From Paenibacillus lutimineralis (lineage in GTDB: Bacteria; Bacillota; Bacilli; Paenibacillales; Paenibacillaceae), in assembly GCF_003991425.1 (NCBI RefSeq), contig NZ_CP034346.1:2207501-2271500 (forward strand): a stretch of DNA of 64,000 nucleotides, in the 5' to 3' direction. The position numbers and the translations under genes are program-made. Shown piece after piece: positions 1 through 64,000 of this stretch. The notes beneath the pieces were generated by a model that saw only the letters and a program-made list of their open reading frames with translations, searched no databases and was not told where the DNA came from. Every line of letters begins with the position of its first letter. Positions within the stretch are counted from its first letter, which is position 1.

Positions 1-1241
1 ATCATTCCGGCAACTTGCTCAAGCCCTTTGGTCTTGCTGAGAGGCGAGAAATTATCGGCATTTTCGGATACCTTATGCATCGAGTTGTATACTTTCTTGT
101 CAATCGTCGTATAGACCCGATAACCTCCGGTTAACAATTCCTGACGAGCTTCCTCAATCATTTGCGGATTTTTGGAAACTTCCTCTTTGGTCATGTTCGG
201 GTTATTCAACATCGCAATAACGATGGCTGCTTGCCGCTCGGTTTCCAGCATAAGATAAGGGAAAGTCTCATAGGCTTTCTTCGTCTGCGGAGCGAGCGCG
301 CCCTTGATATCGAACGCCAGTGCCTCCTGATATTGCTCATTCGTGATTTTGCTCTCTTCAAGCATTCTCTGCAGCACGAGACGCTGTCTCTTCAGTGCTC
401 GTTCGAATGCATCTGCGTTAAACTCCCCTTTGCCGTTGTATGCAGAGTAAGAGGAAGGGAGCTGCGGCAATCCTGCCAGATAGGCCGATTCAGCGATATT
501 CAGATCACTCAGATTAGAAATATTGAAAATGCCCTTTGCTGCAGCCTTAATTCCATACACTTGATAGCCGTTGGAACCATTGCCGAACGGAACCTTATTA
601 AGATAAGCGGTTAAAATTTCCGGCTTGGACAGAAAGCGTTCCAGCCGCAAAGCGAGCAGCATTTCCTTGATTTTGCGGTCGCTTGTACGATCCAGATTCA
701 AGAAGACGCGGCGTGCCAACTGCTGGGTCAGCGTACTGCCGCCAGTCTGCACGTCTTCATTTAGCAATTTCTGTTTGACGGCGCGAAGCGTACCTTTGAA
801 ATCGATCCCTTTATGATCGTAGAAATGGTTGTCCTCGATTGCGAGTAACGCATCGACTACGGAATCGGGGACCTCCTCGGTACTGATTGGCCGTCGATCT
901 TCTTCAGTCCGAAGCTGACCGATAGGATCACCGTTGCGGAAATATGCAAATCCGGTAATTTCGTTATATGCGATTTTCTGCTCAATATCTTCCCGTGAAC
1001 GTACAGGGTCATCTTTAACGATAGAGGTTACATAGCCGAAGACGGCCCCTCCTGCAAAGAGAACTCCGGCAATAATAAGCATTATGAGGACGCTGAAGGA
1101 CGTCCAGACCCAACGCCACTTGCTGCGTTTACGGGGAGGTTTCTTGCTTTTCTCGCTCTTCTCGCTTTTCTCGCTTTTATTGCTCCGGGAGATTCCTTGA
1201 CCTGACGGCCGTCCGGAGCTTTTATCGTTCTCATGAACCAT
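1..1241 (-). CDS. Class A penicillin-binding protein (PBP1A family), 5' part only
   Basis: Bifunctional peptidoglycan glycosyltransferase/transpeptidase of the cell envelope; 413 N-terminal residues are visible and the rest lies left of the window. A basic, Ser/Glu/Lys-repetitive cytoplasmic tail (about residues 1-45, with repeated SEK triplets) precedes one membrane segment (about 46-70). A GT51 glycosyltransferase domain follows, with AIEDNHFYDHKGID and GGSTLTQQLARR motifs. The start of the linker/transpeptidase part (RVYTTIDKKV) is visible; the catalytic SxxK serine is outside the window. The ATG at 1241 is chosen because AAAGGAGG lies just upstream. Transcribed alone, after the rpsD terminator. 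Family is secure; which paralogue is not. Confidence 0.93.
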   Translation of the reverse strand, partial: MVHENDKSSGRPSGQGISRSNKSEKSEKSEKSKKPPRKRSKWRWVWTSFSVLIMLIIAGVLFAGGAVFGYVTSIVKDDPVRSREDIEQKIAYNEITGFAYFRNGDPIGQLRTEEDRRPISTEEVPDSVVDALLAIEDNHFYDHKGIDFKGTLRAVKQKLLNEDVQTGGSTLTQQLARRVFLNLDRTSDRKIKEMLLALRLERFLSKPEILTAYLNKVPFGNGSNGYQVYGIKAAAKGIFNISNLSDLNIAESAYLAGLPQLPSSYSAYNGKGEFNADAFERALKRQRLVLQRMLEESKITNEQYQEALAFDIKGALAPQTKKAYETFPYLMLETERQAAIVIAMLNNPNMTKEEVSKNPQMIEEARQELLTGGYRVYTTIDKKVYNSMHKVSENADNFSPLSKTKGLEQVAGM

Positions 1242-1268
1242 GCAGTATCCTCCTTTATAACAAGCAAC

Positions 1269-1277
1269 ATTATAGCA
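1269..1277 (-). promoter_or_regulatory. Extended -10 promoter of the PBP gene
   Basis: On the minus strand TGC precedes TATAAT, forming an extended -10 about 28 bp before the start codon; the -35 region is weak. This implies a short leader of roughly 20 nt. Confidence 0.45.
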
Positions 1278-1473
1278 TAAAAATGAGGAAAATGACCGTT
1301 TTTTCGCCTTTATTGCCGATTTTGGATCATAGGATTTAATCAGCTTGGAGATTTATGTTAATCAGAAGAGAAATCTTTGAATAATCCCTATTATATACAA
1401 AATGAAATGGGGGGATGAGTTACCGGAAGGGAGGAAATAAAGGGCAGGATCTGAACAAGGGCTATCCCATCAT

Positions 1474-1515
1474 GAAAAAAGCTGCCCCAAGGCCCTAAAG
1501 GCCTTGGAAGCAGCT
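1474..1515 (-). terminator. Intrinsic terminator of rpsD
   Basis: Long GC-rich hairpin with arms around CCAAGGCC and GGCCTTGG, extended by AGCTGC/GCAGCT, followed on the minus strand by a run of six T. It sits just beyond the rpsD stop. Confidence 0.85.
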
Positions 1516-1532
1516 CGATCAGCGAACAGATA

Positions 1533-2132
1533 TTAACGGTTGTAGAACTCGACGATTTGCTTCTCGTCGATATCTTGGGACAACTCAGCGCGTTCTGGCA
1601 AACGAATGAATTTGCCTTCCATAGCGTTGTCGTTGTATTCAAGATATGCCGGAAGATGCGAGCGGTTTTCCAAAGCTTCTTTAACAGAAGACTGGCCGCG
1701 GCTTCTTTCGCGAAGGCTGATAACATCACCCAAGCTCACGCGGAAGGATGGAATGTTTACCTTCTTGCCGTTAACAGTGATATGTCCATGAGATACCAAT
1801 TGACGTGCGCCTGCACGGGAATTAGCAAAACCAAGACGATATACGAGGTTGTCCAAACGGCTTTCCAGCAAGATCATGAAGTTTTCACCAGCAATACCTT
1901 GCATTTTTTGTGCTTTTTCAAACAATGTACGGAATTGTTTTTCGCCCAAGCCGTACATATGACGCAGTTTTTGCTTCTCCATCAACTGCATACCGTAGTT
2001 GCTAATTTTTCTCCGTTGGTTAGGACCATGTTGTCCTGGAGGGAAAGGGCGTTTCAAATCTTTTCCAGTACCGCTCAAAGAGATGCCAAGGCGGCGGCTG
2101 AGTTTAAATTTAGGACCAGTGTAACGTGCCAT
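1533..2132 (-). CDS. rpsD: 30S ribosomal protein S4
   Basis: Primary 16S rRNA-binding protein that starts assembly of the 30S body. The 199 residues match the usual Firmicutes S4 length and begin [16 protein letters not shown]. The C-terminal half carries the S4 RNA-binding domain ([20 protein letters not shown]). The start at 2132 has an AAAGGAG site upstream; the longer in-frame extension to 2288 is the untranslated leader. Single-gene unit with its own promoter, leader and terminator. In B. subtilis S4 represses its own mRNA, and the structured leader here suggests the same. Confidence 0.97.
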
Positions 2133-2329
2133 TGTATAATAGACTCCTTTTTTTCTACGTTTATTATTGTAGGGTTCTATTTTGCGCGGATTTTGTTTGG
2201 TTGTGCGGTGGATAGAATAGTACCGCTCTCTGACAAGAAAGTTCAGCCGCTGTCTTGTCAGCAACAAAATCCGAGAGGGTGCTCGCAATGGTTATGCCCT
2301 AAGTAAGACTCTATCCAGTCTTAATCAAC
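2133..2329 (-). promoter_or_regulatory. Putative S4 autoregulatory leader of rpsD
   Basis: About 197 nt of untranslated leader. It contains a strong stem (CTGACAAG pairing with CTTGTCAG, about 2228-2262) and further GC-rich complementarity (an ACCCTCTCGG segment that may pair with AGAGAGCGGT). B. subtilis rpsD mRNA has a leader pseudoknot bound by S4. Assignment here is by position and structure only. Confidence 0.55.
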
Positions 2330-2336
2330 AATAAAT

Positions 2337-2364
2337 ATTATATGAAATAGTTGTGTATTGTCAA
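2337..2364 (-). promoter_or_regulatory. Sigma-A promoter of rpsD
   Basis: On the minus strand TTGACA (2364-2359) and TATAAT (2342-2337) are perfect consensus hexamers with a 16-bp spacer. The predicted transcription start is near 2329. Confidence 0.8.
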
Positions 2365-2629
2365 GTATGAGTTTTTGTTTGAAAAGCGTGAAAATTGTCG
2401 ATAGGGCATTGGTCCTAAAAATATGGGACAAAATGAAGGATTTTTAATGCAAAATAGTAAAATTGATAGTAAAATGATCATTGATAGCAAACTTCGGTAA
2501 ATTAATTTTTTTGAAACAACTATTATAATTAAGCAAATATGTGATATTTTTTATACTCCGGGCAGAGTCATTATAGCTTCGCTGTATATTAAGTCGCTGC
2601 TGAATTGGCAGTGAAAAGGAGCTTTTATT

Positions 2630-4621
2630 ATGGCAGAACAATCACGATCAGACGTGACGATGACGTTCAGAGCAAATTTAGGTTTGCCTTTGCCGCTGAG
2701 AATAGAAGAGGAAGATCAAGCAGAACAGAAGAACTGGCTGGAACGACTCGATATCAATGATTTCGATTTTCCGTATCTAGACTCGCTTTTGCTTGCGTCT
2801 TACTCGGACTGGCTGCCGCAGCAACCCTCTTTTCCCGACTCGCATCAAGCCGGGTGGTTTCTCGCCAATTACCTCGGAGAAATTCTCATCTCTCAGCCGC
2901 TAATACAGATTGATATCTCAGATCAAGATATGATTCGCAACAACTTAAAAGAGATCCTTGAACAAAAAGGCACTCTGTCCGTCAAAGATCAGATGGGCGC
3001 CTATGTTCTGTCACCGGTCAAGACACGTCATAACCATGAGGTTTTTGCCGTGCTAGGCTGCCATATTAATGATGTGAATGAGAGTCAATTCCCATTTGCA
3101 GAAATGATCGTGAATACGGCTGCTCAGCATTTGTCGGCTTGCTTCTATAAACGGTTCGAGGCTTTATTCGTGGAAGACTTGCTGAATGCCCAGAATCAGG
3201 CGAAGCGGGAAGAGCAGCGCCGTGCCATGCTGTTCCAAGTCATCCAGCGTCTCTCTGACAAGATTGATGTGGACTCTGTGCTGAAGGAAGTGTTCGAACG
3301 GATCGCGGGTATGTATCCTGACGCAAAAGTAGAGCTGTTAATGTCACAAGACCATCCAAGCCGTGATCCTCGGATTAGGACGCTGCAGCTTCAGGGAGAA
3401 CAGGACAGCATGTGTGTGCGGGCGTTTATGGACGGGGTTATGCTGTGGGAGGACAAGCAGAAGGATGATGGAAGCAGCTACGTTGAGATTGCCGTTCCGT
3501 TAATTGGCAAGCAGGGCGCCTATGGGGTACTGCACTTATTCCTCTCTGACGAGATCGAAGAGGCGGATCTGCAGTTAATCGGTATTCTGGGTGATACGGC
3601 AGGTACTGCTTTCGAGAATGCCAAGCTGTATGAGCAGTCAAATCTGCTGATCAGCGAGCTTCGTCTGATTAACGAGTTGGTCAAACGGCTGAATCAGAGC
3701 TTGCGTCTGAAGGAAGTATTCAAATTTGCGACAGAAGAGCTGCTGTCGATCTTCAAGGCGGAATATTGCTGTATCTCACAATTAGATAAAGAGAGCGACT
3801 GCTTCGAGATTATGTCCTCCAACTTCCCAAGAATATTCAAAGAGTTCTTCCCTAAAGATTATGGATTCAATGGACTTGTCTACTCCACGCGAGAACCAAT
3901 TATTTTGTCTGATTACCAGGCTTATGGGAAAATCTCTTCTAAATTCATGGAGGAGACCAAGTCGCGTTCGCTGATTGCAGCGCCGATCATTGTGCGCGGT
4001 GAGGTGAATGGGGCGATCATGCTTGCTCACCGCGAGGAGCGCTTCTTCTCCTACGACAATTACAAGTTGCTGCAGATCTTATCACAGCATATCGGACTTG
4101 CAATTGCTAACGCCTCGCTGCATGCCGAAGTGCGCAGAATGGCGAATCGTGATATGCTGACCGAGTTGTACGCGCGCCATTATCTGGACGAGTCAGTGCA
4201 GAAGCACCAGCGCAAAGATGAGGGTGGGTCACTGATTATCGTAGATATCGATCAGTTCAAAGGGGTCAATGATACTTACGGCCATCAGATCGGGGATAAA
4301 ATATTACGTCAGGTTAGCTCTATCGTCAGAAGCACGATCCGTAAGACGGATATCGCAGCCCGTTGGGGCGGCGAGGAACTGGCCATTTACTTACCGGGAG
4401 CCGATGTCGAGAGCGGTTATCAGATCGCTGAGACGATCCGTTTGCGGGTAGCAAGTGAGACCGACCCGAAGGTAACCGTCTCCTGCGGCATAGCCGAATG
4501 GACGCGGGACAGCGAGAAGATCAGTGTAGAATCATTGTTCTATTATGCTGATATGGCTTTATACAAGGCGAAGAACAATGGCAGGAATCAGACACATATC
4601 GGCCTGAATCCGGAGCTATAG
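2630..4621 (+). CDS. GAF-domain diguanylate cyclase
   Basis: Makes cyclic di-GMP from two GTP. The 663-residue cytoplasmic protein shows an N-terminal region of uncertain fold (1-190), two GAF-like sensory segments (about 200-335 and 345-490) and a C-terminal GGDEF domain (about 500-655). The active-site loop reads RWGGEEL (near 580), a functional GGEEx variant, and RKTD five residues before it is a product-inhibition I-site. IVDIDQFKGVNDTYGH is the metal/substrate region. No signal peptide or membrane segment, so the signal is probably intracellular. AAAAGGAG precedes the ATG. Divergent from rpsD and followed by its own terminator. Confidence 0.9.
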   Translation: MAEQSRSDVTMTFRANLGLPLPLRIEEEDQAEQKNWLERLDINDFDFPYLDSLLLASYSDWLPQQPSFPDSHQAGWFLANYLGEILISQPLIQIDISDQDMIRNNLKEILEQKGTLSVKDQMGAYVLSPVKTRHNHEVFAVLGCHINDVNESQFPFAEMIVNTAAQHLSACFYKRFEALFVEDLLNAQNQAKREEQRRAMLFQVIQRLSDKIDVDSVLKEVFERIAGMYPDAKVELLMSQDHPSRDPRIRTLQLQGEQDSMCVRAFMDGVMLWEDKQKDDGSSYVEIAVPLIGKQGAYGVLHLFLSDEIEEADLQLIGILGDTAGTAFENAKLYEQSNLLISELRLINELVKRLNQSLRLKEVFKFATEELLSIFKAEYCCISQLDKESDCFEIMSSNFPRIFKEFFPKDYGFNGLVYSTREPIILSDYQAYGKISSKFMEETKSRSLIAAPIIVRGEVNGAIMLAHREERFFSYDNYKLLQILSQHIGLAIANASLHAEVRRMANRDMLTELYARHYLDESVQKHQRKDEGGSLIIVDIDQFKGVNDTYGHQIGDKILRQVSSIVRSTIRKTDIAARWGGEELAIYLPGADVESGYQIAETIRLRVASETDPKVTVSCGIAEWTRDSEKISVESLFYYADMALYKAKNNGRNQTHIGLNPEL

Positions 4622-4628
4622 TATTCAT

Positions 4629-4660
4629 GGGGACATCCAATAAGGATGTCCCTTTCTTGT
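4629..4660 (+). terminator. Intrinsic terminator of the diguanylate cyclase gene
   Basis: Perfect 9-bp stem GGGACATCC/GGATGTCCC with a 5-nt loop, followed by TTTCTTGTT. Confidence 0.75.
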
Positions 4661-4766
4661 TAGGTTATGATGAATAGTTTCTATACAGGGGGACAGCCTA
4701 CTATTGCATGAACAATATGTTCTATAAAGCTGTGAGGAGCTTGTAGTAGAGGAGTCTGATCGTTAT

Positions 4767-5603
4767 ATGAGAATACGGTTATCCGTGATGAAACTAACGG
4801 TTGTATTTAGCCTCGTTCTACCTGTGGCGGCTTGCCAGATCGGGGAGACGAAGACGGCAGGGGATTGGTTCGATCTCACTTATGCTGGCCTTGCAGGTCA
4901 TGAGCAACTGACATTCCAAGGTAATGCAGTTCTTGCTCGCGGGAAGCAGGAGAAAATCGAAGATTCATTCGCTTATGTCGGTGAACTGAATGATCATCAT
5001 GAATTAAATATGCGTACGGTTCTCCCCGGCGGACAGGGGCAAAAGCTGCAGACCACAGAAGTCCAGACAGGCCAAGGTCTTGAGGCAAAGCTACGCTGGC
5101 AGGGAGGGGCCTGGATGATCGCATCCTCCAATGCCAACGCTTTCACCCGTGGGATAGCCCGGTTGAACCCACTGGATCAGTTAGAAGATATCCGCAGAGC
5201 GAATAAGAAGAACCTGTCGCTAGAGAAGGGTGCTGCGAGGGGGACAAAGGTATTGCGAATTGAACTTGACCCTCAGGAGGCCAAGCAGCAACTGAAGGCC
5301 AAGCTGGACGGTGAGATGGAAGGGATACGGACAGACTGGAGCAGTAAGAAGAAGCAGGTTAGCTCGAAGTATTCATCTGAGGTCGAGACAGAGATGAACA
5401 ATCTATGGGTGAATGGGAACAAGCAGTTGGAGCAAATGATCGAGCAAGCAGATGCTAAGGTAGTGTACTATTTGACCGTGAATCGCAAGACAGGACTTCC
5501 AGCTAGACTTGTGTCCGAGACGAGATTATCCTACCCAAATCCGCTCGGAATTACCGAACATGAAGTGCTCTATACGGACAATCAGTTCTCAAAGATCAAA
5601 TAA
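4767..5603 (+). CDS. Predicted lipoprotein of unknown function
   Basis: I do not recognise the family. The N terminus is a short lipoprotein signal peptide: MKLTVVFSLVLPVAAC after six extra residues, with lipobox VAAC giving lipidated Cys near residue 23. The mature part is about 255 residues, hydrophilic, with a Lys/Glu-rich probably helical segment (about 160-225, many KK and QQ) between beta-rich ends. It is probably anchored to the outer face of the membrane. GAGGAG lies about 11 nt before the ATG at 4767; the in-frame ATG at 4788 is an alternative. Stands alone between a terminator and the pepS-type gene promoter. Confidence 0.75.
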   Translation: MRIRLSVMKLTVVFSLVLPVAACQIGETKTAGDWFDLTYAGLAGHEQLTFQGNAVLARGKQEKIEDSFAYVGELNDHHELNMRTVLPGGQGQKLQTTEVQTGQGLEAKLRWQGGAWMIASSNANAFTRGIARLNPLDQLEDIRRANKKNLSLEKGAARGTKVLRIELDPQEAKQQLKAKLDGEMEGIRTDWSSKKKQVSSKYSSEVETEMNNLWVNGNKQLEQMIEQADAKVVYYLTVNRKTGLPARLVSETRLSYPNPLGITEHEVLYTDNQFSKIK

Positions 5604-5627
5604 GGGTTCAAGTAACGTAGTAGTAGG

Positions 5628-5656
5628 CTGACTTAAAGGGGTTGTAGTGGTACAAT
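5628..5656 (+). promoter_or_regulatory. Probable sigma-A promoter of the M29 aminopeptidase gene
   Basis: CTGACT, a 17-bp spacer, then TACAAT. The leader also contains a small hairpin (GGCAG/CTGCC, about 5701-5722) before the ribosome binding site. Confidence 0.5.
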
Positions 5657-5746
5657 AATGAAGAATTAACCATTGTTCAATAGAGACTTGTATGGTTAGG
5701 GGCAGCGGTATGTTACTGCCCGTTATGTGATGAGGAGGCAAGTATT

Positions 5747-6862
5747 ATGAGAGACCCTAGAATTCAAAAGTTAGCAGAAAATCTCGTGGGCTATTCCGTC
5801 AATGTTCAGCCTGGCGAGAATGTACTTATTGAGATGATCGGTGATGAACGCGATCTAATTAAAGCGATTGTTGAAGAAGTGGGGAAGAAGGGCGGTCATG
5901 CCTTCGTTGAATTAACGGACAAGGCGCTGCAAAGCGCACAGTTGAAGTATGCGACCGAGGAAGGCATTAAAGCCTGGGCCGAGTATGACCTACACAGAAT
6001 GCAAATGATGGATTGCTACATCGGGATTCGTGCCGGATCAAATGTGAATGATACCTCTGATGTTCCGGAAGATAAGATGAAATTGTACAATGCTCATTAT
6101 CAGCACCCGGTTCATAGCGAGCAGCGTGTGAAGCATACGAAATGGGTTGTACTCCGCTATCCGAACGCTAGCATGGCCCAACTGGCAAATGTAAGCACGG
6201 AAGCCTTCGAGAATTTCTATTTTGATGTATGTAATCTTGATTATGCCAAGATGGACCGTGCCCAGGATGCACTTGCCGATCTGATGAAGCGTACTGACAG
6301 GGTACGCATTGTTAGCCCAGGCACCGATCTGAGCTTCTCAATTAAAGACATCGGCGCAGAGAAATGCTCTGGTCAGAAGAATATTCCAGATGGGGAGGTT
6401 TACAGCGCTCCCGTACGTGATTCCGTTAACGGTACGATCAGCTATAATGCGGCTACTCTTTACAATGGCATCACCTTTGAGAATATTAAATTCCGCTTCG
6501 AAAACGGCAAAATTGTTGAGGCGACCAGCAACGATACAACTCGTCTGAATGAAATTCTGAATTCAGATGAGGGAGCTAGATATATCGGTGAATTTGCGAT
6601 TGGCTTTAACCCGTACATTCTTCATCCGATGAAGGATATCCTCTTCGACGAGAAGATTGCAGGCAGCCTGCACTTTACACCAGGTCAAGCGTATGATGAG
6701 ACAGACAACGGTAACCGTTCCTCGATCCATTGGGATCTGGTACTTATTCAGCGTCCTGAATACGGCGGCGGGGAAATTTACTTCGACGATGTATTAATTC
6801 GTAAGGATGGTATTTTCGTAATTCCAGAACTGGAAGGTTTGAATCCGGAGAATCTCAAATAA
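5747..6862 (+). CDS. M29 family metallo-aminopeptidase (AmpS/PepS type)
   Basis: Cytoplasmic exopeptidase that removes N-terminal residues from peptides using two metal ions. The 371-residue length is slightly shorter than typical AmpS/PepS (about 410). Visible family features are RDPRIQKLAENLVGYSV at the start, NIPDGEVYSAPV with a metal-ligand Glu, GEFAIGFNP, and SLHFTPGQAYDETD followed by SSIHWDLV with ligand His and Asp. GAGGAGG lies 8 nt before the ATG. It appears monocistronic or cotranscribed with the downstream HPr-like gene. Confidence 0.9.
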   Translation: MRDPRIQKLAENLVGYSVNVQPGENVLIEMIGDERDLIKAIVEEVGKKGGHAFVELTDKALQSAQLKYATEEGIKAWAEYDLHRMQMMDCYIGIRAGSNVNDTSDVPEDKMKLYNAHYQHPVHSEQRVKHTKWVVLRYPNASMAQLANVSTEAFENFYFDVCNLDYAKMDRAQDALADLMKRTDRVRIVSPGTDLSFSIKDIGAEKCSGQKNIPDGEVYSAPVRDSVNGTISYNAATLYNGITFENIKFRFENGKIVEATSNDTTRLNEILNSDEGARYIGEFAIGFNPYILHPMKDILFDEKIAGSLHFTPGQAYDETDNGNRSSIHWDLVLIQRPEYGGGEIYFDDVLIRKDGIFVIPELEGLNPENLK

Positions 6863-6885
6863 AGTGCTTGATCAAGCGCCTGTTT

Positions 6886-6901
6886 GAACCACCTCTAAGA
6901 G
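6886..6901 (+). repeat. Single-terminus remnant of the dispersed TIR element
   Basis: TTTGAACCACCTCT matches the outer end (TTTGAACTACCTCT) of the dispersed element described at 15208-15382. Only one terminus remains. Confidence 0.4.
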
Positions 6902-6980
6902 AAAATCCCTTGCCTGGAAAGCGGATTCAAGGTATCATTATATTGTATAAATTCTACAGTATCGACGCGGAGGGATTCCA

Positions 6981-7226
6981 ATGGCAAATAATAATCAAGC
7001 GATTGTTGAAATTGCTCAGACAGCAGGCAAATTTACTTCTTCCATCGTGTTGCAAGCTGACAGCAAGTATATCGATGTTAAGAGTATTCTCGGCCTTTTT
7101 ACTACACTCGTTAATACACAGGACTATCAATTGCATGTCCATGGACCGGATGCGGACGAAGCGAAGAAAGCCGTATCGGAAGTGTTCGCTAAACACGACT
7201 TGAAGGTTCAAGTTGTGGCCGAATAA
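6981..7226 (+). CDS. HPr-family protein lacking the phosphorylatable histidine
   Basis: An 81-residue HPr-fold protein. The segment around the regulatory serine is conserved (IDVKSILGLFTTL, compare HPr/Crh KSIMGLMSL). The usual active-site loop GLHARPA is replaced by TAGKFTSS, so there is no His15. It cannot be a PTS phosphocarrier. Like B. subtilis Crh, which has Gln at this place, it could act only through HPr kinase phosphorylation of the serine, for example as a catabolite co-regulator. GGAGGG precedes the ATG. Downstream of the aminopeptidase and closed by a terminator. Fold assignment is from motif similarity. Confidence 0.8.
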   Translation: MANNNQAIVEIAQTAGKFTSSIVLQADSKYIDVKSILGLFTTLVNTQDYQLHVHGPDADEAKKAVSEVFAKHDLKVQVVAE

Positions 7227-7240
7227 GTCAAGTAACAGGG

Positions 7241-7276
7241 AAACATTTCCGTCCTATGGGCGGAAGTGTTTTTTTG
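7241..7276 (+). terminator. Intrinsic terminator of the HPr-like gene
   Basis: Stem AACATTTCCG/CGGAAGTGTT with one mismatch, followed by seven T. Confidence 0.75.
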
Positions 7277-7333
7277 TATACATATAATATTTTGACATAT
7301 AATTTTTAAGAGAGTGATTATTTGGAGAGGTTC

Positions 7334-7362
7334 TTGTATTGGCTCTGAATTTCGTCTAATAT
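7334..7362 (+). promoter_or_regulatory. Possible sigma-A promoter of ylaN
   Basis: TTGTAT, 17 bp, TAATAT, located 45 bp before the ylaN start. Confidence 0.45.
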
Positions 7363-7407
7363 TAAGAATAGAGTTGATGAGTGATAAGGACATAGGGGGG
7401 AAGAAAC

Positions 7408-7698
7408 ATGACTTCATCTGATATACAGGAGCAAATTAATCTCAAAGCGCTTAATCTTCTGAAGGAAGATGCAGATAAAATAGAGAAACTGATCGAAGTA
7501 CAGATGGAGAATCTCGCTACTCGTTATTGCCCTCTCTATGAGGAAGTTCTGGATACCCAGATGTACGGTTTTTCAAGACAGGTTGATTATGCGGTACGCG
7601 CTGGCCTTGTACAGGAGCAGGAGGGCAAGCTAATCATAAGCAGACTTGAACGGAATCTGGCATCCCTGTATGAAGCAATGAATAGCCGAGAAGCTTAA
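7408..7698 (+). CDS. ylaN: YlaN/UPF0358 family protein
   Basis: 96 residues with strong similarity to B. subtilis YlaN, notably CPLYEEVLDTQMYGFSRQVDYAVRAGLV. Small all-helical cytoplasmic protein. In B. subtilis it is needed under iron limitation and has been linked to Fur; that role is from the family, not this sequence. AGGGGGG precedes the ATG. The gene sits near ftsW as in B. subtilis, but here the antiporter and an Asp23 gene intervene and ftsW is inverted. Confidence 0.92.
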   Translation: MTSSDIQEQINLKALNLLKEDADKIEKLIEVQMENLATRYCPLYEEVLDTQMYGFSRQVDYAVRAGLVQEQEGKLIISRLERNLASLYEAMNSREA

Positions 7699-7730
7699 AG
7701 TCTTTGCGTCAATTGAGCGATATAATTTAT

Positions 7731-7768
7731 AAAGCGCAGAATTCGGGGTCCCGAATCTGCGCTTTATT
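7731..7768. terminator. Bidirectional terminator between ylaN and the antiporter gene
   Basis: AAAGCGCAG plus ATTCGGG pair with CCCGAAT plus CTGCGCTTT (one bulged A), with A/T-rich tracts on both sides, serving converging genes. Confidence 0.75.
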
Positions 7769-7805
7769 TTATATATAGTGTGTGTTTATAAAGTCAGACT
7801 TACAG

Positions 7806-7836
7806 CACCGAAGCATATGCTTGTAGTTTGTACATT
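7806..7836. repeat. Fragment of a dispersed-element module
   Basis: GAAGCATATGCTTGTAGTTTG then TAC closely resembles the segment GAAGCTTATGCTTGTAGTTTG of the element copy near 46450-46472. No termini are attached, so this looks like a decayed piece between the terminator and the antiporter stop. Confidence 0.4.
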
Positions 7837-7841
7837 AACAT

Positions 7842-8918
7842 CTATACCAGGTAGAACGAGACACCGAGGATGGCATATACGGAGAGCAGCAGCAATCCTT
7901 CATACCAGTTCGTCTGACCATCTTGAATAATTGATTTGGCGATAAATACGGATACGCCGATGGCGGCAAGCTCGATGATCGTGAAGACGATGTCCATCGG
8001 TTTTCCGAACAGATGGCTGATGAAGATTAGGACAGGGGCGACGAACAGGGAGATCTGCAGACTGCTTCCGACGGCAATCTCCACGGCAGCACCAATTTTA
8101 TTCTTCATGGCGAGCAGTACGGCAGCGCTATGCTCTGCAGCATTTCCGATAATTGCCACGACGAACGCACCTACAAATATCTCGCTTAGGCCAAATTTTT
8201 GTGTAAATGTATCCAACGTATGTACAAGCCATTCACTAACGAAAGCGACCATGACTGTAGCAAGAATAAGATAGAGAATAGATCTTTTTTTCGACCAGGC
8301 AGGGCCATGTTCTTCTGCTGCTCCGTCTTCCGGCTTGTGCTCCTCAACAACATCGCTCAAATATTTCTTATGTGTGATCATCGAGAAGACGAGCCAGAGA
8401 ATATAGGCAACAATAAGAATTCCGCCTACGACAAGACTCAGAGTGGTGCGGTCTTCTTCATGGAGCACATGGGTCTGCAGGAAGATAGCAGGTATGAATA
8501 GAGCGATAACCGCAACAATCATAAGAGATCCGTTCATATTGGCGAGTGGAACATTGAAGCGCTGTACCTTGTATTTCAACCCGCCAGCGAACAGGCTAAG
8601 GCCGAGTACAAGCAACAGATTACCGATGATCGATCCGGTGATGCTCGCCTTGACGGTCTCGAACATTCCTTCACGAACGAGCAGAATACCGATGATAAGT
8701 TCTGCGGCGTTGCCAAAGGTTGCGTTAAGGAATCCGCCCAGCCTTTGTCCGGCATAATGGGCTACGCTCTCGGTTGCTTTACCGAGAAATCCGGCTACGA
8801 AGATGACGGCTATAGCCGAAATGATGAACTGAAGCGTGTCCGGCCAATGAGCATAATGCCCTATAGCGCTAAGCAAGAAGGTTAGGACTAGCAATCCAGG
8901 CGAAATAAATTTTTTCAT
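7842..8918 (-). CDS. cax: Calcium/proton antiporter (CaCA family)
   Basis: Membrane exchanger expelling Ca2+ against protons, similar to B. subtilis ChaA (YfkE). 358 residues with about 11 hydrophobic segments in two inverted halves. Each half carries the signature acidic motif: FGNAAELIIG in the first and GNAAEHSAAV in the second, which form the ion site. A charged, His/Glu-rich cytoplasmic loop (about 195-215) separates them. The ATG at 8918 is preferred because GAGGTG lies 6 nt upstream; the GTG at 8927 overlaps that site. Convergent with ylaN. Confidence 0.92.
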   Translation of the reverse strand: MKKFISPGLLVLTFLLSAIGHYAHWPDTLQFIISAIAVIFVAGFLGKATESVAHYAGQRLGGFLNATFGNAAELIIGILLVREGMFETVKASITGSIIGNLLLVLGLSLFAGGLKYKVQRFNVPLANMNGSLMIVAVIALFIPAIFLQTHVLHEEDRTTLSLVVGGILIVAYILWLVFSMITHKKYLSDVVEEHKPEDGAAEEHGPAWSKKRSILYLILATVMVAFVSEWLVHTLDTFTQKFGLSEIFVGAFVVAIIGNAAEHSAAVLLAMKNKIGAAVEIAVGSSLQISLFVAPVLIFISHLFGKPMDIVFTIIELAAIGVSVFIAKSIIQDGQTNWYEGLLLLSVYAILGVSFYLV

Positions 8919-9027
8919 GTAATGCACCTCGGTATACAGAATTTAATGATGGCAGACTCAATTTGTTTTTCAATTTAATATACCAACAATTGAAGATTAT
9001 AATTCAAACAAATGATGCGGTCTATAT

Positions 9028-9056
9028 TTGCTTTACTTGGTCTTACCATATAAAAT
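9028..9056 (+). promoter_or_regulatory. Possible sigma-A promoter of the Asp23 gene
   Basis: TTGCTT, 17 bp, TAAAAT, 30 bp before the start codon of the Asp23/Gls24 gene. Confidence 0.4.
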
Positions 9057-9085
9057 ATAAGTAGTAGGTTGAAGGAGGGATAACC

Positions 9086-9448
9086 ATGACCGAGCAACTG
9101 CAATTGGATATGGGTATGATTAAAATTTCAGATGATGTTGTATCCAAAGTCGCGGGTATGGCCGCCTTGGAAACACCGGGTATTGCTGCAATGTCCGGAG
9201 GATTGTCCGAAGGCTGGGCAAAACGGTTGAGTGGTAAGAACGTGCAAAAAGGCGTTACCGTAGAGGTCGGTCAATTGGAAGCGGCGATCGATTTGCGGAT
9301 TATCGTTCTCTATGAGACTCCAATCCATGAGGTATGCCGTATGTTGCAACAGAATGTGCGGGAAGCCGTTGAGAGTATGACCGGGCTTAAAGTTGTTGAA
9401 GTAAATGTGAAGGTTGAAGGTGTAGCTTTTAAAGACGATGAGGCATAA
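9086..9448 (+). CDS. Asp23/Gls24 family envelope-stress protein
   Basis: 120 residues; the whole protein is an Asp23/Gls24 domain (PGIAAMSGGLSEG, VTVEVGQLEAAIDLRIIVLYETPIHEVC, VNVKVEGVAF). In Staphylococcus Asp23 is a membrane-associated, cell-wall-stress protein; in B. subtilis YqhY and YloU are relatives. This copy is distinct from yloU at 56304 and resembles it mainly at the C-terminal VNV-V-GV motif. GGAGGG precedes the ATG. Monocistronic between a possible promoter and a terminator. Confidence 0.88.
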   Translation: MTEQLQLDMGMIKISDDVVSKVAGMAALETPGIAAMSGGLSEGWAKRLSGKNVQKGVTVEVGQLEAAIDLRIIVLYETPIHEVCRMLQQNVREAVESMTGLKVVEVNVKVEGVAFKDDEA

Positions 9449-9516
9449 CTGACAGATGATCAGAGTTATGGATTACATAGTTTTTGACGCTACCCGAGCG
9501 TTCAGAATTGAATTAG

Positions 9517-9553
9517 AAAAAGACTGCGGATTTCGATCCAGCAGTCTTTTTTT
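9517..9553. terminator. Terminator between the Asp23 gene and ftsW
   Basis: AAAGACTGC/GCAGTCTTT stem with a 13-nt loop and seven T on the plus strand; A-rich tract on the other side can serve ftsW. Confidence 0.75.
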
Positions 9554-9561
9554 GAATGAAA

Positions 9562-10812
9562 TTACATATTACGATTTCTGCGTTGATTCCGTTCGAATAC
9601 ACTCTCTTCCTTGACGACAACCGATTTGGTTCTCTCTTGCTTCGACGGAAGCGACGATTCTCTTGAAATGCTAAGTACGATCCCCATTGCTAGCATCATG
9701 ACAACCAGCGAAGAGCCGCCATAGCTAATAAACGGCAAGGTTACGCCGGTAATCGGGATTGTACGGGTTACCCCGCCGATGTTAATGAAGGATTGAATGG
9801 CGATAAGTCCCATAATGCCAACGCCCAGTAATGTGCCAAAGGCGCTGGAGCATCTCAAGGAGACGAGCAGGCCCCTCCAAATGAAGTATAGATAGAAGAG
9901 CAGGAATAAAAACGTACCGATAAATCCGAATTCTTCACCAATGACGGAGAAAATGAAGTCATTGTAGGCATTCGGCAAATAATGCAGCTTCTGAATACCT
10001 TGTCCGAATCCGGTACCTGTCACTCCCCCGTGACCCATTGCAGTCAGGGATTGAATGAGGTTGTAACTCGTATGCTGAGGATCTGCCCATGGATCAATAT
10101 ACGCTTTGATTCGGTCCAGCTGATATTGGTTACCAGATTGAGCGGATTCGCTAGGGGGATTAATTTTGTTCCATAGCGATCCGATTCCTAGGACGATGCT
10201 GGCACCGAGAATCAAGAGTCCGATCGAACCGAGGATATGCTTCATGTTGGCACCGCCGGCGAGAATAATCAATCCGGCTGTAGCTACAAGGATCATACAG
10301 GAGCCCAAGTCCGGCTGCAGCATAATCAGTCCAGCGACGAAGCCGACAATGACCATGACGGGAATGTAGCCGGTCCTCAAATCTCGGAATCGTTCTCCCT
10401 TCTTGGATATTAGAGCTGCCAGATACATAATCGTCGTGATCTTGGCCAGCTCAGTCGGCTGGATGCCGAGTGAACCGATCTGGAGCCAGGAGCTGGCCCC
10501 ATTAATCTTGTTCATGAAGGGAACGATCATCAACAGAATAATAGCTAGTATGAATATCGGTGCGAAGAGCTTGCGGAACTTCTCATAAGGAATATTCATC
10601 GTAATGAACATTCCGAAGATGCCAACCCCCGCAAAAATGATTTGCTTCTTCGTAAAATATAAGGGATTATAATTAAATTTCTCACTAAATTGAGTCACGC
10701 TGGAGCTGGAGCTAAACACCATGACAATCCCGAAACCAACGAGCAATAAAGTCAAAATAAGCAGCTGGAAATCGGGTGTTCCGCGTCTAGGCCTTTCTTG
10801 GCTGTCTTTCAT
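9562..10812 (-). CDS. ftsW: FtsW/RodA/SpoVE (SEDS) peptidoglycan glycosyltransferase
   Basis: Polytopic SEDS protein that polymerises lipid II together with a class B PBP. 416 residues, about ten transmembrane segments, cytoplasmic Arg/Lys-rich tail. Family motifs include GSLGIQPTELAK, LQPDLGS, NDFIFSVIGEEFG with the putative catalytic Asp, and GVTLPFISYGGSS. The position close to ylaN favours FtsW over SpoVE or RodA, but motif inspection cannot separate these. Only a weak Shine-Dalgarno (GAGG about 17 nt upstream, inside the end of the preceding gene) is visible, so translation may be coupled to the yugN-like gene 11 bp upstream. Confidence 0.88.
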   Translation of the reverse strand: MKDSQERPRRGTPDFQLLILTLLLVGFGIVMVFSSSSSVTQFSEKFNYNPLYFTKKQIIFAGVGIFGMFITMNIPYEKFRKLFAPIFILAIILLMIVPFMNKINGASSWLQIGSLGIQPTELAKITTIMYLAALISKKGERFRDLRTGYIPVMVIVGFVAGLIMLQPDLGSCMILVATAGLIILAGGANMKHILGSIGLLILGASIVLGIGSLWNKINPPSESAQSGNQYQLDRIKAYIDPWADPQHTSYNLIQSLTAMGHGGVTGTGFGQGIQKLHYLPNAYNDFIFSVIGEEFGFIGTFLFLLFYLYFIWRGLLVSLRCSSAFGTLLGVGIMGLIAIQSFINIGGVTRTIPITGVTLPFISYGGSSLVVMMLAMGIVLSISRESSLPSKQERTKSVVVKEESVFERNQRRNRNM

Positions 10813-10823
10813 CTATAGTTCGC

Positions 10824-11165
10824 TCAAGCCTCGAGCAGTTCCTTTAGCTCGGTTAGTTTGCTATTGGCTGTCTTAATCACTTGTGCCGGAATTTCCGATT
10901 CATACTCGAGACCGTGCGGGAAGGTAGCCCGCCCCATATATACGGCTTCGATAGCCAGAACCGCGTCAGGTCGCTCCAGTTTGCCTTCAACGGCACGTGT
11001 ATTAATTCGGAGGTAGTAGTCATCATTGTTGAATTCAATTTTGTAATCGTATGTAGCACGGTAATATTCCCATTGCCAGCGGATGAAGCCGACTTTCTCA
11101 GCGGATTCGTCCAAGTAAGCTAAATCGCTTTTTAATCCGTCTAAACCCGTATTTTCAACAATCAT
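10824..11165 (-). CDS. YugN-like family protein
   Basis: 113 residues. Recognisable by IVENTGLDGL, a W-Y-rich block (RWQWEYYRATYDYKIEF) and YYLRINTRAVEG, resembling B. subtilis YugN, a small protein of unknown function. No signal peptide or membrane segment. AAGGGGG lies about 11 nt before the ATG. Forms a two-gene unit with ftsW (11-bp gap). Confidence 0.8.
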   Translation of the reverse strand: MIVENTGLDGLKSDLAYLDESAEKVGFIRWQWEYYRATYDYKIEFNNDDYYLRINTRAVEGKLERPDAVLAIEAVYMGRATFPHGLEYESEIPAQVIKTANSKLTELKELLEA

Positions 11166-11378
11166 CGTCCAATATGCCCCCTTAAAAGTTCTCCTCTCAT
11201 GATATTATGTTTCTACTACTTACGCAAGGTTTGATCAACACTGCTCATAGGGGCTGCTGCAGCTTTCTTGCCCAGCCTAGTATCCGAATAAACGGATCTT
11301 CTGCTACAATATAACTTAAATATTTTGCAATGTTTAAACGGATAACTTTTTGATATCTTACAATAAGGAAGTGATTCG

Positions 11379-12545
11379 GTGGAGCTGGGAGATTTGGAGA
11401 AGCTGTTTGGAGCGATGGTAGAGCGAAGAAGACATCTGCACCGCCATCCGGAGTTGTCGTTCAAAGAGAAGGAGACATCTACATATGTGGCAGGTATTTT
11501 GAAGGAACTTGGGATAGAGGTCACGGAAATAGGCGGGGGTTACGGGCTTGTTGGCCGACTGCGCGGCGCTTTACCAGGTATGACGATCGCACTTCGTGCC
11601 GATATGGACGCTCTGCCTATCCAGGACGAGAAGGAGTGCGAGTATGCCTCCCAGGTCCCAGGAGTGATGCATGCCTGCGGTCATGATGGGCATACCTCAG
11701 TGCTGCTGGCGGTTGCTGAATATTATAGTGAGCGTCTGCAGGAGCTTCGCGGGGAGATCCGCCTCCTGTTCCAGCCTGCTGAGGAGACCTGTCCCGGCGG
11801 AGCGGTAGATATGATTGAAGCCGGGGCACTGGAAGGCGTTGATGTGATCTATGGCGTGCATCTCTGGACACCGCTGCCGCTCGGTACGGCAGCAAGCGTT
11901 GCCGGGCCAATGATGGCTTCGGTGGATGACTTCATCATCGATATCCAAGGGCGCGGAGGTCATGGGGGGATGCCACATAAGGCGGTGGACAGTGTTGTCG
12001 CTGGATCGTCGCTTGTGATGCAGTTACAGAGCGTGGTTAGCCGCTCAGTAGATCCGCTACAACCGGCTGTGGTAACCATCGGATCGATTCAAGGCGGAAC
12101 GGCACAGAACGTTATTGCCGATCGCTGCCGTCTATCCGGGACAGCCAGATGCTTCGATGAGTCTACAAGACAGGTGATCCGTGCACGAATCTATGCTCTG
12201 GTAGAGGGGATTACCCATTCCTATGGTACTGAGGCTCACATCCACTATATAACTGGCTATCCTAGCTTGGTCAATGATGAAGCGGAATTTGGCCGCTTCA
12301 ATCGGTCAGTCGGCAAGGTGACTGGATTAAAAGGAGAGACCGCAGTGCGAATCATGCCGGCAGAGGATTTCGCCTATTATTTACAGCTTGTCCCGGGCTG
12401 CTTCGTGCTCGTTGGTGCCGGCAATGAAGAGAAAGGAATTATATACCCGCATCATCATCCAAGGTTTGATATTGACGAAGGAGCTATGCTGCATGCCGCA
12501 GCCCTAATGGTCTCCATGGCGGAGACTTATCAGGATGAACATTAA
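11379..12545 (+). CDS. M20D amidohydrolase (N-acyl amino acid / hippurate hydrolase type)
   Basis: Zinc-dependent hydrolase that removes acyl groups from amino acids or related amides; exact substrate unknown. 388 residues with the M20D hallmarks RRRHLHRHPELSF, ALRADMDALPI, HACGHDGHTS (metal Cys/His), FQPAEE (catalytic Glu), GVHLW, GRGGHGGMPH of the dimerisation domain, and MPAEDFAYY near the C terminus. The GTG start at 11379 is used because AAGGAAGTG is placed correctly. Single gene. Confidence 0.92.
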   Translation: MELGDLEKLFGAMVERRRHLHRHPELSFKEKETSTYVAGILKELGIEVTEIGGGYGLVGRLRGALPGMTIALRADMDALPIQDEKECEYASQVPGVMHACGHDGHTSVLLAVAEYYSERLQELRGEIRLLFQPAEETCPGGAVDMIEAGALEGVDVIYGVHLWTPLPLGTAASVAGPMMASVDDFIIDIQGRGGHGGMPHKAVDSVVAGSSLVMQLQSVVSRSVDPLQPAVVTIGSIQGGTAQNVIADRCRLSGTARCFDESTRQVIRARIYALVEGITHSYGTEAHIHYITGYPSLVNDEAEFGRFNRSVGKVTGLKGETAVRIMPAEDFAYYLQLVPGCFVLVGAGNEEKGIIYPHHHPRFDIDEGAMLHAAALMVSMAETYQDEH

Positions 12546-12572
12546 TCTAGTTCAACACAATGTGTTGCTATT

Positions 12573-12600
12573 ACAGCCTCGCCCTTAACGGGCGAGGCTG
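12573..12600. terminator. Hairpin between the converging M20 and YhhN genes
   Basis: Perfect CAGCCTCGCCC/GGGCGAGGCTG stem with the YhhN TAA stop in its loop. The following T tract is poor on both strands, so termination is probable rather than certain. Confidence 0.55.
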
Positions 12601-13235
12601 TTCGTATTAGAAGCATCGGTTCGCTGACCCCTCTGGCCAACACTGTTTGCTATTAAGAATTGAGCCGTGTAGTACGTCAACATAATCAACACACCGGAGT
12701 AGGTAACATCAGAGACGAATTTGTTCCAGGCTAGGATAGAATCCGAAATAATAAATAGCGTACTGCCAATCATAGACCATATATTTCCGCTCATGATGGA
12801 GAACCACCCCATCGACAGGATGATGAGCAAGTAGATCATGACGGGAATAATTAGCCCCTCGTTGTCGGTGTTCTGCATGGCTCGGACCAGCTGGTTCGCC
12901 ATAATTCCCGCATAGATCAGAAACGGAATAATCGTACATAATCGGATCCAGGAGAATTTCCACTTCGTGATGAAAGCGGCGGTGTAGAACAGATGCCCAA
13001 TCAGGAAGGCCGATAGTCCGATGACAAAATGGCTAAGCAGACCATCTCCTAGCATGCAGAAGAAAAGCCCAGTAATCACAAGCAGGACATAACGCTTGTC
13101 GAGCCGAGATCTGTGCAAATAAGCGTACAGCAGAATCAGCCACATCGGAGTCAGCTTGAAAATAAGAGCAGAGCTCACGAAGATGTAGATCAGCCCCATG
13201 ATGAGAATGAGTGCGGCCAGCGTTCTTTTGAACAT
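12585..13235 (-). CDS. YhhN family membrane protein (TMEM86/lysoplasmalogenase-like)
   Basis: 216 residues with seven to eight hydrophobic segments. YhhN/TMEM86 pattern: CMLGDGLL, FLIGHLFYTAAF, GSTLFIISDSILAWNKF and LTYYTAQFLI. Animal members hydrolyse lysoplasmalogens; the bacterial role is uncertain. CGGAGGTC precedes the ATG. Confidence 0.82.
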   Translation of the reverse strand: MFKRTLAALILIMGLIYIFVSSALIFKLTPMWLILLYAYLHRSRLDKRYVLLVITGLFFCMLGDGLLSHFVIGLSAFLIGHLFYTAAFITKWKFSWIRLCTIIPFLIYAGIMANQLVRAMQNTDNEGLIIPVMIYLLIILSMGWFSIMSGNIWSMIGSTLFIISDSILAWNKFVSDVTYSGVLIMLTYYTAQFLIANSVGQRGQRTDASNTNSLAR

Positions 13236-13488
13236 ATGGAGACCTCCGGATCATTAATGATCATAAATCCTCTATTAGATATATATTTAAGCGAGGGCGT
13301 GAACAGTATAACAATTCAGATAGACAATCGCCAAATGAAAAATGTCGTCCCATTCAAGCTCCTGTGATGTGATATTCTTCTGAGATTCAGCGGTTTACAT
13401 ATGAAAAAGCGTCCGATATCCTCTGATGGAGGATATCGGACGCTTTAAGGAGTACCAAGAGATTATGATTGCTTAACTGATCGCGCAC

Positions 13489-15180
13489 TCAGGAAAGGCG
13501 CAGGGATTGTAAATTATCAAATTTGTCTTGCTTCAATCTCTCTAGTGAGAAGGTAATTGCTTCGTTCACATGCTCAAAGAAATGTTCTCCGCCGATCGTA
13601 TAATACAGCCCGTTATGGATCAAAGTCTCTTTTACATGAGGCGGCAGTCCGGCGATCAGCAGCTTGCCCCCTTGAGCTCTGAATTGATGGATGATACTGC
13701 GGAAATAAGCCTCGCCCGTCGTATCGATGAAGGGGACATTGCCCATTCGCAAAATGAGAAATTTCGGCTGTTGCTTAATATAGCTGGCGACCGTCTCGTG
13801 GAAATCCTGAGCTGCCCCAAAAAATAAAGGACCTTCCACAGTATATATACTAATGGTTGAACTGCTGCTGGATTCATTCCATAGCTGGGTGATCTTCTCG
13901 CGCTTCTCGCGGAGATGATTCGGCAGCGATTTTTTGACCGTCACGCTTTCACTCATTTTCTTGGTGAATAGAAGCAGGGCAAGGCCAAGACCGACTTCGA
14001 CGGCGATGGTCAGGCTTGTAAGAACGGTAAGCAGGAAGGTGACGACAAGAATCAGCGAGTCCCCGGATTTCATCTTGAGAATATGCTTGAAGTGAGCCCG
14101 CTCACTCATATTCCAAGCAACGATCATAAGGATTGGCGCCATACTTGCTAATGGAATTCGCGAAGCAAGCGGGGCCAGGAGCAGGAGGGTCAGAAGAACA
14201 AAAATTCCATGAATCACACCGGACACCTTGGAGGTTGCTCCACTCTTCACATTTGCTGCCGTACGGGCAATTGCGCCAGTAGCAGGAATCCCACCGAATA
14301 GTGGGGTAATGATGTTGGCGATCCCTTGGCCGATCAGCTCACGGTTGCTATTGTGCTTCGTATTGGTCATACCATCAGCGACTACCGCAGATAATAGCGA
14401 TTCAATAGCACCCAGCATGGCAATCGCAAAGGCTGGACCGATCAAGAGCTGAAGGGTATCCCAACTAAAGGACGGTATTTGGAATTTAGGCAATGTACTT
14501 GGTATGACTCCGAATGTCGACCCAATGGTCGGTATACGGCCAGAGAATAGCCACCCGGCAATTAGACTGGATACGATGATTCCGACGAGAGGTGCCGGTA
14601 TTCTGGGCATCACACGCGGCATAATGATCAGAATCGCCAGGCAGATCACCGCCGTAATCACGCTGTACATATTTATCGTATCAATATGGATAGTAATTTC
14701 CTTCATATTCGCGATGAAGGTCTCATGTTTCTCGATATCGGTAAGCCCCAGAAAGTTGGCGATCTGGCCTGTGAAGATAATAACGGCGATTCCGGAGGTG
14801 AAGCCGACCGTTACAGGCCTCGGGATGAATTTGATTAACGACCCTAATTTGAATATACCCATAAGACATAAAATGATTCCAGCCAGTATGCCGGCGATCA
14901 GCAAATTCTGATAACCGTAGGTAAGGACGATCCCGAGCAGGATCGGCACGAAGGCACCTGTTGGCCCTCCGATCTGGAACTTGGAGCCGCCGAATATAGA
15001 GATCAGTATGCCGGCGATGCAAGCTGTGTAAATCCCGTACTCCGGTTTCACGCCAGATGCGATCGCGAAGGACATAGCAAGTGGAATCGCAATAACGCCG
15101 ACAACAATGCCGGCGATTAAGTCTTTTTGTAATTGCTTGAGTGAGTATTTCTTGAAAATACCCGTAAACAGAGTATTCAC
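13489..15180 (-). CDS. SulP family anion transporter with STAS domain
   Basis: 563-residue SLC26/SulP permease: about 12-14 membrane segments (20-420), motifs IPLAMSFAIASGVKPEYG and GGIPATGAIARTAANVKSGATSK, then a cytoplasmic STAS domain (about 445-545, LRMGNVPFIDTTG). Substrate could be sulfate, bicarbonate or another anion. The GTG at 15180 is chosen because GAAGG is correctly spaced; the TTG at 15213 lies in the terminus of an adjoining repeat element and has no Shine-Dalgarno. The ArsR-type gene lies upstream on the same strand, separated by the element, suggesting regulation by it. Confidence 0.9.
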   Translation of the reverse strand: MNTLFTGIFKKYSLKQLQKDLIAGIVVGVIAIPLAMSFAIASGVKPEYGIYTACIAGILISIFGGSKFQIGGPTGAFVPILLGIVLTYGYQNLLIAGILAGIILCLMGIFKLGSLIKFIPRPVTVGFTSGIAVIIFTGQIANFLGLTDIEKHETFIANMKEITIHIDTINMYSVITAVICLAILIIMPRVMPRIPAPLVGIIVSSLIAGWLFSGRIPTIGSTFGVIPSTLPKFQIPSFSWDTLQLLIGPAFAIAMLGAIESLLSAVVADGMTNTKHNSNRELIGQGIANIITPLFGGIPATGAIARTAANVKSGATSKVSGVIHGIFVLLTLLLLAPLASRIPLASMAPILMIVAWNMSERAHFKHILKMKSGDSLILVVTFLLTVLTSLTIAVEVGLGLALLLFTKKMSESVTVKKSLPNHLREKREKITQLWNESSSSSTISIYTVEGPLFFGAAQDFHETVASYIKQQPKFLILRMGNVPFIDTTGEAYFRSIIHQFRAQGGKLLIAGLPPHVKETLIHNGLYYTIGGEHFFEHVNEAITFSLERLKQDKFDNLQSLRLS

Positions 15181-15207
15181 AACTGAGCCTTCTTTCTTAT
15201 AGATCGT

Positions 15208-15382
15208 GTTCAAAAAGGCCGGTTTTCAGCACCGAGAAGGTTGGATGAAGCTCGGGATTGAGGAGCGTAGCGTAGGCAAAACCTACGTGAGCACCGGAAG
15301 GCCCGGCTGAATTCAAGATTCGATGTCGATATACCTCTTGATTCACTTCGTGATCAAAAGCGGACTTTTTGAACTACCTCTT
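15208..15382 (+). repeat. Dispersed TIR element, copy A
   Basis: About 175 bp bounded by GTTCAAAAAG and CTTTTTGAACTACCTCT. Interior landmarks, shared with the other copies in this orientation, are TTCAGCACCGAGAAGGTTGG, GATTGAGGAGCG, GAATTCAAGATTCGATG and TGATCAAAAG. It lies between the ArsR and SulP genes. No coding potential. Confidence 0.8.
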
Positions 15383-15389
15383 AAATTGT

Positions 15390-15710
15390 TCAATCCTGGT
15401 CTTCGTAAATGGAAATAATGTGGATCAGATGATTGTTGAAAATATCTTTGGTAATCGCTAATAAATCGGCGACCATAGGGTCGACTAGAGAATACATGAC
15501 TTGCTTGCCTTGCTTGACTCCGACCACGATATTTTTGGCCCGCAAAATACTAAGCTGCTGGGATACGGCCGAGCCTTCGCTTTCTAGCAAGGTCTGTATT
15601 TCGGTAACGCTTCTTTCTCCTTCACATAGCAGCTCCAGAATACGAATGCGAAGCGGATGGGCCAACGCTTTGAAGAATTCAGCCTTGAACGCTTGCAATT
15701 GGGTATTCAT
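15390..15710 (-). CDS. ArsR family transcriptional regulator
   Basis: 106-residue winged-helix repressor. FKALAHPLRIRILELLCEGERSVTEIQ and SAVSQQLSILRAKNIV are the helix-turn-helix region, KQGKQVMYSLVDP the wing. No Cys is present in the DNA-recognition helix (the typical ELCVC metal site is absent), so it probably senses something other than As(III)/Cd(II). The ATG at 15710 is preceded by a G-rich GGTGGGGGG site; the longer frame starts at a TTG without support. Upstream of sulP on the same strand. Confidence 0.88.
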   Translation of the reverse strand: MNTQLQAFKAEFFKALAHPLRIRILELLCEGERSVTEIQTLLESEGSAVSQQLSILRAKNIVVGVKQGKQVMYSLVDPMVADLLAITKDIFNNHLIHIISIYEDQD

Positions 15711-15733
15711 AGAATTCCCCCCACCTTCCAAAT

Positions 15734-15753
15734 CTTTTTGAACAACCTCTTTA
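15734..15753 (+). repeat. Single-terminus remnant of the dispersed element
   Basis: CTTTTTGAACAACCTCTTTA matches the outer end of the dispersed element; it lies in the leader of the ArsR gene. Confidence 0.45.
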
Positions 15754-15760
15754 ATAATTC

Positions 15761-15788
15761 ATATATTCAAATATCTTGATATATTATA
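15761..15788 (-). promoter_or_regulatory. ArsR-type operator overlapping a -10 box
   Basis: ATATTCAA-ATATC-TTGATATAT forms an inverted repeat typical in size for ArsR operators. It is immediately downstream of, and abuts, a minus-strand TATAAT (15788-15783). Autoregulation of the ArsR gene is inferred. Confidence 0.45.
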
Positions 15789-15836
15789 CTATCATGAAGT
15801 GTGAAAGTATGCCATGGGTGATTTCACAAAGAATAA

Positions 15837-15878
15837 ATAAAAGGGCTCGAAAATCAATTTTGATTTTCGAACCCTATG
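15837..15878 (-). terminator. Intrinsic terminator of the flavoprotein gene
   Basis: GGGTTCGAAAATCA pairs with TGATTTTCGAGCCC and is followed on the minus strand by TTTTATTTATT. Confidence 0.75.
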
Positions 15879-15894
15879 CTATATTGTTAATTTC

Positions 15895-17430
15895 TTATTG
15901 TGCTTGAACGTATTCTGCCGATTTGACACCTGCTTGACGGCCGAAAATAATGATTTCGGCAACGGAGTTACCACCGATCCGGTTCTCGCCATGCAATCCG
16001 CCGACAACTTCCCCAGCTGCGAATAAGCCTGGGATTGGTTCCCCGTCTTTATTAACAACTTCGGTGTTGGTATTGATCTTTACACCACCCATGGTGTAGT
16101 GAATTCCAGGGCCGATTTTGATCGCGTAGAACGGTCCCTTGGACAAGTCATTATCCATACCGGTTGTTCTGCCGAATTCAGCGTCATTCTTGTCCTTCAC
16201 GGCATTGTTCCATGTATCGAGTGTCGTCTTCAATTGATCCGCTGGTACTCCCATTTCTTGAGCTAGAGCTTCGATCGAATCGCCAGCAATGACAAAGCCC
16301 ATCTTTTCATATTGATCAATCGCTTTCGCACGGGATTTCACGCCGGAATCGAATACAAGGTAAGCCGATTTATCGGCCAATTCGTTAATGGCTGCTGTTA
16401 CTTTATCACGTGTATCCAGTTCATTGACAAAGCGTTTGCCTTCGTTCGAGACGAGGATCGAGCCCTCACCGCGTACCACTTCCCCGATCAGATACGATTT
16501 ATCTTGCTGTACTGTCGGGTGAACCTGGATTTGATCCATATCCACGGTAGTACCGCCGAGCTCTTCAATCATTTGAATGCCATCGCCAGTGCTGCCTTCT
16601 TGGTTCGTAGTAACGAGGCCTTCCAAGTCTGGGCGAACCTTTGAGATCATATCCATATTGGAGCCATAGCCACCGGTCGTTACAACGACAGCGTCCGCAG
16701 TAATGGTCTTCTCATCTTTTTCGTCAAAGAGAACTTTAACGCCGTTTACTTTGCCGTCTTTTTCAGTAATTTCCTTCACATTTGCATTAACGAACAGCGG
16801 AATTTCCTGTTCTTGGACATTCTTCAGCAGTCCGTTGGCAACGTATTGTCCAACCGCTGATCCATCTTCAGGACGGTGTGTGCGTTTCTCACCCATGCCG
16901 CCGGTAATCGTAATATTATTCAATCGAATTCCGATGGAATCCAACCAATCGATTGCGCTGGCTGAATTGTCCACGAAGAAACGAAGCAATTCTTTGTTGT
17001 TGGTGCCATGACCACCTTTTAAAGTTTCCTCATAAAATAAATCATTGCTGTCTTCAATCCCTTGTTCCTTCTGGAACTTCGTCTCAGACGCGTTCATACC
17101 CGAAGAAGCCTTAAGCGTATTCCCGCCGGCAACCGGCATTTTCTCAAAAATAACAGGGTTCAAGCCTTTGCTCTTGGCTTCAAGTGCGGCAGACATGCCC
17201 GCGCCGCCCGCACCGACAATGATGATATCGTATTTGTCCTGGAGCTGATCCAGTGGTGTGTAAGTCGTTTTCGATGCGCCTGAGACAGCTTCATTGCCTG
17301 CGGCCTCTTCTTTTTTGGTGTCGTTCTGTCCTTGATTGTCTTTCTTGTTCTGGTTCCCGCTTCCGCAGCCCGCGATGACGAGTACGAAAGATAGCATGAG
17401 AATCAGGATTGTTGCAGCTTTCTTCTGCAT
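15895..17430 (-). CDS. Lipoprotein fumarate-reductase-like flavoprotein (flavocytochrome c family)
   Basis: 511-residue FAD-dependent reductase predicted at the outer membrane face. Lipoprotein signal with Cys at residue 21 (VLVIAGCGSG), then a charged linker (about 25-55), FAD-binding GAGGAGMSAA at about 72-81, and the conserved active-site set of FccA/UrdA-type enzymes: QVHPTVQ, RFVNELDTRD with the proton-donor Arg, IHYTMGG, and GENRIGGNS. No heme-binding CxxCH is present, so electrons must come from a partner. Substrate may be fumarate, urocanate or another enoate. GGAGGGG precedes the ATG. An FNR-like site upstream suggests anaerobic induction. Confidence 0.88.
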   Translation of the reverse strand: MQKKAATILILMLSFVLVIAGCGSGNQNKKDNQGQNDTKKEEAAGNEAVSGASKTTYTPLDQLQDKYDIIIVGAGGAGMSAALEAKSKGLNPVIFEKMPVAGGNTLKASSGMNASETKFQKEQGIEDSNDLFYEETLKGGHGTNNKELLRFFVDNSASAIDWLDSIGIRLNNITITGGMGEKRTHRPEDGSAVGQYVANGLLKNVQEQEIPLFVNANVKEITEKDGKVNGVKVLFDEKDEKTITADAVVVTTGGYGSNMDMISKVRPDLEGLVTTNQEGSTGDGIQMIEELGGTTVDMDQIQVHPTVQQDKSYLIGEVVRGEGSILVSNEGKRFVNELDTRDKVTAAINELADKSAYLVFDSGVKSRAKAIDQYEKMGFVIAGDSIEALAQEMGVPADQLKTTLDTWNNAVKDKNDAEFGRTTGMDNDLSKGPFYAIKIGPGIHYTMGGVKINTNTEVVNKDGEPIPGLFAAGEVVGGLHGENRIGGNSVAEIIIFGRQAGVKSAEYVQAQ

Positions 17431-17500
17431 GATTTTAACCCCTCCATTTTCTATTTCTAGTAGAACTTAAAGATGCGCATAAAAAAGGAGAGTGTAACTT

Positions 17501-17542
17501 GAAATGAGAAGTGGAAGATCAGTTCTTCACGGCCTCATTTCA
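17501..17542 (-). promoter_or_regulatory. Hairpin in the flavoprotein gene leader
   Basis: GAAATGAG/CTCATTTC arms enclose a second complementarity (GTGAAGAACT and ATCTTCCAC). No adjacent T run, so it looks like an mRNA-leader structure rather than a terminator. Confidence 0.4.
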
Positions 17543-17592
17543 TTTCGGTTATCCCCTCCTTCGTTTGCATTTGGCTCTTTAAGATCCCCTTT

Positions 17593-17635
17593 ATTGTAAT
17601 ATAGGATAAGGATAGAGATAGTGATTTTATTCACA
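17593..17635 (-). promoter_or_regulatory. FNR/CRP-like operator and promoter of the flavoprotein gene
   Basis: Minus strand TGTGA-ATAAAA-TCACT (17635-17620) matches TGTGA-N6-TCACA in all but the last base. A TACAAT -10 follows at 17598-17593, predicting a start near 17586. That places the site centre at about -41.5, the usual activator position for B. subtilis Fnr. A Rex site (TTGTGAA-N4-TTCACAA) is a poorer alternative. Confidence 0.55.
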
Positions 17636-17824
17636 AACTTTGACATACAATATATGACAAACCGTTTGGAGGTTAGTTCATCTCTTGTTATGATAATAGT
17701 TGTTGTTATGAACAGTTTCGTCTTTTTTCAGAGGGATTGGAGATGCTATTACTTAGGAGATTGTCACTGGGAGTGAGAAAAGTTTCTGGTGGGTGAGAAT
17801 AAATAATGAAGGAAGGTGCAGCGC

Positions 17825-19558
17825 TTGAATACAGCTGGAGCATGTATTGTACAGAGGGACGGTACGGTATTGCTGGAGAAGAATCATCCCGGCTTTGAAG
17901 AAGCGCGGGCACAACTAATTCTGATTGCTGAGCTGGTGAAGAGTCCGGCTAATTATCATACATACCGTATTACTCCTCTATCGCTATGGAATGCGGCTGC
18001 CGGGGGGAAGACTGCGGCAGAGATAGTGAATACTCTGGAGTCGATATCTCGGTGGGCGCTTCCTCCAGCCGTGATCTCAGATATTCAGGTGACGGTGTCG
18101 AGGTATGGAAAATTGAAGCTACTCCCTGCCGAAGGCGAAAAGGGGATGCTACGGCTGGAGGGTGAGGAGGAAGAGATCCTTCGCCAGTTGGAGCTGGAAC
18201 CCAGCTTGTCGTTCTTTGGACTGGCTCGCATCGATGATCTGCGAATGAAGCTCCCGGCCGCCTATCGCGGCAGCGTAAAACAAGAATTGGCTCGTTTGGG
18301 ATATCCAGTGCTCGATCAGGTTGGGTATCATGATGGTCAATCGCTCTCTTTTGCCTTGAGAAATGTTGCTTCGAATGGGGCTGAGTTCAAGCTAAGGCCG
18401 TATCAGGAGCAAAGCGTCGCCGCATTTGCACGGGATCAAGAGCAAGGCTCAGGGGGCAATGGCGTGCTTGTGCTGCCCTGTGGGGCGGGTAAGACGGTGA
18501 TTGGTCTTGCTTCTATGGAACGGTTCCAATGCGAGACTTTGATTCTAACCTCAAGCGTAACCTCGGTACGGCAATGGATCGCTGAACTGCTGGGCAAGAC
18601 GACGCTCACGCCGGACATGATCGGTGAATATTCAGGGGAGAAGAAGCAGGTTAGAGCAGTTACTGTGTCTACCTATCAAATATTAACGCATCGCAGTAAG
18701 AAGGAAGACGGCTTCAAGCATATGGGGCTGTTCAATGAACGGGATTGGGGCCTGATCATTTATGATGAGGTACATCTGCTGCCAGCGCCAGTATTCCGCG
18801 CTACAGCGGATATTCAGGCTACCCGGCGTCTGGGGTTGACTGCCACCTTAGTGCGTGAGGACGGTCAAGAGCGTGATGTCTTCTCCTTGATCGGACCCAA
18901 ACGCTACGAAGTACCGTGGAAAGAGATGGAGGAGCGCGGGTACATCGCTACGGTGCTATGTCGGGAGATCAGGGCCGCGATGCCGCCCGCTCTTCAGGAA
19001 CGCTATCATCTTGCCGGAGCACGGGACAAGTTCAGGATTGCAGCGGAGAATCCACATAAAATTGCTGTGTTAAAGGAGCTGTTAAAGCGTCATGCTGGAC
19101 GGCAAATTTTGATCATCGGCCAGTATTTGCAGCAACTGCGCCAGGTTGCAGATGAACTGGATATCCCATTGATCACCGGAAGGATGCCGCAAGATGAACG
19201 AGAGAAATGCTTCCAAGCTTTTCGCAATAAACAAATCTCGGTACTGGCTGTTTCGAAGGTAGCCAATTTTGCTATCGACCTGCCGGACGCTGCAGTAGCC
19301 ATTCAAATCTCGGGTAGCTTCGGCTCCAGACAGGAGGAAGCGCAGCGGCTTGGCAGAATTTTGCGTCCGAAGGAGGACGGGGAGACCGCGTATTTCTACA
19401 CACTCGTCTCGGATGGAACTCGTGAACAGGAATTTGCCGCGCGCAGACAGTTGTTCCTCATCGAACAAGGATATGAATATGCGATCATGATGGAACGAGG
19501 GGACAATCATATCGAGTCCGTTGGCTCCGGAAGCATCGAGGGGGTATCGGAAGCATGA
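17825..19558 (+). CDS. XPB-type DEAD/DEAH superfamily 2 helicase
   Basis: 577-residue DNA helicase of the XPB family. N-terminal XPB-like domain (1-180), then RecA1 with LPCGAGKTVIG (Walker A, about 215-225), IIYDEVHLLPAP (DEVH box), LTATLVREDG (motif III with the XPB RED motif), and RecA2 with QRLGRILRP (motif VI). Archaeal and eukaryotic XPB unwind DNA in repair or transcription; bacterial roles are little known. A TTG at 17825 is preferred over the GTG at 17816, because AAGGAAGG is 8-9 nt from the TTG but overlaps the GTG. The downstream gene overlaps by 4 nt. Confidence 0.9.
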   Translation: MNTAGACIVQRDGTVLLEKNHPGFEEARAQLILIAELVKSPANYHTYRITPLSLWNAAAGGKTAAEIVNTLESISRWALPPAVISDIQVTVSRYGKLKLLPAEGEKGMLRLEGEEEEILRQLELEPSLSFFGLARIDDLRMKLPAAYRGSVKQELARLGYPVLDQVGYHDGQSLSFALRNVASNGAEFKLRPYQEQSVAAFARDQEQGSGGNGVLVLPCGAGKTVIGLASMERFQCETLILTSSVTSVRQWIAELLGKTTLTPDMIGEYSGEKKQVRAVTVSTYQILTHRSKKEDGFKHMGLFNERDWGLIIYDEVHLLPAPVFRATADIQATRRLGLTATLVREDGQERDVFSLIGPKRYEVPWKEMEERGYIATVLCREIRAAMPPALQERYHLAGARDKFRIAAENPHKIAVLKELLKRHAGRQILIIGQYLQQLRQVADELDIPLITGRMPQDEREKCFQAFRNKQISVLAVSKVANFAIDLPDAAVAIQISGSFGSRQEEAQRLGRILRPKEDGETAYFYTLVSDGTREQEFAARRQLFLIEQGYEYAIMMERGDNHIESVGSGSIEGVSEA

Positions 19559-21378
19559 TCGAAGCAATAATTCGGAAATTTGCCGGTTCTCCGTTCACAT
19601 TGAGCAAATTGAACACAGCGGCTGTGGATAGAATAAGCGGGGCTGAGCTGCGGGCAGCTTTGCCAGATATGCTTCTTAAGGGGCAGGTTGCCGCCGTCAA
19701 AAAGTCCTGGGGAGACAGGCTTTACTATATTCCAGGGGATGTATTATTTAACTACTGGAGCCATTGGAGTAGCCTTGATTCTGCTCGGATGGTACCTGGT
19801 AATATCACTTTGGTGCAGGCTGCCAAGCGTGGTCTTGTGTCAGATTTGTTCCGCAGCCTGAGTTGGATCGCTCATCATGGGCTGCCGCTTACGGCAAAAG
19901 GAACAATTCACCAGAAATCGCTGAATAAATGGTTGGAGCAAATCGAGCTCGCGGAGAAGGATCTCGTAGGGCTTGATTTACGCTACCCCCATCAGGAAGC
20001 ATATCCGGCTCGTGCCGCCGTTCTGCTCGATATGCTGCTAGTGCTGGGGGTGATCCGCAAGGAGCGGGGTTCCTGGAGCCTGAATGCTCATGAGTTGTCC
20101 GTCTGGTTAAGCCGTTCTGCACAGCAGATGAATGATATGCTGCTTCATGAGGTATTGCTTCGCTATGTGCCTGATGATGTTACTCTGTCGCATTTCGCCT
20201 TCCGGCTGATCGCAGCTGATCTGGTAGAGGGACAATGGTATTCTTTACAGGAAGTTTGCGTATCACTAACAGAGCAGAGAATGCTCCCCGGTGAGTTGCC
20301 GGAGGATAAGCAGCTATGGATGAGAAGCTGGCTGGAGGCACTCAGCGGATTGGGCTGGCTGGATCTTGGCGAGAACAGGGAAGGAGAGCTTGTATTTCGC
20401 TGGAGTGTGAAGCCATTTTCCCACCAGAATAGCGAGTCCCAACTTGGCGCCGAGGAACTTTTCTATATTCAGCCGGATTTTGAGATTATCGTACCGCCGG
20501 AGGTTTCCTTCCGGGTACGTTGGGAGCTTGAGCTGTACTGCGAGAACGTAACGATGGATGTCATGTCTATTTATCGGCTTAGCCGGACCAGCATAGCTGC
20601 CGCCACGCAGCAAGGAAGAACGGTCGAGGAAGCAATTGATTTCCTGCACAATGGCTCGGCTGGCATTCCTGATAATGTCCTTCTGTCGTTGAAGCAATGG
20701 GCCAAAGAGATGGGCCGGACTTCTCTTGCCGAGGTTCAGCTGCTTCGCTGCAAGGACGAGGAGGCGGCTGGCAGGATCGCAGCTCATCTGGAGCTGATGG
20801 GGGTGTTGGAACCAATCGGTCCGCTCGCCTTCATCGTAGATCCGAATCAACGGAATAAGGTGGAGAAAGTGCTAGAGGAACTAAGTCTAGCACCGCCTAG
20901 ACCGGGCCTTGGCCAATCACCGCAGCTGCAATATATACGGCTGGAGACCGCTGCGGAGATAGCGAAGCAAGAAGCTGCTCCTAATCGAGATTTAGCCGAC
21001 CAACCAGCCTGGATATACAATGGCCGCGATTACCAATTCTATGAACGGGACATATCAATACCAAAGCGTGATCAATTGTTCCCGGGAATGCAGGATATTC
21101 CCGGAGTGTGGTTGAAGGAATTAAGGAAATACCATCCTTCTACTGCGCGGAAGATCGCCCAGCAGGCTCTAGAATGGGATACGAAGATCATACTGCGAAT
21201 GGACGAGCAGCTGGTGGAATTGATTCCCGAGCGGCTGGAGGGAGATGAGAATTGGCATATTCATGGTCTTCTCATGAATCCAGATATGAATGGGAAGGAC
21301 TTGAAAACGGCACTGCGCCAAGTTTCTCTTGGGCCGGAGCAATGGGAAGAGATGCGAATTCTTCTACCGAAAATATAA
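19555..21378 (+). CDS. Helicase-associated protein, XPB partner candidate
   Basis: 607 residues. The central FYIQPDFEIIVPPEVSF motif is typical of the helicase-associated (Helicase_C_3 / XPB-Ssl2 N-terminal-like) family that accompanies bacterial XPB genes. Flanking regions are mostly helical with several winged-helix-like segments; there is no Walker motif. The ATG overlaps the helicase stop (ATGA), so the two are translationally coupled and probably act as a complex. The same pairing is known in mycobacteria (Rv0861c/Rv0862c). Function not established. Confidence 0.82.
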   Translation: MIEAIIRKFAGSPFTLSKLNTAAVDRISGAELRAALPDMLLKGQVAAVKKSWGDRLYYIPGDVLFNYWSHWSSLDSARMVPGNITLVQAAKRGLVSDLFRSLSWIAHHGLPLTAKGTIHQKSLNKWLEQIELAEKDLVGLDLRYPHQEAYPARAAVLLDMLLVLGVIRKERGSWSLNAHELSVWLSRSAQQMNDMLLHEVLLRYVPDDVTLSHFAFRLIAADLVEGQWYSLQEVCVSLTEQRMLPGELPEDKQLWMRSWLEALSGLGWLDLGENREGELVFRWSVKPFSHQNSESQLGAEELFYIQPDFEIIVPPEVSFRVRWELELYCENVTMDVMSIYRLSRTSIAAATQQGRTVEEAIDFLHNGSAGIPDNVLLSLKQWAKEMGRTSLAEVQLLRCKDEEAAGRIAAHLELMGVLEPIGPLAFIVDPNQRNKVEKVLEELSLAPPRPGLGQSPQLQYIRLETAAEIAKQEAAPNRDLADQPAWIYNGRDYQFYERDISIPKRDQLFPGMQDIPGVWLKELRKYHPSTARKIAQQALEWDTKIILRMDEQLVELIPERLEGDENWHIHGLLMNPDMNGKDLKTALRQVSLGPEQWEEMRILLPKI

Positions 21379-21506
21379 GACCCTTTTCGCTCAGGTAGAG
21401 AGTATGATATGATTATTTCGTCGACTATAGTCAATGAAGGAAATCGCAGTAGTGCGGATGAAATGACTTGGCGGCACATAATTGCATAGAATCGAGTTGA
21501 TCATTC

Positions 21507-21950
21507 ATGAGCGTAACAGAGCGAGTTACGGTTGATATGGCCGAAGTGCTAACATACGCCTATGAATTGGGCGATATGATAAATAACTCTACCGCCGTCT
21601 CCGATTATTTATATTGGAAGCAACGTGTAGAGGAAAGTGCGGAGATTCAGGCTCTTGTCCGGAAGCTGAACGCACAAAAAGAACTGTTCGAGGAGACTCA
21701 GCGGTTCGGACATTTCCACCCCAACTATCATGAAGCAAAGGATCGGGTTAAGGCGGTGGAGCTTGAACTGGAACAGTGGGAAGCAGTAAGTAAGTTCAAG
21801 GTGGCCGAAGCTGAGCTGGATGGTATTCTGTATCAAATGTCTGAGATCATTGCCTATTCGGTCTCTGATACGATTAAGGTGCCAAGCAATGATCCGAATC
21901 CTTCATCCGGATGCGGTTGCGGGAGCGGCGGGAAATGCAGCTGCGGATAA
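21507..21950 (+). CDS. ylbF: YlbF/RicF family regulator with Cys-rich tail
   Basis: 147 residues. Helical Com_YlbF domain (QRFGHFHPNYHEAKDRV and EAELDGILYQMSEIIAYSVSDTIKVP match YlbF) followed by a C-terminal SGCGCGSGGKCSCG tail. In B. subtilis YlbF (RicF) forms the RicAFT complex with YmcA and YaaT, carries Fe-S clusters, and affects RNase Y processing, competence, biofilm and sporulation. The conserved Cys tail fits cluster binding. Shine-Dalgarno is weak (GAG about 10 nt upstream). ylbG follows as in B. subtilis. Confidence 0.92.
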   Translation: MSVTERVTVDMAEVLTYAYELGDMINNSTAVSDYLYWKQRVEESAEIQALVRKLNAQKELFEETQRFGHFHPNYHEAKDRVKAVELELEQWEAVSKFKVAEAELDGILYQMSEIIAYSVSDTIKVPSNDPNPSSGCGCGSGGKCSCG

Positions 21951-22034
21951 CGGCTGTAATAAGCAACGATTGAAGGTTGCCATGCTTGAAGCGGTGTGGC
22001 AGGCTGCATAGAATCAATCGAAAGGAGAGGAAGC

Positions 22035-22298
22035 ATGTTTCCGGAGCGTACAGGCTACATTATTTGGGTAAACGATTTGAAGGCGGCTAGAAATTTAGAG
22101 AAATACGGGAGCGTGCACTACTTATCCCGGCGGATGCATTATGTTGTTATGTATGTTAACGCGGAGCGTGCCGAGGATACAATCAAGAATATTCGCCGTC
22201 TTCCTTATGTGCGCAAAATCGAGCGCTCGTATCGTAACGAGATTAAAACGGAATACAGTAAAGATGTTCCGGATAAGACACAATTCTACGGCTTGTAG
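22035..22298 (+). CDS. ylbG: YlbG/UPF0298 (DUF2129) family protein
   Basis: 87 residues beginning MFPERTGYIIWVNDLKAARN, with RRMHYVVMYVNAE and LPYVRKIERSYR as in B. subtilis YlbG. Function unknown. AAAGGAGAGG is 5 nt before the chosen ATG; the longer frame to 21996 is unsupported. Same transcription unit as ylbF, closed by the terminator at 22347. Confidence 0.92.
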   Translation: MFPERTGYIIWVNDLKAARNLEKYGSVHYLSRRMHYVVMYVNAERAEDTIKNIRRLPYVRKIERSYRNEIKTEYSKDVPDKTQFYGL

Positions 22299-22346
22299 GA
22301 TTGGAATGTGATCTGAAATGTGGTTCTAAATAGAAGATTTATAGAA

Positions 22347-22380
22347 GCAGCGGCAGGTTCATGCCGCTGTTTTTTATTTT
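22347..22380 (+). terminator. Intrinsic terminator of ylbFG
   Basis: CAGCGGCA/TGCCGCTG stem, 6-nt loop, then TTTTTTATTTT. Confidence 0.85.
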
Positions 22381-22541
22381 GTCAATAATTCAGAAAAACC
22401 AATAATAGTATGAAAGATCTACACCCTTTTACCTTATTCTCTTATTTCATCCAGTTACCTGCCTTGTAGAATTATAGGTTATAATGTAATATAATAGGCA
22501 AATATACATAGTTATAAAGTCCTATCAATGCGAGGTGCGGC

Positions 22542-22979
22542 ATGAGAGACAAGGCTACAGAACGGTGGGGAACCTATGAAGCTTTCCATGTTCCTCTGGG
22601 CGATAAAAGAATCGCTGATATCGTGATAACCAATCATGCCAAGGTCAGGTACGAGGATCGTATTAAGGATACCAAGGCCCGGTATGAAGATATTGCTCTT
22701 TGGCTGTGGGAACGCCTAAAGCAAGGGCGGGTAACCCCTTATTATAGAAAAGAAGAAGACGTGTATCTTGTGGATGATGACATCGTCATGGTCGCTGAAT
22801 TCAGTGAGTTAACCGGAGAATTCGATCTAGCGGGTCGACCGCTGCATCGTATGATCATCGTGACCTTTCTTGGCTTGATGTCGGAGACGATTGAACTTCG
22901 TGATTTGAAATCGTATTATTCCTGGCTTCGCCATTCGCGGCGTATGACCTTGATGAAGAATAGCCGTAAGCGGAAATAA
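22542..22979 (+). CDS. Hypothetical protein, family not recognised
   Basis: 145 residues, charged, no signal or membrane segment. GAGGTG is 4 nt before the ATG and codon use matches the neighbours, so it is probably a real gene. Visible features: ITNHAKVRYEDRI near residue 29, loosely like His/Arg-rich motifs of small nuclease or toxin folds; an acidic stretch (VDDDIVMVAEF); and a very basic C terminus (about 125-145, many R and K) that could bind nucleic acid. No antitoxin-like partner adjoins it. Followed by its own terminator. Confidence 0.65.
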   Translation: MRDKATERWGTYEAFHVPLGDKRIADIVITNHAKVRYEDRIKDTKARYEDIALWLWERLKQGRVTPYYRKEEDVYLVDDDIVMVAEFSELTGEFDLAGRPLHRMIIVTFLGLMSETIELRDLKSYYSWLRHSRRMTLMKNSRKRK

Positions 22980-23032
22980 AGTTTTATGTCGCAGGAGACG
23001 GTCAACTGTATACGCTTACGGAACAGATTTAG

Positions 23033-23082
23033 TGGGAGCCATCCTATTGGTAGTAATACTACCCAGGGACGGCCCTTTTTTT
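23033..23082 (+). terminator. Terminator of the hypothetical gene
   Basis: Inner perfect stem GGTAGTA/TACTACC inside an imperfect GGGAGCC...GGACGGCCC stem, followed by seven T. Confidence 0.65.
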
Positions 23083-23124
23083 GTTATGTGCTCCATGCTA
23101 TTGTAGGAAAGGGGGGGATCAGCG

Positions 23125-24030
23125 GTGGCTTTAAATTTTCATCAACTACATATTTTTTATACCGTCGCCGAACGGGGGAGCTTCTCGGCGGCAGCCCAGG
23201 CGCTGCATATGACACAGCCCGCGGTAACGATGCAGATTCAATCGCTGGAAGATTACTTCGGCAGTAAGCTGCTGGTGCGCTCCACGAAGAGAGTTGAACT
23301 TACAGAGGCAGGCCAGACACTGTATCCTTATGCGAAGCGAAGTATCGAACTGATGCGGGATGCCGAGAAGGCGATGTCCCGGCTTAACTTTATGTTGGAG
23401 GGCAGGCTGCAGCTGGGAGCCAGTCTCACGATCGGGGAATATGTACTTCCGAGGCTGCTAGGTCCTTTTGCCAGCCAGTATCCTCATATTTCGATTGCAC
23501 TCAAAGTAATGAATACGACACAAATCATCGATGAGATCGTCGGTCATCAATTGAATTTTGGATTAGTAGAAGCACCGATTCATCATCCGGATCTTAGCTT
23601 TGACCCTGTGATGGAGGATGAGCTGAAGCTGATCGTGCCAGCAGAGCACCCATTGGCAGGACGGGAGCGGGTGACACTCCACGAAGTAGTCAGTTATCCA
23701 TTCGTATTAAGGGAGAAGGGCTCGGGAACACGTCAGGTGATGGAATCGGAGCTAATGCATAGAGGTTTTGAGCCGGATCGGATCGAGTCCGTGATGGAAC
23801 TGGGAAGTACAGGGGCGGTAAAGTCTGCCGTGGAGGCAGGGATTGGCATTACGATTATCTCCCCTTCCTCGGTGAAGCATGAACAAGCGCTCGGGTTACT
23901 GAAAGTGGTCAATATTGAAGATGCAGAGTTTAAGCGGCAATTTTACTCGGTGCATTTGAAGTCGGCTTTGCTGCCAGTTCCGGCGGTTACTTTTCTCACT
24001 TTTTTGAGAGAATATGGACAGCGGCTGTAG
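23125..24030 (+). CDS. LysR family transcriptional regulator
   Basis: 301 residues. Winged-helix domain at 1-65 (FHQLHIFYTVAERGSFSAAA, MTQPAVTMQIQSLE) and periplasmic-binding-like effector domain (about 90-300). The effector domain resembles the CysL/selenium-associated LysR subgroup (GASLTIGEYVLPRLLGPF, AGIGITIISPSSV). Target and ligand unknown. GTG start at 23125 with an AAGGGGGGG site upstream. Monocistronic. Confidence 0.9.
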   Translation: MALNFHQLHIFYTVAERGSFSAAAQALHMTQPAVTMQIQSLEDYFGSKLLVRSTKRVELTEAGQTLYPYAKRSIELMRDAEKAMSRLNFMLEGRLQLGASLTIGEYVLPRLLGPFASQYPHISIALKVMNTTQIIDEIVGHQLNFGLVEAPIHHPDLSFDPVMEDELKLIVPAEHPLAGRERVTLHEVVSYPFVLREKGSGTRQVMESELMHRGFEPDRIESVMELGSTGAVKSAVEAGIGITIISPSSVKHEQALGLLKVVNIEDAEFKRQFYSVHLKSALLPVPAVTFLTFLREYGQRL

Positions 24031-24107
24031 AGGCTAGTTTCTAAAACTGCTGTTTTCCGTTTATTTAGCCGCCCTCTATTTCCTTTAGAACTTAGGTGAA
24101 GGAGGAA

Positions 24108-24158
24108 ATGCGGGCCGAAATGGATATAGATTATATTTGCGAGGATGTGCTTCCTTAA
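24108..24158 (+). CDS. Possible 16-residue leader peptide upstream of the PHP gene
   Basis: A short frame reading MRAEMDIDYICEDVLP ends in TAA whose last A is the first base of the PHP-gene ATG (TAATG). AAGGAGGAA lies right before its ATG, and an in-frame GTG exists at 24096. Could couple translation to the downstream gene, which has no strong site of its own. Product itself has no recognisable function. Confidence 0.35.
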   Translation: MRAEMDIDYICEDVLP

Positions 24159-25027
24159 TGAAGGAGACCAATGAATCTAGATATGATTTACATACTCATA
24201 GCCGTGCATCGGACGGGATGAACACGCCGGAAGAGAATGTGAAGTTAGCAAAGGAGAAAGGACTGGCTGGTCTAGCGGTTACTGACCATGATACCGTGGC
24301 CGGAATCGCTGCGGCTCAGATAGAAGGAGAACGGATAGGGGTTCATATCATTCCGGGTGTGGAGATCAGCACCCAGGCAGCAGGCAAAGATATTCATGTG
24401 CTCGGTTACTATCTAAATGTTGAGGACTCCGTTCTGCTGGAGAGGTTGGCTGGACTGCGTGCAACACGTGATGCCCGCAATGAGCAGATTATCCGTAATC
24501 TTCAAGGCTTGGGCCTGTCGATCACGCTGCAAGAGGTTATCGATGGTCTAGGTCGCAGCCTGCGCCCGGATGAGAGCTTGGGACGCCCACATATTGCAGA
24601 TGCGTTGGTGCACAAAGGTTATGTCCGTGATATGCGCGAGGCCTTTGATCGGTATTTGGCTGAAGGGAAACCCGGCTATGCAGCTCAGCCAAGAATATCA
24701 CCGCAGCAGGCGATGGAATGGATTCGCGAAGCTGGCGGCGCTCCGGTGATCGCCCATCCTGGCTTGTACGGGGATGACGAGCTAGTCCGTACAATTATTG
24801 AGGCTGGAAGGCCTGCCGGAATCGAGGTATATCACTCGGACCATGGGCACGCGGAGGAACAACGATATTTAGCGATCGCTAATGAATATCATCTGATTTC
24901 CACTGGGGGCTCGGACTATCATGGCGTCAGGCAGGGTGTTGTGTTCCATGGCGATCTTGGCAGCCGTTTCGTTACAGAGGAGACGGTGGAACGACTAAGG
25001 CAAGCTGTCCAACAATTGAGAGGGTAA
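24158..25027 (+). CDS. PHP-domain phosphoesterase (RNase AM / nucleoside bisphosphatase type)
   Basis: 289-residue metal-dependent phosphoesterase. PHP motifs: DLHTHSRASDG, VTDHDTVAG, GVEISTQ, HVLGYYL, GRPHIADALV, PVIAHPGLY, IEVYHSDHG and GGSDYHG. Relatives hydrolyse 3',5'-nucleoside bisphosphates and trim 5' ends of small RNAs; activity here is inferred. The ATG at 24158 is used; the in-frame TTG at 24137 has no ribosome site. GAGGA is 12 nt upstream and the start overlaps the stop of a short leader frame. Confidence 0.87.
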   Translation: MKETNESRYDLHTHSRASDGMNTPEENVKLAKEKGLAGLAVTDHDTVAGIAAAQIEGERIGVHIIPGVEISTQAAGKDIHVLGYYLNVEDSVLLERLAGLRATRDARNEQIIRNLQGLGLSITLQEVIDGLGRSLRPDESLGRPHIADALVHKGYVRDMREAFDRYLAEGKPGYAAQPRISPQQAMEWIREAGGAPVIAHPGLYGDDELVRTIIEAGRPAGIEVYHSDHGHAEEQRYLAIANEYHLISTGGSDYHGVRQGVVFHGDLGSRFVTEETVERLRQAVQQLRG

Positions 25028-25115
25028 ATGCCAGTGATATCTGATATAGTAGAGATTATTACTCTATCAGAACCATATGCCGTGACTTCACGTGATTAGC
25101 TACATGTTTTGCTTC

Positions 25116-25298
25116 TAACGGAACTATAGATCGTTATTACCTCAAAAATAGCGGCAAATGAAATCTAACGAAACACCATATCGTTATTTGGGAGAAAACC
25201 AGCCTGTGAATCTTTAATTGGCTTCAATAACGATACCCCGTTTCGTTAAAAATTTTGGTCGCCCATTTTGGTCCAAATAACGATACCAAGTTTCGTTA
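25116..25298. repeat. Quartet dyad array A1
   Basis: Four 23-bp units at 25116, 25166, 25226 and 25276 (starts 50, 60 and 50 bp apart). The first two read TAAC(G)GAAAC-like arm, N5, ATCGTTATT; the last two are the reverse (AATAACGAT, N5, GTTTCGTTA). Unit 1 pairs with unit 4 and unit 2 with unit 3, and the 27-bp spacers are partly complementary, so the array is a long imperfect inverted repeat with a 37-bp centre. No coding potential. The homologous array is at 33698-33880 in inverse orientation. Confidence 0.8.
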
Positions 25299-25310
25299 TG
25301 GGCACAAGTT

Positions 25311-25328
25311 TATTTGAACTACCTCTAT
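25311..25328 (+). repeat. Single-terminus remnant of the dispersed element
   Basis: TTTGAACTACCTCT lies 13 bp after array A1 and 18 bp before the HAD gene; it equals the outer terminus of copy A. Confidence 0.5.
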
Positions 25329-25342
25329 AAAAGGATGGCTGT

Positions 25343-26170
25343 ATGATGACATATAAAATGATAGTACTAGATTTAGATGATACTCTGCTTCGCGATGATG
25401 GGACGATCTCGCCCCGCAACAAGCAAGCGCTAATGGCTGCGCAGGAGGCAGGCGTAAAGGTTGTACTGGCATCGGGGAGACCTACTTATGCAATGAAGGC
25501 ACTGGCCGATGAATTGGAGCTGGAGCGGTTCGGGAGCTATATTCTATCGTTCAACGGAGCGAAGATTATTAATTGGAAGACGCGAGAGGAGCCATTCAGC
25601 AGCACGCTGGCCCCAGAGACAGCTCACGCTCTTTATGAGATGAGTATTCAAGAGGGCGTATCAGCGCTAACGTATGTCGGCGATGATATTGTGACGGAGC
25701 AGGTGAATGAGTATACCCATATTGAAGCGCAAATTACTGGAATGAAGATTGCTGAGGTGCCAAGCTTCATCGAGGCCGTTCAAGTCCCGGTTGTGAAGGT
25801 GCTAATGGTTGAAGATCCGGACAAGCTTGTACGGGTTGAAGAGAAGCTGAAAGCCAAGCTGACAGGAAAATTGAACGTGATGCGTTCGAAGCCATTTTTT
25901 CTCGAGTTCACGGAGAATGGTGTCAATAAAGGAACCAGCCTGAATCATTTGATCAAACAGCTGGGAATTGAGCGCTCAGAAGTGATCGCGATGGGCGATG
26001 GATATAACGATGTAGCGATGCTTGAATTTGCCGGTCTAGGCGTTGCTATGGGCAATGCGCCTAAGGAAATTAAGCAGTTGGCCGATTATGTCACAGATAC
26101 GAATATGAATGATGGCGTGGCTCAGGTTGTGGAATCATTTATTCTGAATGACCTGATACCAACGACATAA
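25343..26170 (+). CDS. Cof-type HAD family hydrolase
   Basis: 275-residue phosphatase of HAD subclass IIB. Motif I LDLDDTLLRDDG, motif II LASGRPTYAMK, Lys region KPFFLEFTENGVNKG, and motif IV MGDGYNDVAML. A cap domain lies at about 85-190. Relatives dephosphorylate sugar phosphates, FMN or other small molecules. AAAGGATGG lies upstream; the ATG at 25346 is an equally possible start. Confidence 0.9.
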   Translation: MMTYKMIVLDLDDTLLRDDGTISPRNKQALMAAQEAGVKVVLASGRPTYAMKALADELELERFGSYILSFNGAKIINWKTREEPFSSTLAPETAHALYEMSIQEGVSALTYVGDDIVTEQVNEYTHIEAQITGMKIAEVPSFIEAVQVPVVKVLMVEDPDKLVRVEEKLKAKLTGKLNVMRSKPFFLEFTENGVNKGTSLNHLIKQLGIERSEVIAMGDGYNDVAMLEFAGLGVAMGNAPKEIKQLADYVTDTNMNDGVAQVVESFILNDLIPTT

Positions 26171-26186
26171 CGCATACCAACATATG

Positions 26187-26222
26187 CAAATGCTCCCCGG
26201 TTTATGGGGAGCATTCATTTTA
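26187..26222 (+). terminator. Intrinsic terminator of the HAD gene
   Basis: AATGCTCCCC/GGGGAGCATT stem followed by CATTTTA. Confidence 0.7.
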
Positions 26223-26272
26223 GGGTAATATAGAATGTACACTGTACAAGTAGGAGAAAGTGAGGAAGTAGA

Positions 26273-26968
26273 ATGTCGAAATCCATTGTAGAAAAGCTGA
26301 ATCTGCATAAGTACGATCGGGTTGCGGTGTTGAATAAACCGGAAGACACGGAGTATTTGGAGGAGTTAAGCGGTTATGATACAGTGCTTGAGGATCAATC
26401 ATATGATCTTATATTCGCATTTGTATTAGAAATGAAGTCGCTGCAGGAACTAGTTACCCACGTGATTGAACATCAGAATCTCCGTAGCGGAGGTTATCTC
26501 TTTGTTGCTTATCCCAAGAAAGGCAATAAGGTCTATCCGACATACATTCATCGGGATGATCTGTTCCCAAGCCTTGGCAGTGATGAGGAGGGGTATATCG
26601 GGACAAGCACGATAAAATTCGCCCGGATGGTGGGGCTGGATGACGTCTTTACCGTCGTTGGATTTAAAGAGGATGCTAAAGGAAAATACAAGAGCAAGAG
26701 CAAGGGCAGCCCATCCGCAAAATCAAGTCAGCGAGTGGACGACTACATCGCATTCATCCCTAACGTGGAAAAGGACCTGAAGGATACCCCGGAGCTGCTA
26801 AGCTTCTATCGTTCGCTAACTCCGGGATACCGTAAAGATTGGGCACGTTATGTCTACAGTGCGAAACAGGAAGAGACGGTGGCGAAGCGCCGCGTGGAGA
26901 TGAAGATGATCCTTCAGGCTGGTTACAAGACCCGCGAGCTATACCGCCAATCCCAAGCCCAATCTTGA
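26273..26968 (+). CDS. YdeI/OmdA-type domain protein
   Basis: 231 residues. The C-terminal part (about 170-225, FYRSLTPGYRKDWARYV, KQEETVAKRRVEMKMIL) matches the OmdA/YdeI (bacteriocin-protection) helical domain. The N-terminal 130 residues look like a methyltransferase-less alpha/beta domain (DLIFAFVLEMKSLQELV, GGYLFVAYPKKGNK) joined by a Lys/Ser-rich linker. Role unknown. Upstream there is TGTACA-C-TGTACA (26234-26246), a possible operator. Convergent with the next gene with only 20 bp between. Confidence 0.72.
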   Translation: MSKSIVEKLNLHKYDRVAVLNKPEDTEYLEELSGYDTVLEDQSYDLIFAFVLEMKSLQELVTHVIEHQNLRSGGYLFVAYPKKGNKVYPTYIHRDDLFPSLGSDEEGYIGTSTIKFARMVGLDDVFTVVGFKEDAKGKYKSKSKGSPSAKSSQRVDDYIAFIPNVEKDLKDTPELLSFYRSLTPGYRKDWARYVYSAKQEETVAKRRVEMKMILQAGYKTRELYRQSQAQS

Positions 26969-26988
26969 TTCTGTTATGAACCTGCTGC

Positions 26989-27513
26989 CTAGGCTGTATA
27001 GATTAACGAGACAAATTGCCCCATTTGCTCTATATGCTTTAAACGAAGAGTGCTTGGGACCGTTCCCTGGGGAAACAGCGGGATGCCTTCTCCGAGGATC
27101 TTTGGGGTAACGGTAATATAGAGTTCATCCAGTAAACCAGCTTCCAAGAAGGCCGCAACAAGCTGTCCGCCGCCGACAAGCCAGACATCGCCTTCCGAAT
27201 CGGCTTTTAAGCGTGGGATCAGAGTGTCTAAGGCCTCATTCGTAAATGTTACGTGTGGGGCCGGAGGTTGCTCCGTCCTGGACAGGACATAACATGGTTT
27301 ATCTGCATATGGGAACTCATCGGACAGCTTGAGTACTTCGTCATACGTAAGCCGCCCCATTACCACCGTACCTACTGTACTGTAAAATTCGTTATACCCA
27401 TTATCACCTCCGTCTCCTTCCACATCAAACAGCCAATCGACGGCACCGTCATTTCTGGCAATATAACCATCCAAGCTCACCGCGATGTATAACACGACTT
27501 TATTGTTTTTCAT
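26989..27513 (-). CDS. Dihydrofolate reductase-like (RibD C-terminal) reductase
   Basis: 174 residues of the YyaP/YwjB type: VVLYIAVSLDGYIARNDGAVDWL, GTVVMGRLTYDE, GDVWLVGGGQLVAAFLEAGLLDEL and ITVTPKILGEGIPLF. Likely NADPH-dependent reductase with unknown substrate; members are often stand-alone and not the essential DHFR. AAAGGAGCG precedes the ATG. Divergent from a WYL regulator with 73 bp between, so that regulator probably controls it. Confidence 0.88.
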   Translation of the reverse strand: MKNNKVVLYIAVSLDGYIARNDGAVDWLFDVEGDGGDNGYNEFYSTVGTVVMGRLTYDEVLKLSDEFPYADKPCYVLSRTEQPPAPHVTFTNEALDTLIPRLKADSEGDVWLVGGGQLVAAFLEAGLLDELYITVTPKILGEGIPLFPQGTVPSTLRLKHIEQMGQFVSLIYTA

Positions 27514-27586
27514 TTGCTATCGCTCCTTTCTATGGACTATGTTACATTATAATTATGACAAAACTTGACGTAATTAGGTGAGGCGA

Positions 27587-28498
27587 ATGAATCAACGCAG
27601 ACTAATGATTATGCGTCTATTGGACGCCAGAAAGAAATTTACAGCTCGTGAACTGGCTGAACGATTTGACGTATCAGTCCGAACCATTCAGCGGGATCTC
27701 GATTATTTACAGCAACTGGGCTTTCCCTTATACACCGAGGTGGGTGCCAACGGCGGCTATCGGGTTCTGCCGAACCGGATTTTGCCACCTTTGCAGCTTA
27801 CCGAGCATGAAGCGTTCGGCCTGTTCATGATGATGGAATATTTGCAGCAGGTTCCTGACTTTCCTTACGGTTCCATTCGCGAACAGCTGTCTGATCACTA
27901 TTTCTCCAGCTTGCCAAGTGATGTCCAGGATCGGATTACCAGAATGAGTCAGCATATTGCTTTTTTACAAAATCACTCCAAGCAACCGGAAGCCCTGACA
28001 ACACAGATCATCCATGCGGCTATGGAGAAAAAACAGATTAAATTCACTTACGCATCACGCAGCGGGCTGAAGGAAATAGAGGTTTACCCAATTGGCATTT
28101 ATTACGAGCATGGCTACTGGTATATGCCGGCTCAGAAGCGTGAGCGGGTGCTGTTATACCGGCTTGACCGAATGCAGAGCTTGGCAATCCTCCACCAAAC
28201 GGATACTTCTGTCCCAACACTGAAGGAATGGCTAATCTCAACCGATGATAGGGAGAAGATAGAAGTGACGGTGCGGTTTACCGATTTCGGGGCAAGGCTG
28301 GCCCAATCAGATATTCTTTTCAAGTTGATGAAGGATTATGAGTGGAGGGGATCGGTTCCACCGGAGGAATTCCCGTTCATGGCTCGTAGGCTGCTCGCTT
28401 ACGGTCCCGAAGCGGAGGTTGTCCAGCCAAAAGAATTACGGGAGCTTGTGGGGGAATTACTGGAGAGTAGCTTAGCCCCATATCGGCAGGATTTCTGA
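27587..28498 (+). CDS. HTH/WYL-domain transcriptional regulator (YafY type)
   Basis: 303 residues: winged HTH (1-60, FTARELAERFDVSVRTIQRDLDYL), WYL domain (about 140-215, FTYASRSGLKEIEVYPIGIYYEHGYWYMPA with R-x-YRLDRM), and C-terminal extension. WYL domains commonly sense nucleotides or nucleic acid. AGGTGAGG before the ATG at 27587 decides the start; the GTG at 27578 lies inside that site. Confidence 0.9.
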   Translation: MNQRRLMIMRLLDARKKFTARELAERFDVSVRTIQRDLDYLQQLGFPLYTEVGANGGYRVLPNRILPPLQLTEHEAFGLFMMMEYLQQVPDFPYGSIREQLSDHYFSSLPSDVQDRITRMSQHIAFLQNHSKQPEALTTQIIHAAMEKKQIKFTYASRSGLKEIEVYPIGIYYEHGYWYMPAQKRERVLLYRLDRMQSLAILHQTDTSVPTLKEWLISTDDREKIEVTVRFTDFGARLAQSDILFKLMKDYEWRGSVPPEEFPFMARRLLAYGPEAEVVQPKELRELVGELLESSLAPYRQDF

Positions 28499-28525
28499 AG
28501 CTCTGAATGGTCTATTGCACAAAAG

Positions 28526-28562
28526 AACCGTCCGGCGTATAAACACCGGACGGTTCCGTTTA
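28526..28562. terminator. Bidirectional terminator between the WYL gene and the CofE-like gene
   Basis: Perfect GAACCGTCCGG/CCGGACGGTTC stem with a 10-nt loop and T-rich sequence on both sides. Confidence 0.8.
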
Positions 28563-29753
28563 TTATTTCGTGTAATTGTCGAAATAGCCTTGAATATAGA
28601 TGACAGGCGTACCTTTGTCGCCGCTGCCTGAGGTCAGGTCGGACAGGGAACCGATCAGGTCGGTAAGCTTTCTTGGCGTGGTGCCTTGCGATTCCATGGC
28701 TCCAACAAGATCGGATTCTTTATTGTTAATGTACTCGGCGATCGCTTGCTGCAGTTCTTCCCCTCTCAGATGAGAGAAGTTATTATCGGCCAAGTACTTC
28801 AATTTAACTTCGTTCGGCGTTCCGTCCAGACCCGCAGTGTAAGCTGGGGATACAACCGGATCGGCAAGCTCCCAGATCTTGCCTACAGGATCTTTAAAGG
28901 CACCGTCTCCATAGACCATAACCTCTACCTGTTTCCCGGTCTTGTCTTTGAGTACGGATTGAATCTTATCTACAATGGGCTGACAGTTACGCGGGAAAAG
29001 CTTCACGCTGCTCTCGGTGGATTTATTGGAGCCAAGCAAGCCGTAAGACTCATTAAACCCGCTGCCGTCCACAGATTCTGCTAGGATATTGTCCAGGCTG
29101 AAGACTTTCTCAGCACCATTTGCTTTTAGGATCCGCTTCGTTCTAAATCTTGTGTGAATATCGCAAGTCAAGACGCTCTTCGTGTAATTCAGAATCGTCT
29201 TCGGATTATTCGAGAAGACAACTTCACATTCAATGCCGTATTCTTCAATCAGCGATTTATAATAGTCGATGTAATCCACACCGGTAAATGTATGCTTGTT
29301 ATATCCGAAATGTTCGCGGAATTGCTGTTCGGTTAGAACATCCGTCCATGGATTGACTCCTTTTTCATCGAGCAGGTCCAGATCGACCAGGTGATTGCCC
29401 ACTTCGTCAGAAGGGTAGCTAAGCATCAATACGACTTTCTTGGCGCCTTTGGCAATGCCCCGTAGACAGATGGCAAAGCGATTACGGCTTAGAATGGGGA
29501 AGATAACTCCGATCGTATCATCTCCAAATTTAGCGTTAACGTCCTTCGCGATATGATCGATTGTCGCATAATTGCCTTGGGCACGCGCTACAATCGATTC
29601 AGTGATCGTCACGATATCTTTATCGCTAATGTCAAAGCCTTCGATTTCGGAAGCCTTCAGTACGCTGTCCACGACGATATCTTCAATGCTGTCTCCCTGA
29701 TTGATGATCGGGCAGCGCAGTCCTCTAACCACAGTTCCTACTACTCTTTCCAA
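28563..29753 (-). CDS. CofE-like (coenzyme F420-0:L-glutamate ligase family) protein
   Basis: 396 residues. The N-terminal half has the CofE pattern (GLRCPIINQGDSIEDIV, DISDKDIVTITESIVARAQG) and later DGAFKDPVGKIWELADPV. Genuine CofE adds glutamate to F420-0, but no other F420 gene is visible here and these organisms are not known F420 producers, so the substrate is probably different. Start is TTG at 29753 with AAGGAG 8 nt upstream. Upstream is a dispersed element and a divergent LysR gene that could regulate it. Family call is fairly sure; function is open. Confidence 0.75.
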   Translation of the reverse strand: MERVVGTVVRGLRCPIINQGDSIEDIVVDSVLKASEIEGFDISDKDIVTITESIVARAQGNYATIDHIAKDVNAKFGDDTIGVIFPILSRNRFAICLRGIAKGAKKVVLMLSYPSDEVGNHLVDLDLLDEKGVNPWTDVLTEQQFREHFGYNKHTFTGVDYIDYYKSLIEEYGIECEVVFSNNPKTILNYTKSVLTCDIHTRFRTKRILKANGAEKVFSLDNILAESVDGSGFNESYGLLGSNKSTESSVKLFPRNCQPIVDKIQSVLKDKTGKQVEVMVYGDGAFKDPVGKIWELADPVVSPAYTAGLDGTPNEVKLKYLADNNFSHLRGEELQQAIAEYINNKESDLVGAMESQGTTPRKLTDLIGSLSDLTSGSGDKGTPVIYIQGYFDNYTK

Positions 29754-29783
29754 TAGTATCGCTCCTTGTAAGCTATATTAGAA

Positions 29784-29954
29784 GTAGTTCAAAAAGTCCT
29801 CTTTTGATCACGAAATAAATCAGGAAGCTTACCCGGCATCGAATCTTGAATTCACCCGGGCCTTCCGGTGCTCACGTACCCACTACGTACGCTCCGCTCC
29901 TCAGACCCTAGCTTCATCCAACCTTCTCGGTGCTGAAAACCGGACTTTTTGAAC
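29784..29954 (-). repeat. Dispersed TIR element, copy B
   Basis: Reverse orientation to copy A: GTAGTTCAAAAAGTC at 29784 through GACTTTTTGAAC at 29954. The interior has TTTTGATCACG, CATCGAATCTTGAATTC, GGGCCTTCCGGTGCTCACG and ACCTTCTCGGTGCTGAAAAC. It lies between the divergent CofE-like and LysR genes. Confidence 0.8.
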
Positions 29955-30009
29955 TTGCACTATAAGTTGAATCCCATATTCAGCTCATATAGTGATGTCC
30001 TCTATATGT

Positions 30010-30045
30010 AGAGGTTGTTCAAAAATTCGCAATCTTTTTGAACCT
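30010..30045. repeat. Terminus-only mini version of the dispersed element
   Basis: AGAGGTTGTTCAAAAA, a few bases, then TCTTTTTGAACCTAC: both termini joined with almost no interior, as expected for an internal deletion derivative or the original palindromic unit. Confidence 0.55.
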
Positions 30046-30120
30046 ACACTTGTAATATACAATGTAATAGTGATATAAGTAAAATTAATATATCGAATGT
30101 CGGGTATAAGGGATGGTTAT

Positions 30121-31011
30121 ATGTCGAGCAAGCTGGATTTATATAAAATATTTTGCAAAGTCGGAAAAAGCGAGAGTTTCTCAAAAGCAGCCAGAGATTT
30201 GTACATGACACAGCCGGCGGTTAGCCAGGCGATTATGCAATTAGAGAGCGAGTTAGACATTCGCTTGTTCAATAGAACGCCCAAAGGGGTGTCTTTAACT
30301 AATGAGGGCAGTCTGCTGTTTGAATATGTGAACTCGGCGATCAATTTGATTCAGGCCGGGGAAGAGAAAATCCAGGATTTCAAGAATTTGACGATAGGCG
30401 AATTGAAGGTTGGTGTCGGGGACACGATCTCCCGTTATTTTCTGCTTCCGAAGCTGGAGACTTTTCATAGTCAATATCCCAATATTAAATTTAAAATTGT
30501 GAACGGGACAACTCAGGAGCTATGCTCGATCTTAAAATCTGGCGAGGTTGATATCGCGGTCTGCAACTTTCCGCTTGCGGATTCAACGCTGGAGCTCCGG
30601 CCTTGCTTCAACATCCATGATATATTTGTGTGTGGGGAGAAGTATCGGCAGCTTCTGTCCGGTCCGGTGAGCCTGGAGGAAGTTGTAAAGCAGCCGTTGA
30701 TATTGCTTGAGAAAAATTCCAATTCCAGACGATATGTGGAGGAGTACATTCGGTCTAAGGGGATTCAGATTGCCCCGGAGTTTGAACTTGGTTCCCATGA
30801 CCTTCTGCTTGAATTCGCCAGGATCAATCTAGGAATCGCCTGTGTGACGAAGGAATTCTCCCAAGAGTACTTGAAGAAGGGGATCCTGTATGAGGTGCCG
30901 TTAAGCGAAGTGATTCCTCGCAGAAGTATCGGGGTATGTTCATTAAAAGGTGTGCCTTTATCGATTGCTGCCAAGAAATTCGTAGAAATTATCGAGGATC
31001 AACAGTTCTGA
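30121..31011 (+). CDS. LysR family transcriptional regulator
   Basis: 296 residues with HTH (LDLYKIFCKVGKSESFSKAA, MTQPAVSQAIMQLESELD) and a substrate-binding-like effector domain. AAGGGATGG is 5 nt before the ATG at 30121; the upstream in-frame ATG at 30097 lacks a site. Divergent from the CofE-like ligase, the likeliest target. The frame stays open after its stop, into a gene fragment. Confidence 0.9.
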   Translation: MSSKLDLYKIFCKVGKSESFSKAARDLYMTQPAVSQAIMQLESELDIRLFNRTPKGVSLTNEGSLLFEYVNSAINLIQAGEEKIQDFKNLTIGELKVGVGDTISRYFLLPKLETFHSQYPNIKFKIVNGTTQELCSILKSGEVDIAVCNFPLADSTLELRPCFNIHDIFVCGEKYRQLLSGPVSLEEVVKQPLILLEKNSNSRRYVEEYIRSKGIQIAPEFELGSHDLLLEFARINLGIACVTKEFSQEYLKKGILYEVPLSEVIPRRSIGVCSLKGVPLSIAAKKFVEIIEDQQF

Positions 31012-31161
31012 TCGAAGCAGACCGATCCGGTCGGCTTCGAGAAGGAGATCGTCTTAAAGGCGATGGATGAATTCATTAAATATCGTCAGGATAATGGCTA
31101 TGATAAATTGGTGGAAGAGAGAAACAAACAAATCGAGGCTAACGAGAAGAAGCTGGACTAA
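31012..31161 (+). pseudogene. Orphan C-terminal gene fragment
   Basis: After the LysR TGA the same frame stays open for 49 sense codons to TAA (KQTDPVGFEKEIVLKAMDEF followed by YRQDNGYDKLVEERNKQIE). It has no ribosome site and reads like the helical tail of a longer protein, perhaps an extracellular solute-binding lipoprotein. A strong terminator follows directly. Probably the end of a gene whose front was deleted when LysR was joined. Identity uncertain. Confidence 0.5.
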
Positions 31162-31179
31162 TCTGGATTAAATAATATA

Positions 31180-31216
31180 AGAAGAGGACTCTCTATTGAG
31201 GGTCCTCTTCTTGTGT
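31180..31216 (+). terminator. Intrinsic terminator after LysR and fragment
   Basis: AAGAAGAGGAC/GTCCTCTTCTT stem with a 12-nt loop, followed by GTGTACG; short T tract within the stem end. Confidence 0.65.
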
Positions 31217-31230
31217 ACGCCTCAGTGTAG

Positions 31231-31341
31231 TTTAATTGCAGAAAGTACAGTTAAATGATTGGCAGTCTCTGTCAGTGGCGATGTAGTTGTAAATATATGA
31301 TCTGCTTTTTTACGTTTTTAAGTGTGTTTTATGCACTTATT
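31231..31341. repeat. Degenerate dyad units related to the quartet arrays
   Basis: TTTAATTGC-N5-GTACAGTTA at 31231 and TAAGTGTGT-N5-GCACTTATT at 31319 are 23-bp dyads like those at 46198-46383; a weaker one may lie near 31283. The regular 50/60/50 spacing is lost. Confidence 0.45.
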
Positions 31342-31390
31342 TTACTTGGGCTCGCTGGGCTAATTGTAAATTCGAAAGGAAACTAGCAGG

Positions 31391-33178
31391 TTAATTTCTC
31401 ACCACATTAGGCATCTTCTTGATCATGTGCTCATCCGGAGTAACGAACAGAGTCTTCTGATGATCATAGATCACAAATCCTGGCTTAGCCCCGCTTGGCT
31501 TGCGAACATGGCGGATCAGCGTGTAGTCGACCGGTACACTGCTGGATTGCTTAGCCTGGCTGTAGTATGCAGATAATTGCGCCGCTTCGTTAAGCGTCGC
31601 TTCACCGTAGGAGTTACTGCGGATCAGCACGTGCGAGCCGGGGATATCCTTCGTATGCAGCCATGTATCGTTCGCATTGCCGACCCGGTTCGTTACGTAG
31701 TCATTCTGCAGATTGTTCTTGCCTACGTAGATTTCAATTCCTTCGGAAGAAGTATAGACATGCAGTGTCGGCTTGTCGTTTTTCTTCTTCTTTTTCATCT
31801 TCTTGCTCCGATCGCGCAGATATCCTTGCTGTACCAGCTCTTCGCGAATTTCGTCAATATCGTCGAGTGTCGCGTGGGAGAGCTGCTGTAGCAGCTGCTC
31901 CATATAGCTGATCTCCTCGCGGGTAATCTTCATTTGTTCATCGATGACCGTCAGACTGTTCTTGTATTTATTATATTTCTTAAAATAACGCTGGGCATTC
32001 TCCGATGGCGTCAGCAGTGGATCGAGATCAATCGTCACGGTTGCCTGGTTCTCATCGTAGTAGTTGATCAATTCTACGGCTTTGTCTCCCTTATGCATCA
32101 GGTGCAGGGAGGAGAACAGCAACTCGCCCCTAACGCGGTATTGTTCGGCATCTCCGGCTTCGGCCAAGTCCTCTTCCAGCTTGGACATTTTCTTAATATT
32201 TTTGCTTAGTTCATTGTGCAGGAAGCGCAGCAGATCGCTGGTCTTCTGCTTCACCGTATCTCTTAACGCCTTGTCGCCGTAGTATTCTTCCATGCAGTCG
32301 CTAATGGAATCATAGGTGCGCAGATTACTCTGGATCAGCGTGAGCTTCACGGCAGAGAATACACTCTTCCCTTTGGCATTCTCGCCGGTAACCGGTTCAT
32401 AGTGATGCTCGCGAATTTGCGCCATCAGGTCGGCGAAAGAGCTCCAGAGTGCAGTCGCTTTACCCATTGTCATCTCGTGAGAAGCATTGTTATCTGCGGC
32501 TACTCCTGCAGAGTCTTCCTCTGCCTTGCTTGCCCTCAGACATATCTCCTCAGCGATAAGTGGGCTAAGTCCACTAAAGGTGGATACAAGCCAGCTCTTA
32601 TCCGAGGTCCCGATCTCAGCCTGCTGATAGGCATCCATGAATTGCTCCTTCACAATCTCAAGCGGATGCAGCTTATTCTGCTGCGGAGGCTCTGTATAAG
32701 CGAATCCGGGCATGACGATCCGGTAGCTGCTGATTGCCGGGGTTACATGGTGAATTCCGTCCAGCTGTGTTCCCGATGCGGGATCGAGCAGAATAATGTT
32801 GCTGTGCCGTCCCATTAATTCAATGATGATGCGCTTCAAGGATTCATCCCCAAGCTCATCGCGTTGCCGAATGTCGATATGGATTATCCGTTCCATTTCT
32901 TGCTGGGTAACGGCTTCGATGACGCCGCTCTCACAATGCTTGCGTAGTAGCATGCAGAACATCGGAGCTTCCAGCGGATTGGGGAAGGATTGCTCGGTCA
33001 TTTGCACCCGGGGATATGTCGGGTTGGCCGAGAGCAGCAGGCGCCGGTTGCCTCCTCTTGAGCGCAATTGAATAATAATGTCGTTATCCGTAGGCTGATG
33101 TATTTTATTGATGCGTCCACCTACACAAATCTGTAGTTCGTGAACGATGGAGTGCGTTACGATTCCGTCAAGTGCCAT
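31391..33178 (-). CDS. rqcH: RqcH / NFACT family ribosome quality control protein
   Basis: 595 residues, homologue of B. subtilis RqcH (YloA, once called fibronectin-binding protein FbpA). On obstructed 50S subunits it recruits tRNA-Ala and adds C-terminal alanine tails that mark nascent chains for degradation. NFACT-N is at 1-185 with the critical Asp-Arg in IDIRQRDELGDE and ELMGRHSNIILLD. A coiled-coil middle spans about 290-430. The C-terminal NFACT-R has DTWLHTKDIPGSHVLIR. CAGGAGAT is 10 nt before the ATG. In B. subtilis it is co-oriented with yloB; here it is inverted and flanked by repeats. Confidence 0.93.
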   Translation of the reverse strand: MALDGIVTHSIVHELQICVGGRINKIHQPTDNDIIIQLRSRGGNRRLLLSANPTYPRVQMTEQSFPNPLEAPMFCMLLRKHCESGVIEAVTQQEMERIIHIDIRQRDELGDESLKRIIIELMGRHSNIILLDPASGTQLDGIHHVTPAISSYRIVMPGFAYTEPPQQNKLHPLEIVKEQFMDAYQQAEIGTSDKSWLVSTFSGLSPLIAEEICLRASKAEEDSAGVAADNNASHEMTMGKATALWSSFADLMAQIREHHYEPVTGENAKGKSVFSAVKLTLIQSNLRTYDSISDCMEEYYGDKALRDTVKQKTSDLLRFLHNELSKNIKKMSKLEEDLAEAGDAEQYRVRGELLFSSLHLMHKGDKAVELINYYDENQATVTIDLDPLLTPSENAQRYFKKYNKYKNSLTVIDEQMKITREEISYMEQLLQQLSHATLDDIDEIREELVQQGYLRDRSKKMKKKKKNDKPTLHVYTSSEGIEIYVGKNNLQNDYVTNRVGNANDTWLHTKDIPGSHVLIRSNSYGEATLNEAAQLSAYYSQAKQSSSVPVDYTLIRHVRKPSGAKPGFVIYDHQKTLFVTPDEHMIKKMPNVVRN

Positions 33179-33202
33179 ACCATGTAATCTCCTGTCTAAT
33201 AA

Positions 33203-33373
33203 GGTAGTTCAAAAAGTCACTTTTGATCCCGAGGTAACTCAGGGAAGAGTACTCGCCATCGAATCTTGAATTCAGCCGGGCCTTCCGGTGCTCACGTACA
33301 AACTACGTACGCTCCGCTCCTCATGCCCTAGCTTCATCCAACCTTCTTGGTGCTGAAAACTGACTTTTTGAAC
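33203..33373 (-). repeat. Dispersed TIR element, copy C (first of a triple tandem)
   Basis: GGTAGTTCAAAAAGTC to GACTTTTTGAAC. Interior nearly the same as copy B (CATCGAATCTTGAATTCAGC, GGCCTTCCGGTGCTCACG, TTGGTGCTGAAAACTGAC). Separated from copy D by ATTCATCTAAATAG. Confidence 0.8.
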
Positions 33374-33387
33374 ATTCATCTAAATAG

Positions 33388-33597
33388 GTAGTTCAAAAAG
33401 TCACTTTTGATCCCGAGGTAACTCTAAGGAGTATATTCGACATCGAATCTTGAATTCAGCCGGGACTAAGTAGATGCTTACGAAGTCATGTTTCCTCCAG
33501 AAACATCTCAGGTGCGCACGTACAAACTACGTATGCTCCGCTCCTCATGCCCTAGCTTCATCCAACCTTCTTGGTGCTGAAAACTGACTTTTTGAAC
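33388..33597 (-). repeat. Dispersed TIR element, copy D with extra hairpin module
   Basis: Same termini as copy C, but the CCTTCCGG segment is replaced by about 50 bp containing ATGTTTC-CTCCA-GAAACAT, a perfect small hairpin also found in copy F (46480-46535). The 3' third is almost identical to copy C. Confidence 0.8.
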
Positions 33598-33611
33598 ATT
33601 CATCTAAATAG

Positions 33612-33920
33612 GTAGTTCAAAAAGTCACTTTTGATCCCCGGTGTAACTCTAAGAAGTATATTCGACATCGAATCTTGAATCCAGCCGGGCCTTCCTCTAA
33701 CGAAACAGGGTATCGCTATTTGAGCCCAAAAGGGCTGTCAAAAATTTTAACGAAACAGGGTATCGTTATTGAAGCAAATTAAGGGCTTAACGTCTGAATT
33801 TTCCCAGAATAACGATATGGTGTTTCGTTAGATTTTATTTGCCGCTGTTTTTGCGGAAATAGCGATCCGTAGTTTCGTTAGACGGATACGTTCAACGCTG
33901 AAAAATCGACTTTTCTGAAC
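33612..33920 (-). repeat. Dispersed TIR element, copy E, with array A2 replacing its centre
   Basis: The left half (GTAGTTCAAAAAGTCAC through CAGCCGGGCCTTCC) matches copies C and D. The sequence then becomes quartet array A2, and the right end resumes at GCTGAAAAATCGACTTTTC and TGAAC (33895-33920). Confidence 0.7.
33698..33880. repeat. Quartet dyad array A2
   Basis: Units at 33698, 33748, 33808 and 33858, the same 50/60/50 spacing and total 183 bp as A1. The first two read TAACGAAAC-AGGGT-ATCG(T/C)TATT, the last two AATA(A/G)CGAT-N5-GTTTCGTTA. The reverse complement aligns with A1 along its whole length, including the spacers. Confidence 0.8.
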
Positions 33921-34086
33921 ATATCCTTATTTCTTCAATTTCTTGCTCCTCTCTATGATGCCATAACTGCAGCAAAAACTTAAGAGCTTCTTCTGTGATA
34001 ATTTGGGACTGGCCGGAATACATTTACCCTAGGTGGAAAAGCCTCACGCTGTTATCGCACTAAATACGGGAGGGGAAAAAAGGAGA

Positions 34087-36888
34087 ATGGAACAAAAAAA
34101 CTGGCACCAGTGGAATGGGGAAGAGCTTCTGGAGCTGTTGAACGTGAAGCGCGAACAGGGCCTGACCCGGGATGAGGCGCAGAGGAGACGGGAAGAGAAC
34201 GGCTGGAACGAATTGTCGGAGGGCAAGCGGGTATCTCCGCTGCTGCTGTTCCTGAACCAGTTTAAAGATTTCATGATGCTCGTATTAATGGGAGCTACGC
34301 TCATATCGGGAATTCTAGGCGAATATTTGGACGCCATTACGATTATTGCCATTGTAATCCTGAACGGTGTGCTCGGGTTCATTCAGGAATTCCGAGCTGA
34401 GCGTTCACTGCGAGCCTTGAAGCAGTTGTCTGCTCCCCACGCGAAGGTTCTTCGTGACGGGACCATCGAGCATATTCCGGCCAAGGAGCTTGTTCCCGGC
34501 GATATCGTAATCGTTGAGAGTGGAGATCGGATTCCGGCAGACGTTCGCTGGCTGTCTGTAAGCAGTATGGATGTCGAGGAGTCCGCATTGACTGGGGAAT
34601 CCCATCCCGTTGGCAAGCATGCCGGGGTGCTCCGCGAGGCGGAGGTGCCGCTGGGCGACCAGAAGAACCTGGGCTTTATGGGTACGATGGTGACCCGTGG
34701 CAGTGGCAGAGGAATCGTCGTTCGTACAGGCATGGATACAGAGATGGGTAAAATAGCAGATCTAATCCAAAATACCGATTCCCAGGAGACTCCGCTGCAG
34801 CGCCGTCTTGAGCAGCTGGGCAAAATATTGATATATCTCTCGCTGGGGCTCACGGTACTGGTCGTCCTCGTCGGTATTCTACATGGACAACCGCCCGGGG
34901 CCATGTTCTTAGCTGGGGTGAGCTTGGCTGTAGCGGCGATACCCGAGGGTCTGCCGGCGATCGTCACAATTGCGCTAGCACTTGGCGTACAGCGTATGAT
35001 CAAGCGCAAGGCGATTGTCCGCAAGCTTCCTTCCGTTGAGACATTGGGCTGTGCTTCGGTCATATGCTCGGATAAGACAGGAACGTTAACACAGAACAAA
35101 ATGACAGTAACCCATGTGTGGCTTGAAGGGCGAGCCCTGGAAGTAACAGGCGACGGCTATGAGCCAGTCGGTCAGATATTGGAGCATGGACGATCGGTTG
35201 ATCTTAAGAAAGATCAGAGCTTGCGCCGGCTGCTGCAGGTCAGCTCGCTGTGTGGAAATGCCGTGATCCATGAGGAAGACGGCGACCAGCAAGCGAAGCG
35301 CAAGGGGAAGGAACGGGAGGAGACCGCTGCTTCACGGTGGAAGCTGAAGGGGGATCCGACCGAAGGAGCGCTCGTTACGCTGGCAGCGAAGATGGGCTTA
35401 TCTCCAAGCGCGCTCGGCAGCATATATACACGCGAGAAGGAATTGCCATTTGATTCTGACCGCAAGCGAATGTCTGTTATCGTATCCCACCAGGGCGGAA
35501 AAATGGCGCTCGTCAAGGGAGCGCCGGATATGCTGCTGGAGAAATGCTCCTATATATTGTGGGACGGCAAGGTGGTTCCCTTCACCGGGACCTTCCGTCA
35601 GAAGGTCCAGGCTGCTAACGAGGGAATGGCGCGGAACGCGTTGCGTGTACTCGGACTGGCATACCGCGACTTGAGACATGATGATGCGGTCGAGTCAGAA
35701 GCGGATGTCGAGTCTCAATTAATATTCATCGGACTGGCCGGGATGATCGATCCGCCGCGCCGTGAGGCACGGGAGGCGATATCTGTCTGCCGCCGTGCTG
35801 GTATCAAGACAGTGATGATTACAGGCGACCACGGTCTGACAGCTGAAGCGATTGCCGCCGAACTCGGCATTATTCCGAGGGGTGGACGCACCATGTCCGG
35901 CAATCAGTTGGCTGCCATCAGTGATGAGGAGCTGGATCTTCAAATTGATCAGATCTATGTCTACTCCCGTGTTGCACCGGAACACAAGCTGCGGATTGTC
36001 AAGTCGCTGCAGCGTAAAGGCCATGTCGTAGCCATGACTGGCGATGGCGTCAACGATGCCCCGGCGATTAAGGCGGCGGATATTGGAATCGCAATGGGTA
36101 TTACCGGCACTGATGTATCTAAGGAGGCCTCTTCCCTAATACTCAGTGATGACAACTTCTCCTCCATCGTGGCGGCGATTGAGGAAGGACGGAATATTTA
36201 CGAGAACATCCGCAAGTTCATCCGCTACTTACTCGCTTCCAATGTCGGTGAGATATTAACGATGTTCTTCGCCATGTTGGCCGGGCTGCCGCTACCGCTA
36301 CTGCCGATTCAGATCTTGTGGGTTAATCTCGTTACAGACGGTTTGCCAGCGATGGCGCTTGGTGTAGACCAACCGGAGAAAGATTTAATGGAACACAAGC
36401 CGCGCGGAGCGAAAGAGAATATTTTTGCACGTAGACTAGGCTGGAAAATTATTAGCCGCGGATTGTTGATCGGCTTCTGTACGCTCGGGGCCTTCTGGAT
36501 CACGTTGCATAGCGCACCGGATGACCCAGCTCAGCTAGCCAAGGCGCAGTCAGTTGCTTTCGCAACATTGGTCATGGCCCAGCTGATTCATGTGTTCGAC
36601 TGCCGGAGTTCACGTTCGATTTTCCATCGCAACATCCTACAGAACCGTTATCTTGTCGTAGCTGTACTATCATCCGTACTCCTGCTGCTCGGGGTCATGT
36701 ATATCGAGAGTCTGCAGCCGATCTTCAAGACGGTTCCGCTCGGTTTCCGTGAATGGGCGCTCAGCTTCGTTGCTGCAGGCATACCGACGTTCCTGCTTGG
36801 GGCAGGCAGTGTCTGGTCGGGACGCCGTCGCAAGTATAACGGTCCAAGACAGATGATCTCGGCGAAAAGTACAAATATTCGTGCATAA
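34087..36888 (+). CDS. P-type Ca2+-transporting ATPase (P2A, YloB-like)
   Basis: 933-residue ATP-driven Ca2+ pump of the SERCA/PMR1 type, homologue of B. subtilis YloB. Motifs: ALTGES (actuator), [12 protein letters not shown] in M4 with the Ca-ligand Glu, [13 protein letters not shown] (phosphorylated Asp), [11 protein letters not shown] (nucleotide site), [13 protein letters not shown], and [15 protein letters not shown] in M6 with the Asn, Thr and Asp ligands. Ten membrane segments are expected. The ATG at 34087 is preferred because GGGAGGGG is 10 nt upstream; the GTG at 34033 has no site. Second gene of the yloA-recG block. Confidence 0.93.
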
Positions 36889-36981
36889 AATCAATACCTT
36901 TTACAGCGCGCAAAATATAGACTAACCCCATAAAGTATTGCTCTGACAACTCAAGACAGGGCTCTAGGGAGTGGGGTTAGA

Positions 36982-37815
36982 ATGGAATTTACGAAAATGC
37001 ATGGTCTGGGTAATGATTTTCTGGTGTTCTACAGAGAGCAGGAATTGCCGCAGAATGTCTCGGATTTGGCTATAAAATGGTGCAACCGATATTTCGGTGT
37101 GGGAGCGGACGGTCTGGTGTTTATTTTGCCGTCTGATCAAGCCGACTTTAAGATGAGAATTATTAATTCTGACGGTACAGAGGCTGAACAATGCGGAAAT
37201 GCAATCCGCTGTGTCTCCAAATACGTCTACGAGGCAGGTCATACAGAGAAGCTGCGGATGACGTTCGAGACGCTTGGCGCCGGCGTCCAGGAGGTTCTTC
37301 TCAAGGTAGTAGATGGAGACGTTAAGAACGTTCGGGTTGATATGGGCGAGCCGATTCTGGAAGGAACTAAGATTCCGACGACGCTGGAAGGTGAGACTGT
37401 TATGGGACAGCCGATTGAAAGTAATGGGCAGTGGTTCAACTTTACAGCCGTATCGATGGGCAATCCTCATTGCGTCATTTATGTGGACGATGCGCCGCAT
37501 TTTGAATTGGAGACATGGGGGCCACAGCTGGAGACACATCCGTACTTCCCAAGGAAGACGAATGTAGAATTTGCCACCGTGACCTCGCCTGAGCGGATCG
37601 AGATGAGGGTATGGGAACGCGGCGCGGGTCCAACCCTGGCCTGCGGCAGCGGCGCATGTGCGACTTTGGTATCCTCCGTACTCAATGGGTACACGCAACG
37701 CAAAGCCTGGGTTGGTTTGAAGGGCGGCGATCTCTATATTGAATGGAACCCTAGCGATAACCATGTGTATATGACTGGACCTGCAGAGATCGTATATCAA
37801 GGTGAAATTGAATAA
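36982..37815 (+). CDS. dapF: Diaminopimelate epimerase
   Basis: Converts LL- to meso-diaminopimelate for lysine and peptidoglycan synthesis. 277 residues with the two catalytic cysteines in EQCGNAIRC and LACGSGACA, plus the N-terminal KMHGLGNDF and NSDGTEAEQ motifs. GGGAGTGGGG precedes the ATG. Not part of the ylo cluster in B. subtilis, so its place between yloB and yicC is lineage-specific. Ends in a strong terminator. Confidence 0.96.
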   Translation: MEFTKMHGLGNDFLVFYREQELPQNVSDLAIKWCNRYFGVGADGLVFILPSDQADFKMRIINSDGTEAEQCGNAIRCVSKYVYEAGHTEKLRMTFETLGAGVQEVLLKVVDGDVKNVRVDMGEPILEGTKIPTTLEGETVMGQPIESNGQWFNFTAVSMGNPHCVIYVDDAPHFELETWGPQLETHPYFPRKTNVEFATVTSPERIEMRVWERGAGPTLACGSGACATLVSSVLNGYTQRKAWVGLKGGDLYIEWNPSDNHVYMTGPAEIVYQGEIE

Positions 37816-37824
37816 TATTTTGTT

Positions 37825-37851
37825 AAAAAAGGCCTGCAGGCCTTTTTTTGT
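37825..37851 (+). terminator. Intrinsic terminator of dapF
   Basis: AAAAAAGGCCTGCAGGCC then seven T; perfect stem. Confidence 0.85.
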
Positions 37852-37877
37852 GTGAAGTTCTATCATTTCCTTATCAA

Positions 37878-37907
37878 TTGACGGAAATTATGATAAATTA
37901 ATATGAA
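37878..37907 (+). promoter_or_regulatory. Possible promoter of the methyltransferase/MTHFR gene
   Basis: TTGACG followed after 17-18 bp by an ATATGA/TATGAA hexamer. The whole 105-bp gap holds no SAM riboswitch. Confidence 0.4.
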
Positions 37908-37955
37908 ACTAAAGCGAAGTCAAGCTACCATTACTTATATCAAGGAGGGGCTCAT

Positions 37956-39842
37956 ATGAGGCCAGATCTGCGTCAAACGTGGAAAAATGAAGTTTTAATC
38001 GGCGATGGAGCTATGGGTACCTACCTGCACCAGTTGGGCTTTTCCGTCGGCATTTCCTATGAGGAGATGAATTTGACTCGCCCGGACGTGATTCAAGATG
38101 TGCACCGCCGCTATATTGATGCAGGTGCTAGATTAATAGAGACGAATACGTTCTCCGCGAATTTCTATAAATTATCCAAGTTTGGTCTGGAGGACCAGGT
38201 AGCGGATATTAACCGCGCTGCAGCACGCATTGCTAGACAGGCGGCCGGTCCTGACATATTTGTCGCTGGCGCTGTGGGGACGATTCGTGGTGGCAAGCGC
38301 GTCAATGTGACCGACCAGGAATTGGTCAAATACTTCGACGAGCAGATGACTGCCTTACTGACGGAGGATGTAGATGCGCTCATTCTGGAGACCTTCTACG
38401 ATCTGAGAGAGATGCGACTTGCACTTGGACGCGCTCGCCATCTGACCCCATTGCCGATCATTTGTCAGTTTGCCGTTGATCAATTGGGAAGAACGTTAGA
38501 TGGCTACTCTATTGAGGAAGCTTTCGGAATTCTCCAGGCGGAGGGGGCCGATGTACTTGGCTTCAACTGTCATTCCGGACCAAAGGGCATTATGAGCGTT
38601 ATGGAGAGATTGAATGGTCCGCTGAATATGCCGTTGTCCGTATTTCCGAACGCAGGTTTGGCGGATTACGTAGATGGAGAATATGTATATGGGGCTACTC
38701 CTGCATATTTTGGTGAATGTGCAGTGTCGTTTTCCGATTTGGGATCACGCTTGATCGGGGGATGCTGCGGCACTACTCCGGAACATATCGCAGCTACGGC
38801 TAGAGCGCTGGCCGACTATAATCCAGCTTCATTAACAGAAGGTCGCTCGCTTCCAACAGTCCTTGAATCGATTCAGGTACTTGAACGTGAACTGGATAAT
38901 GGAGACAATAACCGGGCGGACAATACTCCGAATATCGTAGATCTGGTAGAAGAACGACATACGGTTATCGTGGAGCTGGATCCTCCACGGGATCTGGATA
39001 CAAGCAAGTTCATGGCCGGGGCAAAAGCTCTAAAAGAAGCGGGAGTCGATGCCTTGACACTGGCTGATAATTCTCTGGCTGTCACAAGGATGAGCAATAT
39101 GGCGCTTGGCTCACGCGTACAATCTGAGATTGGACTACGGCCGCTTATTCATATCGCCTGCCGTGATCGCAATCTGATCGGTACACAGTCACATTTGATG
39201 GGATTCGATGCCCTCGGCATTGATCATGTTCTGGCCGTGACGGGTGATCCAGCTCGCTTTGGGGATTTGCCAGGAGCCAGCTCGGTTTACGACCTCACCT
39301 CCTTTGAGATTATCCGCATGATCAAGCAGTTAAATGAAGGTACTGCGTTCTCGGGCAAGCCGCTTAAGCATCGCGCCAACTTTGTGATCGGCGCTGCTTT
39401 TAACCCGAATGTGAAGTATCTGAACAAAGCTGTAGAGCGGCTTGAGAAGAAAATCGCTTCAGGTGCGGATTACATTATGACCCAACCGGTCTATGATCCT
39501 GAACTGATCGTAGCGATCCGTGAGGCGACCGCTCATCTCGACATTCCGATCTTCCTTGGTATTATGCCGCTGGCAAGCGGTAAGAACGCTGAGTACCTGC
39601 ATAACGAGGTTCCAGGCATTACGCTGCCTGAGTCCGTACGCAAGCGGATGGAGGGGCTTCAGGGGGCAGAGGGTCGTGCTATAGGCGTAGAGATTGCCAA
39701 GGAACTGCTTGATACAGCAATGCAGCATTTTAACGGCATTTATTTGATGACTCCTTTCATGTTCTATGAAATGACTGTAGCTTTGACAAATTATGTTCAT
39801 GAGAAGTCGATGCACCGGGCTTCCCACTTGTCTCGTTCATAA
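37956..39842 (+). CDS. yitJ: Bifunctional homocysteine S-methyltransferase / methylenetetrahydrofolate reductase
   Basis: 628-residue fusion like B. subtilis YitJ. Residues about 1-310 form the zinc-dependent Hcy methyltransferase barrel: IGDGAMGTYLHQLG, NFSAN-type ETNTFSANF, FNCHSGP with the first Zn Cys, and GGCCGTTPEHI with the Cys pair. Residues about 335-620 form an FAD-dependent MTHFR barrel (ELDPPRDLDTSKF, VTGDPARFGDLPGASS, MTQPVYDP). It generates and uses methyl groups for methionine synthesis. AAGGAGGGG lies before the ATG. Confidence 0.93.
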   Translation: MRPDLRQTWKNEVLIGDGAMGTYLHQLGFSVGISYEEMNLTRPDVIQDVHRRYIDAGARLIETNTFSANFYKLSKFGLEDQVADINRAAARIARQAAGPDIFVAGAVGTIRGGKRVNVTDQELVKYFDEQMTALLTEDVDALILETFYDLREMRLALGRARHLTPLPIICQFAVDQLGRTLDGYSIEEAFGILQAEGADVLGFNCHSGPKGIMSVMERLNGPLNMPLSVFPNAGLADYVDGEYVYGATPAYFGECAVSFSDLGSRLIGGCCGTTPEHIAATARALADYNPASLTEGRSLPTVLESIQVLERELDNGDNNRADNTPNIVDLVEERHTVIVELDPPRDLDTSKFMAGAKALKEAGVDALTLADNSLAVTRMSNMALGSRVQSEIGLRPLIHIACRDRNLIGTQSHLMGFDALGIDHVLAVTGDPARFGDLPGASSVYDLTSFEIIRMIKQLNEGTAFSGKPLKHRANFVIGAAFNPNVKYLNKAVERLEKKIASGADYIMTQPVYDPELIVAIREATAHLDIPIFLGIMPLASGKNAEYLHNEVPGITLPESVRKRMEGLQGAEGRAIGVEIAKELLDTAMQHFNGIYLMTPFMFYEMTVALTNYVHEKSMHRASHLSRS

Positions 39843-39877
39843 TTATCAATTACAATAGGGTAACGGATGTGATGTTC

Positions 39878-40765
39878 ATGTCTCACAGTATGACTGGGTA
39901 CGGTGGTTCCGCCAGATATTATGGCGGTTATAACATTCAATTTGAGATTAAGTCTGTCAATCATCGGTATTCCGAGGTTGTACTTCGGATGCCCCGAGAG
40001 TGGACTTGCTACGAGGATAAGCTGCGGCGGTTAGTTCAGGAGCATGTGAAGCGTGGCAGGATTGACGTATTCATAAGCAAGGAACGGGATGATGACAGTT
40101 CCTTGCCTTTTGTACTGAACCGTCCGGTTATTGAGGCTTATATACAGGCGAATGAAGAGCTGAAGCTGCATTACGGCATTGACTCTTCACTCACCGCTAA
40201 GGATTTGCTCACGCTGCCTGATGCTGTGATCGCTCCGGATCCATTGCTGGACGGAACTGTCACGGACGATCAGTGGGAGTCGGTTCTTATTGAAGGCCTT
40301 GAAGAAGCGCTGGATGGGCTTATCGCTATGCGAGAGCAAGAAGGGCTTCATCTGGTCTCTGACTTAGAGCAGCGTGTATCCAGGTTGCAGGAGATCCACG
40401 CCGACATCGTCAGATTGGCGCCAGAAGTAGTAGTGGACTACCGTAATCGGCTCAAAGGGCGACTCGCCGAACTGTTGGAGGGGGCTTTTGATGAACAGAG
40501 ATTCGCGATGGAGGTCGCCGTGTTTGCGGATCGTTCCAATATCGACGAAGAGCTAATTAGATTGAAGAGTCACTTCGAGCAGTGCCGCGGATTATTGCAA
40601 TCGGAAGGGCCGGTTGGACGGAAGCTGGATTTTTTGATACAGGAAATGAACCGGGAGACGAATACGATTGGTTCCAAGGCCAATCACCTGGCTCTGGTCA
40701 ACCGTGTAGTCGAGATGAAAGCAGAACTGGAGAAAATTCGTGAACAAGCGGCCAATCTCGAATAG
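39878..40765 (+). CDS. yicC: YicC family endoribonuclease
   Basis: 295 residues, homologue of B. subtilis YloC and E. coli YicC, linked to RNA decay and stationary-phase survival. Signature SMTGYGGSA at the N terminus, EIKSVNHRYSEVVLRMPREW, and C-terminal KLDFLIQEMNRETNTIGSKA. The ATG at 39878 is preferred: GGATGTGAT, close to the GGAGGTGAT consensus, lies just upstream and overlaps the two earlier in-frame starts (39869, 39872). Starts the run yicC-remA-gmk-rpoZ. Confidence 0.93.
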   Translation: MSHSMTGYGGSARYYGGYNIQFEIKSVNHRYSEVVLRMPREWTCYEDKLRRLVQEHVKRGRIDVFISKERDDDSSLPFVLNRPVIEAYIQANEELKLHYGIDSSLTAKDLLTLPDAVIAPDPLLDGTVTDDQWESVLIEGLEEALDGLIAMREQEGLHLVSDLEQRVSRLQEIHADIVRLAPEVVVDYRNRLKGRLAELLEGAFDEQRFAMEVAVFADRSNIDEELIRLKSHFEQCRGLLQSEGPVGRKLDFLIQEMNRETNTIGSKANHLALVNRVVEMKAELEKIREQAANLE

Positions 40766-40780
40766 CGTAACTAAGAGTAA

Positions 40781-40812
40781 GTGTTCAAAAGTGGATTTTT
40801 GAACTACCTCTC
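40781..40812. repeat. Terminus-only mini version of the dispersed element
   Basis: GTGTTCAAAAGTGGATTTTTGAACTACCTC: the two outer ends of the element fused with about 5 bp between, between yicC and remA. Confidence 0.5.
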
Positions 40813-40845
40813 AGAGTCAAGTAAATTAGGGGGAAAAACCTGGAT

Positions 40846-41109
40846 ATGGCAGCAATTAAACTTATTAACATTGGCTTTGGTAATATCGTATCAGCGAACC
40901 GAATCATTTCAATCGTGAGTCCTGAGTCTGCCCCAATCAAGCGGATTATTCAGGAGGCAAGAGACCGCCATATGCTGATCGATGCGACCTATGGACGTCG
41001 TACGCGTGCGGTAATTATTACCGACAGTGATCATGTCATATTGTCGGCGGTGCAGCCGGAGACGGTTGCTCATCGCTTATCCACCAAAGATGATGACAAC
41101 GACGAGTAA
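40846..41109 (+). CDS. remA: Extracellular matrix regulator RemA
   Basis: 87-residue DNA-binding protein (DUF370) that forms oligomers and activates matrix and osmoprotection genes in B. subtilis. [27 protein letters not shown] and [16 protein letters not shown] are diagnostic. GGGGG lies about 14 nt upstream, rather far. Order yicC-remA-gmk is conserved. Possible translational link to gmk, which begins 14 bp after the stop. Confidence 0.95.
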
Positions 41110-41122
41110 AATGGAGAGAACT

Positions 41123-41707
41123 ATGGCTAAAGGTTTATTAATCGTATTATCAGGGCCGTCCGGTGTAGGTAAAGGGACGGTCTGCAATGAGTTGCGGGCT
41201 AGAATGCCTAAGCTCGTATATTCCGTGTCTGCCACGACGCGCCATCCGCGCCTCGGGGAAGAGAACGGGGTTAATTATTTCTTCAAGTCCCGCGAGCAAT
41301 TTATGGAGATGATCGAGAAGGATCAATTGCTCGAATATGCGGAATATGTAGGGAATTATTATGGTACTCCACGTGATTTCGTTGAGGAGACGCTTGAGAG
41401 CGGCCGCGATATTATTCTTGAAATCGAGGTACAGGGCGCGCTCAAGGTGAAGGAGAAATTTCCGGAGGGTGTGTTTGTATTTCTACTTCCTCCTTCCTTG
41501 GATGAATTGAAGGATCGCATTCAAGGGCGGGGAACAGAGAATCAGGCGACGATCGACCATCGGATGTCGGTTGCGGCTGATGAGATGAGATTGCTGGAAC
41601 AATATGACTACGCCGTAGTTAATGATGAGATTGATCATGCCTGCAGAAGGATTGAGGCCATCATTACGGCAGAGCATTGCAAAGTAAGAAAACCTGCCGA
41701 TATCTAA
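41123..41707 (+). CDS. gmk: Guanylate kinase
   Basis: Phosphorylates GMP to GDP. 194 residues: P-loop [30 protein letters not shown] (GMP site), [10 protein letters not shown] and [10 protein letters not shown]. The ATG at 41123 follows GGAGA; the frame extends further upstream into remA without support. Target of (p)ppGpp inhibition in Firmicutes. Confidence 0.96.
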
Positions 41708-41747
41708 TATTCGGTAAACGAGTCTAATAGAAGAGGTGTGTTGCTTC

Positions 41748-41969
41748 ATGCTATATCCATCCATTGACAAGATGCTAGGCATCGTTGGTAGCAAGTATTC
41801 CCTAGTCGTAGCTGCTTCCCGTAGAGCTAGACAACTTAGAGAGGGCTCCAAGAGCGATCTTGAGCAGCCAAGATCCCATAAGCAAGTCGGTATCGCCTTA
41901 GAGGAAATTTACGGCGGTGTCGTCAAGCTTAAACCGGAAGTTGAAGAACCTGCAACAATCGAGAAATAA
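41748..41969 (+). CDS. rpoZ: RNA polymerase omega subunit
   Basis: 73 residues; omega folds around the beta' C terminus and stabilises the enzyme. MLYPSIDKMLGIVGSKYSLV and AASRRARQLREG, then the GIALEEIYGG motif. GAGGTG is 9 nt before the ATG at 41748. Confidence 0.95.
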   Translation: MLYPSIDKMLGIVGSKYSLVVAASRRARQLREGSKSDLEQPRSHKQVGIALEEIYGGVVKLKPEVEEPATIEK

Positions 41970-42002
41970 AATAGATCGACCTCGTGGTCATATGTTGATT
42001 TT

Positions 42003-42043
42003 GAACAACCTCTTTAGTTACAACCGCGAGGTTGTTATTTTTT
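42003..42043 (+). terminator. Intrinsic terminator of the yicC-rpoZ unit, built on an element terminus
   Basis: AACAACCTC pairs with GAGGTTGTT and is followed by ATTTTTTTC. The left arm lies in TTTTGAACAACCTCTTTA, the outer end of the dispersed element. Confidence 0.7.
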
Positions 42044-42134
42044 TCTGCTCATATTGGCTGGGACTGATTACTGCATCCCTTGTAAAGCAAGGGGAATTTG
42101 ACTTCGTGATAACTTGAAAGCGGGGGATAGGACG

Positions 42135-43355
42135 ATGTTAAACGGCAAAAAAATATTGCTTGGCGTTACAGGGGGAATCGCTGCATTCAAGGCGGCTTCG
42201 CTCTGTAGTATGCTTGTGAAGCAAGGGGCGGAAGTTCGCGTCATTATGACCGAATCGGCTACGAAATTCATTAGCGAGCTGACCTTACAGGCCTTATCCA
42301 AAAATGCTGTATACACGGATACCTTTGATGAGAAGAAGCCGGAGGCAATCGCCCATATTGAACTGGCAGACTGGGCTGATCTGGTGCTTGTTGCCCCGAT
42401 TACGGCGAATATGATCGGCAAAATGGCTGTGGGCATCGGAGACGATATGTTGTCGACAACTCTACTGGCTGTCACCGCACCGATTATGCTTGCTCCAGCG
42501 ATGAATGTTCATATGTATACTCATCCGGCCGTATCAAGGAATATGGCAGAGCTTAGATCGCGAGGCGTTCATATGATTGAGCCGGGCGTTGGACTACTGG
42601 CCTGCGGATATACGGGTAAGGGGAGAATGGAAGAGCCCGAAGCGATTGTAGAAGAAGTGAATCAATTCTTTAAGCGTCAGTCTAAGCGGGCTGATCTTCC
42701 ACTTGCCGGTAAGAAAGTTGTCGTAACCGCAGGAGGAACCATCGAACGTATTGACCCAGTCCGGTATATTACGAATGATTCTTCAGGTAAGATGGGATTT
42801 GCTGTCGCCAAGGCTGCACAAGAGCTAGGCGCTGACGTTACCCTTGTCGTCGCCCGTACGCAGGTGGCCCCTCCACTTAACATCAATACGGTATATGTAG
42901 AATCGGCTATGGAGATGTATGAGGCCGTTGCTAACGTATGGCAAGACACGGATATTTTAGTGAAGGCAGCTGCCGTAGCGGATTATCGACCGAAGAGTCC
43001 GGCTCAGCACAAAATTAAGAAATCGGGGGATGCTCTACAGCTGGAACTCGTTAAAAATATTGATATTCTGCAGACGCTAGGTCAACAGAAGACATCGCAG
43101 TTCCTGATTGGATTTGCAGCTGAGACGGAGAATCTGGAGCAGTATGCCATGGATAAGCTACAGCGTAAGAACTGTGATCTATTGATTGCCAATGATGTAA
43201 CCCAGGCAGGAGCGGGCTTTGGCATCGATACGAATATTGTGAACATCTATGATGCACAGGGTCTTGTGAAGTCGCTGCCTATGATGACTAAGGAGGAGAT
43301 GGGTCTCCATATTATGGAGCTCGCTGCGGAACGACTGGCGGGAGTTGGAAAATGA
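42135..43355 (+). CDS. coaBC: Bifunctional phosphopantothenoylcysteine decarboxylase / phosphopantothenate-cysteine ligase
   Basis: Two consecutive steps of coenzyme A synthesis. 406 residues: CoaC flavoprotein domain (about 1-180) with VTGGIAAFKAA, the His in THPAVSRNM and substrate clamp PAMN; CoaB domain (about 190-400) with VTAGGTIERIDPVRYITN and KAAAVADYRPK. GGGGGATAGG precedes the ATG at 42135. Overlaps priA by 4 nt (ATGA). Confidence 0.95.
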   Translation: MLNGKKILLGVTGGIAAFKAASLCSMLVKQGAEVRVIMTESATKFISELTLQALSKNAVYTDTFDEKKPEAIAHIELADWADLVLVAPITANMIGKMAVGIGDDMLSTTLLAVTAPIMLAPAMNVHMYTHPAVSRNMAELRSRGVHMIEPGVGLLACGYTGKGRMEEPEAIVEEVNQFFKRQSKRADLPLAGKKVVVTAGGTIERIDPVRYITNDSSGKMGFAVAKAAQELGADVTLVVARTQVAPPLNINTVYVESAMEMYEAVANVWQDTDILVKAAAVADYRPKSPAQHKIKKSGDALQLELVKNIDILQTLGQQKTSQFLIGFAAETENLEQYAMDKLQRKNCDLLIANDVTQAGAGFGIDTNIVNIYDAQGLVKSLPMMTKEEMGLHIMELAAERLAGVGK

Positions 43356-45895
43356 ACTGCAAAATTGCTAGAGTAATCGTCGATGTTCCGAGTCGCGATA
43401 CGGATCGTCCCTTCGATTATATTATTCCGGATACGATGAAAGACTGGATCGAGATCGGGAGCAGGGTCGGTGTCCCATTTGGACATCGAACAGTCCAGGG
43501 CTTCGTTATTGATCTCCGGCCCGACTCCGAGCTGAATTTTGCACGTATGAAGCCGATTCAGGAGCTATTGGACCTGATGCCTCCGCTCCCGCTTGATCTC
43601 GTCAAGCTGGCTGAGTGGATGAGCCATAGGTATGCTTGCAGTATGATCTTCGCGCTTCAGGCGATGATTCCTACAGCTCTTAAAGGTAAAGCGGAGAGAT
43701 ATATTCAGCTCCAGGAAGATATAGATCCTACGGATGAAGACCAAACGGACGAAGCTTTATATGCGGTTCCTCCGCTGTTAACCGGTGAGGAAGAGCAAAT
43801 CGTCGCTTACATCAAAGCGAATGGCTCCGTTCCGATGACGATGGCTCATCTGAGTGCCCAATTTCCCGGTCAAGGGGAGACAATCAAGGGCCTGCTGCGG
43901 GCTGGTGTACTAACAGAGACACAGATGATTAAGGATAAGGTCCGGAAGAAGACCGTCAAGACGGTAACAGCAACGGTCAGCGGGGAGGCGGCGGAAGCTG
44001 CGCTCGCTTCCTTCAGCGCGCAGGCGCGTAGGCAGAAAGAGGTTCTTGAGTTCTTGCTTGAGGTCGGGGTGACGATATCCCTACAGGAATTGCTGACCAC
44101 GCTGGGCGTTACGGCTGGAACGGTCAAGAAGCTTGCTGAGAAAGGCTTTGCGCTTATTGAGGACGCTGAAGTGTTTCGTGATCCTTATCAGGATCGTCGC
44201 TTCAAACGGACCGAGCCGCTACCGCGAACGCTGGAGCAAGAGCTTGTCTATAATAAAATTAGTGAAGTGCTGGATAGTAGATCATATGGCGCTTTTTTAT
44301 TGCATGGAATTACTGGAAGTGGGAAGACAGAAGTTTATATGCAGACGATCGAACGTTGCATTTCGCTTGGCCGCCAGGCGATTGTACTGGTGCCGGAAAT
44401 CTCGCTGACTCCGCAAATGGTAGAACGCTTCAAGGGGCGGTTCGGCAATAAGGTTGCCGTGATGCACAGCCGTCTATCAACTGGAGAACGCTATGATGAG
44501 TGGCGGAAGATCAGAGAGGGACGCGTGCAGGTGGCGATCGGTGCCCGTTCCGCTATTTTTGCCCCCTTCTCTGATCTTGGATTGATTGTTATGGACGAGG
44601 AACATGAGACGTCGTATAAGCAGGAAGAGACGCCTAAATATCATGCGCGAGATGTGGCGATTCGCCGAGCCAAGCAGCACCATGCTGCTGTTATTCTCGG
44701 CTCGGCTACACCGTCACTGGAGAGTTACCACGCGGCCAGATCGCTCGATAATGATCAGTATGCGCCGATACTGCTGGAGATGAATGCACGCGCTTCGGGT
44801 AGCAGGTTGCCAAGTATACAGATTGTGGATATGCGGGAAGAATTGCGAGAAGGGAACCGCTCGATGTTCAGCAGACAGCTCCATGCCGGAATAGAGGCTA
44901 GACTTGAACGCGGTGAGCAGAGTGTCTTATTCCTGAACCGTCGTGGCTTCTCAACATTTGTGATGTGCCGTACCTGCGGATATGTAGCCGGCTGTCCGGA
45001 TTGCGATATCTCACTCACCTATCATCAGAAGTCGAACAATTTGCGTTGTCATTATTGCGGCTATGCCGTGCCTGCGCCTTCAGTATGTCCAGAGTGCGGG
45101 AGTGAACATATCCGCTATTTTGGAACCGGTACCCAACGGGTTGAGACCGAGCTGTCCAAGCTGTTTCCAGGGATTCGGGTTATCCGTATGGACGTAGATA
45201 CGACAACGGAGAAGGGCTCGCATGAGAAGCTTCTCCAGGCTTTTCGCGAGAAGAAGGGCGATGTGCTGTTGGGGACGCAAATGGTCGCCAAAGGGCTGGA
45301 TTTTCCGGATGTTACGTTGGTAGGTGTTATTGCTGCAGATACATCGCTTAATTTTCCGGACTTCCGGTCCGCAGAGAAGACTTTTCAATTGTTGACGCAG
45401 GTGGCCGGTCGGGCTGGTCGTCACCAGCTTCCGGGCGAGGTTGTGATCCAGACCTATATACCTGATCACTATTCGATTGTACATGCCAGTTCGCATGATT
45501 ATAACTCATTTGTACGCGAGGAGTTGCTACACCGCAAGGCACTGCATTATCCACCGTATAGCCGCTTGATTCTTGTAACGCTGTCCCATGAGAAGCTACC
45601 GTTATTGCTGCGGATGGCCGAGAATTTCACGGCGAATTTGCGTGGTAAGGCCCAGCAGTTGGGATGGTTCGGCAATATGGACCGCTTTACGAGAGATGTT
45701 CTGGACATTCTTGGTCCGGTCGCCTCGCCGATCCCGCGGATCAAGAACCGCTACAGATTTCAATGCATGGTGAAGTATCGCGGTTCGCTGGACGCGGCAG
45801 AACTGGTGCGCAGTGTGGCTGAGACCATGCTGAACGATATGCGTGACTCATCGTTTCAGATCAGTATTGATGTGGACCCGCAGATGCTGATGTAA
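43352..45895 (+). CDS. priA: Primosomal protein N', replication restart helicase
   Basis: 847-residue 3'-5' helicase that reloads the replisome at stalled forks. N-terminal 3' DNA-binding domain (about 1-110), winged helix, Walker A GITGSGKTEVY, Walker B MDEEHETSYKQEE, an eight-Cys zinc region (CRTCGYVAGCPDCD, CHYCGYA, CPECGSEH), then motifs GTQMVAKGLDFP and QVAGRAGR. Translationally coupled to coaBC. Followed by 735 bp of repeats before def. Confidence 0.96.
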   Translation: MNCKIARVIVDVPSRDTDRPFDYIIPDTMKDWIEIGSRVGVPFGHRTVQGFVIDLRPDSELNFARMKPIQELLDLMPPLPLDLVKLAEWMSHRYACSMIFALQAMIPTALKGKAERYIQLQEDIDPTDEDQTDEALYAVPPLLTGEEEQIVAYIKANGSVPMTMAHLSAQFPGQGETIKGLLRAGVLTETQMIKDKVRKKTVKTVTATVSGEAAEAALASFSAQARRQKEVLEFLLEVGVTISLQELLTTLGVTAGTVKKLAEKGFALIEDAEVFRDPYQDRRFKRTEPLPRTLEQELVYNKISEVLDSRSYGAFLLHGITGSGKTEVYMQTIERCISLGRQAIVLVPEISLTPQMVERFKGRFGNKVAVMHSRLSTGERYDEWRKIREGRVQVAIGARSAIFAPFSDLGLIVMDEEHETSYKQEETPKYHARDVAIRRAKQHHAAVILGSATPSLESYHAARSLDNDQYAPILLEMNARASGSRLPSIQIVDMREELREGNRSMFSRQLHAGIEARLERGEQSVLFLNRRGFSTFVMCRTCGYVAGCPDCDISLTYHQKSNNLRCHYCGYAVPAPSVCPECGSEHIRYFGTGTQRVETELSKLFPGIRVIRMDVDTTTEKGSHEKLLQAFREKKGDVLLGTQMVAKGLDFPDVTLVGVIAADTSLNFPDFRSAEKTFQLLTQVAGRAGRHQLPGEVVIQTYIPDHYSIVHASSHDYNSFVREELLHRKALHYPPYSRLILVTLSHEKLPLLLRMAENFTANLRGKAQQLGWFGNMDRFTRDVLDILGPVASPIPRIKNRYRFQCMVKYRGSLDAAELVRSVAETMLNDMRDSSFQISIDVDPQMLM

Positions 45896-45961
45896 ATAAT
45901 GGGAGTATTGTGACAACCAAGAATTAGAAGCCGCCGGACGTATTTGCTTCTTAGTATCAGA

Positions 45962-46147
45962 AATAGTTGCAGAAATGCACTTATTAACAGGAGGGTCTCT
46001 GTAAACTCACGAAATAAATGCAGGTATACAACTATTTTGAAATTTATGCTTGTTATGAACAAGATTCAGCCTAAATAAGTGTATAGCCGCAGTTATTTGC
46101 TGTATGAAGCCCGTAAAAGACCGGAATAGTTGCAAATAAACACTTAT
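45962..46147. repeat. Quartet dyad array B1
   Basis: Units at 45962, 46014, 46075 and 46125 (52, 61, 50 bp apart). They read AATAGTTGC-N5-TGCACTTAT, then two in reverse (ATAAATGCA-N5-ACAACTATT; ATAAGTGTA-N5-GCAGTTATT), then AATAGTTGC-N5-AACACTTAT. Same geometry as A1 and A2 but different arms. Confidence 0.72.
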
Positions 46148-46197
46148 TTCCGATTTTACTATTCTGTATTAGAGAATATAGTATACAGCTATAAGAA

Positions 46198-46383
46198 TAA
46201 GTGCATAACACTACACTTAAATTAACAATCAAAAGGGCTATGGTTGTAGTAAGTGTAATTTGTACACTTAAAATAGCGAGAGCTCACAGATTTCGTGTAA
46301 ACGGCCATTTTAAGTGTACGTTATACAATTAAAACTTGAGTTAACGCCTATAGCCATCCATTTCGTTGTATTTTTTGCAATTA
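46198..46383. repeat. Quartet dyad array B2
   Basis: Units at 46198, 46250, 46311 and 46361, each exactly 236 bp after the matching B1 unit. Arms are variants of TAAGTGTA and TACACTTAA or TTGCAATTA. B1 and B2 therefore form a diverged tandem pair. Confidence 0.65.
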
Positions 46384-46395
46384 AGTATTCGGTTA

Positions 46396-46607
46396 ATGGA
46401 TGAACTAGGGATTGAGGAGCGGAGCTACACGTTTTCGGAGAAAACGACCTCGGAAGCTTATGCTTGTAGTTTGTACGTGATCACCTGAGATGTTTCTGGA
46501 GGAAACATGTCTTCGTAAGCATCTGCTTAGTCCCGGTGAATTCATGATTCGATGCTGAGATGCTTCCTTGATATACTACGTGATCAAAAGTTGAATTTTT
46601 GAACTAC
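46396..46607 (+). repeat. Dispersed TIR element, copy F, left end truncated
   Basis: Begins with GGATGAACTAGGGATTGAGG (as in copy A) and ends TTTTTGAACTAC. It carries two extra hairpin modules, CGTTTTC-GGA-GAAAACG and ATGTTTC-TGGAG-GAAACAT; the second is shared with copy D. It abuts array B2 and ends 24 bp before def. Confidence 0.72.
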
Positions 46608-46630
46608 ATATAAAAGGATGGTGTTTTGAT

Positions 46631-47113
46631 ATGGCATTGCGGATTATTGTCCAAGAACCGGATGAAGTGTTGCATCAGGTCGCTAAAGAGGTTAAGAAGA
46701 TTACTCCAAACGTACAGAAATTGCTGACCGATATGGCGGAGACGATGTATGATGCCGAGGGTGTCGGGCTTGCGGCACCGCAGGTTGGTATTCTGAAGCG
46801 GGCCATTGTCGTAGATGTTGGCGATGAGCATGGACTAATTGAACTGATTAACCCTGAGATCGTCAGCAAAGAGGGAGAACAATTCGGTCCCGAGGGCTGC
46901 TTGAGCATCCAGGGATTGCGTGGTGATGTACGCCGGGCACAGACAGTCACGGTTAAAGGCCTCGACCGTAACGGCAAAGAGGTTACATATACAGGGTCGG
47001 ATTTGCTCGCGAGAGCTTTTCAGCATGAAATTGACCATCTGAACGGTGTTCTCTATACAGATGTGGCGGAAAGAGTATATGAAATTACCCCTGAGGGTGA
47101 AGAAAAGGTGTGA
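46631..47113 (+). CDS. def: Peptide deformylase
   Basis: Metal-dependent removal of the N-formyl group from nascent proteins. 160 residues with the three motifs GVGLAAPQVG, EGCLS (metal Cys) and QHEIDHLNG (metal His pair). AAGGATGGTG is 8 nt before the ATG. Directly followed by fmt, the enzyme that adds the formyl group to Met-tRNA. Confidence 0.96.
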   Translation: MALRIIVQEPDEVLHQVAKEVKKITPNVQKLLTDMAETMYDAEGVGLAAPQVGILKRAIVVDVGDEHGLIELINPEIVSKEGEQFGPEGCLSIQGLRGDVRRAQTVTVKGLDRNGKEVTYTGSDLLARAFQHEIDHLNGVLYTDVAERVYEITPEGEEKV

Positions 47114-47122
47114 GGAATAACG

Positions 47123-48067
47123 ATGAATATCGTATTTATGGGGACGCCTGCTTTTGCAGTTCCGTCTCTGGAGGCTCTGATTGCAGAAGGCTATAACGTT
47201 GTTGGTGTCGTGACTCAGCCGGATCGTCCGCAAGGTAGGAAGAAGGTCCTGACTCCGACTCCGGTAAAAGAAGCAGCATTGCGGCATGGTCTTCCAGTGC
47301 TTCAGCCACATAGAATGCGCGCGCCGGAAGCCGTGGAAGAACTGGCTGCGCTACGTCCTGATCTAATTGTTACGGCTGCTTACGGACAGATTCTGCCTAA
47401 GGCCGTGTTGGACTTGCCTAAGTATGGTTGCTTGAATGTACATGGGTCACTCTTGCCCGCTTACCGCGGGGGTGCGCCGATCCAACGCTCGATCATCAAC
47501 GGTGAGAAGGAGACCGGCGTTACGCTGATGTATATGGCAGAGGGCTTGGATACAGGGGATATGATCGAGAAGGTTGTTGTTCCGATCGAGGATGAAGATA
47601 ATTCGGGCACGATGTTTGAAAAATTAAGCCTTGCTGGGGCGAAGCTACTGATGGAGCAGCTGCCGCTTATCTTGAACGGTACTGCCAAGCGGGTTCCGCA
47701 GAACGATGAGGAAGCTTCGTATGCTTCTAACTTGTCGCGTGAGGATGAGCGGATCGATTGGACGGCTTCATCCCTTGATATTTTCAATCGGGTTAGAGGC
47801 TTAGTGCCATTCTCGGGCGCATTTACGCTGTGGAACGACGAAGTTTTCAAGATATGGTCGGTAGCTAAGCCGACCATGGCAGGATCCGCATCGGCTACCG
47901 GGGTAGTTCCCGGGACGATACTCGAGCTGTCCGAGCAAGGGATCGAAGTGAAGACCGGCGATGGATCGGTTTGGCTAACCCGTGTCCAGCCCGCTGGGAA
48001 GAAAGCAATGGAGGCCGCTGAATTTATTCGCGGCGGTGTCATGAAGAAAGGCACGGTATTGTCATGA
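47123..48067 (+). CDS. fmt: Methionyl-tRNA formyltransferase
   Basis: Formylates initiator Met-tRNA using 10-formyl-THF. 314 residues; MGTPAFAVPSLEAL at the N terminus and the catalytic HGSLLPAYRGGAPI region with Asn in LNVHGS and Asp in LDTGDM. GTGAGGA lies 5 nt before the ATG. Overlaps rsmB by 4 nt. Confidence 0.96.
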   Translation: MNIVFMGTPAFAVPSLEALIAEGYNVVGVVTQPDRPQGRKKVLTPTPVKEAALRHGLPVLQPHRMRAPEAVEELAALRPDLIVTAAYGQILPKAVLDLPKYGCLNVHGSLLPAYRGGAPIQRSIINGEKETGVTLMYMAEGLDTGDMIEKVVVPIEDEDNSGTMFEKLSLAGAKLLMEQLPLILNGTAKRVPQNDEEASYASNLSREDERIDWTASSLDIFNRVRGLVPFSGAFTLWNDEVFKIWSVAKPTMAGSASATGVVPGTILELSEQGIEVKTGDGSVWLTRVQPAGKKAMEAAEFIRGGVMKKGTVLS

Positions 48068-49527
48068 GCGATATGAAAGGCCATTCCGGCCAGGCTGACA
48101 GCAACAAGAGAAGACAGGGGAATCAATCTGGAGCTGGCATGGGTTCCAATGCTGGCAAAAGAAGCAAAAAGGCGCAGCCTACAGCGCGGGATACTGCTCT
48201 GGATGTGTTGACCGCTGTAGAGCAAGAAGGGGCCTACAGCAACTTGCTCCTGAATGGAGCGCTGCAGAAATCCGGGCTTACTGGTCCAGATGCGGGTCTT
48301 GCTACAGAGCTTGTATATGGCACCATATCACACCTCAATACGATTGATTACTTTCTGGAGTCCTTTGTTAGCAAAGGGATGGCCAAGCTTCAGCCTTGGG
48401 TCAGAAATTTATTGCGGCTAAGCTTCTATCAATTGTATTATCTGGATCGTATTCCACCCCATGCGGCGGTGAACGAAGCAGTAAATATCGCAAAACGGCG
48501 TGGTCATCAAGGGATTTCCGGAATGGTGAACGGGGTGCTGCGAAATGTGCTTCGTCGCAAGGCGGAGTTGTCCTTGCCTAGTGATCTCTCTCCGGAGGCA
48601 CGGATCTCACTTGCTTATTCCCATCCGGAATGGCTCGTCTCGCGTTGGATTGAGCAATACGGAGAAGCTATCGCGGAAGCGATCTGCATCGCGAATAATG
48701 AACCTCCTTCCGTCAGCATTCGTGTGAATCGTTCTCGGACGAGTCGGGAAGAGATGTTAGCAGTTATGAAAAAACAGGGGCTGGAAGTCGTTCCGTCACC
48801 TATATCACCGGATGGTATTTTGGTATTAAGCGGCGGCAACATGGCACTTACAGAATGGTATAAAGGTGGACTTATCTCGATCCAGGACGAGAGCTCAATG
48901 CTCGTTGGCGCGGCTGTTCAGGCGATGCCGGGTATGAAGGTGCTTGATTGCTGCGCCGCTCCCGGCGGCAAGACATGCCATATCGCTGAACGGATGGAAG
49001 GGCGCGGTCAAGTGATCGCGAACGACATCCATACGCATAAGGCGCAACTGATCGCCGATCAGGCAAAGCGGCTTGGCCTTGACCATGTTGAGACGATGAC
49101 CAACGATGCGGCCAATTTATCCGAGCGATTCACGGTCGAGTCATTTGACCGTATTTTGCTGGATGCTCCATGTTCAGGCTTGGGCGTAATTCGCCGGAAG
49201 CCAGATTTGAAATGGACGAAGACACCAGGCGATATTACGGAGATTAACGCGATTCAACGTACCCTATTAGATGCGGTGTGTGGGCTGCTGAAGCCGGGTG
49301 GAATTCTGGTCTACAGCACCTGTACGATTGAACGAAGCGAAAATGCGGGCATGGTAGAAGCTTTTTTGCAGCGTCATCCGGAATTTTCACTTGCCGAGGA
49401 TATGCCGGAGGACTGGCAAGCTTTGCAGGAAGCAAGTGCCAGAGAGAAGAACGGATTGCAGATCCTACCTCAGGACTATCATTCTGACGGATTTTATATC
49501 GCTCGTCTTGTGAGAACCTCGATTTAA
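48064..49527 (+). CDS. rsmB: 16S rRNA m5C967 methyltransferase
   Basis: 487 residues: NusB-like RNA-binding domain (about 45-180), then a SAM-dependent Rossmann domain with CAAPGGKTCH, LDAPCSGLGVIRRKPD and the catalytic YSTCTIE cysteine. An N-terminal extension of about 40 residues rich in Gly, Lys, Ser and Gln (NKRRQGNQSGAGMGS) exceeds the B. subtilis protein (about 447) and is probably a disordered RNA-binding tail. Start overlaps the fmt stop as ATGA. Last gene before a terminator. Confidence 0.94.
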   Translation: MSDMKGHSGQADSNKRRQGNQSGAGMGSNAGKRSKKAQPTARDTALDVLTAVEQEGAYSNLLLNGALQKSGLTGPDAGLATELVYGTISHLNTIDYFLESFVSKGMAKLQPWVRNLLRLSFYQLYYLDRIPPHAAVNEAVNIAKRRGHQGISGMVNGVLRNVLRRKAELSLPSDLSPEARISLAYSHPEWLVSRWIEQYGEAIAEAICIANNEPPSVSIRVNRSRTSREEMLAVMKKQGLEVVPSPISPDGILVLSGGNMALTEWYKGGLISIQDESSMLVGAAVQAMPGMKVLDCCAAPGGKTCHIAERMEGRGQVIANDIHTHKAQLIADQAKRLGLDHVETMTNDAANLSERFTVESFDRILLDAPCSGLGVIRRKPDLKWTKTPGDITEINAIQRTLLDAVCGLLKPGGILVYSTCTIERSENAGMVEAFLQRHPEFSLAEDMPEDWQALQEASAREKNGLQILPQDYHSDGFYIARLVRTSI

Positions 49528-49587
49528 GTTGTGGTCTATACTTAATCTTTGCGAAATACCTAGAATTACTATATACTGGAATCGGTG

Positions 49588-49637
49588 AAGCACACTTCTA
49601 GTTATTGCTTTAAGCGATAATAGGGGTGTGCTTTTTG
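49588..49637 (+). terminator. Intrinsic terminator of the def-fmt-rsmB unit
   Basis: AAGCACAC/GTGTGCTT with an inner stem ATTGCTTTAAGCGAT, followed by a T run. Confidence 0.8.
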
Positions 49638-49747
49638 CTGCGCAAGCCCCTGTTAAGTGCTTCCACTTTAGTGTTATTATATTTTATGCTAAAATAGGTG
49701 GAATGAGTATGGTCATATACTTGATACTATAGAATAGGTGTGTGAAG

Positions 49748-50794
49748 ATGAAACCTTTTATATACGATATGAGTTTGGAAGAGCTTCAGGAATGGGCAGT
49801 ACAGCAAGGGGAGTCGGCTTTCCGCGGTGCGCAGATATTTGACTGGCTTTATGTAAAGCGCGTAAACTCTTTTGATGAGATGACGAATTTATCCAAGACG
49901 CTTCGGCAAAAATTGGACGAACAGTTCTCGTTCGTAACTTTGAATGAAATTACGAAGTTTGAATCCAAGGACGGCACGGTCAAGTTCCTGTTCGGGCTGC
50001 ATGATGATCATGCGATCGAGACGGTTATCATGAAGCATAACTACGGGAATAGCGTCTGCGTTACCACACAAGTCGGCTGCAAGGTTGGTTGTACATTCTG
50101 TGCGTCTACCTTGGGTGGACTGAAGCGGAATCTCAATCCGGGGGAAATAGTAGCCCAAGTTGTGCAGGCTCAGAAGATTCTTGACACACGCGGCGAACGT
50201 GTTAGCAGCATTGTGATCATGGGAACAGGTGAACCGTTCGAAAATTATGATGCCACGATGAAATTTTTACGAATTATGATTCATGAGAAGGGCTTGAACA
50301 TTGGACAACGGCATATTACTGTATCAACGAGCGGTATCGTTCCCAATATATATAAATTTGCTGATGAAGATACCCAGATTAATCTGGCGATTTCGATTCA
50401 TGCACCGAACGATGCGCTACGCTCCAAGCTGATGCCTGTCAACCGCCGCTTCCCGTTCGATGATGTTATCGAGGCACTGCGTTATTACATCGCCAAGACC
50501 GGACGCCGCGTAAGCTTCGAATATGCGCTGATTGGCGGAGTAAATGATCAGGTGGAGCATGCAGAGGAACTGGCAGAGGTTCTCAAGGATATGCTCTGTC
50601 ACGTGAATCTGATCCCAGTCAACCATGTTCCAGAGCGGAAATATGTCAGAACCTCAAGAAACGATATTTTTCAGTTCCAACGTACATTGGCGGACAAGGG
50701 CATTAACGTAACGATTCGCCGGGAGCAAGGACATGATATTGCAGCGGCTTGCGGACAACTGCGGGCCAAACATATGCAGTCTGGTACGAGGTGA
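49748..50794 (+). CDS. rlmN: 23S rRNA A2503 / tRNA A37 C2-methyltransferase (radical SAM)
   Basis: 348 residues. Radical-SAM cluster motif [32 protein letters not shown], and the C-terminal catalytic Cys region (AAACGQLR). AGGTG is 7 nt before the ATG at 49748. The prpC start follows at once and the rlmN TGA lies inside its ribosome site, so the two are coupled. Confidence 0.95.
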
Positions 50795-50800
50795 TTAAGA

Positions 50801-51574
50801 TTGATAAAAACGGCTTATGTAAGTGATGTAGGAAGGGTTCGCTCTGTGAACGAAGACAGCACCTGGGTTGCTGGCTTGGAACAAGGGTATACGCTGGCGA
50901 TCGTGGCTGATGGTATGGGTGGACATCAGGCTGGGGATACAGCCAGCCGTCTGACCGTCGAGACGATTGTGCAAGATTTGCAGTCTTTGCCTGCAAACTT
51001 GTCATCGCAAGAGTTCGGAAATGAACTGCAACGAGCGATTCTGCATGCTAATGATATCGTGTATCGTGAAGCGAAGGAGCATGTAGAGTACTACAATATG
51101 GGGACCACGGTGGTTGCCGTCCTCCTTAAGGAACGCGAGGGAATCATCGGCCATATTGGAGACAGCAGAGTCTATCAATTCCAAAATAACGTGCTGACTC
51201 AAATCACTGAAGATCATTCTCTCGTTAATGAATTGCTTAAGAATAATCAGATTAGCGAGCAGGAAGCAAACGTGCATCCACATCGAAATATCGTGACCCG
51301 GGCACTCGGAACCGATGAAGAGGTGGTTGCCGACATGTATTCGGTGATGTTAGATGAGGGAGATATACTGCTGCTCTGTAGTGACGGTCTCAGCAATCAT
51401 GTAACCCCGGAACAAATGATTCATACGCTTGGAGCCGGCGAGCTCCCTCTGGATCATCGTGCTAATCAATTGCTTCAATTCGCCCTGGATGCAGGGGGCG
51501 ACGATAATATTACCGTCGCTTTGTTGGAGTATCATGATGAGTCCGTGTCAAGCGCAAAGGGGTGGGATTTATGA
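50801..51574 (+). CDS. prpC: PP2C-type protein phosphatase PrpC/Stp
   Basis: 257-residue Mn2+-dependent Ser/Thr phosphatase that reverses PrkC phosphorylation. SDVGRVRSVNEDS, VADGMGGHQAGD and HIGDSRVYQF, then LLLCSDGLSNHV and GGDDNITVAL hold the metal-binding aspartates. Start codon is TTG at 50801 with GAGGTGATTAAGA before it. Overlaps prkC by ATGA. Confidence 0.95.
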   Translation: MIKTAYVSDVGRVRSVNEDSTWVAGLEQGYTLAIVADGMGGHQAGDTASRLTVETIVQDLQSLPANLSSQEFGNELQRAILHANDIVYREAKEHVEYYNMGTTVVAVLLKEREGIIGHIGDSRVYQFQNNVLTQITEDHSLVNELLKNNQISEQEANVHPHRNIVTRALGTDEEVVADMYSVMLDEGDILLLCSDGLSNHVTPEQMIHTLGAGELPLDHRANQLLQFALDAGGDDNITVALLEYHDESVSSAKGWDL

Positions 51575-53730
51575 TCGGTCACGAGTTAGGTGGTCGTTAC
51601 CAAATTATTGAACGAATTGGCGGGGGAGGCATGGCCCTCGTCTATCGGGCTCAGGATATTCTATTAAATCGTAATGTAGCTATTAAGGTTTTGCGTCAGC
51701 AATTTGTGAACGATGAGGAATTTATCCGCCGCTTCCGACGTGAGGCACAATCAGCGGCATCCTTGTCACATCCGAATATCGTTAGCGTCTATGATGTCGG
51801 ACAAGAGGGCGATGTCCATTACATTGTTATGGAATATATTGAAGGCCGCAACTTGAATGAGATTATCAAAGAGCGTGCTCCATTGCAGGTAGATGAGGCA
51901 GTTCGTATCGCATCGCAAATCGCCGACGCCTTGGATCATGCCCATATGAATCATATTATTCATCGTGATATTAAACCTCATAACATATTAATCGGCCGTA
52001 ATGGCTGGGTGAAAGTGACTGACTTCGGAATCGCACGTGCCGTAACTTCAACGACGATTACGCAGACGGGCTCGGTCATTGGGTCTGTGCATTACTTCTC
52101 ACCTGAACATGCCAAAGGGGTAACAACGGGCGAGAAATCAGACCTTTACTCCCTTGGAATTGTACTCTATCAGATGCTGACTGGCCGTCTTCCATTCCTT
52201 GGGGAGAGCCCAATCAGTGTGGCGCTGAAGCATCTACAGGAGCATTTTGACGAGCCGCGTTCGGTGAATCCAATGATCCCGCAGAGTGTGGAGAATATAA
52301 TATTGAAATCGATGCGCAAAAATCCAGGCGAGAGATATGAATCTGCCAAGGAAATGCTGCGCGATCTGGAGACCTGTCTGCTGCCGGAGCGCAGGACGGA
52401 GAATAAGCTGACTTTTGCCGATAACGAGGATGAGGACAGCACTCGTGTTGTCCCGGCTATTAAGCCTCAAAATAGGCAGTCTGGTGGAGGCTCGAAGTTG
52501 TCCCGTGATGACCAGGGGTCCGATGAGCGGCAGAAGCAGAAATCAGGGAAGAAGCCGATAAGCAGTAAGACTAAATTATGGGTCAGCATTACGCTGATTG
52601 TGATCGTTGCGATGCTTGGTACTGCTTGGTATGTGAATAAGCTCGTCACCGTAGAAGAAGTAAAGGTACCGAATGTGCTTAATATGTCAATTGAACAAGC
52701 TACTGAGGAGTTCTCCAAGGTAGGTATTGTGGTTGGGGATATTGCTCAGCTATATAAAGAGGGCGTAGATGAAGGAATTGTCTATGAACAGAGCAAGCCA
52801 GAGGGAACCGCGGTGAAGGAAGGCTCGTCGATTGATTTGACAGTAAGCACAACGAAGGAGCTTCCAAAAATGCCGATGCTGGATAATGCGGCCTATACCT
52901 ATGAAGAGGCTGTTGCACAGCTGGTAGAGCTCGGAGCTTCGACAGAAAGGATCAGAAAGGATGAGGAGAATTCCGATGTAAAAGCGGGGCAGGTCATTGG
53001 GCAAACTCCTGCTGCCAATTCTTTGTTTGATCCGGAGAAAGATCAGATTGTCTTGAAAGTGAGCAAGGGGCCGGAAAAAATCAAGATGCCTAAGCTGGTC
53101 GGGAAGACCCAGGATGAAGCGCTGAAGGCGATTGAGGATGCGGGGCTGAAGCTGGCAAAGGACGGAATTAAGCAAAAATCGAGCTATGAGGTACCGTCAG
53201 GTCAGGTCATGGAGCAGTGGCCATATGCTGAAGGCGCTGACGCGGCACCGGGCTCCGAAGTAACCATATTCGTCAGCTCCGGCTATCCGTCCGATGCGAT
53301 CGAGTATACCTTCGTGGTTCCTGTTGTTCCGGCTACAGACGGACAAAAGAGCAAAATCCATATTATATACGGGGATGCTCGCGGTGAGAATCAAGACTGG
53401 GGTACGAAGACGATCGGCAAACCGCAATATATGTCGGTAGATCTCGTTCTGGCACCTAATAAGGACGGATATGTCTATGTGAACCGCGATGGGGCATTAA
53501 CGGATACCTACAAGATCTCGTATATTGATGCCAAGCAGGGGACTGTGCCGCAGCCATCATTGCCTGTAACGAATACGCCGGATGAATCAAATAATGAGTC
53601 TACTGGCAATAATGGTGACGATGATAACGGGAGTTCTGATCAGAATCCTCCAGATACAGGCATGGCCAACAATTCCAAGTTAACTGGAAGGTTAACGAAT
53701 GGGAAGATGAAGGGGTTTGGACATCATTGA
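51571..53730 (+). CDS. prkC: Membrane Ser/Thr kinase with PASTA domains
   Basis: 719 residues. Cytoplasmic Hanks-type kinase (about 10-270): GGGGMALVYRA, AIKVL, HRDIKPHNIL, DFGIARA. An acidic/basic juxtamembrane segment and one membrane helix (about 330-350, LWVSITLIVIVAMLGTAWYV) follow, then three PASTA repeats (about 355-575), with an Asn/Gly/Asp-rich tail at the C terminus. It senses muropeptides or lipid II and controls germination and wall homeostasis. The ATG at 51571 (AAAGGGGTGGG before it) is chosen over the GTG at 51562. Confidence 0.95.
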   Translation: MIGHELGGRYQIIERIGGGGMALVYRAQDILLNRNVAIKVLRQQFVNDEEFIRRFRREAQSAASLSHPNIVSVYDVGQEGDVHYIVMEYIEGRNLNEIIKERAPLQVDEAVRIASQIADALDHAHMNHIIHRDIKPHNILIGRNGWVKVTDFGIARAVTSTTITQTGSVIGSVHYFSPEHAKGVTTGEKSDLYSLGIVLYQMLTGRLPFLGESPISVALKHLQEHFDEPRSVNPMIPQSVENIILKSMRKNPGERYESAKEMLRDLETCLLPERRTENKLTFADNEDEDSTRVVPAIKPQNRQSGGGSKLSRDDQGSDERQKQKSGKKPISSKTKLWVSITLIVIVAMLGTAWYVNKLVTVEEVKVPNVLNMSIEQATEEFSKVGIVVGDIAQLYKEGVDEGIVYEQSKPEGTAVKEGSSIDLTVSTTKELPKMPMLDNAAYTYEEAVAQLVELGASTERIRKDEENSDVKAGQVIGQTPAANSLFDPEKDQIVLKVSKGPEKIKMPKLVGKTQDEALKAIEDAGLKLAKDGIKQKSSYEVPSGQVMEQWPYAEGADAAPGSEVTIFVSSGYPSDAIEYTFVVPVVPATDGQKSKIHIIYGDARGENQDWGTKTIGKPQYMSVDLVLAPNKDGYVYVNRDGALTDTYKISYIDAKQGTVPQPSLPVTNTPDESNNESTGNNGDDDNGSSDQNPPDTGMANNSKLTGRLTNGKMKGFGHH

Positions 53731-53799
53731 AGTTGAGCTTGAATAAGCTTCAATCGTTATATCGTTATACAGACAGATATGAAAGCGAGGCCTGCAAGA

Positions 53800-54705
53800 A
53801 TGCCTGAAGGCTTAATCGTTAAGGCACTAAGCGGATATTACTATGTGAAGCCTGCAGACCCGGCGTTGGATGAGATTATCCAGTGCCGGGGCCGCGGCAT
53901 TTTTAAGAAAAAAGGCATATCACCTCTCGTTGGAGATCGGGTCATGTATAGTCCGACGGAGAACGGCGAAGGGATGGTAGATGAAATTCTACCGCGCATC
54001 ACGGAGTTGATTCGTCCGCCGATAGCTAACGCCAGGCTTGCGGTACTGTTATTCTCACTGAAAGAGCCTGATCTGAATTTGCAGCTTCTGGACAAGTTCC
54101 TGGTACATATCGAACATGAGGGGCTGGAAGCCTTGATTTGCTTGACCAAAGAGGACTTGCTCGATGCGGAAAAAGAGGATACAGCCAGCATTACGGAGCA
54201 GGCAGCTCGCCTCTATGAGCAGATCGGATATGAAGTGTTCATTACCAGTTCTCTGACTGGCAAAGGAACGGAAGCTGTGAAGTCGCGTCTGGCCGGGGAG
54301 ATTAGCGTACTTTCCGGTCAGTCCGGGGTAGGCAAATCGACGCTGCTGAATGCGATGTTCCCCGGATTGTCGCTGGAGACGAGTGAGATTAGCATGAAGC
54401 TTGGCCGGGGTAGACATACGACCCGACATGTAGAGCTGATCGAGCTTGAGAATGGCGGATATGTGGCGGACACTCCAGGCTTTAGCCAGCTGGATTTCCT
54501 TGAGCTTGGCGTCGAGGAGCTGTCTACCTGCTTCCGTGAGTTCCGCGAGCCTTCAGAGGGTTGCAAATTCCGCGGCTGTACGCATCTGCATGAGCCAGGC
54601 TGTAAGGTGAGAGAGGCTGTGGATGATGGGGCTATTGCAGCGGGACGGTATGAGCATTATGTGCAATTTTATGAGGAAATGAAAGACAAAAAACGGAGGT
54701 ATTGA
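53800..54705 (+). CDS. rsgA: Ribosome small-subunit-dependent GTPase A
   Basis: 301 residues. OB fold (1-70), circularly permuted GTPase (G4 LTKEDL, G1 [10 protein letters not shown]2 region GRGRHTTR, G3 DTPGFSQLD) and C-terminal zinc region [14 protein letters not shown]. Checks late 30S maturation. The start at 53800 has GAGG 9 nt upstream; the ATG at 53779 has no site. B. subtilis order prkC-rsgA-rpe is kept. Confidence 0.94.
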
Positions 54706-54709
54706 CTTC

Positions 54710-55375
54710 ATGAATGACATCTATATTGCACCGTCTATATTGTCGGCTGATTTTGCTAAGCTGGGTCAAGAAGTAGTCGAGGTAGAACGCAGCGGAGCCG
54801 ATTGGCTTCACGTCGATGTCATGGACGGCCATTTCGTGCCTAACATTACATTCGGAGCGCTGGTGATGGGAGCGATTGCTCCGCTGACCAAGCTGCCGCT
54901 CGATGTCCATCTGATGATCGAGAATCCCGAGCGATATATTCCGGATTTTGCAAAGGCAGGAGCTCATCTTATTACAGTTCACCAGGAAGCTTGCGTACAT
55001 TTGCACCGCGTCCTGCATATGATTAAGGAGCATGGCGTCAAGGCGGGGGTCGCGATCAATCCGGCAACCCCTGTGTCTTCGATTCGCGAAGTATTGGAGG
55101 ATGTGGATCTGGTGCTCGTCATGACGGTAAATCCAGGTTTTGGCGGTCAGGCCTTCATTCCGTCTACTCTTCGCAAGATCAAGGAATTGAAAGAGCTGCG
55201 AGAGGAACTGGGATTGAAGAACCTCCGAATTGAGGTTGATGGCGGAATCTCAGCGGCTACAGCACCGCTGGTCGCCCAGGCTGGTGCAGATGTGTTGGTC
55301 GCAGGGAATGCGGTGTTTGGCCGTAGCGACCGCAGCGCTGCTATTCAGGAGATTCGCAGCAGTTTGCAAGATTAG
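54710..55375 (+). CDS. rpe: Ribulose-phosphate 3-epimerase
   Basis: Pentose phosphate pathway epimerase; 221-residue TIM barrel with [29 protein letters not shown] (metal His/Asp), [20 protein letters not shown] and VDGGI. CGGAGG is 8 nt before the ATG, which starts just after the rsgA stop. Confidence 0.96.
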
Positions 55376-55453
55376 TCGTAGCTATATTCTCTTCATATTT
55401 GCCTCGTTTCACCTTGTCTGATTGGCATAGTGATTCGATCTGGTGCATACAAT

Positions 55454-55490
55454 GGGTTACATGAGCGGGTTCTCATGCAGCCCTTTTTTT
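55454..55490 (+). terminator. Intrinsic terminator after rpe
   Basis: CATGAG/CTCATG inner stem within GGG...CCC, followed by seven T. Confidence 0.75.
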
Positions 55491-55523
55491 GTCGGCGGAA
55501 ATACACAGGGAGAGGGCGCGTAA

Positions 55524-55531
55524 CATACACT
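55524..55531 (+). promoter_or_regulatory. Possible sigma-E -10 element of spoVM
   Basis: CATACACT matches the B. subtilis sigma-E -10 consensus cATACAnT. It lies 37 bp before the spoVM start; the -35 is not clear. Confidence 0.35.
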
Positions 55532-55568
55532 ATGAATGAGTGCATGAGAATGATGGGGAGGGTGAACG

Positions 55569-55649
55569 ATGAAATTTTACACATTCAAGCTGCCTAAGTT
55601 TTTGGGAGGTTTCGTCAAAGCGGTGTTGAATACATTTCACAAAAACTAG
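55569..55649 (+). CDS. spoVM: Stage V sporulation protein SpoVM
   Basis: 26-residue amphipathic peptide starting MKFYTFKLPKFLGG, very close to B. subtilis SpoVM (MKFYTIKLPKFLGG). It marks the convex forespore membrane and anchors SpoIVA during coat assembly. The conserved Pro is at position 9. GGGGAGGGTG precedes the ATG. Same position between rpe and rpmB/yloU as in B. subtilis, although thiN is absent here. Confidence 0.93.
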   Translation: MKFYTFKLPKFLGGFVKAVLNTFHKN

Positions 55650-55759
55650 GCAGCAACAACTGCCGCTATCATGGAATTCGGCGCGGCGCAAATCCCGCCT
55701 TCCATCACGCGGTTTGTGGCGATACTGTTTTCCGTTTGCTGAAGTGGCAGGAGAATACG

Positions 55760-55797
55760 AAAAAAGCACCTCTATTAAGAAAAGGTGCTTTTTGTCT
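55760..55797. terminator. Terminator between spoVM and rpmB
   Basis: AAAAAGCACCT/AGGTGCTTTTT stem with an 11-nt loop; usable from both sides and serving rpmB on the minus strand. Confidence 0.75.
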
Positions 55798-55815
55798 ATA
55801 TTCTTATTCTCACCA

Positions 55816-56004
55816 TTATACGCGAGTCAGTTTACCGGATTTCAAAGCCCGAGTGCTGACGTATACGCGTTTTGGCTTACCGTCTACCAAGATCCGGACT
55901 TTCTGTACGTTAACGCCCCAAGAACGACGATTACGGTTGTTAGCGTGGGATACGTGGTTACCGCTGCTTGGTTTCTTGCCTGTTACATAGCATTTGCGAG
56001 ACAT
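55816..56004 (-). CDS. rpmB: 50S ribosomal protein L28
   Basis: 62 residues beginning [16 protein letters not shown], with [15 protein letters not shown] and [11 protein letters not shown]. One Cys only, so not the zinc-ribbon form. AGGAGGTG precedes the ATG. On the minus strand within an otherwise plus-strand block, as in B. subtilis. Confidence 0.95.
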
Positions 56005-56079
56005 TCATTACACCTCCTGTTCCGATACACCTGTCTTGAAAATAACAGTTTATTATTGAAGTTAACAGTTATTGTTCAA

Positions 56080-56099
56080 GCCGGCTTAAGCCGGTCGAT
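56080..56099 (-). promoter_or_regulatory. Palindrome in the rpmB leader
   Basis: CCGGCTTAAGCCGG, a perfect 14-bp palindrome in the roughly 140-nt rpmB leader; possible regulatory hairpin, function unknown. Confidence 0.3.
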
Positions 56100-56153
56100 T
56101 TCCTTCTTTTAACCTATAAATGTATAGGAAACCGCATAAAACAATACTTACAT

Positions 56154-56183
56154 ATAATATCACAGTAAAAAAACGTCCGTCAA
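56154..56183 (-). promoter_or_regulatory. Sigma-A promoter of rpmB
   Basis: Minus-strand TTGACG (56183-56178), 18-bp spacer, TATTAT (56159-56154). Confidence 0.55.
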
Positions 56184-56303
56184 CCGATCGACAAACTTTA
56201 TTTCTATAGTGCGCTTGTCGCGCTTTGTTTATTTATTTATCTTTGTTCTTATAGTACAATATGGTTTAGCCCATAATAATTTCTAGGGAGGAGTGAGCAA
56301 GGC

Positions 56304-56663
56304 GTGGCTATACAACTGGATACCGAATATGGACGTGTCGATATTTCGGAGGAAGCGGTAGCTGTGATCGCCGGGTCGGCCGCCATGGAATGTTATGGAC
56401 TCGTAGGGATGGCAAGCCGGAAACAATTCAAGGACGGCATTGCTGAATTGCTGGGGCGTGGGAATTTAGCCCGGGGTGTGGAAGTAAAGCTCGATAATAA
56501 GCGATTGGCAATTCATCTTTATATCATAGTTAGTTATGGTACGAAAATTTCCGAGGTTGCCTACAACATACAGCGAAAAGTAAAATACGTGTTAAATGAA
56601 GTCGTTGGACTCGAAGTGGCTCAAGTCAACGTTGCAGTCCAAGGCGTTCGTGTATCAAGCTAG
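56304..56663 (+). CDS. yloU: Asp23/Gls24 family protein YloU
   Basis: 119 residues: DTEYGRVDISEEAVAVIAGSAA, CYGLVGMASRK, LAIHLYIIVSYGTKISEVAYNIQ and VNVAVQGVRV are typical of YloU. GTG start at 56304 after GGGAGGAGTG. Immediately upstream of fakA, as in many Firmicutes, suggesting a link between this protein and fatty-acid incorporation or envelope state. Confidence 0.92.
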   Translation: MAIQLDTEYGRVDISEEAVAVIAGSAAMECYGLVGMASRKQFKDGIAELLGRGNLARGVEVKLDNKRLAIHLYIIVSYGTKISEVAYNIQRKVKYVLNEVVGLEVAQVNVAVQGVRVSS

Positions 56664-56678
56664 GAAGGGGAATTCTCA

Positions 56679-58442
56679 TTGAGTAAGCGTTCTATTAACG
56701 GAACAGATTTTACCGCCATGGTGCTAGCCGGGGCGAAACGATTGGGAGATCATGCCGAGCATGTCAACTCTCTAAATGTCTTTCCGGTTCCTGATGGAGA
56801 CACCGGGACGAATATGAATCTAACGATGACGGCTGGAGTGGCCGAGTTGAATAATAACGGATCGGGCGGACTTGGGAGTCGGGCAAATACTTTGTCCAAG
56901 GGTTTGCTGATGGGGGCCAGAGGGAACTCCGGCGTTATTTTATCCCAGTTATTCCGCGGATTTGCCCGCTATTCATCCTCTTATGAAGAGCTGAATGCGA
57001 TTCAGTTTGCCGCTGCTTTGCAGAGCGGGGTTGATACAGCCTATAAGGCCGTAGTGAAACCGGTAGAAGGCACGATTCTTACAGTAGCGAAGGAAGCGGC
57101 TAAGCACGCCGTTCACCAGGCTAGACGCACGACCGATATCGTAGATTTGATGGCTGACGTGCTGGCGAAGGCTAAGGAAGCTCTTGCGAATACGCCTGAG
57201 CAATTGCCTGTACTGAAGCAGGTCGGAGTTGTTGATTCCGGCGGACAGGGTCTTGTATATATTTACGAAGGCTTTATGGAGCAACTAACGGGCACAGCGA
57301 AGCCTATCGATTCGATGCCTGTACAACCTAAGGCAGGATCCGTCTCTGCAATTACAGCCGTTCATCCGGCCGAGCATCATGATGCTACTGCCCAAGCGAA
57401 GCTTGATACAGAGGATATTGAATTTCTCTATGATATGGAATTTTTCATAAATCGTACCCTGGGCGGCGTACCGCATGCGAATTTTGATGAGGATCAATTC
57501 CGGAAAGCGCTGTCATTAAATGGTGACTCTATTATCGTCATTGCCGATGATGAAGTTATTAAAGTTCATGTGCACTCTAAAGCACCTGGCGAGGTTCTGA
57601 ATCTCGCTTTGCAATATGGAGAAATTACTCAGATTCATATTCTGAATATGCGTGAACAGCATCGCGAACTACTATCAACCGGACTTGATGCTACTCCGAT
57701 GCCAGAGCTGTTCGCGGATATTCCTGCTGAACCTGCTCGTTCTGTGGATCCTGCTGAGGTTCCGGCGGACGAATTGGCTCCTTATGGATTTATTGCTGTA
57801 GCGTCTGGGCAAGGCATCTCCGATATTTTCAAGAGCCTTGGTGTTGACGTGGTTCTATCTGGTGGACAGACGATGAATCCAAGCACAGAGGATTTCGTTA
57901 AGGCAATTCATTCGATTTCTGCACAGCATGTATTCGTGCTGCCGAACAATTCGAATATCGTTCTTGCTGCTCAGCAGGCTCGCGATTTGCTGGAAGATGA
58001 GCGTAGCGTAACAGTCATTCCAAGCAAGAGCATTCCGCAAGGAATCGCTGCTGCATTTGCCTTCCAGGAAGAGGAGAGCGCTGAGGTGAATACGGATTCT
58101 ATGTTGAATGCCGTATCTCATGTCAAGACAGGACAAGTTACTTATGCAATCCGTGATACGATGTTTGATGATCTGGAGATCAAGGCTGGACACTTTATCG
58201 GTATAGAGAACTCCAAGATCGTTGCGACAGAAGAACAACTGCTAGAGACAAGCCAAGCTTTACTTGCCAAAATGCTGGTTGGCGGAGATGAGATCGTTAC
58301 GATCCTGATTGGAGAAGAAGCGACAGAGGAAATTACAGAGTCGTTGGTGGGCTGGCTGAATGAAACTTATCCTGATGTTGAAGTAGAGACTCATGATGGC
58401 GGGCAACCGATCTATTATTACTTGTTCTCGGTTGAATCCTGA
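56679..58442 (+). CDS. fakA: Fatty acid kinase subunit FakA (YloV, DhaL/DAK-like)
   Basis: 587-residue ATP-binding subunit that phosphorylates FakB-bound fatty acids. The N-terminal DhaL domain (1-200) has NVFPVPDGDTGTNM, the Mg2+-binding aspartates, and GARGNSGVILSQLFRGF; a middle domain and a DegV-like C-terminal domain follow. Start is TTG at 56679 with AGGAAGGGG upstream. A DegV-type FakB gene follows 45 bp on. Confidence 0.92.
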   Translation: MSKRSINGTDFTAMVLAGAKRLGDHAEHVNSLNVFPVPDGDTGTNMNLTMTAGVAELNNNGSGGLGSRANTLSKGLLMGARGNSGVILSQLFRGFARYSSSYEELNAIQFAAALQSGVDTAYKAVVKPVEGTILTVAKEAAKHAVHQARRTTDIVDLMADVLAKAKEALANTPEQLPVLKQVGVVDSGGQGLVYIYEGFMEQLTGTAKPIDSMPVQPKAGSVSAITAVHPAEHHDATAQAKLDTEDIEFLYDMEFFINRTLGGVPHANFDEDQFRKALSLNGDSIIVIADDEVIKVHVHSKAPGEVLNLALQYGEITQIHILNMREQHRELLSTGLDATPMPELFADIPAEPARSVDPAEVPADELAPYGFIAVASGQGISDIFKSLGVDVVLSGGQTMNPSTEDFVKAIHSISAQHVFVLPNNSNIVLAAQQARDLLEDERSVTVIPSKSIPQGIAAAFAFQEEESAEVNTDSMLNAVSHVKTGQVTYAIRDTMFDDLEIKAGHFIGIENSKIVATEEQLLETSQALLAKMLVGGDEIVTILIGEEATEEITESLVGWLNETYPDVEVETHDGGQPIYYYLFSVES

Positions 58443-58487
58443 TCTGCCCTTGAGATAAGGGCGAATTGTGAAAGGGTGAAAATACCT

Positions 58488-59357
58488 ATGAGTCAGATCG
58501 TCATTGTAGCAGACAGTACGGGTGATGTTCCTGCAGCGTTGGTTGCGGAATACGGTATTCATATTGTACCGATGCGGCTTGCCTTCGGGGATGAGTCTTA
58601 CTTGGAAGGAATCGACATCACGGTAGAAGAGTTCTATGACAGGCTGGCGAAGTCTAAGGATTTGCCGACGACTTCGCAGACCTCGCCGGCTCAGTATGTC
58701 GAGGTTTATCAGAATCTAATGAAGCAGTACCCTGGTTCTCCTATTGTCTCGATACATCTTTCTTCGGGCATGAGCGGCACGTATCAATCCGCTCAGCTGG
58801 CCAAGTCGATGATCGAGGAAGATTCGACGGAGCCGGTAAATATTACCGCGATTGACTCGCTCAGCGCTAGCTATGGCTTTGGCATGATGGTCGTTCATGC
58901 GGCAAGATTGGCGAAGCAAGGAGCTTCCGTTGAGCAGATTTGCACGGAGTTAGGGCGTCTCGGACAAGAGCGCAGGCTTTATTTTCTGGTTGATACACTG
59001 GAATACTTGCAGAAGGGTGGTCGTATCGGCAAAGCGGCAGCCATTCTTGGCACATTGTTGAATATCAAGCCGATTCTTTCTGTAGACCATGAAGGCATTA
59101 TCTATTCGGTAGATAAGGTTAGAGGCCGCAAGAAGGCGGTATCCCGTGTTATTGAGCTATTCAAGAATGATTTTCCGAATCACAAGGATTTGAACGTCGC
59201 TGTGTGTGATTGTGTGAATCCTGAAGGAGCGGAAGAGATTATTCAATTGTTATCAGAGCATTTTACCCTGCATGAGATCGTCCGTAACAGCATCGGTTCT
59301 GTCGTAGGCACTCATGTGGGTCCTGGTACGATAGCCATCTTCGTGTGGCCGGCCTAA
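58488..59357 (+). CDS. DegV family fatty-acid-binding protein (FakB type)
   Basis: 289 residues. IVADSTGDVP, TSQTSPAQYVEVYQ, IHLSSGMSGTYQSA, DTLEYLQKGGRIG and VVGTHVGPGTIAIFV are DegV hallmarks; such proteins bind one fatty acid and present it to FakA. The ATG at 58488 is preferred (AAAGGGTG upstream); the GTG at 58476 overlaps that site. Adjacent to fakA, consistent with a two-component kinase. Confidence 0.9.
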   Translation: MSQIVIVADSTGDVPAALVAEYGIHIVPMRLAFGDESYLEGIDITVEEFYDRLAKSKDLPTTSQTSPAQYVEVYQNLMKQYPGSPIVSIHLSSGMSGTYQSAQLAKSMIEEDSTEPVNITAIDSLSASYGFGMMVVHAARLAKQGASVEQICTELGRLGQERRLYFLVDTLEYLQKGGRIGKAAAILGTLLNIKPILSVDHEGIIYSVDKVRGRKKAVSRVIELFKNDFPNHKDLNVAVCDCVNPEGAEEIIQLLSEHFTLHEIVRNSIGSVVGTHVGPGTIAIFVWPA

Positions 59358-59386
59358 AGAGGTTGTTCCAAAAGTCCGACTTTTGG
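59357..59386. repeat. Terminus-only mini version of the dispersed element
   Basis: AAAGAGGTTGTTCCAAAAGTC then CGACTTTTGG: both termini back to back, between degV and recG. Confidence 0.5.
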
Positions 59387-59415
59387 GGCGTGTATTAAAG
59401 CGAGGGATTTGTACA

Positions 59416-61461
59416 ATGAATTTGCATGAAATCCCCGTAAGGCAAGTCAGCGGCGTGAGTGCTCTCAAAGCAGGAGAGCTTCACGCCTTTGGCATCTTTA
59501 CGGTAAATGATCTAATTGAATATTATCCGTTTCGTTACGAAGATTATCGGCTTAAATCCTTGACAGAGGTTAAGGATGGCGACAAAATTACAGTTCAGGC
59601 GAAAATTATGGGAGTTCCGGTTCTGCAGCGTTATGGGCGTAAATCAAGAATGACCTGTAAAATGGTGGCCGAGGATTGGATGTTCACTTCGACATGGTTC
59701 AACCGCCACTTCCTTCGTGATCAATTGGTTGCGGGAAGAGAGATCATATTAACCGGGAAATGGGATCTGAAGCGTAATCAGCTTACAGTATCGGATTCGG
59801 AGTTCCCGGATAAAGGCGTGCAGCGGAGCGGCACCGTCCAGCCGGTGTATTCGATTGGCGGGAAAATTACACAGAGCTGGATACGCAAGACGATTCAACA
59901 GGCGATGCAGCAGTATGGGGAGCTGATTCCTGAAATTCTGCCTGAGGGGCTGCTGAAGCAATATGATCTCATGTCGAGAAAACGGGCGATTCAGCGGATC
60001 CATCTGCCGCAGGATCAGGCCGAAGGACAGCTGGCTCGCCGCCGTATGGTCTATGAGGAGTTGTTCTTATTCCAGCTTAAGCTGCAGGCTTATCGTGCGA
60101 TTAACCATGAGCGGATGGACGGCGTTGCTCATATCGTCGAGAACTCGATAATTCGGGAATTCGTGCGTAGCCTTCCGTTCGAGCTGACGGATGCACAGAA
60201 GCAAGTGGAGCTGGAGATCCTGCGGGATATGCGCTCTCCTTATTGTATGAACCGCTTGTTGCAAGGCGATGTTGGTTCCGGGAAGACGGTCATTGCTGCG
60301 ATTGCGCTGTTTGCCGCGGTGAAGTCGGGACATCAGGGAGCTTTTATGGTGCCTACGGAAATTTTGGCGGAGCAGCATGCCCGTTCGCTTGCGAAGATGT
60401 TCGAGCCCTTTGGTATCTCTGTAGGACTGCTTACGGGGAGTGTAACGGGCCGCAAGCGCAAAGATTTGCTCGCTTCCTTGCAGATGGGGCTGACGGATGT
60501 CATTATCGGTACTCATGCTTTGATTCAGGAGGATGTATTCTTCCGTTCGCTGAGCTTGGTCGTTACGGATGAGCAACACCGCTTCGGGGTGAATCAGCGC
60601 AGTGTTTTACGGCGGAAGGGATTCAACCCCGATGTACTGACGATGACCGCTACTCCGATACCGCGGACGCTGGCGATTACCGCTTTCGGAGATATGGATG
60701 TCTCTACGCTGTCAGAGCGGCCGAAGGGCCGGAAGCCGATTTCAACCTATTGGGTGAAGCATGACATGATGGATCGCGTGCTCGGATTTATTTCCCGTGA
60801 AATATCGCAGGGTAGACAAGCTTACTTAATAACTCCGCTGATTGAGGAATCGGAGAAGCTGGACGTTCAGAATGCGATTGATCTGTATGTGTCGATGCAG
60901 CAGGCGTTCCCGGATTTCCGGGTCGGACTGCTGCATGGGAGAATGACCCCAGGCGAGAAGGACGAGGTCATGCGGGCCTTCTATGCGAACGAGGTGCAAC
61001 TACTCGTGTCGACCACGGTTGTAGAGGTCGGCGTAGATGTGCCTAATGCTACGCTGATGATCATCATGGACGCCGACCGCTTCGGCTTGTCGCAGCTGCA
61101 TCAGCTGCGCGGCCGTGTAGGGCGGGGGGAGCACGCGTCTTACTGCGTGCTCATCGCCGATCCGAAGACGGAGGTAGGTCAGGAACGAATGAAGGTCCTG
61201 ACCGATACGGACGACGGCTTCGAAGTGGCGCGCCGGGACCTGGAGCTACGCGGTCCCGGGGATTTCTTCGGCACGAAGCAGAGCGGCGTGCCGGAATTCC
61301 GAATCGCGGACATGGTCAGCGATTTCGCGGTGCTCGAGGCGGCGCGCGATGACGCCGCCCGGCTGGTGGCGGACGCGTCCTTCTGGACGTCGCCCGAGTT
61401 CGAGCCGCTGCGCGGCTATCTGCAGCGGGAACAGGTTCTGCAGGGTGAAGTGATCGATTAA
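59416..61461 (+). CDS. recG: ATP-dependent DNA helicase RecG
   Basis: 681-residue fork-reversal and branch-migration helicase. OB wedge domain (about 1-150), Walker A GDVGSGKTVIAA, DEQH box VTDEQHRFGV, MTATPIPRTLAI, STTVVEVGVDVPNA, QLRGRVGRG and the C-terminal TRG region (LELRGPGDFFGTKQSG). GAGGG is 9 nt before the ATG at 59416. The last 400 bp are clearly GC-richer than the rest of the gene and window. Confidence 0.95.
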   Translation: MNLHEIPVRQVSGVSALKAGELHAFGIFTVNDLIEYYPFRYEDYRLKSLTEVKDGDKITVQAKIMGVPVLQRYGRKSRMTCKMVAEDWMFTSTWFNRHFLRDQLVAGREIILTGKWDLKRNQLTVSDSEFPDKGVQRSGTVQPVYSIGGKITQSWIRKTIQQAMQQYGELIPEILPEGLLKQYDLMSRKRAIQRIHLPQDQAEGQLARRRMVYEELFLFQLKLQAYRAINHERMDGVAHIVENSIIREFVRSLPFELTDAQKQVELEILRDMRSPYCMNRLLQGDVGSGKTVIAAIALFAAVKSGHQGAFMVPTEILAEQHARSLAKMFEPFGISVGLLTGSVTGRKRKDLLASLQMGLTDVIIGTHALIQEDVFFRSLSLVVTDEQHRFGVNQRSVLRRKGFNPDVLTMTATPIPRTLAITAFGDMDVSTLSERPKGRKPISTYWVKHDMMDRVLGFISREISQGRQAYLITPLIEESEKLDVQNAIDLYVSMQQAFPDFRVGLLHGRMTPGEKDEVMRAFYANEVQLLVSTTVVEVGVDVPNATLMIIMDADRFGLSQLHQLRGRVGRGEHASYCVLIADPKTEVGQERMKVLTDTDDGFEVARRDLELRGPGDFFGTKQSGVPEFRIADMVSDFAVLEAARDDAARLVADASFWTSPEFEPLRGYLQREQVLQGEVID

Positions 61462-61482
61462 TGGGCTACGCCAAGGGGGCGC

Positions 61483-61516
61483 CGACTCCTTTTCATTGGG
61501 TATCGGAGTCTTTTCA
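61483..61516 (+). terminator. First terminator after recG
   Basis: GACTCC/GGAGTC with a 15-nt loop, then TTTTC. Confidence 0.5.
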
Positions 61517-61542
61517 AGGTGCATTGGTTTACCTCCATCATT

Positions 61543-61575
61543 AAAAACCCGATCGTATGAGATCGGGTTTTTAAG
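61543..61575. terminator. Second, bidirectional terminator after recG
   Basis: Perfect AAAAACCCGATC/GATCGGGTTTTT stem with a 6-nt loop. Confidence 0.8.
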
Positions 61576-61723
61576 TTCCTTTAATCAAAATATAATTAGG
61601 AGTTCACTTTATTATTGGATGGATTGTAAAGGCAAGTGCGAGATACCGGCTTGCAACTACACCAAAGGTCCATCGAATAGGCGGTACGATCGGGCATTCT
61701 GGTACTGGGCATAAATATCTTCT

Positions 61724-62014
61724 CTAAAAACATGTAAATGACACAATGCTTCTTAGATCGACCCCAGTAAACACCCATCTTTGACCGGTCCATCTAAAAC
61801 CTGCAACAGATGTACGTCCTACAAAGGTTGGGAAGAACCAGAACGAGTTGCCATTTCTCAACCACACAAATGTGTTGCGGAATAAACAACCAGAAATAGC
61901 TCCGGGGTCGATGGCGAACGCTGTAGCAGCGGGTTGCGGTGGTGTGAATTGTGGAGGAGGGGAGGATGGTGGCTGCTGTGTTCCTTGTGGTCCTTGAGGC
62001 GGTATAAATGCCAT
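61724..62014 (-). CDS. Proline-rich small protein with conserved WLRNG/FVGR domain
   Basis: 96 residues. A Pro/Gln-rich N terminus (1-33, repeated PP and PQ) leads to a compact C-terminal domain with CLFRNTFVWLRNGNSFWFFP, FVGRTSVAGFRW and a final Cys. Similar proteins occur in spore-forming bacilli (often misnamed transporter) but have no known function; spore-coat association is plausible, not shown. AAGGAG precedes the ATG. The next gene upstream on the same strand is another small protein. Confidence 0.7.
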   Translation of the reverse strand: MAFIPPQGPQGTQQPPSSPPPQFTPPQPAATAFAIDPGAISGCLFRNTFVWLRNGNSFWFFPTFVGRTSVAGFRWTGQRWVFTGVDLRSIVSFTCF

Positions 62015-62055
62015 AAGACTTCACTCCTTAATTAGAGGATTAGGCTTGATCAGGC

Positions 62056-62361
62056 CTATATTAATGAAATGGCGAGTAAATTGAACAGCACTAGGGGTAA
62101 AACGAAATCGTTGTGGAAACCAGGAACAAAGCCGCGACAAGTCCCATGGCTTGGAAGTCTTAAGTATAAAATTCCCCTTTCGCAGTGGATAAGTAACCCT
62201 TCAAAAACATCGCCATCCACTGTTTTCACTAGAACAAGTTTGTCAATATGGTTTTTACATATATTTTCTATGTGATCTTGAATGGATCTTAAGTTATGCA
62301 TAGTAGTTGGATCCATTCGATACAGTGTTTGTTCTTGTTGCCCCTGTTGTTGCAAGCTCAT
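62056..62361 (-). CDS. Small protein with Sm-like core, function unknown
   Basis: 101 residues from the ATG at 62361, where GGAGG is 8 nt upstream; the frame runs on to 62463 without a good site. N-terminal Gln-rich part, then a segment like the Sm/LSm pattern (LVLVKTVDGDVFEGLLIHCE, GILYLRL) and a hydrophobic C terminus (FVLPLVLFNLLAISLI). Same strand as and 41 bp upstream of the WLRNG gene, probably the same unit. Fold call is tentative. Confidence 0.6.
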   Translation of the reverse strand: MSLQQQGQQEQTLYRMDPTTMHNLRSIQDHIENICKNHIDKLVLVKTVDGDVFEGLLIHCERGILYLRLPSHGTCRGFVPGFHNDFVLPLVLFNLLAISLI

Positions 62362-62513
62362 GGTCATGACCTCCATTTTAGACTCATTCATTTTCTCCAT
62401 CGTATGCAGAAGCCTATAGGCGAGTGACGATTTGTGCATGCGATTGATAACATTGGCCTCCATTCTTTTAAACAGATCCGAAAGAGATCCGGTGAAAGGG
62501 GGGGCGCATGTGT

Positions 62514-62685
62514 TTATGGTGACATTATAACTGTGACTACACCCGTGAAAGCCTTGGTCCCATACTTGCTTTTATGTTTTACAAAACCTGTCTCTTGCTC
62601 AAGCTGTTGAAGTATATGTGGAGATAGATATCGCTGTAGTTCTTCAGCGAACAAATGAAACTTATCTTGAATTGATAGATTCATA
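62514..62685 (-). pseudogene. IS4-family transposase N-terminal remnant, frameshifted
   Basis: From ATG at 62685 the frame reads MNLSIQDKFHLFAEE, the usual start of IS4/IS231-type transposases. One extra A then shifts the frame; in the next frame it continues LQRYLSPHILQQLEQETGF and VKHKSKYG before divergent sequence and a stop. Only about 50 codons of the roughly 450 remain and the catalytic DDE part is gone. No terminal inverted repeats identified. Confidence 0.7.
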
Positions 62686-62686
62686 C

Positions 62687-62735
62687 AAAAACGCCATCCT
62701 TTCCTATGATTCTACGGAAAGAATAGCGTTTTTTC
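62687..62735 (-). terminator. Terminator of the nitroreductase gene
   Basis: Minus strand AACGCTATTCTTTCC pairs with GGAAAGGATGGCGTT (one mismatch and bulge), followed by TTTGT; directly precedes the transposase remnant. Confidence 0.65.
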
Positions 62736-62760
62736 CTTATATAGAGGTAAACTTATATGA

Positions 62761-63441
62761 TTAAATCCATTCAACAATCGTATCCATAGTTTGTCTTGTT
62801 TTTTTAAACTGTGGTTCTCCTTTACGATATCCAAATGCAACCATAACGGATACTTCAAGATGATCATCTTTTACAATTCCTTCTTCACGAAGCAGTGAGT
62901 CTACTTTTTCTTTATCGAATCCTTCCATCGGACAAGAATCAATCCCAATTTGAGCAGCACTCGTCATCATATTACCTAAAGCAATATAAGATTGCTTTGA
63001 TGCCCAATCAAATACGGCCCGTTCGGAGTCTAACAAGTTAAAATCCGATTTTTGAAATGTTTTGAAGAATTCATATCTGATCTGTTGAGCTTCTTCAGGT
63101 AATCCAATAATATCTTTCATCATGTGTTGAATATACGCTGTATCATAGTGCATATCTTTGATATTTCTTGAAAGAATAATGACAAAATGACTTGCTGTTG
63201 AAAGCTGTCCTTGTGCTCCCCATGAATAGGGTAATAGTTTTTCTCTTAACTCTTTATTTTGTACCACAATAAATTTCCAAGGCTCATATCCAAAGGAAGA
63301 AGGAGATAATCTCCCTGTTTCTAAAATAAAATTGAAATCATCTTCAGAAATTTTCTTCATTGGATCAAACTCTTTACACGCGTGTCTAAAGTTAAAAGCC
63401 TCCATAATATTTTGTTTTGTATTTTGTATTGTATTAGTCAT
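62761..63441 (-). CDS. NAD(P)H-dependent nitroreductase family protein
   Basis: 226-residue FMN flavoprotein reducing nitroaromatics or quinones. FRHACKEFDPMKKIS (FMN phosphate region), LSPSSFGYEPWKFIVVQ and GIDSCPMEGFD are typical of the MhqN/YodC/NfsB-like group. GAGGAG precedes the ATG at 63441; the longer frame to 63522 is unsupported. AT-richer than most of the window. Divergent from an HxlR regulator, a known redox-stress arrangement (YodB-YodC, HypR-HypO). Confidence 0.9.
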   Translation of the reverse strand: MTNTIQNTKQNIMEAFNFRHACKEFDPMKKISEDDFNFILETGRLSPSSFGYEPWKFIVVQNKELREKLLPYSWGAQGQLSTASHFVIILSRNIKDMHYDTAYIQHMMKDIIGLPEEAQQIRYEFFKTFQKSDFNLLDSERAVFDWASKQSYIALGNMMTSAAQIGIDSCPMEGFDKEKVDSLLREEGIVKDDHLEVSVMVAFGYRKGEPQFKKTRQTMDTIVEWI

Positions 63442-63531
63442 AAAAGCTCCTCTATTCTTTTTATTAAATGATGATGTACCCAAATTATATTTTTTAAATA
63501 ACATCAGAACAAGTACGCACATTTTTGTGAT

Positions 63532-63553
63532 ATAGTATCAAAAAGTATACTAT
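63532..63553. promoter_or_regulatory. Operator between nitroreductase and HxlR genes
   Basis: Perfect 7-bp inverted repeat ATAGTAT-N8-ATACTAT. It overlaps the likely -10 region of the HxlR gene (TATACT) and the -10 to -35 interval of the divergent nitroreductase gene (TTAACA then CTATAT). Confidence 0.55.
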
Positions 63554-63573
63554 TGTTAAGGGAGAGTCTTTTT

Positions 63574-63948
63574 ATGAGCAGTTCAAATGGAAATAATACA
63601 AATTATTCATTTTTAAATAAATATTCTTGCTCATTAGAAGCTACCGTCGAGGTAATCGGTGGAAAATGGAAGGGCGTTATTCTTTATCATTTATTAGATG
63701 GTAAGAAACGATTTAATGAATTAAAAAGATTAAAACCCAATATCACCCAAAGAATGTTAACACTTCAACTTAGAGAACTTGAAGCAGATGGTCTCATAAA
63801 TCGGAAGGTTTATCGTGAGGTACCCCCTAAAGTAGAATATTCGTTAACAGAACTTGGCGAGTCACTACGTCCGATTATCCTTTTAATGATGGAATGGGCG
63901 ACTAATAATATGGAGAAGGTTTTGGAAAACAGAGATAACGATGCGTAA
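63574..63948 (+). CDS. HxlR family redox-type transcriptional regulator
   Basis: 124 residues, winged helix (ATVEVIGGKWKGVILYHLL, FNELKRLKPNITQRMLTLQL, EVPPKVEYSLTELG). A single Cys in KYSCSLEATV occupies the place of the redox-sensing Cys of YodB (Cys6) and HypR (Cys14). GGGAGAG precedes the ATG at 63574. Probably represses the divergent nitroreductase and itself until oxidised by disulfide or quinone stress; this is inferred. Confidence 0.88.
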   Translation: MSSSNGNNTNYSFLNKYSCSLEATVEVIGGKWKGVILYHLLDGKKRFNELKRLKPNITQRMLTLQLRELEADGLINRKVYREVPPKVEYSLTELGESLRPIILLMMEWATNNMEKVLENRDNDA

Positions 63949-64000
63949 GGCACCCAACAGTGGCCATCTTTGCGTATCGCAATATCAATTATAAAGACAT
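63949..64000. other. Right window end, nothing identified
   Basis: The last 52 bp after the HxlR stop show no terminator or start of another gene. Confidence 0.5.

Follow-up and report, generated by a model that had tools for sequence, protein, structure and literature searches.

Among palindromic repeats that have a protein of their own, the REP sequences with their RAYT proteins are the best known. The BIME and ERIC repeats of enterobacteria are imperfect palindromic intergenic mosaics of repeated units; to our knowledge, they have neither a dedicated REase-like/winged-helix partner nor a 50/60/50 phasing. In PMC3733652 and PMC8049555, REP/REPIN and RAYT systems are described as dispersed short palindromes, often downstream of genes, with a dedicated gene beside the repeats. 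The same sources describe repeat-specific gene variants where a species has several repeat families, and a long persistence of the systems. One of these two sources (PMC3733652, PMC8049555) places GTAG repeats in Proteobacteria, Cyanobacteria, Chloroflexi and the PVC group, and its main text contains neither the word 'Paenibacillus' nor 'Firmicutes'.

Two arrays of palindromic units were found in the window, i.e. the whole stretch of 64,000 nucleotides from Paenibacillus lutimineralis that was analyzed. Array 1 (25116..25298, plus strand) consists of an A half followed by an inverted B half. It is flanked on one side by a PHP-domain-like gene (24137-25027, +) and on the other by a HAD/Cof-like gene (25343-26170, +), both named from a reading of their translations. 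Its four 23-bp units occupy 25116..25138 (+, one mismatch), 25166..25188 (+), 25226..25248 (-) and 25276..25298 (-), the last three without a mismatch. Array 2 (33698..33880) runs from A to B on the minus strand; its neighbors, likewise named from their translations, are an NFACT/RqcH-like gene (31391-33178, -) and a P-type ATPase-like gene (34033-36888, +). Here the units are located at 33698..33720 (+, one mismatch), 33748..33770 (+, none), 33808..33830 (-, none) and 33858..33880 (-, one mismatch). The eight unit starts reported in the initial annotation, together with the strand order ++--, were confirmed in both arrays. When the window was searched with the unit pattern TAACGAAAC-N5-ATCGTTATT, allowing up to 3 mismatches, nine matches were obtained, one of which (25278, +) overlaps an opposite-strand unit, compared with 0.08 expected from shuffles. 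In the window, Rfam gave no family at or above its gathering score, and plasmid and phage searches with array 1 gave no match at E 0.01. The region adjoining array 2 (about 33200-33690) holds copies of another repeat family of about 180-230 bp with ends like GTTCAAAAAGTC...GACTTTTTGAAC. Several relatives of this family are present in 400 kb of the related strain D2_2, and one of them occupies the site of host-genome array 2389220.

The arrays resemble REPtrons in that they go together with a linked gene and with matching variants (29 of 30 loci; paralog-specific arms), but the protein belongs to another family, and the array unit differs in being composed of four dyads at a fixed 50/60/50 spacing. 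The Y1 tyrosine transposase (PF01797) had no match in the host or in its two closest relatives, GM2 and D2_2. Across a wider set, PF01797 was found in 8 of 20 genomes selected for many TAACGAAAC units and in 8 of 21 selected for few. No GTAG tag is fixed at the unit ends, where the consensus with its flanks reads TC-TAACG...CGYTATT. Because the transposase is absent from these three genomes and the tag is missing, membership of the REP/RAYT systems was rejected. The arrays are also similar to BIME and ERIC in being imperfect palindromic, intergenic repeated units.

With up to 3 mismatches, the unit pattern matched 305 times in the 6.5-Mb host genome, compared with 14 matches for the reversed pattern used as a control. 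A second pattern ignores the inner arms and fixes, with at most 3 mismatches, the central pair's outer arms together with the 60-bp step; it detected 73 central pairs, and the density of arrays is about one per 90 kb. We read 60 clusters in 669 kb of host-genome segments, chosen mostly around unit matches, and 32 of them were exactly ++-- at 50/60/50. Most of the other clusters were off by 1-2 bp, lacked units or had units added about 50 bp further out, and a few were odd pairs or single units. The spacing and the inverted symmetry initially noticed in the window are thus real and genome-wide; hits were not dominated by random spacing and single units, and the fixed 50/60/50 geometry holds throughout the host genome. 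A geometry-only scan of three 400-kb stretches gave scores of at least 65 either at 50/60/50 or at shifted spacings overlapping the same arrays (50/57, 50/64 and 50/50 steps, included as controls). Apart from these overlapping controls, no clearly different spacing reached a score of 65 in the three stretches. The same scan recovered quartets with other arms, for example TAACGGACA at 2345337 of the host genome.

The two halves of an array differ in their centers, which are of the TACAG/ACCAT type in the A half and TGGGT/GTGGT or similar in the inverted B half. This division was seen with a score of at least 2 of 4 in 43 of 49 arrays, indicating that the element has a direction. The initial annotation had proposed that arms are kept while the 5-bp centers vary. 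Conservation of the arms was borne out, but the centers are not freely variable, being divided by half in 43 of the 49 arrays. Relative to the replication strand, the A-to-B direction looked mixed by eye. In the 37 of 49 arrays of exact length, which were used for the analyses of mirror positions and spacer identity, most arm positions are near invariant and the spacers are about half identical between arrays (median 0.53). The closest pair (0.88) are neighbors, and no other pair exceeded 0.76.

As hairpins, both window arrays fold far better than shuffled sequences (z -5.6 and -6.95), and arrays lie 3' of genes, including the gene of the partner protein described below. Both observations suit a role as RNA, with the arrays acting as 3' UTR hairpins that stabilize or process mRNA (RNase III-type or REP-like). 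However, mirror positions in the 37 arrays pair no more often than independent columns predict; since the arrays were oriented by their centers, the center contrast in this analysis arises partly by construction. At unit position 19, which varies freely, and its partner, the combinations CA, CG, TA and TG occurred 8, 7, 7 and 15 times among the 37 arrays, showing no preference for pairs, with A-C mismatches as frequent as independence predicts. Facing centers are mostly non-complementary. The lack of mirror-position covariation speaks against an RNA stem, and the hairpin as the selected feature was rejected, no compensatory changes having been found in 37 arrays. We consider a role of the arrays as RNA very unlikely. 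When arm families are compared, positions 6 and 16 of the dyad do change in concert (Watson-Crick 0.51 versus 0.36 expected), and a value this high came up in 1 of 500 shuffles. Such covariation would be expected if a dimer reads the palindromic site. The arms had been taken at the outset for either protein sites or compensated RNA stems; they behave as protein sites, and the stems lack the covariation between mirror pairs.

The closest relatives searched were Paenibacillus sp. GM2 and D2_2, with 91 and 90% identity in one protein; the next stood at 72-73%. Four TAACGAAAC arrays are present in 400 kb of the host genome, and GM2 has all four in the same places; at these positions D2_2 has one intact and one partial array. 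The two absences in D2_2 may be losses there or gains by the others. No extra TAACGAAAC-family array was seen in the stretches of GM2 or D2_2 that were fetched, and no array was clearly private to one genome in the three times 400 kb. Array 1 has an orthologue in D2_2, and five tandem quartets with 20 units alternating at 50/60/50/60 are found at the GM2 locus. The orthologue of array 2 in GM2 is a multi-unit array, and D2_2 lacks this array plus flanking sequence (about 750 bp). Local tandem amplification was visible in GM2 at both window-array loci (contig C10, 2604999-2606061 and 2585432-2586382, with 20 and at least 17 units). The D2_2 orthologue of the NFACT/RqcH-like window gene (31391-33178) is split and appears as two overlapping matches (C1:1913946-1915729).

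At four orthologous pairs, the arms differed at 10 of 288 positions and the spacers at 73 of 364 (Fisher p=3.6e-11), with gapped columns not counted and one locus versus two GM2 copies left out. This set is free of the central-arm bias of the next one, and its host arrays were still found by motif. In ten further orthologous pairs, the arms differed at 18 of 720 and the spacers at 174 of 909 positions, and 7 of the 18 arm differences were C/T at position 19; these loci, all one-to-one, with multi-copy, partial and unmatched loci left out, were found by an exact match of the central outer arms and lean towards conserved arms. Because arms differ far less than spacers at orthologous loci, the sites look held by selection, and judged from these alignments, selection looks to have kept the arrays in place.

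Spacers at orthologous loci are about 0.80 identical, versus a median of 0.53 between different host arrays, so dispersal looks older than the species split. At the two D2_2 loci inspected, neither a target-site duplication nor a clean empty site was found; both differ by larger changes. In another genome, G171, array-bearing copies of about 450 bp lie on many contigs, some pairs being 91-95% identical. The quartet lies within this dispersed element (L390-L407), which ends in a terminator-like hairpin, indicating that spread in G171 involves more than the quartet. Several of the G171 copies begin just after apparent (by eye) host intrinsic terminators. The proposal of a non-autonomous mobile palindrome stands in part: in the host clade, copies look dispersed long ago, and the sites are now conserved in place.

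Like MITEs, the arrays are small, non-coding, symmetric by inversion and present in many copies. A standard transposase acting on a conventional MITE or REPIN, with the linked protein uninvolved, would account for dispersed, intergenic, palindromic copies with inverted ends and for relics of other arm families. Yet the arrays differ from MITEs in their internal four-site phasing and in arms conserved in place, and at the two D2_2 loci inspected, which differ by larger changes, neither a terminal duplication nor a clean empty site was found. Moreover, the Y1/RAYT family, the sole transposase family searched, is absent from the host, GM2 and D2_2, and the linkage of gene and array (29 of 30 loci versus 0 of 27 controls) would be unexplained. 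Such an element is highly improbable.

Central-pair matches were obtained in 103 of 195 genomes of the host's order, representing 34 of 49 genera. The highest count in any genome was 193, and the reversed control matched in 1 of the 195. Several genomes of the same genus gave no central-pair match. A scan of named genomes gave at least 80 matches, those listed being in Paenibacillus, Saccharibacillus, Cohnella and Paenibacillaceae records. The query did not include the outer 50-bp step; among the matches listed, this step holds in 79 of 94 ++ and 94 of 110 -- neighbors. The literature search covered open-access PMC, with subscription journals and bioRxiv outside its scope, and among the matches listed no description of the arrays was recognized. 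One of three arm strings occurs in a paper on Paenibacillus thiaminolyticus (PMC10343464). The arrays apparently constitute a widespread, undescribed family of four-site DNA arrays at 50/60/50. With no match in Rfam and no catalogued repeat met in the open PMC searches, the earlier statement that no described element of this geometry was known held up. A genome from another family of the order (G119) has different arms, TAACGGAAC...GCGYTATT, at the same central spacing (e.g. C2:84683 and 84947), with 22 central pairs in 3.1 Mb.

A candidate partner was found unprompted, as the largest cluster among 268 array-adjacent genes; it spans 6 species, and the next largest spans 4. In the host, it is a gene for a 216-aa protein at 3758090-3758740 of the chromosome, outside the window and about 1.5 Mb away, flanked by arrays at 3757649 and 3758779. 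The protein is 96% identical to one from Paenibacillus motobuensis. Searches of Pfam, NCBIfam and the PDB assigned it to no family beyond weak matches, mostly winged-helix, and solved structures gave winged-helix and unrelated weak matches only. The winged-helix matches fall in the C-terminus; the N-terminus is weakly DUF559/REase-like. In 6 of 8 divergent members, residues ~61-137 match DUF559/REase_MTES_1575 (PD-(D/E)XK), and E59, D71, E84 and H91 are conserved. The resemblance to DUF559/REase_MTES_1575 consists of weak, repeated profile matches, with one member above the Pfam cut-off; the family differs in that 7 of the 8 members scanned are below the curated cut-off, a winged helix is joined and repeat arrays are linked. 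Many sources name the homologs 'transcriptional regulator'. Its profile matches suggest that the partner is a DNA-binding, possibly nuclease, protein.

A quartet was present at 29 of the 30 best homolog loci, with scores of 71-101 and a single miss at 59. With the same geometry threshold of 66, fixed before the controls were scored, quartets were found at 0 of 27 PHP-gene loci, all from same-genus genomes (highest score 65), and at 0 of 8 Y1-transposase loci. The PHP-gene control omits L101-L103 (host, GM2 and D2_2), which carry arrays and are the finding's own locus. Position was assessed in 45 homolog loci with an array, comprising the 29 array-bearing loci of the 30 best and 16 picked for having an array, with one array-less locus dropped; this set informs position and arm similarity, not frequency. 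The nearest array was downstream of the gene in 41 loci and overlapped the gene end by 8-11 bp in 4, and it was at most 163 bp from the homolog match in 41 of the 45.

Among the 195 genomes, gene and arrays occur together in 99 and are both missing from 37; 55 carry the gene without arrays, and 4 carry arrays (1-2 each) without the gene. At least three arrays were found in 83 of 154 gene-bearing genomes versus 0 of 41 without the gene (83/71/0/41, p=4e-12). In a sample of 398 Bacilli genomes, of which 360 are outside the order, arrays matched in 5 outside genomes (21, 4, 3, 1 and 1 matches; in two of these genomes the call depends on one match with 3 mismatches). The gene is present in 19 of the outside genomes, and these include all 5. 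Host-genome paralogs lie beside arrays of other arm types at 2344656, 4475658 and 5905867. Protein and arm similarity are correlated (r=0.53, p=8e-4, n=45), a relationship confounded by shared descent. The five genomes with the best protein-profile matches, three of them close relatives, are also the five richest in TAACGAAAC units (at most 2 mismatches). Chromosome-organizing sites that mark nucleoid or domain boundaries, and to which a host protein not related to the linked family binds, would also agree with unit spacings that are multiples of ten, with a density of one array in about 90 kb and with conservation in place. Such sites would hardly be missing from several genomes of the same genus, nor would their absence track that of the linked gene or their arms differ between paralogous gene-array pairs, and we regard this explanation as barely credible.

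The association has exceptions. By the pattern used, 55 of the 154 gene-bearing genomes have no array, and at least one divergent host paralog (L349) has other arms. Outside the order, a quartet was found at 3 of 11 homolog loci examined. In genus g7, the partner homolog contains an in-frame TGA at 8 of 8 loci (L364, L365, L367, L368, L370, L371, L372 and L375); seven of these have no quartet over the threshold, and the eighth is borderline (67 versus 66). Four g7 genomes of the Bacilli sample (G045, G113, G413 and G439) have 1-2 array matches each and no gene match. In a family whose adjacent gene is split in the host and D2_2, the arms are still conserved (3/71 versus 25/91 in the spacers), so that gene cannot be the sole reader of the arrays. 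In another family, with an in-frame stop in the D2_2 gene, the arms differ to the same extent as the spacer (12/58 versus 23/83, with 20 arm positions gapped). Regarding decay of the arms after breakage of the adjacent gene, one locus is for and one against. Taken as an association, the partnership of protein and array is in our judgment close to established, and we hold it with high confidence.

With respect to genes, 46 of 49 arrays overlap no predicted ORF, and these 46 lie near gene 3' ends, 27 in co-directional, 15 in convergent and 4 in divergent gaps. Terminator-like hairpins were present within 70 bp of either array end in 10 of 49 cases, compared with 9 of 300 random windows and 9 of 124 3'-end positions, the latter set being tested on one side. 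Targeting of terminators was rejected, as the signal is weak and confounded by the 3' location. The position near 3' ends does favor a purely regulatory explanation, according to which the protein is a global DNA-binding regulator, the arrays are operators, roadblocks or insulators at 3' ends, nothing is mobilized, and the nuclease-like domain is dead or allosteric. Arms conserved in place, the winged-helix C-terminus and the name 'transcriptional regulator' given to homologs agree with it. However, few arrays lie in divergent promoter regions, and the many copies, the several arm families per genome and the patchy presence look like the spread of an element, as do the similar ~450-bp array-bearing copies on many G171 contigs. 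We therefore rate a purely regulatory role as rather unlikely.

We lean, with some reserve, towards arrays that are dispersed binding sites of the partner family, with the 216-aa protein as the likeliest partner for TAACGAAAC-type arms and with past spread by way of its REase-like N-terminus. According to this model, a dimer would bind each 23-bp dyad (TAACGR...YCGTTA) through the winged helix, and four dimers would assemble on the phased, inverted array. The REase-like N-terminus may have nicked or cut at arrays and so have spread or amplified them in the past, comparable to the way in which RAYT proteins are thought to spread REPs. Today, arrays in the host clade would move rarely or never, and selection would keep them at gene 3' ends, probably because a bound array affects transcription or chromosome structure there. 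The parts of this model differ in strength: recognition of the arrays by the partner protein at the DNA level is probable, and for their spread by its nuclease-like domain we see an even chance. The broadest formulation is an undescribed repeat-protein system in which a REase-like/winged-helix family reads the quartets, makes or spreads them and switches arm specificity along with the arrays, and in which up to ~190 arrays now serve the host at 3' ends; to this formulation as a whole we give about even weight.

On our best reading, the components are new and the functional analogue is known, namely a REPtron-like partnership. Relatives of this one uncharacterized gene very often lie directly next to an array, which suggests a new type of partnership between repeats and a protein in soil bacteria. 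If true, this would be a second, unrelated repeat-protein solution, in Firmicutes, with several specificity variants per genome. Its regular architecture of four dyads at 50/60/50 makes stoichiometry and assembly directly testable. The finding would also offer a lead to the function of a protein family that lacks its own Pfam entry, is often called 'transcriptional regulator' and is represented in some other Bacilli as well as in 154 of the 195 genomes from the host's order, and the apparent selection on sites in place bears on why bacteria keep such repeats.
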